Assembly: GCA_022795855.1 (NCBI GenBank)
Contig: JAAWHL010000003.1
Span: 1 to 58,845, forward strand
DNA: 58,845 nt
Direction: 5' to 3'
From: Lawsonibacter sp.
GTDB lineage: Bacteria; Bacillota; Clostridia; Oscillospirales; Oscillospiraceae
In this document: positions 1-58,845 of the stretch, one piece after another
Numbering within the stretch: the first letter of the stretch is position 1
How the letters are laid out: every line of letters starts with the position of its first letter
The notes under the pieces: model-generated
Databases searched by the model: none
What the model saw: only the letters and a program-made list of their open reading frames with translations
What the model was told of the DNA's origin: nothing
Position numbers and translations under genes: made by a program

Positions 1-1
1 G

Positions 2-1372
2 GGCAACCTGGAGCCTGCCATCGGCGTGGAGATCAAGTATGTGGAGGGCCTGGAGGGCAGCAACATCATGCTGCTCAAGCGCAGCGACATCAAGGTCATT
101 GTAGACATTCTGATGGGCATGGAGACGCCGGACGAGGACTTTGAGCTCAACGAGCTGACCATCAGCTGCGTGTGCGAGGTCATGAATCAGATGATGGGCT
201 CGGCCGCCACCGCCATGTCCGATTTCCTGGGGTTCCGGGTGGACATCTCCACCCCGGAATCTTTCGAGCTGAACAGCCTGGATGAGTTCAAGGAGAACCA
301 CCTGCCCCAGGGAGCGGACCAGATTGTGGTCGTCCGGTTCTTCCTGAAGGTGGAGGACGCGCTTGAGAGCGAGTTCATGAACGTCATGTCGGTGGCCCTG
401 GCCCGGGAACTGCTGGGCAGCCTGGGGCTGTCCGGCGAGGTGAGCGGCGGAGAGGGAGCCCAGGCGGCCGCGCCTGCCCCCGCGCCCGCGCCCGCGCCGG
501 AACCGGAGCCTGCCCCCAGCAACCGGATGATGAGCCAAGAGGAAATCGAGCGGATGCTGGCAGGCGGAGGGGACGCGCCCGCGCCCGCGCCGGAACCGGA
601 GCCTGCCCCCAGCAACCGGATGATGAGCCAGGAGGAAATCGAGCGGATGCTGGCAGGCGGAGGGGATGCCCCCGCGCCCGCGCCGGAACCGGAGCCTGCC
701 CCCAGCAACCGGAAGATGAGCCAGGAGGAGATTGAGCGGATGCTGGCGGGCGGAACGGACGCCCCCGCTCCCGCCGCCCCGGCCCCCGCTCCCGCCCCTG
801 CCCCGGCCGCTGCGCCGGCGCCGGCCCCCGCTCCCATGCAGCAGCCTGCCGCGCCGGCGGCCCGGGCCCCGGGAATGCCCGCGGGCCAGCCGGGCCAGCC
901 CATGATGCAGATGCCCTATCCCATGCCCGGCCCGGACGGGACGATGCAGGGATATATGGGTTATCCTATGTACTATCCGCCTTACCCCTACCCCTATCCG
1001 CCCCAGCAGCCCCAGGAGGCACCCAAGCCCGAGCCCAAGGTCATCAGCACCAGGCCGCTGCCCATGGAGCAGATGGACCCTGCGGAGCGCTTAGGCAAGG
1101 AGCAGGCCCAGAACCTGGACCTGATTATGGAGGTCCCCCTGCAGGTGACGGTGGAGATCGGCCGGGCACGGCGGAAGGTCCAGGACATTCTGGAGTTTTC
1201 CAAGGGCTCGCTGGTGGTGCTGGATAAGCTGGCCGGCGACCAGGTGGACCTGTTCGTCAACGGCAAGTGCATCGCCCGGGGCGAGGTCGTGGTCATTGAG
1301 GACAACTTCGGCGTCCGGATTACGGAAATCGTGCAGAACCCCGGGCTGGAGATGCTGGCCGCAAAGGGTTAA
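2..1372 (+). CDS. fliY: Flagellar motor switch phosphatase FliY (5' partial)
   Basis: C-ring protein that binds CheY-P and dephosphorylates it. The gene runs off the left edge; the open frame is continuous from base 2, so the GTG at 26 is not taken as the start. An N-terminal CheC-like domain (about the first 140 visible residues) has a CheC phosphatase-type E-x2-N motif (CEVMNQ). A Pro/Ala-rich linker of about 200 residues follows, holding three copies of SNRxMSQEEIERMLAGG and a Met/Pro/Tyr-rich stretch. A C-terminal FliN domain (about the last 85 residues, LQVTVEIGRARRKVQDIL and RGEVVVIEDNFGVRITEI) completes it. CheY follows 64 bases downstream, as in Bacillus. The linker is longer and more repetitive than expected for FliY. 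Confidence 0.95.
   Translation, partial: GNLEPAIGVEIKYVEGLEGSNIMLLKRSDIKVIVDILMGMETPDEDFELNELTISCVCEVMNQMMGSAATAMSDFLGFRVDISTPESFELNSLDEFKENHLPQGADQIVVVRFFLKVEDALESEFMNVMSVALARELLGSLGLSGEVSGGEGAQAAAPAPAPAPAPEPEPAPSNRMMSQEEIERMLAGGGDAPAPAPEPEPAPSNRMMSQEEIERMLAGGGDAPAPAPEPEPAPSNRKMSQEEIERMLAGGTDAPAPAAPAPAPAPAPAAAPAPAPAPMQQPAAPAARAPGMPAGQPGQPMMQMPYPMPGPDGTMQGYMGYPMYYPPYPYPYPPQQPQEAPKPEPKVISTRPLPMEQMDPAERLGKEQAQNLDLIMEVPLQVTVEIGRARRKVQDILEFSKGSLVVLDKLAGDQVDLFVNGKCIARGEVVVIEDNFGVRITEIVQNPGLEMLAAKG
497..775 (+). repeat. Three tandem 93-bp repeats in fliY
   Basis: Units start at 497, 590 and 683, each exactly 93 bases (31 codons) and nearly identical. Each encodes PEPEPAPSNR, then M/K, then MSQEEIERMLAGG and an Ala/Pro tail. 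The third unit differs most (K for M, T for G). Confidence 0.95.
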
Positions 1373-1436
1373 GATAAGCGCATTTCTTCCAGAGAAACAC
1401 GCGGATACAACATAAACTGAAAAGGATGGATAAATC

Positions 1437-1805
1437 ATGTCGAAGAAGATTTTGTTAGTGGATGACGCCGCCTTCATGCGCATCATGATTAAGGACACCC
1501 TGAGCAAGAACGGTTATACCGAGCTCTTTGAGGCGGTGGACGGCGCGGACGCTGTGCAGAAGTACGCCGAAATCAGCCCCGATCTGGTAGTCATGGACAT
1601 CACCATGCCCAACATGGACGGCCTGCAGGCCCTGAAGGAAATCCGCGCCAAGGACGGAAACGCCAAGGTTATCATGTGCTCCGCCATGGGCCAGGAGGGC
1701 ATGGTGGTGGACGCGGTGAAGTCGGGCGCCCGGGACTTTATCGTCAAGCCCTTTAAGCCCGACCGCATTGTCCAGGCGGTGAACAAGGTTCTGGGAGCAC
1801 CCTGA
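1437..1805 (+). CDS. cheY: Chemotaxis response regulator CheY
   Basis: Stand-alone 122-residue receiver domain that carries the signal from CheA to the motor switch. The acidic pocket is D9/D10 (LLVDD), the phosphoacceptor is D54 (VVMDITMPNMDG), the switch hydroxyl is S82 (VIMCSAMGQ) and the conserved lysine is K104 (VKPF). Ser rather than Thr at the switch position is, from memory, also found in Bacillus CheY. The ATG has a Shine-Dalgarno AAAGGATGG at 1421-1429. It lies between fliY and fliO, the typical Firmicute position. Confidence 0.96.
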   Translation: MSKKILLVDDAAFMRIMIKDTLSKNGYTELFEAVDGADAVQKYAEISPDLVVMDITMPNMDGLQALKEIRAKDGNAKVIMCSAMGQEGMVVDAVKSGARDFIVKPFKPDRIVQAVNKVLGAP

Positions 1806-1810
1806 TCGGG

Positions 1811-2182
1811 ATGCCCCCGGGATTTGAAAGCCTGCTGTCCCTGCTGTGGGTGCTGCTGTGCGTCGTCGTCATTGTCGCTCTGGCCTACCTCTTTACCCGC
1901 TACGCGGCGGGTCGGGGCGGCCTTGGCATGATGGGAATGGCCAGCGGAGGCCAGCAGTTCAAGGTACTGGCCCGCCTGGCCCTGGGCAGGGAGCAGGCGG
2001 CGGTGCTGGTCCAGGCGGGAGAGCGCTATCTCCTGCTGGGCGTGGCCCCCTCGGGAATCTCCGCCCTGGCAGAGCTGAGCCGGGAGGAGGCCCAGGCCCT
2101 GTGCCAGCGCCCGGAACAGCCGGCGCCCCCCAGCTTTAGGGAGGCGCTGCGCACGGTACTTCAGCAAAGGAAGCAGAGGTGA
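1811..2182 (+). CDS. fliO: Flagellar biosynthetic protein FliO
   Basis: Small membrane protein that helps assemble the FliP-FliQ-FliR export gate. The 123-residue product has one N-terminal membrane segment (about residues 8-28, LLSLLWVLLCVVVIVALAYL) followed by a cytoplasmic domain. The VLARLALGREQAAVLVQAGERYLLLGVAPSGI region matches the FliO pattern in fragments. It starts 5 bases after cheY, so the two are probably translationally coupled. Sequence similarity across FliO is low, so position between cheY and fliP is part of the evidence. Confidence 0.85.
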   Translation: MPPGFESLLSLLWVLLCVVVIVALAYLFTRYAAGRGGLGMMGMASGGQQFKVLARLALGREQAAVLVQAGERYLLLGVAPSGISALAELSREEAQALCQRPEQPAPPSFREALRTVLQQRKQR

Positions 2183-2189
2183 GCAAGGG

Positions 2190-2855
2190 ATGCCGGAAGG
2201 CTTAATCAGCATCAACGGGGAGAGCGTGCAGACGCTGGAGATTTTGTTCCTGACTACCATGATTGCGCTGCTGCCCTCCATGGTGGTGATGATGACCTCA
2301 TTTACCCGCTATGTGGTCTCCCTCTCCTTTCTGCGCACCGCCATGGGCACCCAGCAGACCCCGCCCAACATGGTGCTGATTGGAATCGCCCTGTTCCTGA
2401 CCCTGATTACCATGAATCCCACATTGACCCGGATTCAGCAGGAGGCCTGGGAGCCCTATACCGAGCAGGAGATTGACCAGGAGGAGTTTTTGGAGCGGGC
2501 GGCCATACCCCTGAAGGACTTCATGATGGACAATCTGGACTGGGGCACCCTGACCATGTACTGCGAGCTGGCCCACGTGGATATTCCCGAGACCCGGGCC
2601 CAGGCCATGGAGCTGCCCATGCGGCTGATTGTGCCTGCCTTCATGACCCAGGAGCTTCAGGAGGCCTTTTATATCGGCTTTCTGCTGTACCTGCCCTTCC
2701 TGCTGATTGACGTGGTGGTATCCTCCACCCTGATGTCCATGGGTATGATTATGCTGCCGCCGGCCATGATTTCCACCCCCTTTAAGCTGCTTCTGTTTGT
2801 ATCGGTCAACGGCTGGCAGCTGATCTTCTCCGCTCTGGTGCAGAGCGTAAACTGA
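2190..2855 (+). CDS. fliP: Flagellar export gate protein FliP
   Basis: Core subunit of the flagellar type III export gate in the membrane. The 221-residue protein has about four hydrophobic segments and the family signatures SFTRYVVSLSFLRTAMGTQQ and PFLLIDVVVSSTLMSMGM. No cleavable signal peptide is evident, unlike the longer enterobacterial FliP; the length suits Firmicute versions. It begins 7 bases after fliO and is followed by fliQ. Confidence 0.97.
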   Translation: MPEGLISINGESVQTLEILFLTTMIALLPSMVVMMTSFTRYVVSLSFLRTAMGTQQTPPNMVLIGIALFLTLITMNPTLTRIQQEAWEPYTEQEIDQEEFLERAAIPLKDFMMDNLDWGTLTMYCELAHVDIPETRAQAMELPMRLIVPAFMTQELQEAFYIGFLLYLPFLLIDVVVSSTLMSMGMIMLPPAMISTPFKLLLFVSVNGWQLIFSALVQSVN

Positions 2856-2883
2856 AAAAGCTGATTCTGCGAGGAGGTGCGCT

Positions 2884-3144
2884 ATGGATCCCTCATTGGT
2901 GATGGACGTCCTGCGGGACGCGGTCACGGTGGCCATCAAGCTGGCCAGCCCGATGCTTCTGCTGAGTATGCTGGTGGGCGTAGTAGTGGCTATTTTCCAG
3001 GCCGTCACCCAGATCCATGAGCAGACCATCTCCTTTGTGCTGAAGCTGATTGTAGTCATCAGCGTCCTGCTGCTGGGAGGCGGCTGGATGCTGGACACCC
3101 TGGAGGACTACACACGAGAAATTTTTTCGCTGATCGCCGGATAG
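2884..3144 (+). CDS. fliQ: Flagellar export gate protein FliQ
   Basis: Two-helix membrane subunit of the export gate, 86 residues, the usual family length. Segments are at about residues 15-38 and 50-72. The motif LLVGVVVAIFQAVTQIHEQT is the FliQ hallmark. GAGGAGGTG at 2871-2879 supports the ATG at 2884. It stands between fliP and fliR. Confidence 0.97.
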   Translation: MDPSLVMDVLRDAVTVAIKLASPMLLLSMLVGVVVAIFQAVTQIHEQTISFVLKLIVVISVLLLGGGWMLDTLEDYTREIFSLIAG

Positions 3145-3160
3145 GGCGAGGGGAGCACCC

Positions 3161-3925
3161 ATGATAGACTGGGCGGAACTGACGCGCTTTCTCTATATCA
3201 CAGCCCGCGTCAGCGGGTTCATCCTCTTTAACCCCATGCTGGGCCGCCGCAGCTTTCCCGGACTGTTCCGCAGCGGCATGATTCTGATCCTGTCCGTCTT
3301 TGTGGCCTCCTTCACCAACCAGGCGGTGGAGGTGCCGCCGGGGCTGATGGAAATGGCCGTCCGGCTCCTGCTGGAGCTGGCGGCGGGCTATCTGCTGGGG
3401 ATGGCGGTCAATTTCTTCTTCTATATCCCCCAGCTGGCCGGATCCATGATTGACACCCAGATGGGCATGACCATGAACCAGATTTACGACGCCGGCTCTC
3501 AGGCCAACATGTCGGTGACGGGGTCTATCCTCAACGCGCTGATGACCCTGCTGTTTTTCGCCGCCAACGGCCATTTGACCCTGCTGCGCATTTTCCTGAC
3601 CTCAGAGCAGATTGTACCCTATGGGCAGATTTCCTTCGGGCTGCCCGCCTATCAGCTGATGCTTCAGCTGTTTGCGGAGTGCACCGTCCTGGCGGTGAAG
3701 CTGTGTATGCCCATCCTGGCCGCAGAGCTGGTAGCCCAGGTGGGCATGGGGGTTTTGATGAAGGTCATCCCCCAAATCAATGTGTTTGCCATCAACATCG
3801 AGCTGAAGGTGATTGTAGGCCTGGCCCTGCTGCTGGTGCTGGTCATCCCGTTCAGCGAGTTCCTTTTGGAGGCGGAGAACCTGATGCTGAACAGCCTGCG
3901 GGATATTCTCTCCCTGGCCGGCTGA
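3161..3925 (+). CDS. fliR: Flagellar export gate protein FliR
   Basis: Gate subunit with about six predicted membrane helices in 254 residues, the normal size. Signatures include RVSGFILFNPMLGRR near the N terminus and QVGMGVLMKVIPQINVFAIN in the C-terminal third. GGCGAGGGGAG precedes the ATG at 3161. It follows fliQ by 16 bases and precedes flhB. Confidence 0.97.
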   Translation: MIDWAELTRFLYITARVSGFILFNPMLGRRSFPGLFRSGMILILSVFVASFTNQAVEVPPGLMEMAVRLLLELAAGYLLGMAVNFFFYIPQLAGSMIDTQMGMTMNQIYDAGSQANMSVTGSILNALMTLLFFAANGHLTLLRIFLTSEQIVPYGQISFGLPAYQLMLQLFAECTVLAVKLCMPILAAELVAQVGMGVLMKVIPQINVFAINIELKVIVGLALLLVLVIPFSEFLLEAENLMLNSLRDILSLAG

Positions 3926-3999
3926 AGGGCTCCGGCCTGAGCACGGATTTGTTTTCTGTCCGGCGGCGCGCCGGGCGCTGGCCCAAGGGGGGATAGACG

Positions 4000-5070
4000 T
4001 TGGCCGAGGGTTCCAAGACCGAAAAAGCGACACCAAAAAAGCGGCGGGACGAACGAAAAAAGGGCAACGTCTTCATGAGCCGGGACGCGGTGGCGGTAGC
4101 CAGCCTGCTGGGCACCTTCGGCACCCTGTGGATTCTGACCAGCACCTTTGCCCGGCAGCTGGGCGGCTTTATGGCCCTGTGCCTGACCACGGCGGGGGAG
4201 GCCCCAAGGGAGGCCGCCGGCGTGAGCTGGGAAATGGCGGTCCAGGCGCTGGTCCTGATGGCCCAGACGGTGGGGCCTGTGGTAGCGGTGGCCGTGCTGT
4301 GCGCCGTGGCGGCCACCTTCGCCCAGACCCGGTTTCTGGTCAGCGGCGAGTCCATCAAGCCAAAATTCAACCGCATCAGCCCGCTTCAGGGCTTTAAGCG
4401 GCTGTTTTCCTTAAAAAGTATAATCGAGACCCTGAAGGGCCTGATGAAAATCATCCTTCTGATGGTCATTGTCTATATGAGCATCCGGGATATGTTTCTG
4501 GAGAGCTCCCGTTATCTCTACACCGACCTGACAGCCGCCTGCGCCCACATGGTGGAGATGGCGGGCACCATGGTCATCCGAATCTCCATCGCCTTTGTGG
4601 CGGTCGCCGCCCTGGATTTCTTCTACCAGTGGTGGGACTACGAGCGCCAGCTGAAAATGAGCAAGCAGGAGATTAAAGAGGAATACAAGCAGATGGAGGG
4701 CGATCCCCAGGTCAAGGGGAAAATCAAGGAGCTGCAGCGCCGCCGCGCACAGAGCCGCATGATGCAGCAGGTGCCCGGCGCGGATGTGGTCATCCGAAAC
4801 CCCACCCACTTCGCGGTCGCCCTGCGCTACAAACCGGATGTGGATAACGCCCCCATCGTGCTGGCCAAGGGGCAGGATTCCCTGGCCCTGCGCATCGTCC
4901 AGGTCGCGGAGCAAAACCACATCGCGGTAATGGAGAACGTACCCCTGGCCCGGGCCCTCTACGCGGGGGCGGAGCTGAACCGGGAAATCCCCCCCGAGCT
5001 GTACGGCGCGGTGGCCGAGGTGCTGGTTTATATCTTCCGTCTGAATGAGAAGAAGCAAATTGTCAAGTAG
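4000..5070 (+). CDS. flhB: Flagellar export switch protein FlhB
   Basis: Membrane protein that switches export from rod/hook to filament substrates. The 356-residue protein has a basic N terminus (SKTEKATPKKRRDERKKG), four membrane segments (about residues 30-215) and a cytoplasmic FlhB domain. The self-cleavage motif NPTH is intact (VVIRNPTHFAVALRYKP, near residue 268). The start is TTG at 4000, behind an AAGGGGGG Shine-Dalgarno at about 3984-3991; no ATG fits the family N terminus. A second, NPTH-less FlhB C-terminal homologue is encoded at 39124-39465. Confidence 0.97.
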   Translation: MAEGSKTEKATPKKRRDERKKGNVFMSRDAVAVASLLGTFGTLWILTSTFARQLGGFMALCLTTAGEAPREAAGVSWEMAVQALVLMAQTVGPVVAVAVLCAVAATFAQTRFLVSGESIKPKFNRISPLQGFKRLFSLKSIIETLKGLMKIILLMVIVYMSIRDMFLESSRYLYTDLTAACAHMVEMAGTMVIRISIAFVAVAALDFFYQWWDYERQLKMSKQEIKEEYKQMEGDPQVKGKIKELQRRRAQSRMMQQVPGADVVIRNPTHFAVALRYKPDVDNAPIVLAKGQDSLALRIVQVAEQNHIAVMENVPLARALYAGAELNREIPPELYGAVAEVLVYIFRLNEKKQIVK

Positions 5071-5107
5071 TAACAAGACCGAGCGGGCCCCCAGGAGGTG
5101 ACCACCT

Positions 5108-7216
5108 TTGCTCAAACGTATTATGGACAATGCCATAGCGCTGTTTGTGGTGATTGTGGTTCTGTTCCTGTTCATCCCGCTGCGGCCGTGGATGCTGGAT
5201 ATTCTGCTGATTATCAACATCGGGCTTTCGATTATGATCCTGATGATTACCATGAACATCACGGACGCGCTGGATTTCTCCATTTTCCCATCGCTGCTGC
5301 TGATTACCACGCTGTTCCGGCTGGGGATGAATGTGTCCAGCACCCGGATGATTCTCACCACCGGCGACCCCGGCGAGGTCATCAAAAACTTCGGAAACCT
5401 GGTGACCCAGGGCAATGTGGTGGTAGGCTTCGTTATCTTCTTCATCATCGTGCTGGTACAGCTGATTGTCATCACCAAGGGCGCGGAGCGCGTGTCCGAG
5501 GTGGCCGCCCGCTTCACCCTGGACGCCATGCCGGGCAAGCAGATGGCCATTGACGCGGACCTGAGCTCCGGCCTGATCGACGAGCAGGCCGCCCGCCTCC
5601 GCCGGGAGAAGATTCAGAAGGAGGCCGACTTCTACGGCGCCATGGACGGCGCCACCAAGATTGTCAAGGGCGACTCCACCATGTCCATCGTCATCACCGT
5701 CATCAATCTGGTGGGCGGCATCATCATCGGCATGGTGGTCAACGGCGGCAGCTTCGGCGATGTGGTCAGCCGCTACTGCATCCTCACCATCGGCGACGGA
5801 CTGGTATCCCAGATTCCCTCCCTGATGATTTCCACCGCCACAGGCATGATTGTCACCCGTTCGGTGTCCGAGGGCAGCCTGAACGTGGACGTGGTGAACC
5901 AGTTCAAGGCCCAGCCGAGGGCCATTATGACCACCGGCGTCATCCTGCTGATTCTGGGGGCCATTCCCGGCACGCCCACCGTCCCGCTGCTGGTGGGCGG
6001 CGTGGCCCTGGTGGCGGGCGGCATCCTCGTCACCCGGCAGCTGGAGGCCCAGCGGGCGGCCGAGGCCGCGGCGGTGCAGAGCGCCGCCGCCGAACCCGCC
6101 GAGGCGGCGGCCCCCAGCGAAAGCGACTACTACAAGGACATCAACAACGTCTATTCCCTGCTGTCAGTGGAACCGGTGGAGATGGAATTCGGCTACAGCC
6201 TGATTCCCATGGTGGACGAAAACCACGGGGGAAAACTCATCAGCCGCATCGTGATCTTCCGGCGGCAGTACGCCCAGGATATGGGCTTCGTCTTCCCCTC
6301 CATCCGCCTGCACGACTCCTCCGCCCTGGGCACCAACCAGTATGTCATCCGCATCAAGGGCGAGGAGGTGGCCCGGGGAGAAATCCTGGTGGACTACTAC
6401 CTGGCCTTGGAGCCTCCCAGCCCCCTGGGGGAGATTGACGGCATTGAAACCATCGAGCCGGCCTACGGCATCCCCTCCCGGTGGATCCTCCCCGAGAACA
6501 AGGAGATGGCGGAAATCTACGGCTACAACGTCATTGACCCCCTGTCCGTCATGCTGACCCATCTGGCCGAGACGGTAAAGAAGCACGCCCACGAGCTGCT
6601 CAACCGGGCGGAGACCATCCGGCTGGTGGAAAACCTGAAGCGCACCTCCCCCGAGCTGGTGGAGGAGGCGGTGCCCAGCCTGATTTCCTACGGCAATCTG
6701 GAGAAGCTGCTGCGTAGCCTGCTTCAGGAGGGGGTCCCCATCAAGGACCTGAACACGATCCTGGAGACGGCGGTGGACGCCGCAGCCCAGGGCCGGGATA
6801 TCGACATGATTACCGAGCAGGTGCGCGGCGCTCTGGCCCGGACCATCACCCGCCGCTTCTGCGAGGACGGCCAGCTGCGGGTCATCACCCTGGACGCCGA
6901 GGTAGAGAAGAAGATTATCTCCTCCCTCACCCGGAACGAGCAGGGCGTCTATCTGGCCATGGGCCCGGAGCTGATGCAGACCATCATCTCCCAGCTGGCC
7001 GAGCACCTGAAGAAGTTCGGTGATTTGGCGCAGACGCCGGTCATCCTGGTCAGCCAGGTGATTCGGGGCTATTTCAGCAAGATGATTACCCAATTCTACC
7101 CCAACGTCTATGTGCTGTCCTTCAATGAGATTACCAGCAGCGTGCAGATTCAGGCACTGGGGAATATTACGGCCGACGCCCCCGCCCGGGGTGAGCGAAG
7201 GGCGGTGGGGACATGA
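5108..7216 (+). CDS. flhA: Flagellar export protein FlhA
   Basis: Largest export-gate subunit: about eight N-terminal membrane helices and a cytoplasmic domain that docks export substrates and chaperones. It has 702 residues. The FHIPEP signature region includes ITTLFRLGMNVSSTR and KGAERVSEVAARFTLDAMPG. The linker between membrane and soluble parts is Ala/Glu-rich (about residues 316-340). The start is TTG at 5108 with a strong AGGAGGTGACC just upstream. The stop overlaps the fliA start (ATGA). In Bacillus flhF and flhG follow flhA; here fliA follows directly. Confidence 0.97.
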   Translation: MLKRIMDNAIALFVVIVVLFLFIPLRPWMLDILLIINIGLSIMILMITMNITDALDFSIFPSLLLITTLFRLGMNVSSTRMILTTGDPGEVIKNFGNLVTQGNVVVGFVIFFIIVLVQLIVITKGAERVSEVAARFTLDAMPGKQMAIDADLSSGLIDEQAARLRREKIQKEADFYGAMDGATKIVKGDSTMSIVITVINLVGGIIIGMVVNGGSFGDVVSRYCILTIGDGLVSQIPSLMISTATGMIVTRSVSEGSLNVDVVNQFKAQPRAIMTTGVILLILGAIPGTPTVPLLVGGVALVAGGILVTRQLEAQRAAEAAAVQSAAAEPAEAAAPSESDYYKDINNVYSLLSVEPVEMEFGYSLIPMVDENHGGKLISRIVIFRRQYAQDMGFVFPSIRLHDSSALGTNQYVIRIKGEEVARGEILVDYYLALEPPSPLGEIDGIETIEPAYGIPSRWILPENKEMAEIYGYNVIDPLSVMLTHLAETVKKHAHELLNRAETIRLVENLKRTSPELVEEAVPSLISYGNLEKLLRSLLQEGVPIKDLNTILETAVDAAAQGRDIDMITEQVRGALARTITRRFCEDGQLRVITLDAEVEKKIISSLTRNEQGVYLAMGPELMQTIISQLAEHLKKFGDLAQTPVILVSQVIRGYFSKMITQFYPNVYVLSFNEITSSVQIQALGNITADAPARGERRAVGT

Positions 7217-8055
7217 GCAGCGCGGTGGAGCAGCGCCGCTACACCCAGCGGGAGATCGAGGAGATGAGCACTCCTGACCTGCTCGCCGCCTACAAGCAGA
7301 CCGGGGACGAGGAGCTGAAGTGGCCCCTGGTCCTGCGGTACGAGGGACTGATTAAAAGCGCGGCCCTCCAGATTCGGGGGGTTTACAGCAGCTTTGCCCA
7401 GGTTGACGACATCGTCAGCGAGGGTATATTGACCCTGATTACCTCTATTGACAAGTTCGACCCGGAGAAGGGAATCAAGTTCGAGACCTATGTGGCCAAG
7501 CGCATCCGGGGGATGGTCATTGACCTGGCCAGGAAGCAGGACTGGCTTCCGCGGAACATCCGGCAGCGGGCCAAGGAGATTGACCAGGCCGTGTCCGAGC
7601 TGGCCAACGACCTGGGCCGCTTCCCCACCGACCAAGAAGTGGCCCGGAAGCTGGGGGTCTCCACCGACAAATACCAGAAGGACGCGGCCAGGGTGGCCCT
7701 GAGCAACACCCTGTCCCTGGACGCCCTGATGGACGCCCAGGACCTGGAGGGCCGCCGGTTCGAGGTGTCCGCCGAGGATCCCAGCGTGCAGCCGGAGGCG
7801 GTGTACCAGAACCAGGAGCTTCAGGAGACCCTGGCCCAGGGGATCAGCGCACTTCAGGAAAACGAGCAGATTGTGCTGTCCCTCTACTATGAGAAAAATC
7901 TCCACATGAAGGAAATTGCCCAGGTGATGGGGGTCAGCGAGCCCCGCATCTCCCAAATCCACGCCCGGGCGATTCAGAAGCTGCGGGAGTATATGGGCAC
8001 CTACATGAACGGCGCCCCGCCCCAGAAATCCACCAAAAAGCGGAAGAAGGTATGA
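7213..8055 (+). CDS. fliA: RNA polymerase sigma-28 factor (FliA/SigD/WhiG family)
   Basis: Sigma factor for late flagellar and chemotaxis genes. The 280-residue protein has sigma region 2 (DDIVSEGILTLITSIDKFDP, RIRGMVIDLARKQDWLPRNIR), region 3 (SELANDLGRFPTDQEVARKLG) and region 4 with a helix-turn-helix (HMKEIAQVMGVSEPRISQIH). Its ATG overlaps the flhA stop by four bases, so the pair is coupled. Its likely targets in the window are the promoters at 14750, 32837 and 37646. Its likely antagonist FlgM is encoded at 32470-32778. The C terminus has a short basic tail (KSTKKRKKV). Confidence 0.95.
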   Translation: MSSAVEQRRYTQREIEEMSTPDLLAAYKQTGDEELKWPLVLRYEGLIKSAALQIRGVYSSFAQVDDIVSEGILTLITSIDKFDPEKGIKFETYVAKRIRGMVIDLARKQDWLPRNIRQRAKEIDQAVSELANDLGRFPTDQEVARKLGVSTDKYQKDAARVALSNTLSLDALMDAQDLEGRRFEVSAEDPSVQPEAVYQNQELQETLAQGISALQENEQIVLSLYYEKNLHMKEIAQVMGVSEPRISQIHARAIQKLREYMGTYMNGAPPQKSTKKRKKV

Positions 8056-8061
8056 AGCAAG

Positions 8062-8808
8062 ATGTTCAAAGGGTTTTACAATCTCACCTCCGCCATGCTG
8101 ACCCATCAGCGCAACCTGAACGTGGTGGGCAACAATCTGGTCAACGTCTCCACCGCCGGATACAAGGAGAGCCGGTACACCGCCACCACCTTTGACGACG
8201 TGATGTACAGCCGGGTGGGCAACAAGACCAAAAACTATGTGGACATCGGCCGGCAGAGCTATATCCGGGCCAACAGCGAGATTTATGTGAATCAGGATCA
8301 GGGCATCCCGGAGCTGACCAATATCCCCCTGGACTTCGCCATTGCCGGCGAGGGTTTCTTTGCCATTCAGGGGCCGGGCGGCGCAGCCTACACCCGGGCG
8401 GGCAGCTTTACCCTGGACGACGAGGGCTACCTCTGCCTCCCGGGCCAAGGGCGGGTGCTGGACCCGGACCGGCAGCCCATCCTCCTGGCCACGGACAAAA
8501 TCGAGGCGGACGGCCAAGGGAACATCTACAGCCAGGAGGGGACCTATCTGGGCCGCCTGGGCGTGTTCACCTTTGCGGATACCGAGCAGCTGGAGTACAA
8601 CGACCAGGGGCTGTTCGTGGGGGCCCAGGGCAACGCCATGGAGAGCCCTGAGGTCTATTGGAAATATATCGAGCGCTCCAATGTGGATATGATACGCCAG
8701 ATGACCGAGATGCTGACCTGCCAGCGCTCTCTCCAGAGCGCCGCCCAGGTGACCAAAATGTACGACGAGGTAATGAGCCACGCCGCTTCCGACGTGGGCC
8801 GCCTGTAA
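8062..8808 (+). CDS. Flagellar basal-body rod protein (FlgF/FlgG family, FlhO-like)
   Basis: Extracellular axial protein of the distal or proximal rod, exported by the flagellar apparatus. The 248-residue protein has the N-terminal rod signature (NLNVVGNNLVNVSTAGYKES), a central FlgE/F/G domain (IPLDFAIAGEGFFAIQ, YTRAGSFTLDDEGYL) and the C-terminal coiled-coil helix (ERSNVDMIRQMTEMLTCQRS). The first of two paralogous rod genes, as with flhO-flhP in Bacillus. FlgF cannot be separated from FlgG by eye, so no symbol is given. Confidence 0.92.
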   Translation: MFKGFYNLTSAMLTHQRNLNVVGNNLVNVSTAGYKESRYTATTFDDVMYSRVGNKTKNYVDIGRQSYIRANSEIYVNQDQGIPELTNIPLDFAIAGEGFFAIQGPGGAAYTRAGSFTLDDEGYLCLPGQGRVLDPDRQPILLATDKIEADGQGNIYSQEGTYLGRLGVFTFADTEQLEYNDQGLFVGAQGNAMESPEVYWKYIERSNVDMIRQMTEMLTCQRSLQSAAQVTKMYDEVMSHAASDVGRL

Positions 8809-8823
8809 GAGAGGGGACCGAGG

Positions 8824-9591
8824 ATGAATCAATCCTTTTATATCGGCGCGGTAGGCGCCCACCAGCAGCTGCGGCGGCTGAACGTCCACGCGGACAATAT
8901 CGCCAATGTGAACACCTTCGGCTTCAAGGCGGACCGGTCCCGCTTCACCGCCCTGATGTACCAGAATTTTCAGGGTGTGGAGGATGAGCTGCCCATGGGA
9001 GTGGGCGCCCGGCTTCTGATGACCACCACCGATTTCAGTCAGGGGGCGGTGTCCACCACGAACCGCCCGCTGGACTATATGATTGAGGGGGACGGGTTCT
9101 TCGGGCTGGCCGACCTGACCACGGGGGAGGTCACCCTCACCCGCTGCGGGGCCTTCTACAAGGCGCCCTACCAGCGCCCCTCCCAGGAGCTGGACGAGGA
9201 GGGCCAGCCCCTGGTGGACGAGAATGGGGACCCCCTGATGGAGACGGTGTGGTGCCTTTCCGACGGGGACGGCCGCTTTGTCCTCAGCCGGCAGGGCAGC
9301 CTGATTGAGGTGGACGACGTTACGGAGGAGCTCCCCATCGGCATTTTTGACTACAGCAATTACGACGGCATGGTGCAGCTGACGGACACCCGCTATCTGC
9401 CCGTGGACAAGAACGGCGAGCTGTGGGTGGGCTCGGGCAGCCTGGTCCGGGGCGTGCTGGAGATGTCCAACGCCGACCTGGCGGAGGAGCTGTCCAAGGT
9501 GATTGAATCCCAGCGGGCCTACGGGCTTGCACTGAAGATGGTGCAGACCTCGGACGAGATTGAGACCACAATCAACGGCCTGAGGAACTGA
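8824..9591 (+). CDS. Flagellar basal-body rod protein (FlgF/FlgG family, FlhP-like)
   Basis: Second rod/hook-family axial protein, 255 residues. It has the N-terminal signature (LNVHADNIANVNTFGFKAD), the hook-basal-body core (RPLDYMIEGDGFFGL, RQGSLIEV) and the C-terminal motif (MSNADLAEELSKVIESQRAY, ending DEIETTINGLRN). An insertion rich in acidic residues (SQELDEEGQPLVDENGDPL) interrupts the central domain. It starts 15 bases after the preceding paralogue. Confidence 0.92.
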   Translation: MNQSFYIGAVGAHQQLRRLNVHADNIANVNTFGFKADRSRFTALMYQNFQGVEDELPMGVGARLLMTTTDFSQGAVSTTNRPLDYMIEGDGFFGLADLTTGEVTLTRCGAFYKAPYQRPSQELDEEGQPLVDENGDPLMETVWCLSDGDGRFVLSRQGSLIEVDDVTEELPIGIFDYSNYDGMVQLTDTRYLPVDKNGELWVGSGSLVRGVLEMSNADLAEELSKVIESQRAYGLALKMVQTSDEIETTINGLRN

Positions 9592-9606
9592 TAGGGAGGA
9601 TTGAGA

Positions 9607-10233
9607 ATGGGAATCAAAAATTATGACGAGCTGAACTCCCTGGAGCTGGACACGCTGCGGGAGGTGGGCAGCATCGGCACCGGAAACGCGGCGACCGCGC
9701 TGTCCCAGATGCTCAGCCGCGAGGTGCGCATCACCATGCCCGAGGTGCGCATCATGGGCTATAACGAGGCCATCGAGTGGATTGGCGGCCCGGAGGAGAT
9801 TACCGCCGGCGTGCTGGTCAAGCTCAGCGGGCAGCTGACGGGGATTATGCTCTCCGTGCAGCAGCTGGATTTTGTCAACCTGGTGCTGGACAGCATCATG
9901 TCCAAGAAAATCGAGGATTACAGCCAGCTGACCGAGCTGGAGAACTCCGCCCTGGTGGAGGTGGGCAATATCATGATCTCCACCTTTATCAACGCGCTGA
10001 GCGGCCTGGCCGACATTGACATCAAGCTGACGGTGCCCGCCTTCACGGTGGACATGCAGGGCGCCATTCTGGCGGTGCCTATGGCTGAATACGGCGGTCA
10101 GTCCGACTATATCATGACAATCGGAGGCAACTTTGTCTGCGAGAACAAGCAGGTCCCCTGCCGCCTGCTCATGTCCCCCGACCTCCGGTCTTTGAATGTT
10201 TTATTAAGGAAACTAGGCGTGAGTAATGAGTGA
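9607..10233 (+). CDS. cheC: CheY-P phosphatase CheC
   Basis: Dephosphorylates CheY-P and binds CheD in Bacillus-type adaptation. About 208 residues. The ATG at 9607 is preferred over the in-frame TTG at 9601 because ATAGGGAGGA (9591-9600) sits at proper spacing. The family has two E-x2-N active-site motifs. The second is intact (ALVEVGNIM); in the first the sequence reads REVGSIGTGN, with Ser where Asn is expected. The last 8 bases overlap cheD. Confidence 0.94.
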   Translation: MGIKNYDELNSLELDTLREVGSIGTGNAATALSQMLSREVRITMPEVRIMGYNEAIEWIGGPEEITAGVLVKLSGQLTGIMLSVQQLDFVNLVLDSIMSKKIEDYSQLTELENSALVEVGNIMISTFINALSGLADIDIKLTVPAFTVDMQGAILAVPMAEYGGQSDYIMTIGGNFVCENKQVPCRLLMSPDLRSLNVLLRKLGVSNE

Positions 10234-10705
10234 TAAGCTGATTATTGGGATTGCAGATATGAAGATGGCCGCAGGCAGCGGAATGCTGGTCACCTATGCC
10301 CTGGGATCCTGTATTGGCATCTGCCTGTACGACCCGGTGATTAAGCTGGGAGCGATGGTGCATATCATGCTCCCGCTGAACATGGAGGCAGGGCGGAAAA
10401 ATACTATGAAATACGCGGACACCGGAATTAAGGAAACCCTGCGGCAGATGGAGGCCAAGGGAGCAAAGCGGTCGAGAATCACCGCCAAAATTGCCGGCGG
10501 GGCGAAAATGTTCGAGGACAGCGGCGGTTCCCTGGGGAACATCGGCCAGCGCAACATCGACAGCGTCCGCCTGAACCTGAAGAAGGAGGGCATCCGCCTG
10601 CTGAAGGAGGACGTGGGCGGCTCGGTGGCCCGGACGCTGCTGTTTGACGTGAGCAGCGGCCTGGGGTGCGTGCGCAGCTACGGCCGCCCGGAGATGATAA
10701 TTTGA
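10226..10705 (+). CDS. cheD: Chemoreceptor glutamine deamidase CheD
   Basis: Deamidates glutamines on chemoreceptors and is regulated by CheC. The 159-residue protein keeps the papain-like triad: C29 in YALGSCIG, H46 in AMVHIMLP and a Thr at T23. It also has the conserved IGQRNI segment. The ATG at 10226 lies inside the end of cheC, giving coupled translation, the usual cheC-cheD arrangement. Confidence 0.95.
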   Translation: MSDKLIIGIADMKMAAGSGMLVTYALGSCIGICLYDPVIKLGAMVHIMLPLNMEAGRKNTMKYADTGIKETLRQMEAKGAKRSRITAKIAGGAKMFEDSGGSLGNIGQRNIDSVRLNLKKEGIRLLKEDVGGSVARTLLFDVSSGLGCVRSYGRPEMII

Positions 10706-10735
10706 CCCGGCGCAAATAGAAGGGAGTGCTAGGAA

Positions 10736-11671
10736 ATGATGGAAGACAGCAAACAGGGGATCCTGCTGGAGTCTGGGACCAATGAGATTGAAATCATGAA
10801 ATTCACCATCGGCGGAAACCTGTACGGCATTAACGTGGCCAAGGTCCGCGAGATTATGATCTCCGCACCGGTCAAGCCCATGCCCCATGCCCATGCGGCT
10901 GTGGAGGGCATCTTCAAGCCCCGTGACACCGTGCTGACGGTGGTGGACCTGCCCAGCTATCTGGGCGTGGCCAGTGAGAAGAACCCCAAGGATATTTTCA
11001 TCATCACCAACTTCAACAAGATGTTCATCGCCTTCCGGGTACACGCGGTGGACCGCATCAGCCGGATTTCCTGGACCGACATCCAGAAGCCGGACAAGAC
11101 CGTCTCCGGCGGCACGGAGAGCATTGCCACCGGCATCGCCCAGTGCGACGGGGAGCTGGTCACCATTCTGGACTTTGAGCGCATCGTGGCGGAGATTGCA
11201 CCGGAGACCAGCATCCAGATTGCCGAGGTGGAGGGCCTGGGCCCCCGGGAGCGCAACGAGCGTCCCATCTGGGTGGCGGAGGATTCCATTCTGCTGAGCA
11301 AGATGATTGAGGACTCCCTGCGCAAGGCGAACTATGTCAATCTGCGCATGTTTTCCAACGGCCTGGAGCTGTGGGAGGCGCTGAGCGCCCTGCCCTCCGA
11401 GGGGGAACTGTTCAAGGACGTGGCTTTGATTATCACTGATATCGAGATGCCCCAGATGGACGGCCACCGCCTGACCAAGCTGGTGAAGGACCACACCCGG
11501 TTCAAGCAGGTTCCCCTGATTATTTTCTCCTCCCTCATCAGCGAGGAGATGCGCCGCAAGGGCCGGGACTTGGGCGCCGACGAGCAGCTGACCAAGCCGG
11601 AAATCGGCCATCTGGTGGATGTTATGGACCACCTGCTGCTGCATCAGAATAAGCAGGCCAACGCAGGCTAA
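10736..11671 (+). CDS. cheV: Chemotaxis coupling protein CheV (CheW-REC fusion)
   Basis: Couples receptors to CheA and acts in adaptation through its own phosphorylation. The N-terminal CheW domain (about residues 15-160) includes GGNLYGINVAKVREIM and EGIFKPRDTVLTVVDLPSYLG. The C-terminal receiver domain (about 178-305) has the acidic pair in VAEDS and the phosphoacceptor Asp in LIITDIEMPQMDG. Length 311 residues matches Bacillus CheV. AAGGGAGTGC (10720-10729) precedes the ATG; a second ATG follows immediately. Confidence 0.95.
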   Translation: MMEDSKQGILLESGTNEIEIMKFTIGGNLYGINVAKVREIMISAPVKPMPHAHAAVEGIFKPRDTVLTVVDLPSYLGVASEKNPKDIFIITNFNKMFIAFRVHAVDRISRISWTDIQKPDKTVSGGTESIATGIAQCDGELVTILDFERIVAEIAPETSIQIAEVEGLGPRERNERPIWVAEDSILLSKMIEDSLRKANYVNLRMFSNGLELWEALSALPSEGELFKDVALIITDIEMPQMDGHRLTKLVKDHTRFKQVPLIIFSSLISEEMRRKGRDLGADEQLTKPEIGHLVDVMDHLLLHQNKQANAG

Positions 11672-11696
11672 GTAAGAAAACGGGAGAGACTCGGTT

Positions 11697-13004
11697 ATGA
11701 GCGGTAAATACATCGTGCGGCAGCCCATCAAGGACGTTTCGGGGAATATTATCGGGAATGAAATCCTGTATCACGGCGCGAATCAGGCTTTCAGCAGCGA
11801 TACCTCGACCTCCAGCGCAGAATTTGCCGCCGCCAATACCATCTACAATTTTCTGACTCAGAACAGCGGAAAGTCGCTGAAGGGCGCCCTGAACTTTATG
11901 ACCTTCACCACCATGCTGCTGATGAAAAAGACCCCCCGCCTCTTTGACAAGGACGATCTGGTGATCCAGATTGATGACAGCGTGGTGATTCACCCCCTCT
12001 CCATGCACTTTGTGCAGCAGTATGCCTCGGAGGGGTACAAAATTGCGGTGAACGAGTTCCAGTTTGCCCCCCGGTATCTGTCGCTGCTGGACAATATCCA
12101 CTTCATCAAGGTCAGTATGAAGACGGCCAGCGAAATCACCATCCGCAACACCATTGAGATTGCCCACAGCATGAACATCAAGTGCATTGTGACCGGCATC
12201 GACTCCGAGGAGCGCTATGACCAGGCGGTGCGGCTGAAGGCCGACGGGCTGGAGGGCCCCTATGTGGCCGAACGCCTGACCACCAAGGCCCACAGCAGCT
12301 CCTATATCCAGAGCAACTTTTTCCAGCTGATGGTGGCCGTCACCCGGGACGAGCCGAATGTGGAGGAGATCGAGCGGATGATTGGGTCGGACGCCAGCCT
12401 GACCTACGGCCTGCTGAAGCTGGTGAACTCCGCCTACTTTGCCCTGCGCCACCCGGCCACTACCATCCGCCAGGCCGTGATGACCCTGGGGCTGGGGCAG
12501 CTGAAGCAGTGGATTTATCTGCTCAGCGCCAGCAACGCGGAGAACGAGACGGAGGCCGGCTCGGAGGAGTTCCTGAAGCGGTCCTTCATGCGGGCCAACT
12601 TCTGCAGCGAGCTGATGAACCATGCCAAGGATATGCCCATCTCCCGGTCGGAGGCCTATCTGATGGGGATGTTCTCCACCCTGAATTACCTGATTGACGC
12701 GCCCCTGGAGGAGATTCTGAGCGAGGTGCCGGTGGCCGAGGAGGTCAAGGCCGCCCTGCTCCGCCGGGAGGGCCGGTGCGGCCAGCTTTACGAGCTGGTG
12801 CTCAGCTACGAGTCGGCCAACTGGGAGCGGATTACCGTTCTGGCGGAGGAGCTGGGGATTCCGGACAATGTAATTACCAGCATTTACTTCATCTGCATGG
12901 AGAATGTGAACACTCTGTGGGAGCAGCTGACCAACCCCTATCCGCTGCAGGAGCCCGCTCCTGCGCCGGAGGAGGAGCCGGCCCAGGAGGCGCCCATGGC
13001 GTAA
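11697..13004 (+). CDS. EAL-HDOD signalling protein with degenerate EAL domain
   Basis: A 435-residue protein of the YuxH type: an EAL-like N-terminal half (about residues 1-200) and an HDOD domain (about 200-400, EEIERMIGSDASLTYGLLKL, ATTIRQAVMTLGLGQLKQWI). The EAL motif appears as NEIL. The family's metal and general-base motifs are not recognisable; for example TGIDSEER stands where AEGVE is expected. It is therefore probably not an active c-di-GMP phosphodiesterase and may instead bind a partner or ligand. The tail is Pro/Glu/Ala-rich. It is the last gene of the plus-strand operon, ending just before a strong terminator hairpin. Confidence 0.85.
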   Translation: MSGKYIVRQPIKDVSGNIIGNEILYHGANQAFSSDTSTSSAEFAAANTIYNFLTQNSGKSLKGALNFMTFTTMLLMKKTPRLFDKDDLVIQIDDSVVIHPLSMHFVQQYASEGYKIAVNEFQFAPRYLSLLDNIHFIKVSMKTASEITIRNTIEIAHSMNIKCIVTGIDSEERYDQAVRLKADGLEGPYVAERLTTKAHSSSYIQSNFFQLMVAVTRDEPNVEEIERMIGSDASLTYGLLKLVNSAYFALRHPATTIRQAVMTLGLGQLKQWIYLLSASNAENETEAGSEEFLKRSFMRANFCSELMNHAKDMPISRSEAYLMGMFSTLNYLIDAPLEEILSEVPVAEEVKAALLRREGRCGQLYELVLSYESANWERITVLAEELGIPDNVITSIYFICMENVNTLWEQLTNPYPLQEPAPAPEEEPAQEAPMA

Positions 13005-13011
13005 AAAGGAT

Positions 13012-13050
13012 AAAATCTCTGGCGGACGCCGCGCGTCTGCCAGAGATTTT
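13012..13050 (+). terminator. Terminator hairpin after the fliY-EAL/HDOD operon
   Basis: Two 17-base arms (13012-13028 and 13034-13050) pair with one G-U, around a 5-base loop. The left arm starts AAAATCTCTGGC and the right ends GCCAGAGATTTT. The A-run before and T-run after suit termination on both strands. Confidence 0.85.
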
Positions 13051-13086
13051 CCGTCGCAGATAAGCGCCTGCATTCGCAAGCGGAAA

Positions 13087-13192
13087 GGCGCCCCCAGGCG
13101 GCAAACGTCCGCCCTGGAGCGCCAAAGGGCCAAAGGGATTTTGGGGAGACGCTTTGACGGGATGGGCAGGGCCGCCGGAACCGGCGGCCCTG
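13087..13192. other. Two more hairpins in the convergent gap 13005-13203
   Basis: Beside the terminator, the gap between converging genes has a dyad at 13087-13123 (15-base arms, one mismatch) and a perfect 12-base stem at 13167-13192 (CAGGGCCGCCGG and its complement). The second is next to the stop of the minus-strand gene but has no T-run. No coding frame is seen here. Confidence 0.6.
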
Positions 13193-13203
13193 CGCAAAAC
13201 CGG

Positions 13204-13881
13204 CTACCTGCTGTGGTGGGGGGTCTCCATGACAATTTTGCAGGCCTGGAGCAGCTGAGCGGTGATGTCGCTGCTGAACTTCCCCTCGTACACAGTCAGG
13301 CGGGGAATCATGTCCCCGTGCTCCAGCACCACATACTTGGAGGGAAGGTGGTTCAAGGTCAGGGCCTTCACGTCCTCCAGACAGCGGTCGCACTGGCACA
13401 GGCCGAACATTTTGATGTATTTCGGCGCTTTCTCCTCCACCAGGACCTGCATCACGTTGATATAGCCGGGGCTCTTGGGGACGGCGAACACATGGGGCTC
13501 CTCCTGAGCGGGGGCTGCCTGCTGCACGGGGGCTGCCTCCTGAATGGGGGCCGCCGGCTGAGCGGGGGCCGCCTCCTGGGCGGGGGCCTCCGGCTGGACG
13601 GGGGGCTCCTCCTGGGCGGGAGCGGCCTGCTGTACGGAGACAGAGACGGCCTGCCCGGGGCCCAGCTCGTCCTCCAGCGCGTCCTCCAGGGCGTTCTTAA
13701 TCTGGACCGACACCGCGGCGTCGGGGGCCAGGGAGGAGATGATGGGGGGGACCGGGGCCGCAGGAGCGGCAGGGGCGGCGGGAGCGGCCTCGACGGTCTC
13801 CTCGGCGGGGAGCTCCTGCTTCTTGCTCAGCAGGTTCATCACCCGCGCAGTCTTGCTGGTCTTGCTGTCTTTGGATGCCAT
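13204..13881 (-). CDS. ComFB-domain protein with Pro/Ala-rich linker
   Basis: 225 residues: a basic N terminus, a long Pro/Ala/Gln-rich linker (about 28-130) and a C-terminal ComFB domain (about 135-222). The domain is recognised by FGLCQCDRCLEDVKALTLN followed by HLPSKYVV, matching the ComFB Cys pattern and the LALN-LPPxY-like motif. ComFB was named for the Bacillus comF operon; family members have been reported as cyclic-dinucleotide receptors, some affecting motility. AAGGAGAG precedes the ATG at 13881. The ParA gene lies 17 bases upstream, so the two form an operon. The linker suggests a tethered domain; its partner is unknown. Confidence 0.8.
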   Translation of the reverse strand: MASKDSKTSKTARVMNLLSKKQELPAEETVEAAPAAPAAPAAPVPPIISSLAPDAAVSVQIKNALEDALEDELGPGQAVSVSVQQAAPAQEEPPVQPEAPAQEAAPAQPAAPIQEAAPVQQAAPAQEEPHVFAVPKSPGYINVMQVLVEEKAPKYIKMFGLCQCDRCLEDVKALTLNHLPSKYVVLEHGDMIPRLTVYEGKFSSDITAQLLQACKIVMETPHHSR

Positions 13882-13898
13882 GTTATTCTCTCCTTACT

Positions 13899-14708
13899 TC
13901 AATTGAAAAATTGGGAATAGTATTTGGTCTTCAAGCCCTTGGGCCTTGGGAAGCGCTCGCCGGCCACCGCGTCCACAATGGACTGGAAGTCCTGGGCGGG
14001 ACGGGAGGAGGGCTGATAGGTGAGCACGCTCTGCCCGTGGGCGGGCGCCATGGCCACCCCCACCCCCCGGTGGATTTTGGCCTGAAACACCCGGCTGTCC
14101 AGCTGCTGGGCCACGTTCTCGGCCAGCTCCAGGATGTCCTTGGACAGGGTGAGGCGGGGATTGAACTTGTTGAGCAGGATGCCCAGCACCTTCAGGTCGG
14201 GGTTGAAGGAGGCGCGGACGGTTTCGATGGTCTCCTGAAGCTGCGTGATGCCCACCAGGCTGAGCACCTCCGCCTCCATGGGGACAATCAGCCCGGTGGA
14301 GGCCACATAGGCGTTGACGGTCAGCAGATTCAGGGCGGGGGGCGTGTCAATGATGACGAAGTCGTAGGAGTCCCGCACCGCCGAGAGCTTCTGGTTCAGC
14401 AGGAACTCCCGCCGGGGGGCGGTGAACTCCACCTCGGCGGCGGAGAGCATAATGTCCGATGGGATTACGTCTCCGTAGTCGGTGGCGGCGATGGCCTCCT
14501 CGATGGAGCAGGCGCCTTTGAGCATGTCGTACACGGTGCGCCCTGAGCCGATGTCCAGCCCCAGGGTAAAGCCCAGGTTGCCCTGCGGGTCCAGGTCCAC
14601 GCCCAGGACCCTGGCTCCCCGCTGGTTGAGGCCGCAGACCAGGGCGGAGGCGGTGGTGGTTTTTCCGACGCCGCCCTTCTGGTTGGTGACGGTGATGATT
14701 TGCGTCAA
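13899..14708 (-). CDS. ParA/Soj-family ATPase
   Basis: A 269-residue MinD/ParA ATPase that would position cargo by ATP-dependent dimer cycling. Deviant Walker A QKGGVGKTTTA is at residues 9-19, switch I DLDPQGNLGFTLG near 39 and Walker B/switch II VIIDTPPALNLL near 120. It lacks the N-terminal extension of FlhG and a MinD-like C-terminal amphipathic tail, so a Soj-like role is likelier. No ParB is nearby; the ComFB protein is its operon partner. The start is TTG at 14708 with GGGAGGG upstream. Possible cargoes are chemoreceptor arrays or flagella, by analogy with ParC; this is inference. Confidence 0.88.
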   Translation of the reverse strand: MTQIITVTNQKGGVGKTTTASALVCGLNQRGARVLGVDLDPQGNLGFTLGLDIGSGRTVYDMLKGACSIEEAIAATDYGDVIPSDIMLSAAEVEFTAPRREFLLNQKLSAVRDSYDFVIIDTPPALNLLTVNAYVASTGLIVPMEAEVLSLVGITQLQETIETVRASFNPDLKVLGILLNKFNPRLTLSKDILELAENVAQQLDSRVFQAKIHRGVGVAMAPAHGQSVLTYQPSSRPAQDFQSIVDAVAGERFPRPKGLKTKYYSQFFN

Positions 14709-14749
14709 GGTATATTCCCTCCCTAAAACAAAAACTTGGAGAAAACTCT

Positions 14750-14776
14750 TAAGTTTACTATACTACACGTCGATAA
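14750..14776 (+). promoter_or_regulatory. Sigma-28 promoter upstream of fliD
   Basis: TAAG at 14750-14753, a 15-base spacer and GTCGATAA at 14769-14776, close to the SigD/FliA consensus TAAA-N15-GCCGATAA. It points to fliD, whose ATG is at 14891. Confidence 0.75.
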
Positions 14777-14890
14777 AAAAAAACAGAGGTAGAATAAAAA
14801 AACCGCCAAAAAATTTTCATTTCTTTTGCGGCACTTCCGCCGCGGGCAGGAATGCTCTGCCCTGAACGAGCAAAGAAAGGGGCGATTCAC

Positions 14891-17653
14891 ATGGCATCCA
14901 TCACCAGTTTGAGCAACAGCAGCTATAACACCAGCAGCATTTACGGCAACCGGAATGTGCTCAGCGGCCTGGCCAGCGGCATGGACACCGAGTCCATGAT
15001 TGAAAACGCGGTCTCCGGCATCAAGCTGAAGATTCAGAATCTTCAGAAGCGGCGCACTAAAATCGAGTGGCAGCAGGAGGCCTACCGCAGCATTATCGAC
15101 AAAGCGGTCAACTTCAACAACAAGTACACCTCCTACGCCTCCAAGACCAATCTGCTCAGCAGCAGCTTCTTCAGCAACGCGGTGAACACCACCACCTCCG
15201 GAACCTACAAGGACAAGATTACCGCCAGCGGCAAGAGCTCCAGCGACATCCGCATCAACGGGGTCAAGCAGATGGCCACCGCCGCCACCTACACCATGTC
15301 CGGCCTGGGGGGCAAGTTCACCGGGGAGATTTCCAGCGTCCAGGCGGGCAAGGACTTCGACATCACCAGGAACCTGGACGTGAATAACTTCTCCGGCACC
15401 CTGACCTTCCAGTACGGCGGCACCAACGGCACCAGCTTTGACGTCAGCTTTGGCGAGCTGGAGAACCTGGACGAGGTAGAGGTGCTCAACGACGACGGCA
15501 CCGTGAAGGCCGACGCTACCAACGCCGAGAAGCTGGCCCAGGCCATCAACAACAAGCTGAGCGAAATCACCTACAGCTACACCAAGAACGGCTTCCAGGA
15601 GACCACCACCGCCGACAAGGCCGTCAAGGTCACCGCCAACGCCGACGGCCGGCTCAGCTTTACGGACGGCCTGGGCAACGGGAACACGGTGAAAATCAGC
15701 TCCAGCAGCGGCGACCTTGAGAAATACGCCGGGGAGAATGTCATCGTGGCCCCCTCGGAGCTGACCCGGGAGATGCCCGCCTACAATTACCTCAGCGACA
15801 AGGAGCTGGGCATCACCTTCAACGGCAGCACCAAGAAAATCAGCCTGGAGTCCGTGATCCGCAATACCGATGTGAAGGGCAGCGACCCCAACCAGTCCTT
15901 TGTGGACAGCCTTCAGAAGGAGCTGGACAGCACCTTCGGCGCGGGCAAGCTCCAGGCGTCCTACGGCGCGGACGGCAAGCTCTCCCTGACCCCCACCGGC
16001 AAGGGCGACACCGTGAGCGTGGGCGGCAGCGCCGTGGAGGCGCTGGGCTTTGAGAGCGGAGACTCCAACTTCATCAACACCGGCAAAAAGCTGTCCGACC
16101 TGATGGGCGAGGACTTCTTTAAGGCGGAGAACAAGCTGAAGGGCGAGGGGGCCATCCGTCAGGGCGCCGGCGGGAACTACTTCGACGAGAAGGGCAACCG
16201 GGTGAACAAGGACGGCATCCGCATCGACAGCGACGGCAACGAGCTGTACGACTTCAAAATCAACGGCGCGTCCATCGCCGTCACCGAGGACACCACCCTG
16301 GAGAGCCTGATGAACTCCATCAACTCCAGCGCGGAGGCGGGGGTGAAGGTCAGCTACTCCAAGCTGACCAACGAGTTCAAGTTCACCGCCACCGAGACCG
16401 GCGCCAACAGCAGAATTGAGTTCGGCGGCATGGCCAAGGACCTGTTCGGCGGGACTCAGGTCAGCGGAACGGACACCGTCAGCGACATTCTGGGGGCCGG
16501 CTACAGCAATCCGGACGGCTTCTCCCTGAAGGTCGGCGATGAGGAGATCAAAATCACCACCACCGGAAACACCAGCATGGACACCATCGTGGCCCGGATA
16601 AACCGGGAGCTGAACGCCAGCGGCAGCCTGAACGGGGTGCAGGCCTCCTTTGATTCGGTCACCAACTCCCTGAAGCTGACCGACCAGGACGGCAAAGAGG
16701 TGGACTTTGAGTACGGCGGCATGGCCAAGGATCTGTTTGGGAAAATTGAGAACAAGTACACCGCCGGCCAGGATGCCATCATGGACGTGGAGATCAACGG
16801 CAAGCGCTTTGAGAACCTGACCCGCAGCAGCAACACCTTTGACATCGACGGGCTGAACGTCACCGTCAAGGGCGAGTTCGCCACCGGCGAGGGGGAGGAG
16901 GCCGTCACCTTCACCACCACCACCGACTCGGACAAGATTGTGGACGCCATCCGGGATTTCGTCAACGACTACAACGAGATGGCCACCGAAATCAAGAACG
17001 CCTACTCCACCCTGCCCGCCGAGAAGTCCAACGGCAGCCGCTACGAGCCCCTCACCGCCGAGCAGGAGGACGGGTACTCCGAGACCGAGCTGAAGGCCTA
17101 CAACGAGAAGGCCAAGCAGGGCATCCTCTTTGGGGACTCCACCCTGTCCAGCATGTACAGCAAGCTGCTGGGCGCCATCACCCCCGGGGGCGCCGACGGG
17201 CAGACCCTGCGGGAGATCGGCATCGGCACCAGCTACAGCGATGGCATGACCACCCTGAGCCTGGACGAGGATAAGCTGCGCGCCGCCCTGGAGAGCGACC
17301 CGGACAAGGTGCGCACCGCCTTCACCAAGACCAAGGAGGGCGGCTCCTCCAGCGACGGGCTGATGCAGACCATGCAGACCACCCTGAACACCTACGTCAA
17401 GGCCACCGGCGAGCCCAAGGGCATACTGATTCAGCGGGCCGGATCCATCAAGGCGCCCACCTCGCTGAACAGCAACAGCCTGAAGAACCAGATAGACAAC
17501 ATTGACAACCAAATCGAGCGCTGGCAGGACAAGATGTCCGACCAGATTGACCGCTATACCACCCAGTTCAGCCGCCTGGAGCAGCTGATTGCCGAGATGA
17601 ACTCCCAGGCCTCCGCCATGTCCGGCCTGATGGGCGGCACCAGCGGCTACTAA
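14891..17653 (+). CDS. fliD: Flagellar filament cap protein FliD (large)
   Basis: Filament cap and hook-associated protein 2, exported to the filament tip. N-terminal signature SGLASGMDTESMIENAV and C-terminal FliD helices (DNQIERWQDKMSDQIDRYTT, FSRLEQLIAEMNSQ) are clear. At about 920 residues it is nearly twice the usual length. Extra domains fill the middle, and the motif YGGMAKDLFG/FGGMAKDLFG occurs twice about 100 residues apart, suggesting duplication. The ATG at 14891 follows AGAAAGGGG; the upstream in-frame codons are not family-like. fliS follows. Confidence 0.95.
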   Translation: MASITSLSNSSYNTSSIYGNRNVLSGLASGMDTESMIENAVSGIKLKIQNLQKRRTKIEWQQEAYRSIIDKAVNFNNKYTSYASKTNLLSSSFFSNAVNTTTSGTYKDKITASGKSSSDIRINGVKQMATAATYTMSGLGGKFTGEISSVQAGKDFDITRNLDVNNFSGTLTFQYGGTNGTSFDVSFGELENLDEVEVLNDDGTVKADATNAEKLAQAINNKLSEITYSYTKNGFQETTTADKAVKVTANADGRLSFTDGLGNGNTVKISSSSGDLEKYAGENVIVAPSELTREMPAYNYLSDKELGITFNGSTKKISLESVIRNTDVKGSDPNQSFVDSLQKELDSTFGAGKLQASYGADGKLSLTPTGKGDTVSVGGSAVEALGFESGDSNFINTGKKLSDLMGEDFFKAENKLKGEGAIRQGAGGNYFDEKGNRVNKDGIRIDSDGNELYDFKINGASIAVTEDTTLESLMNSINSSAEAGVKVSYSKLTNEFKFTATETGANSRIEFGGMAKDLFGGTQVSGTDTVSDILGAGYSNPDGFSLKVGDEEIKITTTGNTSMDTIVARINRELNASGSLNGVQASFDSVTNSLKLTDQDGKEVDFEYGGMAKDLFGKIENKYTAGQDAIMDVEINGKRFENLTRSSNTFDIDGLNVTVKGEFATGEGEEAVTFTTTTDSDKIVDAIRDFVNDYNEMATEIKNAYSTLPAEKSNGSRYEPLTAEQEDGYSETELKAYNEKAKQGILFGDSTLSSMYSKLLGAITPGGADGQTLREIGIGTSYSDGMTTLSLDEDKLRAALESDPDKVRTAFTKTKEGGSSSDGLMQTMQTTLNTYVKATGEPKGILIQRAGSIKAPTSLNSNSLKNQIDNIDNQIERWQDKMSDQIDRYTTQFSRLEQLIAEMNSQASAMSGLMGGTSGY

Positions 17654-17673
17654 TCATCAAGAAGGAGTCAGAA

Positions 17674-18084
17674 ATGGATATCAAGGGCTTCCAGGGGTAT
17701 CAGGGCTATAAGGAGCAGGGCATCAACGACCTGTCCCAGGAGGAGCTGCTGCTGCTGCTGTACGACGAGCTGGTCAAGCGCCTGATCAGAGCGGACCTGG
17801 CACTGAAAAAGGAGGACTATCCCGTCTTCGAGGCGTCGGTGGACCGGAGTCTGGATATCATCCGCTACCTGGATGACACGCTGGATATGCAGTACCCTAT
17901 CAGCCGAAACCTGAACCGGCTGTATGACTTTTTCAGCTATGAGCTGCGGCGGGTGAAGGCCGGCCGGAACAAAACGGAGCTGGACCGGGTCAGGACCATG
18001 GTCAGCGACCTGCGGGAGACCTTCCGGACCGCCCGGAAGAATGTGGAGGCCGAGGCAGCCGGGGCCGGGGCCGGGGAAGGATGA
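17674..18084 (+). CDS. fliS: Flagellin export chaperone FliS
   Basis: Cytoplasmic helical chaperone that binds the flagellin C terminus before export. The 136-residue product has the FliS motif LSQEELLLLLYDELVKRLIRA, then RSLDIIRYLDDTLDMQYPIS and NRLYDFFSYELRR. AAGGAGTC precedes the ATG. The C terminus is Ala/Gly-rich. It is 20 bases behind fliD and overlaps the next gene by four bases. Confidence 0.95.
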   Translation: MDIKGFQGYQGYKEQGINDLSQEELLLLLYDELVKRLIRADLALKKEDYPVFEASVDRSLDIIRYLDDTLDMQYPISRNLNRLYDFFSYELRRVKAGRNKTELDRVRTMVSDLRETFRTARKNVEAEAAGAGAGEG

Positions 18085-18476
18085 GCATGGAGCAGAAAAC
18101 GCTGATGGACGCCCTGGTGCAGATGAAGCGCACCGGGAATCTGCTCAACGAGCTGCTGGACCTGACCCAGCAGCTGGGCCAGGCCATCGACCGCAACGAC
18201 CAGGTCAGCATCCAGCTGCTGGTCGCCATGAGGGAGGACCCCCTGGAAAAGCTCCAGGCGGCCGACCAGGCGGTCCGCGACCAGATGCAGGAGATTCCTG
18301 ACCCGGAGGAGTCCGCCCGTCTGGCCCGTCTGCTCAACGGCAGCCCGCCGGAGGGCGACCAGGAGAAAATGCTGAGCGAGCAGGCGGCCGCCAACCGGCG
18401 CCGTCTGAAGCAGGTGATGGACCTGGACCGCCTACTGAACCAGCGCATGGCCCGGGAAAAATCGGCCTACGAATAG
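18081..18476 (+). CDS. Small helical protein, FliT/FlgN-like export chaperone (putative)
   Basis: 131 residues, predicted all-helical, rich in Gln, Glu, Leu and Arg, with the pattern NLLNELLDLTQQLGQAIDRN at the N-terminal third. Not recognised by a firm motif. Position directly after fliS, with ATGA overlap, is where fliT or a similar chaperone is found, and size and helicity fit. ATG at 18081 or 18087 are both possible. A perfect terminator hairpin follows. Confidence 0.6.
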   Translation: MSMEQKTLMDALVQMKRTGNLLNELLDLTQQLGQAIDRNDQVSIQLLVAMREDPLEKLQAADQAVRDQMQEIPDPEESARLARLLNGSPPEGDQEKMLSEQAAANRRRLKQVMDLDRLLNQRMAREKSAYE

Positions 18477-18515
18477 AGGGCGGAGGAAAAATCCCCGTTC
18501 CGGCAGAAGAAAATA

Positions 18516-18551
18516 GAATATCGGCCCGGTTTTTGAACCGGGCCGATATTC
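18516..18551. terminator. Bidirectional terminator between fliT-like gene and C39-like gene
   Basis: Perfect 16-base stem (GAATATCGGCCCGGTT and its complement) with a 4-base loop, between converging genes. Confidence 0.8.
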
Positions 18552-18568
18552 CGCGAAGAAATTGATTT

Positions 18569-19528
18569 TCAGGAAAAAGCAGGGGGAACGGACAGCGCCC
18601 ACAGGGGCGCGCCGTTGTCCGAGGCGGAGGACAGCTCGTCCAGAATCAGCTGAGGGTCCCAGACAGTCAGACTGCGGTCCCGGCTGTTGGGGTCGGCCAC
18701 CAGCACCTCGCCGCGCAGGGTAACCCCCCGCAGGAGAATGAAGTGCCCCCGCTTGGTAAAGTGGCCGGGGCCCATCAGGGCCACCAGCAGCTTGCCGGAC
18801 AGCAGCTGCTCGCACAGCTCCTCGGGGGTCCCCGGGGAGACCGTCTCCCCCACAAGCCCGAAGTCCTGGGCCGCCCGCAGGACAATGGAGTGGTACGAGC
18901 CGCTCCCTCTGGCCCAGCAGCCCCGCTTCACCGCCCACTGCGCCATGGCGGCCGGGTCGGTCTCCGTCTCCGTCATGCTGGCCACGGCCATGGCAAGGGC
19001 GGTAGGACCGCAGCCATAGCCGCCGATGTGGTCGCTGCCGTAGGGCAGCCCGGCCCAGGCGTCGTCCCCCTGGCAGAAGTAGAGGATATCATAGAACCCG
19101 CCGGTGAGGATCTGGCGGCCCTCCTCCACCAGCAGCTGGGTGACGGCCGGGTCGGTGACCGGGTCCCGGTCCACCAGGACGGGCTCGGAGGCCAGCTGGT
19201 CGTCCACCTCCTGGCCGGGGGACGGCTCCGGCGGAGCGGTCAGCTCTGCCCAGCGCAGAGAGGCCGCCTCCGCCAGACGGGAGGCCCCCTCCCCCAGGCG
19301 GACGCACAGCTGCCCGGCGCTGTCCAGCCCTCTGCGGCAGGCGGCGGACGCGGCGGCGGCGGCCTGACGGACAGGGGCGGTAATCTGCTCATACAGTTCC
19401 GGCTCAAAGTGGCGGCAGGCGGCCAGTTCCGCGGCGCCGACGCACAGGGCGGCCAGCAGAAGGACCAGGATCAGATTCCGCCTTGAATGCTTGCGCTGAT
19501 TTCCCTTTTTCACCGGCACACCTCCCAT
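18569..19528 (-). CDS. Exported C39-like (papain-fold) peptidase
   Basis: 319 residues with a basic N terminus and one membrane segment or signal anchor (about residues 17-38). A Glu/Ala-rich spacer follows, then a C-terminal C39-type domain. Likely catalytic residues are the Cys in GGYGCGPTALAMA, the His in KRGHFILLRGV and the Asp in VADPNSRDRS. Domains of this kind cleave or trim peptides outside the cytoplasm; the substrate is unknown. It is transcribed alone from the sigma-A-like promoter at 19549-19576. A start further inside is possible. Confidence 0.78.
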   Translation of the reverse strand: MGGVPVKKGNQRKHSRRNLILVLLLAALCVGAAELAACRHFEPELYEQITAPVRQAAAAASAACRRGLDSAGQLCVRLGEGASRLAEAASLRWAELTAPPEPSPGQEVDDQLASEPVLVDRDPVTDPAVTQLLVEEGRQILTGGFYDILYFCQGDDAWAGLPYGSDHIGGYGCGPTALAMAVASMTETETDPAAMAQWAVKRGCWARGSGSYHSIVLRAAQDFGLVGETVSPGTPEELCEQLLSGKLLVALMGPGHFTKRGHFILLRGVTLRGEVLVADPNSRDRSLTVWDPQLILDELSSASDNGAPLWALSVPPAFS

Positions 19529-19548
19529 CGGAACCTCGGTTTTCTTCC

Positions 19549-19576
19549 ATTATAGCAGAAATAAGATCGTTTTCAA
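19549..19576 (-). promoter_or_regulatory. Sigma-A promoter for the C39-like gene
   Basis: On the minus strand TTGAAA (19576-19571), a 16-base spacer and TATAAT (19554-19549), pointing to the gene starting at 19528. Confidence 0.75.
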
Positions 19577-19624
19577 TGGAAAGAATGTGTGACCAGGTCA
19601 ATTTTAACGTACCAGGAGAACACT

Positions 19625-20395
19625 ATGCCCACAATTGAATTGGATCATGTTTCAAAATTTTATAAGCCCAAGCGCAGAAGGCGGGGCCAGCCCCGGCTGG
19701 AGGTGGGAGTGGAGGATGTGGACCTGACCATCCGGCAGGGGGAGTTTGTCTTTGTAGTGGGGGAGAGCGGCGCGGGAAAAAGCACGCTGCTCAGCCTGCT
19801 GGCGGGGCAGAGCCGGCCCAGCCGCGGAAAGGTCTATCTCGACCAGAAGGATTTGAACTGGATGATGGCCCTGAGCCGCAACCGGGCGGCGGTGCTCTTC
19901 GGGCAGATTTGGCAGGACCCGACCCTCATCCGCAAGCGGACCGTCGAGGAGAACCTGGCCCTGGCAGCCCGGATTACCCAGGGCAGGGAGAGCGAACGGA
20001 TGGTGGACATCCGGGTGAAAAAGGTGCTTGGCCTGGTGGGAATGCGGGGCGCGGAGCGGAAGTATCCGGTGCAGCTGTCCATCGGGGAGTGCCGCCGGGT
20101 GGAGCTGGCACGGGCCATGATAGGCAGCCCTCCCATCCTGATTCTGGATGAGTTCACCGCCAATCTGGACGGCGACAGCATTTGGGATATCCTCCATCTG
20201 CTCAACGACGTCAACCGCAGAGGCACAACGGTGGTCATGGCCACCCATGACAGTCAGTACGTCAATATTCTGCGGCGGCGGGTGGTTACCCTGACCAACG
20301 GCCAGGTGACCGCGGACGAAAAAAAAGGAAGATACGGGGACGTGGTGGAGAGAAAGTCCAGAGAATTCACCGCCTACCGAACCGATTTAATATAG
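19625..20395 (+). CDS. FtsE-like ABC transporter ATP-binding protein
   Basis: 256-residue ABC ATPase. Walker [10 protein letters not shown] (46-54), Q-loop near GQIWQDPTL, signature LSIGECRR, Walker [13 protein letters not shown] and switch His in MATHD are all present. Closest in style to FtsE/LolD-type ATPases. A basic insertion (KPKRRRRG) lies after the first strand. The ATG at 19625 has AGGAGA at 19613-19618; an upstream in-frame GTG lacks support. No permease (FtsX-like) is adjacent, and the MCP gene follows after 34 bases. Confidence 0.9.
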
Positions 20396-20429
20396 AAAAA
20401 ATCCAGTAATGTTGAGGAGGAGAGCTGTT

Positions 20430-22208
20430 ATGCTCAAGAACATGAACATCCGGAAGAGCTTGGTTTTGGGGTACGGAGTCACGATTGTCGTTTCTGTCGT
20501 CATCATCATCGCGTCGCTGATTATGATGAACATGCAGAAGGGCGCCTATACGGACATCATTGAGCACTATGTGGGCGCCAATGAACTGGTGTCTGAGTGC
20601 CGCATTGACTACAACATTGCCGCACGGAGCCTGCGGGACGCGGTGCTTTCCGGCGATATGTCCGGCATTGACACCGCCAACAAGAGAATCAGCGAGCTTG
20701 AGGGCCGTCTGAGCGAGCTGGAGTCCGGCTGGCCTCTGGACGACAAGACCCAGCTCAACACCTTTATTACGACGGTGAAAGAGTGGGAGAGCGAGGCGGC
20801 CAGAATCGGCACGGTAGCCCGCACGGACCGTGAGGAAGCGGTCGGCCTGATTATCAGCAGCTGCTCGCCCAGGCTGGTGGCCGCCGCCACCGCAGGCGAC
20901 AATCTGGCCACAACCCTCCGGACTGCCCAGGAGAATATCATCAATCAGCAGAATATAACTTCCAACATCGGCCTGATTGTCATTGTGGCGGTGATGGTCA
21001 TTGCTACCATCGTCGTACTCCGCATGGCCCTGGTCATCGTCAAGAGCATTGTCATCCCCGTGGGCCAGGTCCATAAGGCCCTGACCGGCTTCAGCGAGGG
21101 CAAACTGGACATCCCCGTGAACTACGAGAGCAAGAGCGAGCTGGGCGAGATGTGCGACGCCCTGCGGATCAGCCAGCATGTGCTCAGCGAGTGCATCGGC
21201 GATACCTGCCACCTGCTGGAGGAGATGGGCAACGGCAACTTCGACGTGCGCACCAAGGACGAGAAGGTGTACGTAGGCGCCCTGAGCAGCATCCTCCAGT
21301 CGGTCCGCAGCATCAACCGCAACCTGAGCGACACCCTCAGCCAGATTGACCAGAGCTCCGAGCAGGTGTCCTCCGGCGCCGAGCAGGTGTCCACCGGCGC
21401 CCAGGCCCTGGCCCAGGGCGCTACCGAGCAGGCCAGCGCCGTGGAGGAGCTGTCCGCCACCATTTCCGAGATTGCCAACAACTCCAAGAACAACGCCCGC
21501 AGCAGCGAGGAGGCCATGAGCCACTCCCAGGACGCCGGCAGCTGCATCGCTGAGAGCTCCGAGTACATGCAGCAGATGGTGGTAGCCATGGAGAAGATCT
21601 CCGACTCCTCCGCCGAAATCGGCAAGATTATCGCCACCATTGAGAACATCGCTTTCCAGACCAATATTCTGGCCCTGAACGCCGCCGTCGAGGCCGCCCG
21701 CGCAGGCAGCGCCGGCAAGGGCTTCGCCGTGGTGGCCGACGAGGTGCGCAACCTGTCCGCCAAGTCCGACGAGGCCGCCAAGGCCACCAAGGAGCTGATC
21801 GACCGCTCCATCGTCTCCGTCAAGGAGGGCAGCGACATTGTCCAGCGGGTGTCCGAGTCCCTGAACCGCACCGTGGAGAGCTCCACCAAGGTGGCGGAGG
21901 CCGTCCAGCGGATTACCAAGGCCGCCGAGGAGGAGTCCGAGGCCATCGCCCAGGTGACCGAGGGGATCGAGCAGATCTCCTCCGTGGTCCAGACCAACTC
22001 CGCCACCAGCGAGGAGTCCGCCGCCGCCAGCGAGGAGCTGTCCAGCCAGGCTGCCCTGATGAAGGAGCTGCTCAGCCGCTTCAGGCTGCGCAGCGACAGC
22101 GGCTTTGCCCCCCGCCCCGTGGCTGCTCCCTCCTACAGCGCCGCCTCCTCTTATGACGAGCCGGACGAGCCCAGTGCCTCTGCGGCCAGCGTGTTCAGCA
22201 AGTATTAA
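20430..22208 (+). CDS. Methyl-accepting chemotaxis protein
   Basis: Transmembrane chemoreceptor, about 592 residues. Membrane segments are near residues 12-32 and 180-202, enclosing a four-helix sensor domain of about 150 residues (4HB_MCP size). A HAMP region follows, then a long signalling coiled coil with the hairpin tip [23 protein letters not shown] at 20430 is chosen over 20409 because AGGAGGAG (20415-20422) lies between them. The C terminus has no clear NWETF-like CheR tether. The ligand is unknown. Confidence 0.95.
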
Positions 22209-22222
22209 GCAATCAAAGAGGC

Positions 22223-22262
22223 TGCCAGGGGGCGGCAGACATGCCGCCCCCTGGCACTTTTT
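22223..22262 (+). terminator. Terminator after the chemoreceptor gene
   Basis: Perfect 15-base stem (TGCCAGGGGGCGGCA and complement) with loop GACA, followed by CTTTTTA. Confidence 0.92.
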
Positions 22263-22356
22263 ATCCGGACTGAGAGCACCGGTATGGACAGCCGGGCGCG
22301 TGCCCAGGCTTGTCAATACAGGTTCTGAAATACCTCAATGAGAGAGGAGCGACGGC

Positions 22357-24288
22357 ATGGCAGAGCGGAAGGCCCAGGCAAAGGATCTGGTCTTTGCCCT
22401 GGACATTGGAACACGGAGTATTGTGGGGATTGTGGGCAGGCACGTGGGGGACCGGCTGAAGGTACTGGACGTGGAGCTGGCCGAGCACGGCAAGCGGGCC
22501 ATGATGGACGGCCAGATTGACGACATCCGTCAGGTAGGGGCCCTGGCCAGGACGGTGACAGAGCGCCTGGAGAACCGGCTGGGCGTACACCTGGAGCGGG
22601 TGTGCGTGGCCGCCGCAGGGCGGGCGCTGAGGGCCCAGAAGGGGAGCTTCTCCCTGGAGCTGCCGGAGGAGCAGTCCATCGACGCCGAACAAATCAGCCG
22701 GCTGGAGGCCGGGGCGGTCTCTGACGCGGAGGCGGCCCTCCAGAGCGACGGGGAGGGCCGCCAGCAGATGTTCCTGGTGGGATACACGGTGGCCCAGTAC
22801 CGTCTGGACAACTACCCCCTGAGCAATCTGCAGTCCCACAGCGGCAGGAAGGTGGAGGCCGACGTGGTGGCCACCTTCCTGCCCGGCGAGGTGGTGGAGA
22901 GCCTGTACGCCGCCATGCGTTCAGCGGGCCTTCAGGTGGCCAGCATGACCCTGGAGCCCATTGCAGCCATGAACGCCGCCATCCCGGCGGAGCTGCGCCT
23001 GCTGAATCTGGCCATGGTGGACATCGGGGCGGGCACCACGGATATCGCCCTGTGCAAGGACGGCAGCGTGGTGGGCTATACCATGGCCACCGTGGCCGGG
23101 GACGAGGTGACCGAGGCGATTATGAAGGCCTATCTGGTGGACTTCAGAACCGCCGAGCAAATGAAACGGGGCCTGGGAGAGAGCGGGGAAATTCGCTACC
23201 GGAATATTCTGGGCCTGGAGGAGCGGGTCTCCGTTCCGGAGATCCAGAAGGTCATTGACGGGCCCATGGAAAACCTGGCCCAGGCCATCGCCCGGCAGGT
23301 GGTGGAGGTAAACGGCGCGGCCCCCTCGGCGGTGTTCCTGGGGGGCGGAGGCAGCAAGCTGGCCGGCCTGCGGGAGCGGGTGGCCAAGTGCCTGGAGATG
23401 GACGAGAAGCGGGTGGCCATCGCGGGCAACAACTTTGCCCTCAGCGCCTTCTCCGACGGGCTGGAGCTGGAGAATCCGGAGTATACCACCCCTCTGGGCA
23501 TCGCCATCTCCGCCGGCCTGGGCCTGCTGAACGACAGCTATGTGGTGATGCTCAACGGCCAGCCCGCCAAGCTCTTCCGTAACGGGGCGCTGACACTCCA
23601 GGACATCCTGCTGATGAACGGCTATACCTACCCCGATATGGTGGGAAAGACAGGAAAAAGCCTGAATCTGACGGTGGACGGCAGACATCTGGTGCTGCGG
23701 GGCGAGGCCGCGGTGCCGGCGGTGCTGCGCATCAACGAGCAGGATGCCAGCCTGACCGCCGTGGTCCACGCCGGGGACCGCATCCACTTTATCCCGGCCC
23801 GTTCCGGTCGGCCCGCCTCCCGCACGGTGGAGGAGCTGCTGGGGGCCGGATTCCGGGGAAGGGTTCTGGTGAATAACCAGGAGGTCCCCATGGACACGCC
23901 CCTGTGTCAGGGCGATGTGGTGCTGACCCTGGGCCAGACGGCCGCTGCGCCGCAGGTCAGGAAGCCCGAGCGCCCGGAACAGGCGCGGCCCGCCGCGCCT
24001 GTCCCTCCTGCTGAGCCCGCCTCCGGCAGCGAGCCGGCGCGGTCCGCCGGGCCTGCCCGGAGAGCGGGAGTCCAGTCCGGGGAGCTGCACGTCCGGCTGA
24101 ACGGAAAGCCCCTGACCCTTCCGGCCAAGGAGAACGGCGGCCCCTACTATCTGATGGACCTGCTGGAGCACTCGGACATTGACTTTGAGCACCTGGACCG
24201 GACGGTCTGCCTGCGGGTCAACGGGGTGGAGCAGGGATTCCAGCATGAGCTGAAGGAACAGGATTCCGTGTCCATCACTCTGGTTTGA
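22357..24288 (+). CDS. FtsA-like actin-fold ATPase with C-terminal extension
   Basis: 643 residues. The first ~380 are an FtsA/PilM-type fold: phosphate-1 loop ALDIGTRSIVGIVG, a 1C-like subdomain, phosphate-2 loop MVDIGAGTTDIALCKDG and adenosine motif FLGGGGSKLAGL. About 260 further residues follow, with beta-rich stretches, a Pro/Ala-rich linker (about 527-565) and a terminal beta-grasp-like module. Typical FtsA is about 420 residues and ends with a membrane-binding helix, which is absent here. It is followed by a gene for a single-pass membrane protein. Likely an FtsA paralogue rather than the division FtsA itself. Confidence 0.82.
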   Translation: MAERKAQAKDLVFALDIGTRSIVGIVGRHVGDRLKVLDVELAEHGKRAMMDGQIDDIRQVGALARTVTERLENRLGVHLERVCVAAAGRALRAQKGSFSLELPEEQSIDAEQISRLEAGAVSDAEAALQSDGEGRQQMFLVGYTVAQYRLDNYPLSNLQSHSGRKVEADVVATFLPGEVVESLYAAMRSAGLQVASMTLEPIAAMNAAIPAELRLLNLAMVDIGAGTTDIALCKDGSVVGYTMATVAGDEVTEAIMKAYLVDFRTAEQMKRGLGESGEIRYRNILGLEERVSVPEIQKVIDGPMENLAQAIARQVVEVNGAAPSAVFLGGGGSKLAGLRERVAKCLEMDEKRVAIAGNNFALSAFSDGLELENPEYTTPLGIAISAGLGLLNDSYVVMLNGQPAKLFRNGALTLQDILLMNGYTYPDMVGKTGKSLNLTVDGRHLVLRGEAAVPAVLRINEQDASLTAVVHAGDRIHFIPARSGRPASRTVEELLGAGFRGRVLVNNQEVPMDTPLCQGDVVLTLGQTAAAPQVRKPERPEQARPAAPVPPAEPASGSEPARSAGPARRAGVQSGELHVRLNGKPLTLPAKENGGPYYLMDLLEHSDIDFEHLDRTVCLRVNGVEQGFQHELKEQDSVSITLV

Positions 24289-24377
24289 CCGGCATTTGAA
24301 ATTTTCGGAAGCGGCGCCCCGCTGACACGGTCAGCACAGGCAGAACTCTTCCAGGGACATAAGAGGTGTTAAATCCC

Positions 24378-25409
24378 ATGCCATTTGGTAAGAAGAAAAA
24401 AGAGCCGAAGGAGCCCAAGGAACCGAAGGAGAAGAAGCCCAAAAAGCCGAAGAAGGAAAAAAAGCCGAAAAAGGAGAAAGCGCCTAAGCAGAAGAAGGAA
24501 AAAAAGGCGAAGGACCCAAATAAAAAGAAGAGTCCCGTCAAGATCCTGATTCCGCTGGTGCTGGCAGTGGTGGCTGCGGCGGCCTTTTTCCTGATGAAGC
24601 CCAAGGAGACCGAGGAGGAGCCCAAAGCGCCTGAGCTGCCCGCGGAGTACAAGGTGGGCGAGCTGGCGGTCACGGGCCTGACGGTGGGTGAGGAAGAGCT
24701 GGAGGTCCAGGCGGAGCTGGCCAAGACGGTACAGTATACCTACACCGATTTGAAGGACGCCGCCGCCGCCGTCTCGGGCTATGTAAGCGCGCTGACCGCA
24801 GAGAGCCCCAGGTTCTCCGTGGTGGACGAGGAATTTGTCCGGACGGAGCGGCCGGATTTCACAGCCCAGGAGGGCATGGTGCTGCTGGCCCGGAACATTG
24901 AGAAGGAGGCCGAACCGGAGGCCGACGCGGAGGCTGACAGCTCTCAGACCGGGGACGGCTCTCAGACCGGGGACGGTTCCCAGGCGGAGGTCCAGGCTGA
25001 GGAGGAGGTCAGCATGGTGCTGACCGTAAGGATTGAGTGGTCCCCCGGGGTCTGCGTGGTAACTGCGGATGAGGCGGAAGGAACCGTTACCTCGCCTCCG
25101 CCGTCGGAAAGCAGCATGGGCGGCGGACAGAGCATCGGCCTGCACGAGGCACAGAGCCGCCTGGAGAACATGGAGCCTGCGGAACTTGGACTGAGCGGGA
25201 CTTCCATGGACGAATACGAGGTGTTCCCCCTGGACGGTGTGGTCATGGTGGACAGCGAGCCCTGTGTCCGGGTGAATATCTACAGCAATCAAAACGCCCA
25301 GAACAGCAATGAGTTTATGGGCAGCTTCCTGATGAGCATGAACGACGGGACGCTTTATCGGCTGGACCCCGCCACCGGGAAGGTGAGCGAGGTAGAGCTA
25401 TCCGACTAG
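24378..25409 (+). CDS. Single-pass membrane protein with Lys-rich cytoplasmic tail
   Basis: Not recognised. 343 residues: about 55 N-terminal residues almost wholly Lys, Pro and Glu (repeats of KKPKKPKK type), one membrane helix (about residues 57-76, ILIPLVLAVVAAAAFFLM) and an acidic extracytoplasmic domain with a Gln/Thr/Gly repeat (QTGDGSQTGDGSQ). The ATG at 24378 is used; an in-frame GTG lies at 24366. Co-directional with the FtsA-like gene 89 bases upstream and ahead of a terminator, so the pair probably works together. Confidence 0.75.
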   Translation: MPFGKKKKEPKEPKEPKEKKPKKPKKEKKPKKEKAPKQKKEKKAKDPNKKKSPVKILIPLVLAVVAAAAFFLMKPKETEEEPKAPELPAEYKVGELAVTGLTVGEEELEVQAELAKTVQYTYTDLKDAAAAVSGYVSALTAESPRFSVVDEEFVRTERPDFTAQEGMVLLARNIEKEAEPEADAEADSSQTGDGSQTGDGSQAEVQAEEEVSMVLTVRIEWSPGVCVVTADEAEGTVTSPPPSESSMGGGQSIGLHEAQSRLENMEPAELGLSGTSMDEYEVFPLDGVVMVDSEPCVRVNIYSNQNAQNSNEFMGSFLMSMNDGTLYRLDPATGKVSEVELSD

Positions 25410-25414
25410 AAAGG

Positions 25415-25455
25415 ACTCCCTGTAGAGCATAAAAGCTATACAGGGAGTATTTTTA
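25415..25455 (+). terminator. Terminator after the Lys-tail membrane protein
   Basis: ACTCCCTGTA and its complement TACAGGGAGT (25439-25448) form the stem, followed by ATTTTTAT. Confidence 0.88.
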
Positions 25456-25485
25456 TATTGAAAAATACGAAGCGGAGTGAAAATC

Positions 25486-26811
25486 TCAGGCGGGGAGAAG
25501 GTACATGTCCTCCGGCGTGCCGTCCAGGCGGAGGGAGGACGCCCCGGTCAGACCGGAGTGGGCCAGGAAGACGGGGGTGAGCATCCCCTCCAGCATGGGG
25601 ACGGTGGAGCGCAGGGAGAGAGCGCCCCGGGGCGTCAGGGCCCGGGCGATGGCGGGGGAGACCTGGGTGATGTTCAGGCCGTACTCCCGGCCCAGCGCCG
25701 CAATCTGCTTGGCGGTGACGGCGGCCCGGGCCTCCTCCTCCAGCGGCCGGAAGCCAATCAGGCCGCTGAACCGCCCCGCGATTTCCCGCAGAACGCCGGA
25801 GCGGGTGAAGGCCAGCCGGGCGGCCTCGTCGGCCTGAAACAGGCGCTGGGCCAGCCCTGCGGGGCCGCCGGGGCCGCCGGAGGCGGGGAGGGGCGGCGGG
25901 GATTCCTCGGGGCAGGGGGGCGCGAAGCCCAGCCGGTTCCCCCGTCCGGACAGGTCCGTATTTGTGGTGAAGAGGAGAACGCAGCGGCGGAAGTCCAGCT
26001 CGCGGCCGCCCTGGCTGTCCTCCCGGCGGGCGGTACAGCGCCCCTCGTCCAGAATGGACATGAAGGACTTGAGGACCTCCGGGTGGGCCTTGTCCAGCTC
26101 GTCAAACATGAAGACGGTGTGGGGACAGCGGCGCACAGCCTCCAGCACCGGCGGGTCGTCGTAGCCCACATAGCCCGGGGGCGCGCCGGTCAGGCGGTAA
26201 ACGGAGTGGGGCTGGGTGAAGGTGTTCAGCTCCGTCCAGACCAGGCGGTAGCGCTCCTGGCCCAGGCAGCGGTTCAGAGCGGGGGCGATGGCCTTGCCAA
26301 GCTCAGACTTGCCCACGCAGGTGGGGCCGTAGAAGATCAGGGACAGAGGGCGGAGGGGGCTGGGCTTGGAGACGTGCCCCCACAGCTTGAAGGCGACTGC
26401 CTCCACCGCCGCCTCCTGGCCCAGGACCCGGCTTTGCAGCTCCTGATTCAGCCGCCGGAAGAGCGGCGGGAGGGGAGGCGGCCCGGGACGCAGAAGGGCG
26501 GCGTCCCCGTCCAGCGCCCGGAGCCGGCCGGCCAGCAGAGAGAAGGAGGGGAAGTGCTGGACGGGGCCGGAAGAGAAGAAGCCGTGCAGGGCGGCGGAGG
26601 GGCCGGCGTAGAGAACGGCGGGCCGGAGGTAGAGCAGATAGCCGTCTGTGCCCCGCCAGAAGCCCAGGCTGGCCTGGGCCGGCCGGCATCCCCCGGGGAG
26701 CCGGCACCCGGCAAACTCGTAGCTGCGCCCCCTCTGGGCGCAGCGGTCGATGCACTCCTTCAGCCGGGCGTAGCCGGAGGGGCCGCAGGAACAGAGCAGA
26801 GAAAAATCCAC
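25486..26811 (-). CDS. ClpB/ClpA-type AAA+ ATPase (single AAA domain)
   Basis: About 441 residues. An unusual N-terminal region (about 120 residues, Cys- and Gly-rich) precedes one AAA+ module of the Clp/Hsp100 second-domain type. Walker A is FYGPTCVGKSELGKA, the pore-loop region GAPPGYVGYDD, Walker B VFMFDELDKAHPEV and sensor 1 LLFTTNTD. A Pro/Gly-rich insertion follows sensor 1, then a ClpB D2-like C-terminal part. There is no first AAA domain or Clp N-domain. GTG at 26811 is chosen because AAGGAGG lies 6 bases upstream; the longer frame to 26892 has no such site. Substrate unknown; no partner gene is adjacent. Confidence 0.82.
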   Translation of the reverse strand: MDFSLLCSCGPSGYARLKECIDRCAQRGRSYEFAGCRLPGGCRPAQASLGFWRGTDGYLLYLRPAVLYAGPSAALHGFFSSGPVQHFPSFSLLAGRLRALDGDAALLRPGPPPLPPLFRRLNQELQSRVLGQEAAVEAVAFKLWGHVSKPSPLRPLSLIFYGPTCVGKSELGKAIAPALNRCLGQERYRLVWTELNTFTQPHSVYRLTGAPPGYVGYDDPPVLEAVRRCPHTVFMFDELDKAHPEVLKSFMSILDEGRCTARREDSQGGRELDFRRCVLLFTTNTDLSGRGNRLGFAPPCPEESPPPLPASGGPGGPAGLAQRLFQADEAARLAFTRSGVLREIAGRFSGLIGFRPLEEEARAAVTAKQIAALGREYGLNITQVSPAIARALTPRGALSLRSTVPMLEGMLTPVFLAHSGLTGASSLRLDGTPEDMYLLPA

Positions 26812-26972
26812 GGGAGGCCTCCTTGATGTGGTGTGCTGCGGTTGCTCCCCGCCCAAACCAGCCGGGGAGCTGCCCCGGACCCAGCCGCCCATTGAAAAGG
26901 GAGGCCCGAAACTGCCGCTGCGCTTCAGACGGAGCAGCTTGACTATATGATTTCCACATTTGGGAGAATTCA

Positions 26973-27011
26973 GACAAAAACCGGCCGGTCATTTTGATGA
27001 CCGGCCGGTTT
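26973..27011 (-). terminator. Terminator of the flgM-yjfB operon
   Basis: Perfect 15-base stem (AAACCGGCCGGTCAT and its complement), 4-base loop, then a T-run on the minus strand (26980-26976). Confidence 0.92.
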
Positions 27012-27020
27012 CTCAGGCTG

Positions 27021-27203
27021 TTATGCGTAGGTGTCAATGAATTGGCCCTTGGCGGGACCGGCTACGTCGGGCAGCATGTTTAACAGCTCCTGACCGGCCA
27101 GCTCCTGGGTATCCATCATCTTTTTCGTGACAGCCATGGAGTAGTTGGTGGCGAAGGAAGCGGCGCTCATACCCATAGCCATGCTGGCGATAGATTCCAT
27201 CAT
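27021..27203 (-). CDS. YjfB-family putative motility protein
   Basis: 60 residues. The N-terminal helix MMESIASMAMGMSAASFATN and the middle VTKKMMDTQELAGQELLNML fit the YjfB family, small proteins annotated as putative motility factors in Firmicutes. AAGGAGGAC precedes the ATG at 27203. It lies 3 bases behind csrA and is the last gene before the terminator. Biochemical role unknown. Confidence 0.85.
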   Translation of the reverse strand: MMESIASMAMGMSAASFATNYSMAVTKKMMDTQELAGQELLNMLPDVAGPAKGQFIDTYA

Positions 27204-27206
27204 AGG

Positions 27207-27506
27207 TCAGTCCTCCTTTCCTTCCGGCGGAGCCGGAATGTGTTCGTTCGGCGGAGAGGAAAGCGCTCCCCGGCTGTGCTCCAGGACGCCTCCCAGGAGG
27301 CCCAGCAGCTCGGCGGGGGCGGACTCCTCCATGGCGGAGTCACGGTTGGCGGTAGCGGCGGTAATCAGCTCGCTGCGCAGGATGGGTACATCCTCCGGAG
27401 CGGAGATGGCCAGACGGACCCGCATCCCGTCTACCGAGAGCACCTGAACCGTGATATCCTGGCCGATGACCAGGGATTCGCCGGCCCTGCGCTGCAAAAT
27501 CAGCAT
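27207..27506 (-). CDS. csrA: Translational regulator CsrA with C-terminal extension
   Basis: RNA-binding repressor; in Bacillus it represses flagellin translation and is antagonised by FliW. The first ~55 residues are a normal CsrA (MLILQRRAGESLVIGQDITV, VRLAISAPEDVPILR), including the conserved Arg near residue 44. The remaining ~45 residues, Glu/Ala/Pro-rich, are additional to the usual 60-75. It overlaps the fliW stop by 7 bases, so the two are coupled. Confidence 0.93.
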   Translation of the reverse strand: MLILQRRAGESLVIGQDITVQVLSVDGMRVRLAISAPEDVPILRSELITAATANRDSAMEESAPAELLGLLGGVLEHSRGALSSPPNEHIPAPPEGKED

Positions 27507-27952
27507 GGCGCGACCTCCTCCGCGCCAAACTCGGCCAGAGGGTGGCGCATTTCATAGGCGTCCGTCTCCAGAATGACCTGCCGGGCCGTCCGGGTGTGTG
27601 GGTTGATGGCCACAGGGCATTTCAGGTTGACGGTACTGTCGGCCACGGGCTTTTTCACCACGCAGAGCACATAGAAGGCCAGCTCCTGGCTCTCGGAAAC
27701 CCCCAAGGATTTCAGTTCCTGGGGCTGAAGCACAGGGCTGTAGTCGGGGCGGAGGGAGAAGGGGTCCATCGCCACGAAGGCCAGAGCAGGGGTGCGGATG
27801 CTCTGAAAGCAGAGCAGGGAACCAGCGCTGCCCTCGAAGGGGAGCAGAAGGAATTCCTGCTCCTCCTCAAAACCGAACAGCCCGGCAGGGAAGAGCAGGC
27901 GCTCGTCCTCGTCATATTCGATCCGGCCAAAATATTTGGTCTGAAGATTCAC
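27500..27952 (-). CDS. fliW: Flagellar assembly factor FliW (CsrA antagonist)
   Basis: Binds CsrA and flagellin, so CsrA is released when flagellin accumulates. 150 residues with the family pattern FPAGLFGFEEEQEFLLLP, PALAFVAMDPF, and VNLKCPVAINPHTRTARQV. It has its usual neighbours yviE and csrA. Confidence 0.95.
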   Translation of the reverse strand: MNLQTKYFGRIEYDEDERLLFPAGLFGFEEEQEFLLLPFEGSAGSLLCFQSIRTPALAFVAMDPFSLRPDYSPVLQPQELKSLGVSESQELAFYVLCVVKKPVADSTVNLKCPVAINPHTRTARQVILETDAYEMRHPLAEFGAEEVAPC

Positions 27953-27966
27953 AAAAATGCCTCCTG

Positions 27967-28575
27967 TCAGGCCTCGACGTCTACAGGCTGATAGTTGGGG
28001 TCAGCGGAGGGGGGGACGTACAGGGGACCGCCCACGTACTTAATGATGACGTCGGGCTGCTGGGTGACAGACAGCTCAATGTCGCCGGGGGTGAACTCAA
28101 ACTGGGGCTGGTTGACCCGCCAGTCGAAGTTCAGCTTATCCATCTCATAGCGGATGTGCATCTCGCCCGGGTCCCAGGTGATTTCGGGACCGGTGGTGGG
28201 GAGGAATTCAATGCCCGCGTTGGGCTTGTAATTTTTCATCTGGGCCTCTGCGGCAAACTGGGTGATCATATCCTGTCCAATCTTGGCCTCCAGCAGCATC
28301 TGACCCTGCTGGGCATAGGTGGCGGTAGCAGTGTAAGAGGCCTGCTGTCCCTGCTGGGCATACTGCTCAATGGAACGCATGGCAGTGGGGACGACGGAAT
28401 TGCGCGCCTCGAAGGTGTCGATATTCAGCTTGATGGGCCGGCTTTTGATGCTCAGGCCGCCATCTCCTCTGGAAATTTCCAAATCCGCTGTCCCGCGGCT
28501 GTACTCCACCTTGGCGTGGGTGACCTTCATCTCGATTTCAATGGGGACCGTTTTAATCTCAATCAGGGGATACAT
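27967..28575 (-). CDS. YviE/DUF6470-family protein
   Basis: 202 residues, beta-strand-rich, starting MYPLIEIKTVPIEIEMKV. The repeated I/V-E-I strands and the position between flgL and fliW identify the YviE type. The family occurs in the flgM-flgN-flgK-flgL-yviE-fliW-csrA block of Bacillus; its function is not established. The middle has a Gln/Ala/Tyr-rich helix (QQASYTATATYAQQGQ). Confidence 0.82.
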   Translation of the reverse strand: MYPLIEIKTVPIEIEMKVTHAKVEYSRGTADLEISRGDGGLSIKSRPIKLNIDTFEARNSVVPTAMRSIEQYAQQGQQASYTATATYAQQGQMLLEAKIGQDMITQFAAEAQMKNYKPNAGIEFLPTTGPEITWDPGEMHIRYEMDKLNFDWRVNQPQFEFTPGDIELSVTQQPDVIIKYVGGPLYVPPSADPNYQPVDVEA

Positions 28576-28609
28576 AACCTCATTTTCCGCTCCTTTCTGC
28601 CGGGGATAA

Positions 28610-29932
28610 TTAGTTCAGATAATCCATCAGGCTCTCGGACAAAACGCTGTTGCCCACCTTCAGGGCCGAGTTGTAGCAGTACTGAGCCCAGATGAAATTG
28701 CTGATGGATTCCACCATGTCCGCGTCCTCCAGTGCGCTGTACTGCTCCTGAAGGTTGTAGAAGTTCTCCTTGAGCAGCTGAAGGTTGTTCTCCAGCTTCG
28801 TGGTGCCCGCGTCCATATTGGTGTACTCGGTTTTGAAGTTGGAGGATGCGGCCTCCAGCTTTTTCACCAGGCGGGTGAACTCATCGCCGTCGGTGCCCTC
28901 CCACTTGCCGTCGGAGACGCGGGCGGTCAGGTCCTTCATCTTCTGGACCAGGGAGTAGATATTTCTGGGGTCGCCGTCCTTATCCACGCCGTAGCCGATG
29001 AAGGTCAGGCCGTTCAGGGCGGCATTGAAGCCGCTGGACTCAATCAGCTGGCCCTTCTCGTTCTCCTGGAAGCCCAGGCCGATGTCCACAAAATATTTTT
29101 CATGCTCGGCCAGATACTCCAGCTTTTCGGCGTTCTGCATGTCGGACTCGTACTGGGCCTTGCTCATGGTCTTGATGTCGGTGGTGACCATCACATAGTC
29201 GCCGTTGGGGTCCAGGTTGCCGGCCTGATCCACCTTAACGGGGTTGCCGGCGGCGTCCCGCATGACCTGGGGCTGCTTCGTGGGGTCGGTGATCGCGTCA
29301 AAGTCGCTGGCCTTCATGGTGGACACGCTGTCGGAGCAGATATAGTAGCTGCCGTTGGGGTCCAGATTGCCCTGGGAGTCCACCGTCTGGGGGGAGCCGC
29401 CGCTGAGGACCACGCTGGGCTCGGTGGCGTCCACGGGAATGCCCCGGTAATAGAGCTTGTTGTCCACCACCTCGAAGGGGACGTTCTGGCCGTCCGCTCC
29501 GGAGAAAATGAAGTTCTCGCCGTATTTCTGGTTCAGGTTCTGGATGATGTTTTCGGACATCTGGTCCAGGGCCTTGCCCAGCTGGACCCGGGCGTCCGCG
29601 GTGGGGTCGTTGAGCGCGTTCAGGGTGGTGCCCGAAATGGTCTTCATGGCGGAGCCGTTGTCGGTGTCAATCAGCTTGTCAATGGAGTCCAGGGAGGTCC
29701 AGGCGGTCTGGAACTTGCGGTAGGTGTCGTCGCAGATGCTGTACTGGCTCTTCACGCTCATGCGGGATTTGCGCAGCTGAAAGGCTTTGGCGGCGGCGGC
29801 GGGGTTTTCGGCGTAGGAGTTGAAGTTGCGCTGGGTCAGGACGGTCTCCCGGGCCTTGTTCAGCGTGACAAAGGACTTTGTCAGGTTGGTGCGGTAGCCG
29901 CGCAGCACGCCGCCGGTAGTGGCTCGAATCAT
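28610..29932 (-). CDS. flgL: Flagellar hook-filament junction protein FlgL
   Basis: Hook-associated protein 3, exported and placed between FlgK and flagellin. 440 residues. The N-terminal flagellin-like helix (KSFVTLNKARETVLTQRNFN) and C-terminal helix (EDADMVESISNFIWAQYCYN) are typical. The variable middle has a duplicated strand DQAGNLDPNGDYV/DSQGNLDPNGSYY. Spacing to flgK is 22 bases. Confidence 0.93.
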   Translation of the reverse strand: MIRATTGGVLRGYRTNLTKSFVTLNKARETVLTQRNFNSYAENPAAAAKAFQLRKSRMSVKSQYSICDDTYRKFQTAWTSLDSIDKLIDTDNGSAMKTISGTTLNALNDPTADARVQLGKALDQMSENIIQNLNQKYGENFIFSGADGQNVPFEVVDNKLYYRGIPVDATEPSVVLSGGSPQTVDSQGNLDPNGSYYICSDSVSTMKASDFDAITDPTKQPQVMRDAAGNPVKVDQAGNLDPNGDYVMVTTDIKTMSKAQYESDMQNAEKLEYLAEHEKYFVDIGLGFQENEKGQLIESSGFNAALNGLTFIGYGVDKDGDPRNIYSLVQKMKDLTARVSDGKWEGTDGDEFTRLVKKLEAASSNFKTEYTNMDAGTTKLENNLQLLKENFYNLQEQYSALEDADMVESISNFIWAQYCYNSALKVGNSVLSESLMDYLN

Positions 29933-29954
29933 AGTGCTATGCCCTCCTTATCTG

Positions 29955-31964
29955 TCAGCGTCCGGCAATGCCGGTGTTGTTAATCAGCCGGTCCAGCGCC
30001 TCGTCCACGGCGGTCATCAGGCGGCAGGCGGCGGAATAGGCCTTCTGGAACTGCATCATATTCATGGCCTCGTCGTTCAGGTCCACGCCGGAGACCGAGT
30101 CCCGGCTGGTGTCCACATCAATCATCAGGGTATAGTGGGAGTTGAGCATGGTATTGGTGCTGCGCTGGTCGTTGCCCAGGGAGATGCACATGTTGCTGAG
30201 CATGTCGTTGAAGGAGCCGTAAAACAGCTTGTCGGAGGCCGCATTAGGATCCAGGTCCTTGGGGTTGTAGAGCAGCGACTCGTTGATTTTGGTCAGCATA
30301 TGGTCCACGTTCTCGTTCTGGGTGGTGTTGGAGACGCTGCCGTCAAACAGCTTGATATAGGAGGTGATAATCTTGGTGTCGCCCTCGCTCCAGCTGTGGG
30401 AGACGGAGATGTTGGAGGCGGTGATGCCCTCGGTGATGTCGCTGTCGCCGCGGATACTGAACAGGGGACCGCCGTTCATGGTCTCGCCGTTTTGGTCCAA
30501 AAAGTCCTTGGTATCGGCGTAAATCTTGCCGTTAAATCCCAAATGGGCGAAATACTTGTTAAAGGCCGTTTGGGCGTTGTCGTTGATGTTCTTGTTGAGC
30601 TTGACGGTGATCTCCTTCACGTCGGTCCCGGCGGGAGGGGTATCGAGGCCCTTGAGCCCCAGATATTCGCCGGCGCTGTCCACGTAGTAGGTGATTTCAG
30701 GCACCTCCAGGGGCTTGTAGATGGGATTGCCCTTGTCATCCAGCGTCCCGGTGTTGTAGACATACTCGCCCTTCTGGTTGATGGCGTGGCCCTGGTTCAG
30801 GTCGTTGTAGACCTTGGCAAACTGCCTGGCCAGCAGGTCCAGGGATTTCTGATAGAAGGGGATGCCCCGCTCGATGGCGGCGTTCTCGTCCACATTGTCG
30901 ATGGTGTTCTGTGTGGAGAAGGTGCCGTTGCCGGTGAGCAGCTCCCGGGTGGCCTGGAGCGAGCCGTACAGGTCGTTGTCGTCCAGGGTAACCGGGCGGC
31001 CGGCGTTGATGGAGGTGTCCTTGGGCTCGCGGTTCTTGGAGTCCACCAGCTTGGTCACGTTGAGGAAGTAGTGCTCGTTGTCCACCTCGGTGCCGTCGGG
31101 GGCCTTGACCTTTTCCGGCATTTCCAGCTGTGCGCCGTAGATGCCGTCAATCAGGCAGGTCTGGTCGGTGTCCACGTTGGGGTCCGGGTTGGCGTTGCCC
31201 AGGCGGATGGTCAGCTTCTCCACCTGCTGTCCCGCGCCGATGTCCTCCATGCTGTAGGTCACGTCAATCTGCATATACTCGGACAGCGCGTCAATCTGGC
31301 GGTTGCGCTCATCCCGCAGCTCCAGGGCGTTGTCGCCGAAGATTTCGCTCTTGCGGATGGCGCTGTTCAGGTCCCGGATGCTGGTCAGAATCTCGTTGAC
31401 GGCAGTGACGTCGTCCTTGAAGCCGTTTTCGGTATTCTGGCGCAGGGTCTCCAGCTTGCCGGCGTAGGTGTTGAACAGGGTGACCAGCGCGTCGGCGGAG
31501 GTGCGCACCAGCGTATCGTTGGACTCGGTGCCGGCGGAGGCGCTCAGGCCGCGGAGAGACTCGGCCAGCTTTTGCAGCTGGGCGTACAGCATACCGTCGC
31601 CCAGGTTCTGGTCCTCGCCCCGGCCCACCTCGTCCAGGATGGAGGCGACCTGATCCAGGCCGGTCAGCATCTTGTCGGTATAGCCCACGCTGGAGGCCTC
31701 GGCGCGGTAGCGGATGTCCAGATAGGGATCCCGAATCTGGTTGATGCCCCGAATCAGCGCGCCGGTGCCCACGTGGGCGTCCAGCTGGGAGCGGTACATG
31801 TCGTTGCCGCCGGTTTTCAGGCTGACCTGATCCAGGCGCTGGCGGGTGTACCCCACGGTGTTGATGTTGGAAATGTTGTTGCCTGTCACGCTCAGCCCCT
31901 TCTGGGCGGCGTAAATGCCCAGGCGGGCGGTGGTGAAGGTGTCGAATGTGCCCACAGTACCCAT
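29955..31964 (-). CDS. flgK: Flagellar hook-filament junction protein FlgK
   Basis: Hook-associated protein 1. 669 residues, somewhat longer than usual. N-terminal motif KGLSVTGNNISNINTVGYTR and C-terminal motif VSGVDLNDEAMNMMQFQKAY are diagnostic. Preceded by flgN, its likely chaperone, and followed by flgL. Confidence 0.96.
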   Translation of the reverse strand: MGTVGTFDTFTTARLGIYAAQKGLSVTGNNISNINTVGYTRQRLDQVSLKTGGNDMYRSQLDAHVGTGALIRGINQIRDPYLDIRYRAEASSVGYTDKMLTGLDQVASILDEVGRGEDQNLGDGMLYAQLQKLAESLRGLSASAGTESNDTLVRTSADALVTLFNTYAGKLETLRQNTENGFKDDVTAVNEILTSIRDLNSAIRKSEIFGDNALELRDERNRQIDALSEYMQIDVTYSMEDIGAGQQVEKLTIRLGNANPDPNVDTDQTCLIDGIYGAQLEMPEKVKAPDGTEVDNEHYFLNVTKLVDSKNREPKDTSINAGRPVTLDDNDLYGSLQATRELLTGNGTFSTQNTIDNVDENAAIERGIPFYQKSLDLLARQFAKVYNDLNQGHAINQKGEYVYNTGTLDDKGNPIYKPLEVPEITYYVDSAGEYLGLKGLDTPPAGTDVKEITVKLNKNINDNAQTAFNKYFAHLGFNGKIYADTKDFLDQNGETMNGGPLFSIRGDSDITEGITASNISVSHSWSEGDTKIITSYIKLFDGSVSNTTQNENVDHMLTKINESLLYNPKDLDPNAASDKLFYGSFNDMLSNMCISLGNDQRSTNTMLNSHYTLMIDVDTSRDSVSGVDLNDEAMNMMQFQKAYSAACRLMTAVDEALDRLINNTGIAGR

Positions 31965-31992
31965 AGTGATCGCTCCTTAAATCCAAGCGCGC

Positions 31993-32469
31993 TCAGGCGC
32001 GGAAATCAGTTTTCATATTTTTAGGAGGCTCCGCCCCGGGGGCCTCGTAGCCGGCGGAGGCCTCGGCGGGGTTGACTCCGGAGGCGGCGATGATCCGTTC
32101 GATCTCATGCAGGCTGCACTCCAGGGTGTTCCGGGCCGCCTGGGAGGCGCTGCGGTAGACCTGATAGCTGCGCTGGAGGGCATCGATCACCTGCCGGGCC
32201 TGCAGCTGCAGAAGGTCCGGGTAATGGCGCTCCAGCTCGTTCAGGGGGACCCCCTTTAGGCCCAGCTGGTCCAGAAGGGAGAGGCGCTTCTGCTCCAGCC
32301 CGCGAAGGGCCAGGGTCAAAACCTGCTCCTGCTTCAGCGCCTCGTCCAGGGCCAGCAGGTCGTCCCGGCGTACCGCCTCGGCCTTCTGCTGGGACAGCTG
32401 GGTCAGGCGCTCCAGGTGCCCGCTGAGCTGGGACAAAAGGTCCAGATAGGCCAGAAAACGCTGCTCCAT
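31993..32469 (-). CDS. flgN: FlgN-family export chaperone
   Basis: 158 residues, all-helical, starting MEQRFLAYLDLLSQLSGHLE. It would hold FlgK and FlgL for export. The C terminus is Pro/Glu-rich. It directly abuts flgM (its ATG is the base before the flgM stop), and precedes flgK. Assignment rests on helicity, length and the flgM-flgN-flgK order. Confidence 0.85.
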   Translation of the reverse strand: MEQRFLAYLDLLSQLSGHLERLTQLSQQKAEAVRRDDLLALDEALKQEQVLTLALRGLEQKRLSLLDQLGLKGVPLNELERHYPDLLQLQARQVIDALQRSYQVYRSASQAARNTLECSLHEIERIIAASGVNPAEASAGYEAPGAEPPKNMKTDFRA

Positions 32470-32778
32470 TTACCGGCCCTCCCCCAGGAAGAGGATCCTG
32501 GCAGCGATGGACATGGGGTCGGGGGCATACTGCCCGGAGGCCACCTGCTGGCGGAGATTGGCGATGTCGCCCGTGGTGGTGGCGGTACGTACCTCCTGAG
32601 AGAGCCGGCTGACCAGATCCATGTGGAAGCGGCTGTCCCCGCTGGCGGCGGAGAGTGTGACACTGTCATAATTCTTGTGTCCTGCGGCGGTTTGGACGCG
32701 GCTGTCCCGCCCGGCCTTGGTCGGATAGACCTTGGAGGCCGGGATGGGGGAGAGCGCTCCGTAATTAGAAGTCAGCAC
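32470..32778 (-). CDS. flgM: Anti-sigma-28 factor FlgM
   Basis: Binds FliA and is expelled through the flagellum after the hook is complete. 102 residues; the C-terminal half (SRFHMDLVSRLSQEVRT, IANLRQQVASGQYAPDPMSI) has the FlgM sigma-binding helices. The start is GTG at 32778; a TGA lies just upstream in frame. It has its own sigma-28-type promoter at 32837-32863. Confidence 0.88.
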   Translation of the reverse strand: MLTSNYGALSPIPASKVYPTKAGRDSRVQTAAGHKNYDSVTLSAASGDSRFHMDLVSRLSQEVRTATTTGDIANLRQQVASGQYAPDPMSIAARILFLGEGR

Positions 32779-32836
32779 AGCGACTCACATCCTTTTTCAA
32801 AAAATCCATAATACGTCCCTGCATCTTATACTACTT

Positions 32837-32863
32837 ATATCGGCAGCTTTGGCGCAAAATTAA
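32837..32863 (-). promoter_or_regulatory. Sigma-28 promoter of the flgM operon
   Basis: On the minus strand TTAA, a 15-base spacer and a perfect GCCGATAT (32844-32837). It heads flgM-flgN-flgK-flgL-yviE-fliW-csrA-yjfB. Confidence 0.82.
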
Positions 32864-32939
32864 GAAAAGAAGGAAAACTCTTTCCGAAATAAAGCGGCCC
32901 AAGGCCTTAAAAAACAGGCCTCGGACCGCGGCTTTCCCG

Positions 32940-34010
32940 CTATCCAAGCGTTTTCAGATGGCGCAGCAGCACGCCGGCCACCCCGTCGCAGGGGGCCTGG
33001 ACCATCACCGCGCCGATGTTTTGGGCCACGCCGGGCATTCCGTAGACCACGGAGGACTCCTTGTCCTGGCCAATGGTGTAGGCGCCCTTTTTCCGCATGG
33101 CCAGCAGGCCGGCCGCGCCGTCCTGGCCCATGCCGGTCATGATGATGCCCACCATCTTGCAGGCCACCACCTCGGACATGGACTGGAACAGGGCGTCCAC
33201 CGAGGGGCGGTGCCCGCTGACCTTCTCGCCGGGGGTGACGGAGACGGTGTACTTGGTGCCGATGCGCACAATCCGGGTCTGGAAGTCGGCGGGGGCCACC
33301 AGGGCCAGCCCGCGGTGGAGCTCGTCGCCGTTTTTGGCCTCCCGCACCTCCATGGCGCACAGGCGGTCCAGCCGGTCGGCGTACATCTTGGTGAAGCCGG
33401 GGGGCATGTGCTGTACGATGACCATGGGGGGGATGTCGGAGGGAAGGCGCTTCATGACCTCCAGGGTGGCCTCGGTGCCGCCGGTGGAGGCGCCCAGGCC
33501 CACCACCACCCGCTGGTCCGCGGCGGTGCCGCCCAGAAGGGGGATGGCCGCGGCGGGGGCGGCCGGCCTGCCGGGAATGATGGAGGGCGCGGCCCCGGCG
33601 GTGCGCACCTTGGCGTTGGCGGCCACCAGCACCTTCTGGGCCAGGGAGCTGATAAAGGCGCTCTGGGTGTGCTGGGTGTCCGGCTTGCGCACAAAGTCCA
33701 CCGCACCGGCGGCCAGGGCGTCAAAAACCTTCAGGTTCAGGGAGGAGACCAGAATGACCGGAATGGGGTGGGAGGGAAGGTACTGCTTGAGAAAATCAAT
33801 GCCGCTCTGCCCGGGCATCTCCACGTCCATGGTGACCACGTCCGGTTTCAGTCTGGGGAGCTTGATTTTCGCGTCCAGAGTATTGATGGCGTATCCCACA
33901 ACCTCCAGGCGGGGGTGGGCGGCGAGGCCCTCCATAATCAGCTTTCGGGCCACCATGGAGTCGTCCACAACCATAACGCGGATTTTTTTCGGATCTGTCA
34001 TAGGCTGCAT
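32940..34010 (-). CDS. cheB: Chemotaxis methylesterase CheB
   Basis: Removes methyl groups from receptors and is activated by CheA. Receiver domain: D16/D17, phosphoacceptor D62 (VTMDVEMPGQSG). A Pro/Ala linker (about 138-160) leads to the methylesterase domain: S175 in GLGASTGG, H201 in VIVQHMPPGF, D297 in GMGQDGA. 356 residues. AAGGAGGTTG precedes the ATG at 34010 at a spacing of 12. It is the last gene of the cheA-cheW-cheR-cheB run. Confidence 0.96.
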   Translation of the reverse strand: MQPMTDPKKIRVMVVDDSMVARKLIMEGLAAHPRLEVVGYAINTLDAKIKLPRLKPDVVTMDVEMPGQSGIDFLKQYLPSHPIPVILVSSLNLKVFDALAAGAVDFVRKPDTQHTQSAFISSLAQKVLVAANAKVRTAGAAPSIIPGRPAAPAAAIPLLGGTAADQRVVVGLGASTGGTEATLEVMKRLPSDIPPMVIVQHMPPGFTKMYADRLDRLCAMEVREAKNGDELHRGLALVAPADFQTRIVRIGTKYTVSVTPGEKVSGHRPSVDALFQSMSEVVACKMVGIIMTGMGQDGAAGLLAMRKKGAYTIGQDKESSVVYGMPGVAQNIGAVMVQAPCDGVAGVLLRHLKTLG

Positions 34011-34095
34011 AGGTTGAAGCCAACCTCCTTACTTAACAGGAATTTCTCCCGGGGCAGTGCTCCGTCGCGCAGGGGAGAGGAAAGGATTTCATACA

Positions 34096-34138
34096 GAATC
34101 CATTCGGGTCTGGGACAGGCCCAAACTCGAATGGATTC
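34096..34138 (-). terminator. Long hairpin between cheR and cheB
   Basis: Two 19-base arms (34096-34114, 34120-34138; starting GAATCCATTCG) pair with two G-U pairs around a 5-base loop. No T-run follows on the minus strand, so it may be an attenuator or RNA-stabilising stem rather than a full terminator. Confidence 0.6.
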
Positions 34139-34153
34139 GGATGGGGAAACGGC

Positions 34154-34951
34154 CTACTTCTGAAAGGTGGAGGGGGCCAGCCGCCGGTAGGCGGTGTTCT
34201 GGCTGAGGTTCTCCGACTTGCTGATCAGCAGGTAGCCGCCGGGGGCGGTGGCGTTGTAGAAGCGCTGCACCAGGGCGTCCTTGGTGGGCTGATCGAAGTA
34301 GATCATCACGTTCCGGCAGAAAATCACGTCGAACTTCCGGCGGAACTTGATGGGGTCCATCAGGTTGAAGGGCTGGAAAATCACGTTGTTCTTCACCGCT
34401 GGGGAGACGGCGTAGGCCCCGCTGGGCTGTTTGACAAAGTATTTGCGCTTCCACTCGGCGGGGATGGTGTCGGGCAGCTCGTAGACCCCCTTTTTGGCGG
34501 CGGTCATTGCCCGGGTGGAGATGTCGGTGGCCAGAAGGCGGGTGTCCCACTGCTGGGCCTGCGCGCCCAGGTAGTCGAACAGGTACATGGTGATGTTGTA
34601 GGGCTCCTCGCCGGTGGAGCAGCCGGCGCTCCAGATGGCCAGGGTTTTGTCCTTCTGGTGGCGGCGGACAATCTCAGGGATGATGTTGCTGCGGAAGTAG
34701 TTCAGATGCTCCTCCTCCCGCATGAAGAAGGTGTAGTTGGTGGTCAGCTTATCCAGCAGAAGCGTGACCTCCGTCTCGTCCTTGGTCTGGAGCAGATGGT
34801 TGACAAACTCGCCGAAGCCGCTGTAGCCCTTCTGCTTCAGGGCGGTGGAGAGCCGCCCGGTAATCAGCTGCCGCTTCTGGGTCAGGTCGATGCCGTAGTT
34901 GGATTTGATGAAGGTGACCAGACGGGTGAAGTCCGCGTCGGTAATTGCCAT
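34154..34951 (-). CDS. cheR: Chemoreceptor methyltransferase CheR
   Basis: Uses S-adenosylmethionine to methylate receptor glutamates. The N-terminal CheR helical domain (FTRLVTFIKSNYGIDLTQKR) and the SAM motif IWSAGCSTGEEPYNI are clear, with FDVIFCRNVMIYFD further on. The start is uncertain: ATG at 34951 fits the family N terminus, while 34993 and 35011 (upstream in frame, overlapping the cheW end) are alternatives. 265 residues as given. Confidence 0.93.
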   Translation of the reverse strand: MAITDADFTRLVTFIKSNYGIDLTQKRQLITGRLSTALKQKGYSGFGEFVNHLLQTKDETEVTLLLDKLTTNYTFFMREEEHLNYFRSNIIPEIVRRHQKDKTLAIWSAGCSTGEEPYNITMYLFDYLGAQAQQWDTRLLATDISTRAMTAAKKGVYELPDTIPAEWKRKYFVKQPSGAYAVSPAVKNNVIFQPFNLMDPIKFRRKFDVIFCRNVMIYFDQPTKDALVQRFYNATAPGGYLLISKSENLSQNTAYRRLAPSTFQK

Positions 34952-34985
34952 GAGGGAAAATGAGGTCCCCCGCCCTGCCTCCTGC

Positions 34986-35471
34986 TTAATCATGGGGCAA
35001 AAGCTGCTCACAGTCCAGCACCATCATGGTTCCGGTGCCGTCCGGGAGAGAGCACATGCCGGACACCAGCAGCTGGGTGCTGTGGGCGGGCATGTGGAGG
35101 ATGTGGTCCTTGGGGATGTCCAGCATCTGGTCCACCGCGTCCACCAGGATGCCCAGCTGGGTGCCCTCCAGATTCAGGACAATGACCAGGGTGTTGCTCT
35201 CCAGCGAGGGCTTGCCCAGGCGCAGGCGGATGTCCAGGATGGGCACCATCTGCCCGCGCATGTTGATGATGCCCCGGATAAACTCGGGCACCATGGGCAG
35301 ATAGGTGATGGTCTGGTTATTCAGAATCTCCACCACATTCTCGGCCACTACCCCCATCTTCAGGTCGTCGGACATAAAGATGAGATATTTTTGGGAGTCC
35401 ACTCCGTCGTCCGGGGCGGCGTTCAGCGCCTCCAGCTCGTCCTCACGGGCAAACATGATTTCGTCGTTCAT
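34986..35471 (-). CDS. cheW: Chemotaxis coupling protein CheW
   Basis: Links receptors to CheA. 161 residues. CheW core: KYLIFMSDDLKMGVVAENVV, EFIRGIINMRGQMVPILDIR, LGILVDAVDQMLDIP. The ATG at 35471 is chosen because AAGGAGAG lies 7 bases upstream; a longer in-frame start at 35507 lacks this. A 20-residue acidic N-terminal lead precedes the domain. Confidence 0.94.
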   Translation of the reverse strand: MNDEIMFAREDELEALNAAPDDGVDSQKYLIFMSDDLKMGVVAENVVEILNNQTITYLPMVPEFIRGIINMRGQMVPILDIRLRLGKPSLESNTLVIVLNLEGTQLGILVDAVDQMLDIPKDHILHMPAHSTQLLVSGMCSLPDGTGTMMVLDCEQLLPHD

Positions 35472-35503
35472 GGTTCCACTCTCCTTCATTCCCAATTCCC
35501 GGC

Positions 35504-37606
35504 TCACATACCCCGGGCGGCCGTGTAGAGGTTGGCCACGTCCAGAATGATGCTGATGCTGCCGTCTCCCAGCAGGGTGCAGCCGTTGATGCCGTAATTT
35601 TTGATGTTGTAGCTGTTGACATAGCTGGGCAGCTGTTTGACCACCACCTGCTGCTGGCCCATCAGCTCATCCACGAACAGGCAGTAGGAGTTGTCTCCCG
35701 CCTCCAGCCACAGCAGCACGCCGTCGCTGATGTCGGTGAAGCCGCCGTCCAGCTGGTACAGCTCCCGGGCCCGGATGATGGGGAAGAAGCTGCCCTGGAT
35801 CTTGACGATTTCGCCGCTGCTGGAGTCGTGAATCACGTCCTGAGAGGAGATCTTCATGGTGGAGAGGATGTTGTTGATGGGGATGGTGAAGATGGATCCG
35901 CCCACCGTCACCTCCATGCCGTCCATGATGGCCATGGTCAGGGGGATGCGGATGGTGGTGGTCATGCCCCGGCCCAGCTCGCTGCTGATGGACACGTTGC
36001 CGCCCAGCTCCTCCACGTTGCGCTTGACCACGTCCATGCCCACGCCGCGGCCGGAGAACTCGGTGACCTCGGCGTTGGTGGAAAAGCCGGGGGCCAGCAG
36101 GAAGTTGAGAATCTCCTTGTGGCTGTACTCGGCGTCGGGGGAGGCCAGGCCCTGGCGGATGGCCTTTTTCAGCACGGCCTCGTCGTTGACGCCCCGGCCG
36201 TCGTCAATGATCTCGATGATGACCTCGCTGCCGGTGTCCCGGGCGGAGAGGATGATTTCGCCCACCGGATCCTTGCCGGCGGCGATGCGCTCCTCCTGGG
36301 TCTCCTCAATGCCGTGGTCCATGGAGTTGCGGATCATGTGCATAATGGGGTCGCCGATGGAGTCCACGATGGTTTTGTCCACCTCGGTGTTCTCGCCCAC
36401 AAGGGTGAGCTTGGCGGGGCGGCCCAGCTTTTTGGTCATGTCCCGGACGATGCGGGTCATCTTCTGGAAGACGCTGGACACCGGGACCATGCGCAGGGAC
36501 ATGGACACGTCCTGAAGCTCGTCGGTGAGCTTGCGCAGCTGGCGGGCGGACTTGGAGAAGGCGTCCAGGTTCAGCCCCTTCAGGTCGGGGGAGGAGGTGA
36601 CCATGGACTCGGTGATGACGATTTCGCCCACCACGGCGGACAGCTGGTCCAGCTTGCTCAGGTTGACGCTGATGAGCGTCTCCTTGGGGTGCTGCTGGGC
36701 GCCGGCCTGGGGAGCGGGAGCGCTGCTGTGTACGGGGGCGGGCGCCTGGGAGGCGGGCGCGGCGGCCGGCGCGGGGGCGGCCTTGGCCAGCTGCTGGGGC
36801 GCGGGGGCCGGGCGGTCGTGGGACTGGTAGTCCTGGATAGACCCGGCGCCCTTTACCACGGAGATGGCCTTCTCCCGGTCCTCGGCGTGTTTGAACATCA
36901 GGAGGAAGCCGCGCTCAATGACGGCCTCGGAGGTGGAGGCGTCCTGCTCCACGTTGGGGGGGTCGAAGCAGAAGTCGCTCTCGGCGCAGACGTCGCGGAT
37001 GGAGGAGACCAGCATAAAGGAGCGCAGGTTCTCCATGCCGCAGCCCTCGTCAAAGCGGACCTGGAGGATGTAGGGGAAATCCTGACTCCCGGCGGGCAGC
37101 TCCTCCGGTGCCGCAGGGGCGGGGGGAGGGGCCGCCTCGGCGGCGGCCGGGGCGGAAGGGGCGGCCGCGGGGGCGGGCGCCCCGGCGGGGGGCTGTTCCC
37201 CTTTGATTTTTGCGATCAGGGTATTAATATTTGAAAGGAAAGTGTCGATATCCTTATCGAGAGGTTCGCCCGCCTCGATTTTCTCCACCTCGCCCCGGAA
37301 ATAGTCGATGGACTGAAACACCACGTCAAACAGGGCGGGGCGGTCGTCCTCGGAGACCACCGACATGGTGTTCTCCCGGATGACAAAGAACATGTCCTCA
37401 ATCCGGTGGGCGACGGTGGCCAGGGTATCGAACTCCATCATGGCGGAGGAGCCCTTGATGGTGTGCATGATGCGGAAAATCTCGTTTACGTTATCCTGAG
37501 AAAACGTATCCGCCTTTTCCGCCTCCAGCACGATGTTTTCCAGCTGTTCCAGCAGGGTGTTTGTCTCATAGATGTACATATCCAGAATTTCATTTCCGCT
37601 GCCCAT
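35504..37606 (-). CDS. cheA: Chemotaxis histidine kinase CheA
   Basis: Central kinase: autophosphorylates H48 (IMHTIKGSSAMM) in the Hpt domain. A Pro/Ala linker (about 145-175) leads to a CheY-binding P2 domain, another Pro/Ala/Gln linker, P3 dimerisation, then the kinase domain (MIRNSMDHGIEE, DDGRGVN, GRGVGMDVVKRN) and a C-terminal CheW-like domain. 700 residues, with no extra receiver. The ATG at 37606 follows GAGGTGG at good spacing; the longer frame begins at 37618. Confidence 0.96.
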   Translation of the reverse strand: MGSGNEILDMYIYETNTLLEQLENIVLEAEKADTFSQDNVNEIFRIMHTIKGSSAMMEFDTLATVAHRIEDMFFVIRENTMSVVSEDDRPALFDVVFQSIDYFRGEVEKIEAGEPLDKDIDTFLSNINTLIAKIKGEQPPAGAPAPAAAPSAPAAAEAAPPPAPAAPEELPAGSQDFPYILQVRFDEGCGMENLRSFMLVSSIRDVCAESDFCFDPPNVEQDASTSEAVIERGFLLMFKHAEDREKAISVVKGAGSIQDYQSHDRPAPAPQQLAKAAPAPAAAPASQAPAPVHSSAPAPQAGAQQHPKETLISVNLSKLDQLSAVVGEIVITESMVTSSPDLKGLNLDAFSKSARQLRKLTDELQDVSMSLRMVPVSSVFQKMTRIVRDMTKKLGRPAKLTLVGENTEVDKTIVDSIGDPIMHMIRNSMDHGIEETQEERIAAGKDPVGEIILSARDTGSEVIIEIIDDGRGVNDEAVLKKAIRQGLASPDAEYSHKEILNFLLAPGFSTNAEVTEFSGRGVGMDVVKRNVEELGGNVSISSELGRGMTTTIRIPLTMAIMDGMEVTVGGSIFTIPINNILSTMKISSQDVIHDSSSGEIVKIQGSFFPIIRARELYQLDGGFTDISDGVLLWLEAGDNSYCLFVDELMGQQQVVVKQLPSYVNSYNIKNYGINGCTLLGDGSISIILDVANLYTAARGM

Positions 37607-37645
37607 AAAAAGCACCACCTCAAGTAATATCTTTTATCTTTACTA

Positions 37646-37672
37646 TTATCGACAGGGAGCGGCTGAAAATTA
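37646..37672 (-). promoter_or_regulatory. Sigma-28 promoter upstream of cheA
   Basis: On the minus strand TAAT (37672-37669), a 15-base spacer and GTCGATAA (37653-37646), 40 bases before the cheA ATG. The -10 matches the fliD promoter exactly. Confidence 0.72.
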
Positions 37673-37709
37673 AGTAGGTTTTCTAAGTTTTATCTCAGAG
37701 GTGTAAAAA

Positions 37710-39137
37710 ATGGCCGACCTTTTGGGAGCGACCAACCCGGTTCCGGGCTATGACAGCTCCATAACCAACCGCAATATACCCGTTTCCCCCGACAATACGC
37801 AGATTCAGAATGTGCCCGACCCGGGCCGGGTGGTAGGGCCGGACGGCCGCACCGAGCAGCAGGACAGCGGCCAGCTGAACGACTCGGGGCAGATTCGGTA
37901 CGACTCCAACTTCCAGACCTTTCTCCAGCAGCTGCGCCAGGCCCCGGACCTGAGCCAGAGCCTGGCCCGCATCCTGGGCGGGGAGGGCACGGTGGTCATG
38001 TCCGGCATGAGCGAGGGCATCGCCGCCGAAATCGCCCAGGCGCTGGAGATGCTGAAGATGGACCAGAGCCGGCTGCTGGACTTCCTCAGCGGACAGATGA
38101 AGGCAGGGACCCGTTTCGGCGGGGCCCTGTTTGCCGTGCTCCGGGGGGCTTACGCCCGGGCGGGGTCCGAGGGGGTGCGGACGGACATCCTCCAGTTTTT
38201 GAAGAGCTACAACGACTACGCCTCCACCGCCCACCTGGAGGGCAACCTGCTGCGCAATCTGGCGGGGATGGCGGCCTCCATGCCGGCCAGCTGGGGGGAT
38301 AAGCTGCGGGAGCTGCTGGCCCAGCTGGAAAACGGCGTGGCGGCGGGGGACCGGCAGGGCAACCTGGAGCTGCTGCGGCAGAAGGTGTTCCCCTTCATGT
38401 CCAACTACGTGGGCCAGACCCACGACCTGGGCACGTCCCGGGCCCTGCTCAGCCTGCTGACCCTGGATGTGGCCCGGTATGAGAACGGCTCGGAGGAGAA
38501 GCTGCTGGAGACCTTCCACCAGCTCAGCGGCTACGGCACCCTGAAGGGGATGCTGGGGCAGATAGACGACGAGTCCCTGCTCAAGCTGCTCAAAAACAGC
38601 CAGTTTGCCGAAAACACCCCGGCCAGCCAGTTTGCTGACCACCTGGCCGCCGCCGCCGCCCGAGCCCTCCGGGGGGAGGGGAGCGCCGAGGTGCAGCAGG
38701 TGTTCCGCCAGCTGGTGGCGGCCATGCTGGTCAACGAGAGCGTGTATATGCCAATCAGCCACTTCCTGATCCCCATGGAGCTGGACGGGCGGATGCTTTT
38801 CTCCGAGCTGTGGGTGGACGCCGACGCGGAGGAGAAGGAGAAGGGCGGCCGGGGAGGGCGGGCCATGAAGTTCCTGTTCAAGCTGGACGTTCAGTCCCTG
38901 GGCCTGTTTGACGTGATTCTGGTCAGCCGGGACCGGGAGGTGGAAATCCAGGTGGCCTGCCCCGAGGGGGTGGCCCCCTTCGCCCGCCGGATTGAGCAGA
39001 CCCTCTCCCAGATTCTGGTCCGGAACGAGCTGGTGCCCGCCGGGGTCAGCGTGCGGAAAATGGAGCGCCCGGTCACCCTGACCCAGGTGTTCCCCAAAAT
39101 CTTTGAAGGGAAGAACAGTGTCAATGTTAAGGTCTGA
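37710..39137 (+). CDS. FliK/YlqG-like protein (hook-length-control-like C terminus)
   Basis: 475 residues, mostly helical. The final ~110 residues (MKFLFKLDVQSLGLFDVILV, VRKMERPVTLTQVF) resemble the FliK/Flg_hook C-terminal domain, which contacts FlhB. Its neighbour is an FlhB C-terminal homologue, which matches the ylqG-ylqH pair of Bacillus. Length is greater than YlqH partners need; the N-terminal 60 residues are Asn/Pro/Gly-rich. The gene starts at ATG 37710 with AGAGGTG upstream. Role in hook-length or export control is inferred. Confidence 0.7.
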   Translation: MADLLGATNPVPGYDSSITNRNIPVSPDNTQIQNVPDPGRVVGPDGRTEQQDSGQLNDSGQIRYDSNFQTFLQQLRQAPDLSQSLARILGGEGTVVMSGMSEGIAAEIAQALEMLKMDQSRLLDFLSGQMKAGTRFGGALFAVLRGAYARAGSEGVRTDILQFLKSYNDYASTAHLEGNLLRNLAGMAASMPASWGDKLRELLAQLENGVAAGDRQGNLELLRQKVFPFMSNYVGQTHDLGTSRALLSLLTLDVARYENGSEEKLLETFHQLSGYGTLKGMLGQIDDESLLKLLKNSQFAENTPASQFADHLAAAAARALRGEGSAEVQQVFRQLVAAMLVNESVYMPISHFLIPMELDGRMLFSELWVDADAEEKEKGGRGGRAMKFLFKLDVQSLGLFDVILVSRDREVEIQVACPEGVAPFARRIEQTLSQILVRNELVPAGVSVRKMERPVTLTQVFPKIFEGKNSVNVKV

Positions 39138-39465
39138 CGGCAGGAGAAATCCCTCGAAAAAAGCGGTGGCCCTGCAGTATGAGCCGGGGGACGGCGCGCC
39201 GGTGGTGGTGGCCTCCGGCATGGGCTACATGGCCGAAAAAATCGTGGAGGTGGCCGCCGACAGCGGCGTGCCCATCTACGAGGACAACTCCCTGGCCACC
39301 ATCCTGACCCAGCTGAAGCTGGGGCAGGAGATTCCCGAGGAGCTGTATAAGGCGATTGTGGAAATATATGTGTATTTTCTGCATTTTGACCCCAACGCCC
39401 CGGAACAGGACAGCCGGCCGGAGCCGGAGGCCCGGGCCCGGGAGCCTGAGACGCAGGGAGAATAA
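39124..39465 (+). CDS. FlhB C-terminal domain homologue (FhlB2/YlqH-like)
   Basis: 113-residue cytoplasmic protein equal to the soluble C-terminal domain of FlhB: KAVALQYEPGDGAPVVVASG and YEDNSLATILTQLKLGQEIP align with FlhB at 4000-5070. The NPTH self-cleavage motif reads NPSK, so autocleavage should not occur. ATG at 39124 (codon in AATGTTAAGG) lies inside the end of the FliK-like gene. The tail is Glu/Pro/Arg-rich. FhlB2-type proteins modulate export-gate behaviour in some systems. Confidence 0.85.
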   Translation: MLRSDGRRNPSKKAVALQYEPGDGAPVVVASGMGYMAEKIVEVAADSGVPIYEDNSLATILTQLKLGQEIPEELYKAIVEIYVYFLHFDPNAPEQDSRPEPEARAREPETQGE

Positions 39466-39477
39466 GGAGGAGCGAGA

Positions 39478-40074
39478 ATGGGACAGGAAGAAAGCGTATA
39501 CCTGCTGCTGGACAGCGGCGGCGCCCCTCTGGCCCGGGGGAAGCGGGAGGGGCTGGCAGCCAGCCCAAGCTGGCAGATTCGGGTGCTGGACGGCAAGGAG
39601 GACGAGGTGCTCAGGCACACCAACCTTCAGCTGATGGCCATGTCGGACAGCGGCCCCTCCTATGAGGGGAAGATAGTGCGGAGCCGGAACGACATGATTC
39701 AGCTGGAAGTGACCAAAATCCGGTCCGACCGCAGCGACAAGCGCCAGAACCTGCGGGTAATCAGCCGCTTCAAGAGCTTTGTTTACCCCGTGTCCGGCCG
39801 ATGGAAGGGCCGGTGGGAGATTGAGGGCAACGACATCAGCTGCGGCGGCGTGGCCTTTTTCTGCCAGCGGCCCCTGGAGATTCAGGAGCAGGTAGAGGTG
39901 GTGGTGCCCGTCACCAGCCAGCCCCTGGTGGTCCGGGGGGAGATCCTGCGCCAGCGGCCCACCGAGCGGGAGGGCGTTACCCTGTACGCGGCGAAATTTG
40001 TCAATCTGTGCAACGATGAGGAGATGCTGCTGCGGGAGGCGGTGTTCAACCTGCAGCTGTGGGGGCGGAAGTAG
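39478..40074 (+). CDS. PilZ-domain protein (YcgR-like)
   Basis: 198 residues. N-terminal YcgR-N-like part, then a PilZ domain with RxxxR as RQNLR in SDKRQNLRVIS and the NDISCGGVAFF (DxSxGG) motif. It should bind c-di-GMP; in flagellated bacteria such proteins brake the motor. AAGGAGGAG precedes the ATG. It is co-directional with the FhlB2-like gene and ends 93 bases before the first SLH gene. Confidence 0.85.
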   Translation: MGQEESVYLLLDSGGAPLARGKREGLAASPSWQIRVLDGKEDEVLRHTNLQLMAMSDSGPSYEGKIVRSRNDMIQLEVTKIRSDRSDKRQNLRVISRFKSFVYPVSGRWKGRWEIEGNDISCGGVAFFCQRPLEIQEQVEVVVPVTSQPLVVRGEILRQRPTEREGVTLYAAKFVNLCNDEEMLLREAVFNLQLWGRK

Positions 40075-40167
40075 CGTCCGCCGGGCAACATATCAGACGC
40101 GGCCCCCGGCGCGGGGAGAGAGACCCGGCGCGGGGCGGGTTCCGCCGGAAAGGAAAGGTTACGACAC

Positions 40168-43100
40168 ATGAGGAAGAATCCCACACACAAGACGATTTGG
40201 GACCGGCTGCGCCGGGGGATGGCGGGGATTTTATCCCTGGTGATGCTCCTGGGGCTGATGCCCGCGGCGCAGGCCGAGGAGGACAGCTGGGCCGCGCCCT
40301 ACATGCAGCAGCTGATTGACTGGAACATTATGCGCAGCGACCTGCCGGAGAGCAAGGACGCGGAGCGGGCCATCACCCGGGCGGAGTTCCTCAGCCTGAT
40401 CAACCGGGCCTACGGCTACGACCAGGTAGGCGAGATCCCCTTCACCGACATCAGCGGTCTGGAGTGGTATGCCGACGACGTGGCCATCGCCTATAACGTG
40501 GGCTATTTTGCCGGCACCTCTGACGTGACGGCGTCCCCCCTGGACCCCCTGACCCGGGAGCAGGGCGCCCTGCTGCTGGCCAAAAACATGATGATGCAGG
40601 CCAACCCCGGCGAGGTGCTGGACTTTGCCGACGGCCGGTCCTTCAGCAGCTGGAGCCGCGGCATCATGCGCGCGGTGGCCGAGTCGGGCATCATCAGCGG
40701 CTATCCCGACGGCACCTTCCGGCCCCAGAACAACATCTCCCGGGGCGAGGCGGCCGCCATGCTGGTCAAGGCCATCGGACAGCCGGTGAGCACCGGCGGC
40801 GTCCACAGCCTGGGCAGCGTGTACGGCAACGTGACCGTCAACACCTCCGGGGTGACGCTGCGGGACACCACCATCGCGGGAGATTTGTACCTGACCGGCG
40901 GCATCGGCCTTGGGGACGTGCTGCTGGAGAACGTCAGCGTGCTGGGCCGCATCATCGCCAGCGGCGGCGGCGAGAGCAGCGGCGGACAGAACAGCGTGCT
41001 GCTGCGCAACGTCTCGGCCAGCGAGATGATTGTGGACAGCATCGGCGACCATTTTGTCACCATCCGCACCGAGGGCGACACCGACATCGGGACCACCAGC
41101 GTGCGCACCTCCTCCTACCTGGAGGACGTGACCCCCAAGGGCTACGGGATGCACCGCATCGAGATTGACGGCGAGAGCGGCATGAACGTGCAGCTGGCGG
41201 GCAACATCAAGGAAGTGGTCAACAAGACCCCCGCCTCCCGGCTGGTGCTGGCCCAGGGCGTGGTGGGGAAGGTGACCGTGGACGAGCAGGCGGTGGGCTC
41301 CGCCCTGGTCATTGACGGCAGCGCCCGGGCCGAAGAGGTGAACCTGGACGTGGGCACCGGCGTCACCGGCGAGGGCGACATCGACCACCTGAACGTGAAC
41401 GCCCCGGGCAGCAACGTGACCATCCTGCCCGACACCATCACCGTGCGCCCCGGCATCACGGCCAACATCAACAGCGAGACCATGGATACCGTGGCCGCCG
41501 CCGAATCCTCGGAGGACCCCCGGCTGCTGTCCGGCTATCCCGCCGCCCGGGATGTGGCCCCCACCTCCGCCCAGGCGGTGTTCAGCACCAACAAGCGGGG
41601 GACGGTCTACTGGGCGGTCAGCGCCCTGGCCGACGGTTCCATCGGGGCGGAGGAGCTGATCTCGCCCCCTGCCTACGGCGGAAAGGCCGTCCGCTCGGGC
41701 AGCATCCAGGTGACCGCCTCCAAGACCGAGGTGTCCGCCCCCATCGCCGGGCTGACCTCCGACGGGTCCTACTACCTGTCCGCCGTGCTGGTGGACGCCC
41801 GGGGCCAGAACAGCCCGGTGAAGGTGACCTCCTTCACCACCCCGGACAACTCGGTGCCCGGCTTTGGAAACGGCTACCCCTATATGTCCCGAATCACCAA
41901 CCGCTCGGCCCAGGTGGCGGTGATGACCACCAAGAGCTGCCAGCTCTTCTACGCCCTGATGCCCTCGGGCAGCACCGCGCCCCGGCCCCAGGACTTCAAG
42001 ACCGGCGCGCTGTCCGGCAACCTGGGCTACGGCAGCCTGGACGCGGTGAAAAACAGTACCCTGGCCTTCACTGTGAACAGCATCGACCTGGAGGAGACCA
42101 CCGCCTACGACCTGTACCTGTGGCTGAACGACTACAACGGCGCCCAGAGCTCCGAGGTGCGCCGGCTGAGCTTCACCACCATTGACGGCACGCCTCCCAT
42201 CATCCGCGAAATGGAGCAGACCGACGCCAAGGCCAACAGCGTGGAGCTGACCTATGTGCTGAACGAGCCCGGCACCCTGTATTGGGCCATTGTCAAGGAG
42301 GGCGAGGACTTCCTGCGGCCCCTGTCGGGCATGGCCACGCCCCCCGAGCTGACCGACACCGCCGCCAAGAGCCAGGTGGAGTCCGGCATCGGCGCGGTGC
42401 AGAAGGGCTCCAGCACCGCCACCCAGGCGGAGGCCGAGGTGAAGTTTGTCATCGGCGGCCTGGAGGCCGAGGGCTCCTACGACGTGTACTACGTGGCCAA
42501 GGACCGGGCGGGCAACTACTCCGAGTCGGTGCGGGTGATTACCGTGAACACCGAGGACGGCGTGGCTCCCACCGTGATCCAGGAGTTCACCAAGTACAAC
42601 GGGGAGGACAAAAACACCCCCCTGCCCGACACCAGCATCCGGCTGGTCTTCAACGAGGGCATCCAGCATGTGACCCAGGACCTGCTGGGCAAGCCGGTCT
42701 ACACGCCCCTGATTGACCTGTATGAGGAGGTGGTGTCCTCCCGGAACACCCCCAACGAGATGTCCGCCCGGGAGACCATGGCCCAGCACCTGCGGGAGTG
42801 CTTCACCATGTACTGCACCTCTACCGGACAGCCGGTGGAGGTGGTGGACCGGGGCATGAACCCCAGCGCGGAGAACTGGGTGGTGGACTACCGCTACGCC
42901 GTCATTGTCCGGGAGGACGGCAAGATGGTGGTGACGCTGCCCACCAATCCCAACAGCCCGGACACCAGCGCCCTGAATCTGGCCAGCGGCGCGGCCTACT
43001 ATTTCCATGTGGAGAATATCGCCGACACCGCCATCTCCCCCACCCAGATGGGGGGCACCGACCTGCCCCGGTTCCGCACCGTGTTCGCCCGGGTGAACCT

Positions 43101-45213
43101 GGAGATTGCCAACGAGTACGAGATTGAGTACGGCGGCGGGCTGGTGGAGATTGACATGGACTTCTTCTTCCGGCCCGAGGCCACCGACCGGGTGGACGAA
43201 ACCATGCTGTGGGATATGCTGATCTGGGCGGACTCCAACATGGACTATCAGCTCTATTCCCGGCCCATCGGCGCCGGGGACGACGCGTGGGAGCTGGAGG
43301 GAAGCGCCAGCCTGATTGTGGGCGGTGGCCAGGACGGCTTTGCCTACAACAGCCTGACCCGGAACATCCGGCCCAACGCCGGCCAGCCCGTGTTCGGTTC
43401 CCTGCGGGATATTGAACCCGCCGGCCGGGAGTTCGGCATCCACCTGACCCGGCTGGGCACCAGCTCCGACCGCACCTCCTGGAACCAGCGGGTGGTGGTG
43501 AGAATCACCGTGGTGGCCGGGGGGCAGTTCGGCCTGACCAACCTGTCCCAGGGCAGCTACCTCAGCGACTGGAACACGGCCCAGCAGGACTATGAGCTGG
43601 TATCCATCGGCCTGCCCGACCCCTTTGAGATCCGCAAGATGATCAGCGCCACCGAGCCCCCCAGCTTTACCAACAACCACCCCTCGTTCAACCCGGGGGA
43701 TACCTACGCCACCATGAACGTCACCCTGGACCGGCCCGGACAGGTGTTTTACGCGGCGGTTCCCCTGACAAGCGTGACCTACCGCAACGGCATGTCCTCC
43801 AGCATCAGCGACATCATCGACTATGAGAGCCCGGTGATGCCCAGCCTCCAGGGCAGCCCCAGCCAGTACCCGGAGCACTTTGTGGTGGACGACGTGCGGC
43901 CCCTGCCCGCCCTGGTGCCGGAGACCGGCCAGGACCGGTACAGCCCCCTGTACGTCTCCGTCCCCGACCGCATCACGGTCACCGGCGGCGGCTTCAACAA
44001 CAACCGCCTGATTAAGACGGGCAGCACCGAAACGCTTGAGCCCAACGTCACCTCGGAAATCCGCCTGACCGGCCTGTCGGCCGACACCATCTATTACGTC
44101 TACGTGGTCACCAAGGGGGTGGGCGCGGTCTACTCGGACACCATGGTCTACCGCTTCAAGACCGTGGACGCCATCCGGCCCCTGATTGACATGGACGTGC
44201 ACGACCCCGCCGTGTCGGTAACCGTGGACCGGCCTGCGGTGGTGGACTACATCATCGTGCCCATCGGCAAGGAGGACTCCCGCTTCCTTGAGCCCTTCCG
44301 CAATTACGCGGTGGCCAACCCGTCCCTCCCCGCGGCCTATCAGAACATCAGCGTGCTGGAGGCCATGGCCACCCGTGTGGTGGGCAGCGACGGCCGCACC
44401 TATGAGGGCAGCGTGTTCGACAAGTACGCCACCACCGCCGCCAAGGCCACCTACGCGGAGCTGATCCGTGCCTCCCGCACCAACGGCAACACGGTCATAG
44501 ACAACGGCACCCTGAACTTTACCGAGGTGGAAAACGAACCGAACTACTACCTGAACGCCCAGGACGTGACCAGTGAGTTCATGCAGGGCTTCAACCCCCA
44601 CGTGGTGATTGCCGTGGGACGCAGCTCGGCGGACCAGGGCTCCGGCGACGCCTTCCGCGCCGCCCAGCCGGTGTCCAACCGGGACACCGAGTCCCCTTAT
44701 ATCACCAACGCCCTGCTCAGTCAGACGGACCTGGGAACGAACAGGATCATCGCCAACGGCACGCTGCTGCTGGTGTTCAACGAGGGCCTGTACAACCGGA
44801 GCGGAAGCGGCACCAATACCTCCTACAGCCCCCTGGACAACTGCGCAATCGGCGGCAGCAGCGGACATCCGGTGGTCAATCCCTCCCATACCCCGGTGGT
44901 ATCCCTGGCCATGGGCGTGGGCGGAATGAACGTGCGGGCCAACGGAACCCATGACGACGACGCCGAGGCGATTACACAAATCCTGCTCAGCTTGAAAAAC
45001 GCCGGGGACGGCGCGTCCGTGACCTTCAGCCCCACCCTCTGCGACTCCACGGGCAACAACTGGGAGAACGTGCCCCTGACGGTGACCCTGCGGGTGGACC
45101 CCGTGCGGGTGGAGGACGGTACCAACGCCGACGGCACCATCAAGTATAAAACCGAATACCGGGCCAGGGTGGAGATCACCCGGGGCTGGGACGGCAGAGA
45201 CCGGCTGAATTAA
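40168..45213 (+). CDS. Large secreted SLH-domain surface protein
   Basis: 1681 residues. Signal peptide (basic N terminus, hydrophobic GILSLVMLLGLM, likely cleaved after AQA near residue 36). Three N-terminal SLH repeats follow (about 36-215, for example ITRAEFLSLINRAYGY, AESGIISGYPDGTFRP). A beta-helix-like stretch (about 215-430, VTVNTSGVTLRDTTIAGDLY) comes next, then many fibronectin/Ig-like modules that repeat the theme GTxYWAVxxxG and SFTTxD. SLH repeats bind pyruvylated cell-wall polymer, so the protein is wall-anchored. The substrate or ligand of the modules is unknown. Confidence 0.88.
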   Translation: MRKNPTHKTIWDRLRRGMAGILSLVMLLGLMPAAQAEEDSWAAPYMQQLIDWNIMRSDLPESKDAERAITRAEFLSLINRAYGYDQVGEIPFTDISGLEWYADDVAIAYNVGYFAGTSDVTASPLDPLTREQGALLLAKNMMMQANPGEVLDFADGRSFSSWSRGIMRAVAESGIISGYPDGTFRPQNNISRGEAAAMLVKAIGQPVSTGGVHSLGSVYGNVTVNTSGVTLRDTTIAGDLYLTGGIGLGDVLLENVSVLGRIIASGGGESSGGQNSVLLRNVSASEMIVDSIGDHFVTIRTEGDTDIGTTSVRTSSYLEDVTPKGYGMHRIEIDGESGMNVQLAGNIKEVVNKTPASRLVLAQGVVGKVTVDEQAVGSALVIDGSARAEEVNLDVGTGVTGEGDIDHLNVNAPGSNVTILPDTITVRPGITANINSETMDTVAAAESSEDPRLLSGYPAARDVAPTSAQAVFSTNKRGTVYWAVSALADGSIGAEELISPPAYGGKAVRSGSIQVTASKTEVSAPIAGLTSDGSYYLSAVLVDARGQNSPVKVTSFTTPDNSVPGFGNGYPYMSRITNRSAQVAVMTTKSCQLFYALMPSGSTAPRPQDFKTGALSGNLGYGSLDAVKNSTLAFTVNSIDLEETTAYDLYLWLNDYNGAQSSEVRRLSFTTIDGTPPIIREMEQTDAKANSVELTYVLNEPGTLYWAIVKEGEDFLRPLSGMATPPELTDTAAKSQVESGIGAVQKGSSTATQAEAEVKFVIGGLEAEGSYDVYYVAKDRAGNYSESVRVITVNTEDGVAPTVIQEFTKYNGEDKNTPLPDTSIRLVFNEGIQHVTQDLLGKPVYTPLIDLYEEVVSSRNTPNEMSARETMAQHLRECFTMYCTSTGQPVEVVDRGMNPSAENWVVDYRYAVIVREDGKMVVTLPTNPNSPDTSALNLASGAAYYFHVENIADTAISPTQMGGTDLPRFRTVFARVNLEIANEYEIEYGGGLVEIDMDFFFRPEATDRVDETMLWDMLIWADSNMDYQLYSRPIGAGDDAWELEGSASLIVGGGQDGFAYNSLTRNIRPNAGQPVFGSLRDIEPAGREFGIHLTRLGTSSDRTSWNQRVVVRITVVAGGQFGLTNLSQGSYLSDWNTAQQDYELVSIGLPDPFEIRKMISATEPPSFTNNHPSFNPGDTYATMNVTLDRPGQVFYAAVPLTSVTYRNGMSSSISDIIDYESPVMPSLQGSPSQYPEHFVVDDVRPLPALVPETGQDRYSPLYVSVPDRITVTGGGFNNNRLIKTGSTETLEPNVTSEIRLTGLSADTIYYVYVVTKGVGAVYSDTMVYRFKTVDAIRPLIDMDVHDPAVSVTVDRPAVVDYIIVPIGKEDSRFLEPFRNYAVANPSLPAAYQNISVLEAMATRVVGSDGRTYEGSVFDKYATTAAKATYAELIRASRTNGNTVIDNGTLNFTEVENEPNYYLNAQDVTSEFMQGFNPHVVIAVGRSSADQGSGDAFRAAQPVSNRDTESPYITNALLSQTDLGTNRIIANGTLLLVFNEGLYNRSGSGTNTSYSPLDNCAIGGSSGHPVVNPSHTPVVSLAMGVGGMNVRANGTHDDDAEAITQILLSLKNAGDGASVTFSPTLCDSTGNNWENVPLTVTLRVDPVRVEDGTNADGTIKYKTEYRARVEITRGWDGRDRLN

Positions 45214-45229
45214 AAGCGCAGATTCAGAA

Positions 45230-45257
45230 GGGAGCGGGCGGATTCCCGCCCGCTCCC
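45230..45257 (+). terminator. Hairpin between the two giant surface-protein genes
   Basis: Perfect 12-base stem (GGGAGCGGGCGG and complement) with a 4-base loop, followed by TCTCTCC rather than a strong T-run. Confidence 0.55.
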
Positions 45258-45296
45258 TCTCTCCAGGAAAGAAACGCGCAAAAGGAGTATGGACGG

Positions 45297-48200
45297 ATGA
45301 AAAAGGTTATTTTGCGCCGGGGAGGCGCGCTTTTGCTCACATTGGCCCTGATGGCCTCTCTGCTGGCGGTCCCGGCGGTGGCAGTGGACGCGACCGGAAT
45401 TGAAATCAGCCCATCCGGTTCGGTCAAGATATCCGTAAACGACAGATACCAGCTGTCCTACGCGCTGACTCCCAGCGGCGCGTCCGATTCGGTTACATGG
45501 GATAGCAGCGACGCTACGGTCGCCACCGTCACCCAGAACGGCCTTGTGATTGGAACCGGGGCGGGTCAAGCGACGATTTCCGTGAAGCTGGACTCGGATA
45601 ACAGCATCAAAGCGGAGTGTACGGTTACCGTGGAAAACAAGCCGAAGGACATCCAGCTGGACAAGACCAGCCTGGAGGTGTCCGTCGGCGAGACAAAGAC
45701 ACTGCGGTGCTCCTATCTCCCCGCAGACGCGGAGGGAGATATCGACACCGACATCCTGTGGGAGACCAGGGACCCGAATATTGCAACTGTAACAAACGGA
45801 GCAGTAACGGGCGTGGGGTACGGCGAGACGGAGGTTACCGCCACCTCCAGGACCTACGGCTGGCAGGTCATCTGCAGCGTCACCGTCTTTGCCCAGGCCA
45901 CCAGCATTGAGCTGATGGAGGACCAGTATCAGCTGAAAACCGGGGAGTGGACAAAAATCCGGGTGAACGTCCTGCCGGTGGAGGCAAAAAACGCGGTGAC
46001 GTTTAAGGTCACCGATGGCGAAGGCGTTGTCAAGGTAGACGAGGAAGGCATTATCACCGCCCTGAAAGAGGGGACGGCGACCATCACCGTGACAGCGGCC
46101 CAGTCGGGGACCGGAACGGCGGCGGTGACCAAGAAGTGCAAGGTGACCGTTACCCAGGCGGTGTCCAGCCTGGAGCTGGACTCCCGGGTGCTGACGGTGC
46201 AGGTGAAGGACACCGCGACCCTTCAGGCCTACATCAAGCCCAAGGGGATTGCCGGCAAGGACGACATCACCTGGACCGTAGGGGCGGCCAGCGTGGCCTC
46301 CATCCAGTCGGTCCGGCAGGTGACGGCGCCCGCCGGCGCGGATTACGACATCTGGGAGGCCACCATCGAGGCCAAGCAGGCCCGGGACACCCTGATTACC
46401 GTCACCGCCGGCAAGCAGAGCGCCCAGTGCCGCCTGCGGGTGTCCCAGATTCCCGCCCCGCCCACCATCTCCCTGGGACAGGAGCTGCTGATTGTCAGCC
46501 TGACCGTGGGGAACAGCCGCACGGTGACCCCCGTGGTCAAGCCTGCCGACGCGGAGGTGACCTGGACCAGCGCGGACCCCAAAGTCGCCCGGGTGGATGA
46601 AAACGGCGTGATTACCGGTGTGGCGGCGGGGAGCACCACCGTCACCGCCACCGTGGGCGGCGGAGCGGGAGAAAATCAGAAAATCACCTGCACCGTAACG
46701 GTAAGGGACGTGGACCCGGACGACCCGGACGCCCCCAAGGTGCCCCTCCAGAGCCTGGAGCTGCGCAACAGCTCCCTGCGCCTGGACAAGATTGGCGAGA
46801 CCGCCGTTCTGGAGGTGCGGGCCCTGCCCGCCGACCACACCGACCAGCTGATCTGGACCTCGGATGACGAGAAGGTGGTCACCGTGGTGGGAGGCGAGTT
46901 GACCGCCGTCGCCCCCGGCGAGACCACCGTGACCGTGGCCGCCCGGAGCGACCCCAGCATTTATGACACCTGCGTGGTCACCGTGTCCGGCGTCCGCCTG
47001 ATTCTGAACGACGACAGCCAGATGGACGATCCCCCCGCCCTGGAGAAGGTGGAGGTCAAGGAGAACAGCTCCAAGGATTTAAGCTATAAGCGCTACGGCG
47101 CGGCCATCGGCCAGGGGGTGTTCTGGGAGATTGACGACACCGCCGTGGCCACCATCTCGGGCGGCCGGGTCACCGGGCGCATCATCGGCACCACCCGGGT
47201 CACCGTCACCGCCGGGGACTACAAGTCCGTCCCCTGCGAGATCTCGGTGGTGGAGAACACCTCCGGCGTGACCACCGGAGAGGCCGAGGCGGGCAAGCCC
47301 TTCTCCTTCTCCGGAATCCGCTACGACCTGTACGAGGCCTGCCGCGAGGCCACGGACGGAGGCAGGCTGTCCTACATCACCGCCCTGACCGTGGCCCCCA
47401 GCCAGGGGACCCTGTACTACAACTACAACTCCCCCAGCGACACCGGGGCGGGCGTCGCCGCCACCGACCGGTTCTACTACAGCGACTCCTCCGCCGGCCA
47501 CAGGATGATAGCCAACCTGACCTTTGTCCCCAATGACGACTTCACCGGCACCGCGGAGATCACCTACACCGGCTGGGGCGAGAAGCGGGAGACCTACTCA
47601 GGCACCATCCGCCTGTATGTGGAGGGCATTGACGACGTGTCCTACACCACCAAGGGGGACACCCCCATTGAGTTCCAGGCCAACGACTTCAACACCATCT
47701 GCCGCATCCGCACCGGCCGGGATTTGAGCTATGTCACCTTTGAGCTGCCCCAGGAGAGCCGGGGCACCCTGTACTACAACTACAGCGCCCAGGCCGTCTA
47801 TCCGGAAAAGGTGACCGCCTCCACCCAGTACAGCCGCAGCCGCAACCCCTCCCTGGACCGGGTGACCTTCCTGCCCGCCGACGGGTTCGGCGGCACCGTC
47901 ACCATCCCCTATCGGGGGGTGGATACCTCCGGCAGCGCCTACTCCGGCCGGGTGACCATCACGGTCAACAACCGGGACACCATCAGCAAGGGCGGGATCC
48001 AATACACCGCCAACCCCGGAGAGCGGGTGCGCTTCTACGCCTCCCACTTCAACCGGGCCTGCCGGGATGTAACCGGCGAGTCCCTGGACTATGTGCGCTT
48101 CAGCCTGCCCCAGGCGGACGAGGGCACCCTGTACTACAACTACCGCAGCAGCTCCAACCCCGGCACCCGGGTCAGCTCGGGCACCTACTACTACCGGGGC

Positions 48201-49598
48201 GGCAGCCCCTCCCTGGACAGCGTGTCCTTTGTCCCGGCCTCCAGAGCCCCCGACCGGGTGGTCATCGACTTCACCGGCTACAGCATCGAGGGGACCTCCT
48301 TCCAGGGGAAGGTGTACATTGACACCGGCGACTCCGGCGACGTCCGGGTCATCCAGTACTCGGTCCAGGGCGGCCAGGCGGTCACCTTCCAGCCCGGCGA
48401 CTTCAACGACGTGTGTGAGGACGCCCTGGGCAGCACCCTGAGCTATGTGCGCTTCAGCCTGCCCTCCTCCAGCCAGGGCCTGCTGTGCTACCAGTACAAC
48501 AGCAGCCGGGGCACCTACGCCAGCCGGGTCTCCGCCTCCACCAGCTACTACCGCACCGGCGGCACCTATCAGCTTGGCAGCGTCTCCTTCCTGGCCGGAG
48601 AGGGCTACTCCGGCACCGCACAGATAAGCTATACCGGCTACAGCCGGGACGGGGACACCTACCGGGGCACCGTGGAGATTCGCGTGACCTCCAACAGCCC
48701 GGTCACGGTGAACTACAGCGGGCGCAGCGACACCCCCATCCGCCTGACCTCCTCCAGCCTGCGCAGCGCCTGCGGCTCGGTGATGAGTCAGGCCCTGTCC
48801 TACATCCAGTTCACCAGCCTGCCTTCCTCCTCCTCCGGACGGCTGTACAGCAATTACAGCGGATCCGGCACCGGAAGCCAGGTGAGCTCCGGCACACGCT
48901 TCTATGTATCCGGAACCCCCGGCATCGACCAGCTCACCTTTGTCCCGGAGCGCAGCTTCCAGGGCACGGCCTCCCTGTACTACAACGGCGTCAGCACCAG
49001 CGGGGAGCGGGTCAACGGCCGGATCAACATCACCGTCACCAGAGCCGGGGTCTCCTCCGCCTACTTCACCGATATGGGCGGCTACCCTGACGCGGTGGCC
49101 GCGGTGGATTATCTCTATGAGCAGGGCGTTGTGGCCGGCATGGGCGGCGGAGCCTTCGGGCCCGGCCTACCGATCAAACGGTGCGACTTTGTGCAGATGC
49201 TGTGCAAGGGCTTCGGGTTCAGCGGCGGCGGCAGCTCCGGCTTTGCCGACGTGGACGACGGCGCCTACTACGCCCAGGCGGTGGCCGCGGCCAGAAGCAG
49301 AGGCGTGGTGTCCGGCGACGGGGTGAACTTCATGCCCGAAAATCAGCTCAGCCGCCAGGACGCCATGGTCATGGTGTGCAACGCCCTGACCGCCTCCGGC
49401 TGGAGCTTGGGCAACGGCGCGGCGGTGGACCTGTCCCTCTACGGGGACAGCGGGGAAATTTCCGGCTACGCCAGATACGCCGTGGGCAGCCTGGTGCAGC
49501 TGGGCGCCGTGGGCCGGGACAGCAGCCGCCTGCGCCCCCAGGACCCCATTACCCGGGCCGAAATGGCGGTGCTCCTCCACTATGTAATCACAATGTAA
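45297..49598 (+). CDS. Large secreted BIG2/SLH surface protein with five tandem repeats
   Basis: 1433 residues. Signal peptide (MKKVILRRGGALLLTLALMA, cleaved after AVA near residue 29). About seven bacterial Ig-like (BIG2) modules (about 30-660, typical LDKTSLEVSVGETKTL and GxGxTTVTA). Then five tandem repeats of about 115 residues (about 666-1250) sharing GTLYYNY, SLDxVxF and GTxxIxYxG. The C terminus has SLH repeats (from about 1260, PIKRCDFVQMLCKGFGF, ENQLSRQDAMVMVCNA, DPITRAEMAVLLHY). Here SLH is C-terminal, unlike the neighbouring protein. Confidence 0.88.
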   Translation: MKKVILRRGGALLLTLALMASLLAVPAVAVDATGIEISPSGSVKISVNDRYQLSYALTPSGASDSVTWDSSDATVATVTQNGLVIGTGAGQATISVKLDSDNSIKAECTVTVENKPKDIQLDKTSLEVSVGETKTLRCSYLPADAEGDIDTDILWETRDPNIATVTNGAVTGVGYGETEVTATSRTYGWQVICSVTVFAQATSIELMEDQYQLKTGEWTKIRVNVLPVEAKNAVTFKVTDGEGVVKVDEEGIITALKEGTATITVTAAQSGTGTAAVTKKCKVTVTQAVSSLELDSRVLTVQVKDTATLQAYIKPKGIAGKDDITWTVGAASVASIQSVRQVTAPAGADYDIWEATIEAKQARDTLITVTAGKQSAQCRLRVSQIPAPPTISLGQELLIVSLTVGNSRTVTPVVKPADAEVTWTSADPKVARVDENGVITGVAAGSTTVTATVGGGAGENQKITCTVTVRDVDPDDPDAPKVPLQSLELRNSSLRLDKIGETAVLEVRALPADHTDQLIWTSDDEKVVTVVGGELTAVAPGETTVTVAARSDPSIYDTCVVTVSGVRLILNDDSQMDDPPALEKVEVKENSSKDLSYKRYGAAIGQGVFWEIDDTAVATISGGRVTGRIIGTTRVTVTAGDYKSVPCEISVVENTSGVTTGEAEAGKPFSFSGIRYDLYEACREATDGGRLSYITALTVAPSQGTLYYNYNSPSDTGAGVAATDRFYYSDSSAGHRMIANLTFVPNDDFTGTAEITYTGWGEKRETYSGTIRLYVEGIDDVSYTTKGDTPIEFQANDFNTICRIRTGRDLSYVTFELPQESRGTLYYNYSAQAVYPEKVTASTQYSRSRNPSLDRVTFLPADGFGGTVTIPYRGVDTSGSAYSGRVTITVNNRDTISKGGIQYTANPGERVRFYASHFNRACRDVTGESLDYVRFSLPQADEGTLYYNYRSSSNPGTRVSSGTYYYRGGSPSLDSVSFVPASRAPDRVVIDFTGYSIEGTSFQGKVYIDTGDSGDVRVIQYSVQGGQAVTFQPGDFNDVCEDALGSTLSYVRFSLPSSSQGLLCYQYNSSRGTYASRVSASTSYYRTGGTYQLGSVSFLAGEGYSGTAQISYTGYSRDGDTYRGTVEIRVTSNSPVTVNYSGRSDTPIRLTSSSLRSACGSVMSQALSYIQFTSLPSSSSGRLYSNYSGSGTGSQVSSGTRFYVSGTPGIDQLTFVPERSFQGTASLYYNGVSTSGERVNGRINITVTRAGVSSAYFTDMGGYPDAVAAVDYLYEQGVVAGMGGGAFGPGLPIKRCDFVQMLCKGFGFSGGGSSGFADVDDGAYYAQAVAAARSRGVVSGDGVNFMPENQLSRQDAMVMVCNALTASGWSLGNGAAVDLSLYGDSGEISGYARYAVGSLVQLGAVGRDSSRLRPQDPITRAEMAVLLHYVITM
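47291..49056 (+). repeat. Five diverged tandem domain repeats in the BIG2/SLH protein
   Basis: Units of about 115 codons share LSYVxFxLP, GTLYYNY, a Tyr-rich stretch, SLDxVxFxP and GTxxIxYxG. They are conserved in protein but variable in DNA. I do not recognise the family. Confidence 0.8.
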
Positions 49599-49615
49599 GC
49601 AGGGAGTGAACCAGG

Positions 49616-50299
49616 ATGCCTCAGGCAGAGCAGGAAAAGAAGCAGGAAATCAAAATCAGCCTCCGTCCGGGAATGGCGGTGGAGGTCCTGAACGTGGAAA
49701 ACCGGCTGCTGTTCATGGGACGGCTGGAGGGATGCCAGGGCAGCTCGGTGATTATCCGGGACGCCAAGGACGACGAGCTTCCCCCCATCCTCTACAACGC
49801 GGAGGTGCGGCTGCGCTTCTTTCAGAACGAGCAGAATTTAGTGCTTCAGGGGAAAATCTGCGGCAGCACCAGCCAGATTTGGAAGATTGACCGGCTGGTC
49901 AGCCAGTTTACCAAGGAGCAGCGCACCTACTTCCGCCAGCGGGTCAGCCCCCACTCCCCCGCCATGTGCATCAAGTGGGCCGCGGCCGCAGGGGGCCAGG
50001 AGAAAAAGCCGGCCCCCTGCCACGTCCAGGATGTGAGCGCCGGCGGGATGCTGATTCTCTGCAAGGAGGAATACCGGGTGGGGGACCGGCTGTCCATCAC
50101 CGGTATCCGGATTGTGGAGCAGGAAGCCCCCTTCACCTTCAACTGCCAGGTGCGCCGGGTGGGGGAGATGAGCGACGGGCTGATCCGTTACGGCTGCCAG
50201 TTTGAATCGGTGCCTGCCAAGGAGCAGGACCGCCTGCTGCGGGCCATCTTCGCGGTGCAGCGGGAGGAAATCAAGCGGCGGAAGTCCCGCGGGCTGTGA
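49616..50299 (+). CDS. PilZ-domain protein with YcgR-like N-terminal domain
   Basis: 227 residues. A YcgR-N/flagellar-brake-like domain (about residues 12-100, LRPGMAVEVLNVENRLLF) precedes a PilZ domain with RxxxR as RTYFR in EQRTYFRQRV and the VQDVSAGGM (DxSxxG) motif. Probably binds c-di-GMP. GCAGGGAGTG precedes the ATG at 49616. It follows the second SLH gene by 17 bases and overlaps the next gene by one base. A second PilZ protein lies at 39478-40074. Confidence 0.85.
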   Translation: MPQAEQEKKQEIKISLRPGMAVEVLNVENRLLFMGRLEGCQGSSVIIRDAKDDELPPILYNAEVRLRFFQNEQNLVLQGKICGSTSQIWKIDRLVSQFTKEQRTYFRQRVSPHSPAMCIKWAAAAGGQEKKPAPCHVQDVSAGGMLILCKEEYRVGDRLSITGIRIVEQEAPFTFNCQVRRVGEMSDGLIRYGCQFESVPAKEQDRLLRAIFAVQREEIKRRKSRGL

Positions 50300-51114
50300 T
50301 GGCGCGGGTCATTGAAATCACCGATTTCTCCGCGCCGGAGCTGGACGTCTACGCCCGGCTGACAGAGAACCAGCTGCTGTGCCGGGCCGACCCGGCAAAC
50401 GCCATGTTCGTGGCGGAGAGCCCCCTGGTCATCGGCCGGGCCCTGGACGGGGGCTGTGCCCCGGTGTCCTTCCTGATGGAGCGCAGGCATGTGGAGGGAA
50501 AGGGGAAGGAGCTGCTGTCCCGGTGCGGGGACGTTCCCGTCTACGCGGCGGAGCCGGAGGTGCTGACCCGTCTGACCGGGTTCCGCCTGACCCGGGGGAT
50601 GCTGTGCGCCATGCGCCGCCCGGCGCTCCCTGATGCGCGGGCGGTCTGCGCCGGGGCCCGGCGGGTGGCGGTGTTGGAAAATATCATGAATCCCACCAAC
50701 ATCGGGGCGATTTTCCGCTCCGCAGCCGCCCTGGGTATGGACGGCGTGCTGCTGACCTGCGCGGGCAGCGACCCGCTCTACCGCCGTGCCGCCCGGGTGA
50801 GCATGGGGACCGTCTTCCAGGTGCCCTGGACCTACCTCCCGGAGGGGGAGGACTGGCAGGAGCTGCTCCACGGCCTGGGCTTCCGGACGGCGGCTATGGC
50901 CCTGCGGGAGGACGCCATGCACCTCTCCGACCCCCGGCTGGCGGCGGAGGAGCGGCTGGCTGTCGTGCTGGGCACCGAGGGGGACGGCCTGGCCCGGGAT
51001 ACTGTGGCCCGGTGCGACTACACGGTGCGCATTCCCATGTCCCACGGGGTGGATTCCCTGAACGTGGCGGCGGCCAGCGCCGTGGCCTTCTACCAGCTGG
51101 GACGCCCGGAATAA
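50299..51114 (+). CDS. SpoU-family RNA 2'-O-methyltransferase
   Basis: 271 residues. A small N-terminal L30e-like substrate-binding part precedes the SPOUT knot with the three SpoU motifs: NIMNPTNIGAIFRSAAALG, VVLGTEGDGLA, IPMSHGVDSLNVAAASAVA. Methylates a ribose in rRNA or tRNA; which site cannot be told. Its ATG overlaps the stop of the PilZ gene (TGATG). Confidence 0.92.
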   Translation: MARVIEITDFSAPELDVYARLTENQLLCRADPANAMFVAESPLVIGRALDGGCAPVSFLMERRHVEGKGKELLSRCGDVPVYAAEPEVLTRLTGFRLTRGMLCAMRRPALPDARAVCAGARRVAVLENIMNPTNIGAIFRSAAALGMDGVLLTCAGSDPLYRRAARVSMGTVFQVPWTYLPEGEDWQELLHGLGFRTAAMALREDAMHLSDPRLAAEERLAVVLGTEGDGLARDTVARCDYTVRIPMSHGVDSLNVAAASAVAFYQLGRPE

Positions 51115-51119
51115 AGCGG

Positions 51120-51150
51120 GGCCGGTCCGGATGAGGAATCCGGACCGGCC
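51120..51150. terminator. Terminator hairpin after the SpoU methyltransferase
   Basis: Perfect 13-base stem (GGCCGGTCCGGAT and complement, loop GAGGA); no clear T-run. Confidence 0.6.
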
Positions 51151-51159
51151 TGCATATGT

Positions 51160-51326
51160 TTAAGAAGCTGTACCATTAGCCGAAGTGCGCAGATTTGCGA
51201 GGCGAAATGGCTGCTGGCAAGGCAAAAAATTGCAGGGATATTGGATGTATTGCAATATTTTTTCACACGGCCAGCGGCGATTTCGGCCACAAAGATGCGT
51301 GCTGAGGCGATTGGTACAGCTTCTAA
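51160..51326. repeat. Palindromic repeat element A
   Basis: A long imperfect inverted repeat. The outer 13 bases (AGAAGCTGTACCA at 51163-51175, its complement at 51312-51324) are exact. The arms run about 75 bases inward with scattered mismatches, meeting near 51240. Termini match element B (57334-57489). The remainder of the 425-base gap holds terminator-like stems. No coding sequence is supported. Confidence 0.75.
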
Positions 51327-51480
51327 GATCCTGCTGAATATCTCGAAGTATGCCGGGGCAGCAGGGGACAAGACAGATTTCCCCAGGAATCCTTGGCGGA
51401 TCCCACGAAAACGGAACCCAGAATGGCGGGAAAGGCGCGCCGGCCGGTGTGCTGAGAGATGTTGAACAGGCCCTAACAGG

Positions 51481-51536
51481 AATGGCCCTGCGCAATCTGC
51501 GCCGGCAGCAGCCGGTCCGGATTGGGCAGGGCCATT
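51481..51536. other. Hairpin at the divIVA 3' end
   Basis: Arms of 17 bases (AATGGCCCTGCGCAATC and a near-perfect complement at 51520-51536, one mismatch), enclosing 22 bases. It lies just before the divIVA stop. It may terminate either converging gene; no T-run is seen. Confidence 0.5.
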
Positions 51537-51540
51537 CGGC

Positions 51541-52263
51541 CTATTTAATTTCGTAATCCCGTCCAAACTGAAGGTTGTCAAAGCTGATGCGGCGCGGATC
51601 GCTCCCCTCCTCCGGCGGGGGGGCGGCGGGCTCCTCCTGGGCGGGGGAAAATTCGGCGGTGTCGCTTAAATCCTCGGGAGGCTGAGCGGTTTGCTTGGCT
51701 TTCAGGTTTTCGGCGGTAGCCTCGGCCATGGCCTGGGCTACCAGCCTCCGGACACTGTCGTCAATCTGAGAGGCGGCCTGCTCCACGTGGTCGGCGGCGG
51801 GAGCGGCGTCGGGGGCCAGCTCGTGGAGCTGGTCCAGGTATTTCAGCTCCTGCTCGTGGAGGGCGCGCACCCGGGCCACATAGGCGGCGGTGGCGCTCTG
51901 GGCGGAGGACAGGCGGAACTGCTCGGCCTGGAGCTCCTTTTCCACGGAAACGGCCCGGTCGGCGGCGTCCTGTTCGGCCTGGCGGAGGATGGCGGCCCGC
52001 TTCTGCTCGGCGTCCTCCACCAGCTCGTCCGCCTTGCGCTGGGCGTACATCAGAGCCTGGCGCATGGTATCCTCCGTGGCGCGGTACTCCTCAACCTTCT
52101 CGACCAGGACCTTCATCTTGTTTTTGAGCACGGCGTTCTCGTTGTACAGCGAGGTATAATCCGCGGTGAGCAGGTCCAGGAACTCGTCCACCTGGGCCAT
52201 GTTGTACCCGCCGAAGGATACCTTTTGGAACGCGCGCTCGGATACTTCCAGAGGAGTGAGCAT
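51541..52263 (-). CDS. divIVA: DivIVA-domain cell division protein
   Basis: Coiled-coil protein that marks curved membrane at poles and septa. 240 residues. N-terminal DivIVA domain: LTPLEVSERAFQKVSFGGYN then MAQVDEFLDLL. A long coiled coil follows (about 30-160) and a Glu/Pro-rich tail. GCAGGAGGTC lies upstream. In the division cluster with sepF and yggS. Confidence 0.93.
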   Translation of the reverse strand: MLTPLEVSERAFQKVSFGGYNMAQVDEFLDLLTADYTSLYNENAVLKNKMKVLVEKVEEYRATEDTMRQALMYAQRKADELVEDAEQKRAAILRQAEQDAADRAVSVEKELQAEQFRLSSAQSATAAYVARVRALHEQELKYLDQLHELAPDAAPAADHVEQAASQIDDSVRRLVAQAMAEATAENLKAKQTAQPPEDLSDTAEFSPAQEEPAAPPPEEGSDPRRISFDNLQFGRDYEIK

Positions 52264-52308
52264 AGCGGTTGACCTCCTGCTGCCGCGCGCCCGGCGCGGC
52301 TGTCTGTT

Positions 52309-52782
52309 TTAGAAATAAAGTCCGTTGTTCTCCAGCTCATCAATCAGGTCGCCCAGAATGTCCACGTTGTAGGGCGTGATAATGTAAGTAGAGATGGCCA
52401 CCTTTTTGATTTTGCCCTCGTTGGCATAGGCCACGCCGGACAGGAAGTCCAGCAGACGCCGGGCAATCTCCTTGTTGGTGGACTCCAGGTTCAGCACGAC
52501 GGTGCGCTTTTCCCGCAGGTGGTCGGCGATTTCGCTGGCGTTTTCAAAGCGCTCCGGCTTGACCAGCACCACCTGGAGCTGGGTGGTGGTGTGAATGTTG
52601 ACTACCTTGTTGCTGCGCCGGTCGGATTCCGGCGCGGGGGTGTTGTACAGCGTGTCCGAACGGGAGACGCTGCGGCGCTCGGTGACGCGGGGGGGCGCGG
52701 GCTCGAAATCGTCGTCGAAATCGTCATCATCCTCGTCCTCGTAGGGATGAGCCAGGCGCTTGAGTTCGTCCATAAAACCCAT
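52309..52782 (-). CDS. sepF: Cell division protein SepF
   Basis: FtsZ-binding ring protein of Gram-positives, 157 residues. N-terminal membrane-binding helix (MGFMDELKRLA), an acidic linker (YEDEDDDDFDDDFE), then the SepF core (VVLVKPERFENASEIADHLR, KRTVVLNLESTNKEIARRLL, DFLSGVAYANEG). Placed between yggS and divIVA, the standard order. Confidence 0.96.
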   Translation of the reverse strand: MGFMDELKRLAHPYEDEDDDDFDDDFEPAPPRVTERRSVSRSDTLYNTPAPESDRRSNKVVNIHTTTQLQVVLVKPERFENASEIADHLREKRTVVLNLESTNKEIARRLLDFLSGVAYANEGKIKKVAISTYIITPYNVDILGDLIDELENNGLYF

Positions 52783-52864
52783 GACAGTGATCCTCTCTTT
52801 TCCTTGGTATCATTTTTTTAACAGGTCTGAGCCTTGAACAAGGCCAAAGGGCATCCAGCCAGCC

Positions 52865-53575
52865 CTATGGCTGCGCAGTCCGCACAGGCGGGCGGGGGCC
52901 GAACAGGGCGGTTCCCACACGTACAAGGGTGGCCCCCTCTGCGATGGCGTCCTCAAAGTCGCCGCTCATCCCCATGGACAGGCAATCAATATATTGATTA
53001 TCGGACATTTTCGTTCTTATGTCAACAAAAAGCTGATACATTTCTGCAAAAAAATGCCGGCTGCCCCCAGGGACGGCGGAAATCGGGGGGATGGCCATCA
53101 GTCCGCGCAGGCGGATGTGCTCCATTCCGGCGGCGGCGCGGGCCATTTCCTCCGTCCGGCCGGGGTCGATCCCCCCCTTGCTGTCCTCCCGGCCGATGTT
53201 GATTTCCAGAAGGATGTCCTGGCGCACGCCCAGCCGGGCGGCCTGGGACTCCACGGTCTGGAGCAGGCGGAGGGAGTCCACCGAGTGGATGAGCGCCGCG
53301 CGGCCCACCACCTTGTTCACCTTGTTGGTCTGAAGGCGGCCGATAAAGTGGACCTCCGCGCCGGCGTAGGCCCCCTCCTCCAGATGGGCGGCCAGCTCCT
53401 GCACCCGGTTCTCTCCGCACACCGAAATCCCCGCGGCCACAGCCGCGCGGACGGCGGCGCAGTCCTGGGTCTTGGTGGCGGCGCACAGGGTAATTTCAGC
53501 CGGGGCCCGGCCCGCCGCCTCCGCGGCCCGGGCCAGACGGCGCTGTACCTCTCTCACACGTTCCTGAATATCCAT
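52865..53575 (-). CDS. YggS-family pyridoxal-phosphate homeostasis protein
   Basis: Binds PLP and keeps its level safe; no enzymatic turnover known. 236 residues. The PLP lysine is K35 in CAATKTQ; CGENRVQELAAH, HFIGRLQTNKVNKVV and SMGMSGDFEDAI are family motifs. Upstream of sepF in the same operon. Confidence 0.95.
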   Translation of the reverse strand: MDIQERVREVQRRLARAAEAAGRAPAEITLCAATKTQDCAAVRAAVAAGISVCGENRVQELAAHLEEGAYAGAEVHFIGRLQTNKVNKVVGRAALIHSVDSLRLLQTVESQAARLGVRQDILLEINIGREDSKGGIDPGRTEEMARAAAGMEHIRLRGLMAIPPISAVPGGSRHFFAEMYQLFVDIRTKMSDNQYIDCLSMGMSGDFEDAIAEGATLVRVGTALFGPRPPVRTAQP

Positions 53576-53674
53576 GGGCAGAATCCTCTCTCCGGGGTCT
53601 GTTTGAAGGGGGCGGTCCGCCTGAACAGCGGGCCCTTTGCCGCCGCGCCTCCCCGGTTTTTATAGCTTCATGCT

Positions 53675-53839
53675 CCAGTACTCCGCCAAGCCAGGGAATT
53701 GCATTTGCCTTTTGGCTGGATTTTCACACAATTTCGCTGCCGTCCTTGGTGGGCGCCAGACCACCGGCGTCCTCTGCCCTGTTCCGCAAAAATCCTGCTC
53801 AAAATTCAATTTTTAATTCCTAACTTGGCAGAGTACCGG
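53675..53839. repeat. Palindromic repeat element C
   Basis: Imperfect inverted repeat of about 165 bases. Outer ends CCAGTACTCCGCCAAG and, in complement, CCGGTACTCTGCCAAG. It continues inward with partial matches, centring near 53757. Its termini differ from elements A and B. It fills half of the 335-base gap between yggS and the HlyD-like gene; the rest holds the stem at 53840-53911. Confidence 0.7.
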
Positions 53840-53911
53840 GGCCTGTTTGAAAATTGTCAATACGCCCAACCGGCGGGTCTTTGGTCATATTTCCATTTTT
53901 CAAACAAGGCC
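53840..53911 (-). other. Stem-loop at the 3' end of the HlyD-like gene
   Basis: GGCCTGTTTGAAAA (53840-53853) pairs with TTTTCAAACAAGGCC (53897-53911, one base bulged), with 43 bases between, which contain an inner palindrome (CCGGCGGG region). It overlaps the first base of the gene's stop codon. Possible terminator. Confidence 0.5.
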
Positions 53912-55176
53912 TAGTATTGCAGCAGTTTTCCGTCGTACAGGTTGGTGGCCCGCACAATCACCTCGTCCCCCGGCCGCAGCGCCCGGCTGCCCTGGTCGGC
54001 GGAGCGTACCACGTAATGGTCGGGCCCCTCGGTCAGGATTTCCACCGCCTTGAACTCCGCCTTGCCGTTGGTGACGGTGTAGAGCCCCAGGGTGCTGACC
54101 TGGGTTTCCTCCTGGGTGGACTTGTCCGTCACGGTTGCTGTCTGCATCCGCAGGGCGGTCTTGGGCACCCTCAGACCGGTGTAGTACCGGAAGACCAGCT
54201 CCACCTGCTGCTCCCGCAGCAGGATGGTCTCGGCCAGATTCCGGGTGCTGGACAGCACCACGGCGCACCGGCCGTCCTCCTCGGGGCCCACCTGCTCCAC
54301 GCGCATGGTCACATCCAGGTTCAGGTCCCCGGAGAAGGCCGCGATGATGCTCTTTTCCTGGCTGAGGCGGCGGGCGGCCTCCCGGGGAAGGGCGGCGGCA
54401 AAGTACCACCGCCCGGAGGTGACCAGCTTGCCCGGGGTGCTCTCCGCGTTCTGCCGCAGAGAGGGCAGCACGTCCAGCTGGGAGGGGGTCAGCTCGAAGA
54501 CGGATTCCGGCGTCAGCACATATTCATAGCCGTCCACCAGGGCGGAAAAGGTCCCGGGCTGGGAGGCCGTCACATAGCTGGTGGAGCGGCCGGACTGGCT
54601 CCGCAGGAGCTGGTACTGCTCCACCAGCTCCTGGCGGCGCCGGGTCAGGTCCTCCAGGTTCAGGCCCTGGCCGTAGGTGTAATCCCGCTTCAGCACCCGG
54701 CTTTTCACCGTGAGCACCTGGCGCTCCAGCTGGGTGTAATCCCCGGCGGCGGAGGTCCCCCGCAGCTGTACCAGGGCCTGGAGGATGTCCTCGTCCAGCC
54801 GGGCGGTGGAGGCGCCGGCGTCCCCCTGGCCCAGGGCGAAATCCAGCACCGAGATTTCTCCGTTCAGGGCGTTCATCTCCTCCTGGAGGGCCAGGGCCTG
54901 GCTGTCCCGGTGGACCAGGGCCACGCTCTGGCCCGCGCCCACCTTTTCCCCCTCCCCCCGGGTGACATCCACAATGCCCGTCTGGGTGGGGAACACCTGC
55001 TCCTCCCGCACCAGCCACCCCGCGGCCTCCACGCCGTCCGAGGCGGTGAAGGCGTAGGCGTAGGTGGTGGTGAAGGGGTCGGTCATGCCCTGCCAGACGT
55101 AAACGCCCAGATAGCACAGCAGGGCCGCGGTCATCATAAGGATTACAAAGCGAATAAGGGCGTTCCCCTGTTTCAT
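53911..55176 (-). CDS. HlyD-family periplasmic-adaptor-like protein
   Basis: 421 residues. One N-terminal membrane helix (about residues 8-28, LIRFVILMMTAALLCYLGV), a biotinyl-lipoyl-like strand (WLVREEQVFPTQTGIVDVT, GEKVGAGQSVALV), a helical hairpin (about 95-200) and beta-barrel parts. Structure suits HlyD/membrane-fusion proteins. No ABC or MFS partner is adjacent. It lies upstream of yggS-sepF-divIVA in the same direction, an arrangement that recalls clostridial division clusters. Confidence 0.78.
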   Translation of the reverse strand: MKQGNALIRFVILMMTAALLCYLGVYVWQGMTDPFTTTYAYAFTASDGVEAAGWLVREEQVFPTQTGIVDVTRGEGEKVGAGQSVALVHRDSQALALQEEMNALNGEISVLDFALGQGDAGASTARLDEDILQALVQLRGTSAAGDYTQLERQVLTVKSRVLKRDYTYGQGLNLEDLTRRRQELVEQYQLLRSQSGRSTSYVTASQPGTFSALVDGYEYVLTPESVFELTPSQLDVLPSLRQNAESTPGKLVTSGRWYFAAALPREAARRLSQEKSIIAAFSGDLNLDVTMRVEQVGPEEDGRCAVVLSSTRNLAETILLREQQVELVFRYYTGLRVPKTALRMQTATVTDKSTQEETQVSTLGLYTVTNGKAEFKAVEILTEGPDHYVVRSADQGSRALRPGDEVIVRATNLYDGKLLQY

Positions 55177-55216
55177 GAGGTTCTCTCTTTCCTATGCAGC
55201 CCCCGGCGGGGGCGGG

Positions 55217-55453
55217 TTACGCCTCCTCACCCGCCGGACACAGGGGGATGGGGCGCTCGGGAACAATGGTGGAGATGGCGTGCTTGTAAATGACCATCTG
55301 CTTGCCGTCGCTGTTCAAAATGACGGTGAAGGAGTCAAAGCCGGTGACGTACCCCCGCATCTGATAGCCGTTCATCAGAAAAAGGGTGACGCAGCGGCGG
55401 TCCCGGCGGACCTGGGTGAGGAAGCTCTCCTGAAGATTGTTGGTTTTCTGCAT
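55217..55453 (-). CDS. hfq: RNA chaperone Hfq
   Basis: 78 residues. Sm1 ([20 protein letters not shown]) and Sm2 with the YKHAIS motif. Binds small RNAs and mRNAs. AAAGGAGTG precedes the ATG. It follows miaA, the common pairing. The C terminus is short, as in Firmicutes. Confidence 0.97.
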
Positions 55454-55545
55454 AAGTAAGCACTCCTTTTTTCTTTCAGAGGGCCTGCGGCGCGGACGGT
55501 CTGTCCCCGGCAGGCTCCCTGGGGCCTTTTTCGGCCTCTATGCCC

Positions 55546-56490
55546 TTATACTAAACCAAATTCTTCCATATATTCTGTCGAAGCAAGTACCGCAGCTGGA
55601 AAATCCGGCTCTTTTGCCCAAAAGTGCCAGCGAATTTCCTGATTCCGCTTAAACCAGGTCAGCTGGCGCTTGGCGTACTGCCGGGTGCGCAGCTTGATTT
55701 CCTCCGCCGCCCCGGTGGCGCTGCCGCCGGAGAGCATGGCGCGGGCCAGCTCCTTATACCCGATGGCCTGCATGGCCGTACAGGTCAGCGGAACGCCCCG
55801 GTCCAGCAGGGCCCGCACCTCGCCCTCCAGCCCTGCGGCCATCATGGCGTCCGTCCGCCGGTCAATCCGGGCCCACATGTCGGGGCGCTCCCGAAAGGCC
55901 AGGCCGATGATCAGCGCCTGATACCGGGGGGGAGCGGCCCGGCTCTCCCGGTTGTGCTGGGTGATGGTGCGGCCTGTCTGATACCACACCTCCAGGGCCC
56001 GGATGACCCGCTTCTCGTCGTTGGCGTGGAGCAGGGCGGCGGCCTCCGGGTCCACCGACTTCAGCTCCTTCCACAGGCTGACCGTGCCTGCCTCCCGGGC
56101 CCGCCGCTGAAGCTCGGCCCGCAGGGGGCTGTCCGGGTAGTGGGGGGCGAAGGTGCGCCCGGACAGCAGGGAATCCACATACAGCCCCGTGCCCCCCGCC
56201 ACAATGGGCAGACGGCCCCGGGCCAGAATATCCTCCACGCAGGCCCGGGCCTGCTCCACATACCGGGCCACGGAAAACTCTTCCCCCGGCTCGGCCACGT
56301 CCAGCATATGGTGGGGGATGCCCCGCATCTCCTCCCGGGTGGGCTTGGCGGTGCCGATGTCCATGGAGCGGTAAATCTGCATGGAGTCGGCGGACACCAC
56401 CTCCCCGCTGCACCGCAGAGCCAGCTCCACCGCCAGCCGGGTCTTCCCGGCGGCGGTCGGCCCCACCACCGCAAGAATCCTTTGCGCCAT
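55546..56490 (-). CDS. miaA: tRNA dimethylallyltransferase MiaA
   Basis: Adds a dimethylallyl group to A37 of tRNAs reading UNN codons. 314 residues; P-loop VVGPTAAGKTRLAVE (about 8-22), VSADSMQIYR, GTGLYVDSLL, and a C-terminal RQYAKRQLTWFKR. Stop lies 93 bases before hfq. Confidence 0.97.
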   Translation of the reverse strand: MAQRILAVVGPTAAGKTRLAVELALRCSGEVVSADSMQIYRSMDIGTAKPTREEMRGIPHHMLDVAEPGEEFSVARYVEQARACVEDILARGRLPIVAGGTGLYVDSLLSGRTFAPHYPDSPLRAELQRRAREAGTVSLWKELKSVDPEAAALLHANDEKRVIRALEVWYQTGRTITQHNRESRAAPPRYQALIIGLAFRERPDMWARIDRRTDAMMAAGLEGEVRALLDRGVPLTCTAMQAIGYKELARAMLSGGSATGAAEEIKLRTRQYAKRQLTWFKRNQEIRWHFWAKEPDFPAAVLASTEYMEEFGLV

Positions 56491-56517
56491 GCGCGTTCGC
56501 CTCCTGTCCTGCCGGCC

Positions 56518-57027
56518 CTACTGGTACAAAAAGCCGGCCTGCCTCAGCTGCTCCAGCACCCGCTCGTAGGCCTGCCGGTCCGGGCAGCGCAGGGTGTGGA
56601 GATGCACTCCGGCCGTCAGCTCGGCCAGGGGCTTGGCCTCGCTGGTGGCCACCTTGTCCAAAAACTGCCGCACATCATAGCGGGAGGCCAGGTGCAGCTG
56701 GCCCGTCAGCTGGCCGTACACCGGGTGCTCCACCACCACGTCCTCCACCACACAGCCGTTGTCCACCATGATTTCCAGCTCCCGGCCCATATCGCCGGGG
56801 GCGTGGAGGCAGGCCGCAGTGCGCAGAAGGCCGGTGGGCTCCCGGGGCAGAAGATACCCCCGGGGCGTGGCGGAGACCGCCAGGCCGCCGGCCCGAAGCA
56901 GGGCGATGTCTCCCACTATGATTTGCCGGCTGACCCCAAAGCGGGCCGCCAGGGCCCCGGCGGAAACCGGCTGCTCCGCCTGCTCCAGACAGCCGGCCAG
57001 CGCGGCGCGGCGCTGCTGCGCGTCCAT
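56518..57027 (-). CDS. niaR: NiaR (YrxA)-type niacin-responsive repressor
   Basis: Repressor of NAD biosynthesis or niacin uptake genes. 169 residues: an HTH (SAGALAARFGVSRQIIVGDI) and a C-terminal 3H domain with His in CLHAPGDMG, VEHPVYGQL and GVHLHTLRC. The ATG at 57027 follows GGAGGTG; a longer frame begins at 57093 without support. The sigma-A-like promoter at 57065-57093 drives it. Confidence 0.92.
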   Translation of the reverse strand: MDAQQRRAALAGCLEQAEQPVSAGALAARFGVSRQIIVGDIALLRAGGLAVSATPRGYLLPREPTGLLRTAACLHAPGDMGRELEIMVDNGCVVEDVVVEHPVYGQLTGQLHLASRYDVRQFLDKVATSEAKPLAELTAGVHLHTLRCPDRQAYERVLEQLRQAGFLYQ

Positions 57028-57064
57028 GGGAAACACCTCCGTCCTGAAAAAGGAAATCAACCCT

Positions 57065-57093
57065 ATTATAGCACAGCACAGCGGAAATGGCAA
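57065..57093 (-). promoter_or_regulatory. Sigma-A promoter of niaR
   Basis: Minus strand TTGCCA (57093-57088), 17-base spacer, TATAAT (57070-57065), about 40 bases from the niaR start. Confidence 0.75.
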
Positions 57094-57245
57094 CGCCGGA
57101 TATGCGGAGGGAAAAGCAGCCGGGAGGAAAGCGGCGCGGCAGGGATATCCTGCTCCGGAATGCCCGGCAGGGGCGCGTCCGGGCGGCAGGCGGGCGGAAG
57201 GATAAATATTTTGCGGAACAGGCGGAGGAAATCTGCGCTGCCCGG

Positions 57246-57274
57246 TTTACTTTTTCGCGGTTTCGCTGTATGAT
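57246..57274 (+). promoter_or_regulatory. Possible plus-strand promoter with dyad
   Basis: TTTACT, 17-base spacer, TATGAT. A dyad (GCGGTTTC ... GAAACCGC, 57258-57290) overlaps its -10, as an operator might. It faces element B and the xpaC-like gene. Confidence 0.35.
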
Positions 57275-57333
57275 ATAGAGCAGAAACCGCATATGGCCCA
57301 TCCGGAAGGGAATTCCCTTTCCGAGGAAAACCC

Positions 57334-57489
57334 TTAGAGCCTGTATCCACAACCTCAAACGTGCGCCCGGGCGGGACTTTTCCCGCCGCACAGTTGAAAT
57401 CCACCCAGGATTTCTGCGAAAATGCGCCTTGCCTGGCGGAAAAATTCCTCGTCCAGGCGTCATGTTCAGTTATGAATACAGATTCTTAA
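57334..57489. repeat. Palindromic repeat element B
   Basis: Imperfect inverted repeat of about 156 bases. Left end TTAGAGCCTGTATCCACAAC; right end, in complement, TTAAGAATCTGTATTCATAA. Same terminal pattern as element A; internal arms also share a TGGC(C)AAGGC-like block. It lies in the 542-base gap between niaR and the xpaC-like gene, where no coding sequence is supported. Confidence 0.75.
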
Positions 57490-57530
57490 TGAATTTTAAG
57501 AAAAAATCAATCGTATTTTTCACGTAATTC

Positions 57531-57539
57531 TGATATGAT
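57531..57539 (+). promoter_or_regulatory. Extended -10 promoter of the xpaC-like gene
   Basis: TGATATGAT: a TGN extended -10 with hexamer TATGAT, 30 bases before the ATG at 57570; no good -35 is seen. Confidence 0.45.
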
Positions 57540-57569
57540 GTACGGGATCAGGGAACAGGAGGCTTTGCT

Positions 57570-58845
57570 ATGGAACAGGACCCGCGCTACAACGGAGGCG
57601 ACCGTTACGGACGCAGCGGCAGCTCGCTGAGCGGCTGGATTATTCCAATTGTCATGCTTTTCATCTTTCCGCCGGTAGGCGTACTGCTGATTGCGCTGAA
57701 CCTGTTCGGCGGAAGCTGGGGCCGGGGCCGGCAGGTCCGGGGCCGGCACCCCTATTACACCCAGCAGCAGGGAGGACAGCCCATGGGGGCCCGCACTGCG
57801 GGGCAGACCAGCGCCTCCTATGAGGGCGGAGAGGCGGCGGCGCAGTCGGTGCCGACCGCTTCCAACAGCTACGCCTATCAGTACTCCTACGGCTACGGCA
57901 CCGCCGGCGAGGGGACGGAGCGGGGCGGCCGGAACGGCAAGGCCTCCAAACGGCGGAGCGTGCCGGGCCAGGATCCCCTGGCGCGCCAGAGCAAAAAGGC
58001 CAAGAATCTGATCGGGATCGGCGGCGCGGTCGCGGCGATTTTCGCCTTCGCGTCGGCTATGACCTTTGTCGATACCCTGAGCTGGGGCGGCTGGCGGTAC
58101 CTGCTGGAGGACATGCTCCCCCTGCTCACCTTCACCGCCGGCGGGGTGGGCGCCTGGTGGGCCGGAATGCGGCAGAAAAAGAAGCTGAGGCGCTACCGCC
58201 AGTATCTGGCCATGATAGGCCCCAAGCAGGCCGTCTCCATTTCCGCCCTGTCCTCCGCCATGGGCCGCTCCCCCGAAAAGGTGCGGGAGGATTTACAGGA
58301 CATGCTGGACGAGGGCTGCTTCCCTGCGGGCTATCTGGACTACGGCGGGGATATGCTGGTGCTGTCCGACGGAGGCCTGCGGGAGCGCCCCAAGCCCGAG
58401 CCGGAGCGGAAGGCCAAGCCCTCCCCCGGCGAGGAGGAGAACGCCGTCCTGGCGGAGATACGCGCCGTCAACGAGGCCATCGCCCACCCGGCGCTCTCCG
58501 CCCAAATCGACCGCATCGGAGTGATTACCGCCAAAATCTTCGACTACCAGAAAACCCACCCGGAGAAGTCCCCCCAGCTGCACAGCTTTTTGAGCTATTA
58601 CCTGCCCACCACCCTGAAAATCCTGCGGGCTTACGCCCAGCTGGAGTCCCAGGGGATTGAGGGCGCGAACATCACCGCCGCCAAAAAACGCATTGAGGGC
58701 ATGATGGACAAGGTGGTGGAAGGCTTTGAAAAGCAGCTGGACCAGCTTTTCCAGGGCGACGTGCTGGATGTGACCACCGACGTGCAGGTGCTGGAGCAGA
58801 TGCTGGGCCATCCCATTGAGGACTACCACCAGCTCGACGAGCTGG
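57570..58845 (+). CDS. XpaC-like membrane protein (3' partial)
   Basis: Runs off the right edge; 425 codons visible. ATG at 57570 follows AACAGGAGG. N-terminal membrane helix (about residues 25-45, WIIPIVMLFIFPPVGVLLIA), a Gly/Tyr/Gln-rich region, two further helices (about 150-190), a small winged-helix-like part (MGRSPEKVREDLQDMLDEG) and a C-terminal helical region HSFLSYYLPTTLKILRAYAQ typical of the XpaC family (named for 5-bromo-4-chloroindolyl phosphate hydrolysis; true function unclear). Confidence 0.82.
   Translation, partial: MEQDPRYNGGDRYGRSGSSLSGWIIPIVMLFIFPPVGVLLIALNLFGGSWGRGRQVRGRHPYYTQQQGGQPMGARTAGQTSASYEGGEAAAQSVPTASNSYAYQYSYGYGTAGEGTERGGRNGKASKRRSVPGQDPLARQSKKAKNLIGIGGAVAAIFAFASAMTFVDTLSWGGWRYLLEDMLPLLTFTAGGVGAWWAGMRQKKKLRRYRQYLAMIGPKQAVSISALSSAMGRSPEKVREDLQDMLDEGCFPAGYLDYGGDMLVLSDGGLRERPKPEPERKAKPSPGEEENAVLAEIRAVNEAIAHPALSAQIDRIGVITAKIFDYQKTHPEKSPQLHSFLSYYLPTTLKILRAYAQLESQGIEGANITAAKKRIEGMMDKVVEGFEKQLDQLFQGDVLDVTTDVQVLEQMLGHPIEDYHQLDEL

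Follow-up and report, generated by a model that had tools for sequence, protein, structure and literature searches.

In motors of the Bacillus subtilis type, FliY both reads and hydrolyses CheY-P. The catalytic motif of CheC is D/S-xxx-E-xx-N. The N-terminal peptide of FliM is a short helix on a flexible tether. The N-terminal peptide of FliY is contained in the first 36 residues of the protein, which fits the FliYs with an N-terminal peptide (N-type) seen in this analysis. For Geobacillus and Bacillus, one study reports that these 36 residues are necessary and sufficient for FlhG binding (PMC12327844). Another paper, where it deals with the N-termini of FliM and FliY, states that all motile bacteria have the EIDALL motif in these two proteins (PMC9126983). 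A crystal structure that pairs Thermotoga maritima CheY with the N-terminal region of FliM is listed among the references of a further article (PMC6946799), and a review states that T. maritima FliY has no higher affinity for activated CheY than for inactive CheY (PMC7355467). In the fliY gene at the start of the window (the whole stretch of 58,845 nucleotides that was analysed), an EIDALL-like peptide is placed elsewhere, in three tandem copies between the two domains of the protein (Table 1).

The repeat array of fliY and its neighbourhood

Table 1. Positions of fliY, its domains and repeat units, and two neighbouring genes in the window
Feature	Position	Strand	Basis
fliY, 5'-truncated by the contig start	2..1372	+	456 of 510 residues; NCBIfam PRK08119, Pfam, C100 overlap
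CheC-like phosphatase domain, part held by the window (rest on contig C100)	2..436	+	phmmer limits, Pfam, catalytic motifs
Pro/Ala-rich linker, 210 residues	437..1066	+	domain limits by phmmer; AF2 model of relative L219 mostly of low confidence here
93-bp repeat unit 1	497..589	+	peptide core MSQEEIERML at 530-559
93-bp repeat unit 2	590..682	+	peptide core at 623-652
93-bp repeat unit 3	683..775	+	peptide core at 716-745
FliN (SpoA) ring domain of FliY	1067..1369	+	Pfam FliMN_C, phmmer limits
cheY, likely ligand	1437..1805	+	Pfam Response_reg 108.9 bits; PDB phmmer E 5.2e-46
fliA-like sigma factor	7213..8055	+	overlaps the end of flhA (5108-7216); names flhA and fliA from translations

Tandem Repeats Finder assigns a 93-bp period with 3.2 copies and 94% matches to positions 481-774, and three copies lie in frame within the single open frame 2-1372, each encoding MSQEEIERMLAGG. 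The triplicated peptide-encoding units at 497-775 of the preliminary description are therefore real. The frame scores 263.9 bits against the FliY family model PRK08119 of NCBIfam, above the cut-off of 218, and 101.1 bits against the fliN domain model. Pfam matches CheC at window residues 55-87 of the fliY frame and FliMN_C at residues 374-444 (80.2 bits), the C-terminal FliN/SpoA domain being present. Because of these positions the repeats fall between the CheC and FliN domains, and together with the phmmer limits they bear out the earlier placing of the array in a Pro/Ala linker. Both CheC catalytic motifs, DALGEMMN and SCVCEVMN, are found in the FliY sequence joined from the window and contig C100. 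Among PDB entries, the CheC part matches 4hyn best, a structure of T. maritima FliY. When both strands of the 2.5 Mb genome assembly are searched for the pattern [S/T/C/W/R]-Q-[D/E]-[E/D/Q/H]-I-[D/E], 10 matches appear, three of them the repeat copies; a reversed control pattern has none there. Folding of the repeat RNA gave a weak signal (z-score -2.17; 3 of 100 shuffles were equally good). A minus-strand frame (187-903) is open across the repeats, as is common in GC-rich DNA.

cheY is the next gene after fliY, and its best PDB matches are CheY chains, including 1tmy and 4iga, the latter being the T. maritima complex of CheY and the FliM N terminus. At 9601-11671, a separate cheC and then cheD are followed by a CheV-like gene with CheW and receiver parts (10736-11671), so that additional CheY-P regulators lie beside FliY. 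Tandem repeats were also seen in a minus-strand frame among the flagellar and chemotaxis genes (13204-13881), where a Pro/Ala/Gln linker with an 18/36-bp period (13494-13637) lies between two non-repetitive ends, and at 24407-24514, where an open plus-strand frame holds a Lys/Pro/Glu-rich repeat.

The linker peptide: likeness, copy number and spread

The preliminary description had likened the repeated peptide by eye to the N-terminal peptides of FliM and FliY, and had named beforehand a profile alignment as a test that could refute this. A profile HMM was built from 39 N-terminal FliY 12-mers from other species, with no linker copy in the training set. The window linker scored 14.9 bits, and all three copies were found at more than 8 bits each. 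Among 11,900 shuffled linkers the maximum was 8.0 bits, and none reached 10. At least 10 bits were reached by 113 of 119 linkers of the linker class, by none of the 69 linkers of N-type FliYs and by none of the 40 linkers without the motif, in a comparison that is not fully independent, the linker classes and the training peptides having been chosen by regular expressions of similar form. An HMM built from 89 FliM 12-mers only was much weaker: the window scored 6.1 bits, 17 of the 119 linkers reached 10 bits, and one of the 11,900 shuffles (9.9 bits) exceeded the window. With a crude FliM-only matrix with small pseudocounts, superseded by the HMMs with standard priors, the third copy scored 6.2 and each of the first two -0.06, and one of 20,000 shuffles lay above the third copy. 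This matrix penalises E in place of D heavily. E stands at FliM's D position in nearly all linker copies, and the EIE form is already found in two N-type FliYs of the window's family (LSQEEIEAMM in L044 and LTQDEIEKMM in L046). The likeness thus survived its test with the N-terminal FliY profile and is weak with the FliM-only one. We call the linker peptides EIDALL-like and do not count them as members of the FliM/FliY CheY-binding peptide, because they are internal and not at the protein N terminus. A chance resemblance due to low complexity is ruled out by the shuffled-linker scores and by the conservation of the core.

This conservation was followed in 86 genes with at least two copies, which gave 215 copy pairs that are not independent of each other. 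Between copies within genes, codon differences in the core S, Q, E, I, E are silent in 221 cases and replacing in 48 (about 4.6 to 1), against 766 silent and 1244 replacing (about 0.6 to 1) at the other positions of the 24-codon frame; the core ratio is biased upwards because decayed copies escape the regular expression. The core Q and I show no replacing change in 88 differences. Ten near-copies outside the regular expression have core changes that include E to G, E to A, S to G and I to V, and a fourth copy of L008 with E to G lies outside the motif count. Judged from these codon differences, the peptide core is conserved within a fast-changing linker. By motif, 119 linker-type FliYs have one (34), two (35), three (41) or four (9) copies; by HMM, 124 have one (41), two (40), three (37), four (5) or five (1). 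The copies are spaced by a median of 31 residues (23-46), and the linker grows with them, with medians of 132.5, 171, 196 and 207 residues for one to four copies. A permissive pattern that covers the two catalytic motifs of CheC was found in 117 of the 119 linker-type FliYs. In L160, L161, L163 and L165, a FliY-like frame carries two or three CheC domains ahead of a single FliN domain, and separate short FliN frames adjoin those of L161, L163 and L165.

For the relative L219, a protein of 479 residues, AF2 predicted a structure from 35 sequences at a mean pLDDT of 69.5, with high confidence in the CheC domain and about 67-72 in the FliN domain. Helices are predicted at 230-237, 261-269 and 292-299, on the three peptides whose cores start at 228, 259 and 290, and their ten-residue blocks have pLDDT of 70, 75 and 68 against 45-52 for the neighbours. 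A further linker helix is predicted at 339-352, off any peptide (block pLDDT 64). Between the last peptide and FliN, in L219 (339-352) and across alignment A1, linkers have at least two alternative segments, rich in Met/Ala (GSMMAAMMTAMTTA) or Tyr/Pro (GYMGYPPMYYPPYPYPYPP), and some have Gln-rich segments.

FliY was matched in 35 of 61 genomes of the genus, the window's own included. Among 29 fetched congener FliYs, 25 have one to four linker copies (minima in three of them that are also cut), three have none, and in one the contig stops within the motif; an N-terminal peptide was found in none of the 29. Since three of the 29 carry no copy, the linker peptide is dispensable there. Searches of the family and the order gave FliY matches in 32 of 120 genomes (27 above the cut-off) and 56 of 297 genomes (47 above it), and these stretches yielded further FliYs of both N-type and linker type. 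A contig scan with an alignment of linker-type FliYs, and hence biased towards that type, gave 79 FliYs in its best 80 loci; the expression finds one or more linker matches in 76 and an N-terminal match in none. Within these loci, Flavonifractor plautii ATCC 29863 has two copies, Oscillibacter valericigenes Sjm18-20 four, Anaerotignum neopropionicum one and Clostridium sp. 12(A) two, and copies also occur in records labelled Lachnospiraceae. The top identities to the window FliY among them belong to Oscillospiraceae, Oscillibacter and Clostridiales metagenome records, so that the window probably comes from a member of the Oscillospiraceae. A phylum survey found no linker match in 60 fetched FliYs, all of them top hits of a profile containing the N-terminal peptide, and because of this profile it sets no limit on the spread. 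The count in related genomes that the preliminary description had called for shows that linker peptides are widespread and not peculiar to the window genome.

Replacement of the N-terminal peptide and candidate partners

Within the same genome, contig C100 shares an exact 91-bp overlap with the window and supplies the 54 residues of FliY that the window lacks. FliY starts there with MEKVIFSPMAIDALGEMMN, four bases 3' of the fliM stop, and inspection of this start shows that the protein has no N-terminal CheY-binding-like peptide, so that the additional N-terminal copy suggested earlier as worth checking is absent. The FliM of this genome, which starts with MAEVLSQSQIDALLSS, keeps its own peptide. 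The proposed multiplication of capture sites per FliY would rest on three linker copies, which are not additional to an N-terminal one; they stand in for it. Of 228 FliM loci whose 5' end is intact, pooled over all FliY classes and with six FliM frames cut at the 5' end left out, 227 keep the N-terminal motif of FliM; in the lone exception (L026), the contig edge falls within the motif.

With the N-terminal FliY HMM at 5 bits, 239 FliYs were divided into 124 with linker peptides, 76 with an N-terminal peptide and 39 with neither, and none has both. L155, with masked letters, had been removed before this count, and some species are represented twice by loci from two collections. L051, L056, L199 and L240 have the motif by the expression and less than 5 bits by the HMM; they are counted as neither here and as linker-type in the tree, and L051 and L056 also in the FlhF tally below. 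After removal of 11 FliYs without the FliN part at contig ends, which applies to the 119 linkers as well, a tree of 228 rows, confined to the CheC and FliN domains, was built with FastTree and midpoint-rooted. One branch with support 97 has all 119 linker-type FliYs on one side and 74 of 75 N-type FliYs on the other. The exception, L079, lies at the base of the linker side and is a doubtful N-type, its peptide match running into the CheC domain; it is counted as N-type in the HMM division, in the tree and in the FlhF tally. Otherwise the linker side starts with lineages having neither peptide, among which the linker-type FliYs are nested; six FliYs with neither peptide lie on the N side. The peptide states need at least 14 changes. 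Because the linker side begins with peptide-less lineages, this one quick tree of FliY itself makes it likely that the N-terminal peptide was lost before the linker peptide was gained once or twice, followed by changes of copy number and repeated loss. L107, L249 and L252 may represent a second gain.

We consider it quite probable that each repeat is a CheY-P docking peptide, lost from the N terminus and then regained and multiplied in the CheC-FliN linker. It would be of the FliM/FliY kind, L/M-S-Q-x-E-I-E/D-x-L/M-L/M. The ancestral FliY of the lineage would have lost its N-terminal copy; a later copy would have appeared in the linker that joins the CheC phosphatase to the FliN ring domain, and tandem duplication would have multiplied it, with gains and losses of copies since. 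Each peptide would bind CheY-P in the same groove as the FliM peptide and deliver it to the CheC domain and the switch. The helices, about 31 residues apart, would sit on a tether with one end anchored in the C-ring and the other carrying the phosphatase, and because this tether is flexible, CheY-P would be held near both switch and enzyme. FliY would remain a switch-located CheY-P sink without an N-terminal peptide, and the copy number may set the local capacity for CheY-P capture.

The binding of FlhG reported for the first 36 residues of FliY would also allow the linker peptides to dock this MinD-like ATPase and to serve C-ring assembly. FlhF above the family cut-off was found in none of 37 linker-type genomes, against 14 of 22 N-type genomes, and in one of 21 with neither peptide (G088); it is below the threshold in 65 of 80 flagellated genomes searched within the family and order, most of the genomes in these FlhF and FlhG surveys being incomplete drafts. 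The FlhG query exceeded 200 bits in five of six FlhF-bearing genomes tested, a strong hit not being found in the sixth (G241). In 22 linker-clade genomes (21 linker-type and the peptide-less G007) it reached at most 65.4 bits, the level of MinD/ParA. The window genome gave no FlhF match and a best FlhG-query hit of 43.8 bits, and the ORF table has neither flhF nor flhG between flhA and the fliA-like gene (5108-8055); in G179 both genes sit between the end of flhA and the corresponding sigma factor. With FlhF in none of the linker-type genomes and no strong FlhG match in the linker clade, FlhG is a highly improbable partner. Eight N-type genomes lack FlhF, and three of these (G092, G157 and G238) have no strong FlhG hit either; FlhF loss alone therefore does not entail loss of the peptide.

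A different target for the peptides, such as the receiver domain of CheV, the CheC domain of FliY itself or an adjacent subunit of the C-ring, would accord with the CheV-like gene in the window and with an EIE form slightly unlike the QIDALL of FliM. We regard it as improbable, for the N-terminal FliY peptide profile scores best and some N-terminal peptides are already EIE. Neutral change offers a less remote account, in which a single linker copy is functional and the others result from slippage of a GC-rich linker, their number having no effect. Copy number is indeed labile, even among congeners, the spacers are low-complexity and repeat-prone, and some copies have decayed. The excess of silent differences in the core, even if biased upwards, and the separate origin, in other FliYs, of additional peptide-like copies ahead of CheC speak against it, and we think it unlikely.

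The reading of the repeats as CheY-P docking peptides may be carried further, although here we lean against it: loss of FlhF/FlhG would have freed an N terminus that serves both FlhG and CheY-P, and the peptide would have been lost and re-evolved in the linker as an expandable CheY-P antenna, with a species-tuned copy number that sets how much CheY-P is held and destroyed by the C-ring. A clade with zero to four copies and a moved docking peptide would be a natural series for the role of this peptide in capture for hydrolysis, in switching or in both. Its coincidence with missing FlhF/FlhG would pull apart the two roles attributed to the N terminus of FliY.

Comparison with known systems

The literature searched, which omits most subscription journals, gave no description of FliY peptides placed in the linker or repeated in tandem. 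The statement that EIDALL is universal in the N-termini of FliM and FliY (PMC9126983) would need refining. The N-terminal peptide is usual in FliY yet not defining, as the FliYs with neither peptide at 5 bits show.

The window FliY shares with B. subtilis-type FliY (PRK08119) a CheC domain with two catalytic motifs, a FliN domain and a CheY-binding-like peptide in the protein, and its neighbours, fliM upstream and cheY downstream, are a further likeness. It differs in the position of the peptide, which is in the CheC-FliN linker and not at the N terminus, and in that no FlhF or FlhG was found in the genome. Several peptide-like copies before CheC were seen in some N-type FliYs, two each by HMM in L075 and L076; visual inspection gives four for L044 and three or four for L072, some of them degenerate. 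These FliYs and that of the window are both multi-copy, but in the former the copies precede CheC and FlhF is present in all four genomes. With the N-terminal peptide of FliM (EIDALL), the linker copies have in common the core S-Q-x-E/Q-I-D/E-x-L/M-L/M; a comparable short helix on a flexible tether is predicted for those of L219, at pLDDT of only 68-75. Unlike the FliM peptide, the window copies are internal and tandem, with E for D and often M for L.
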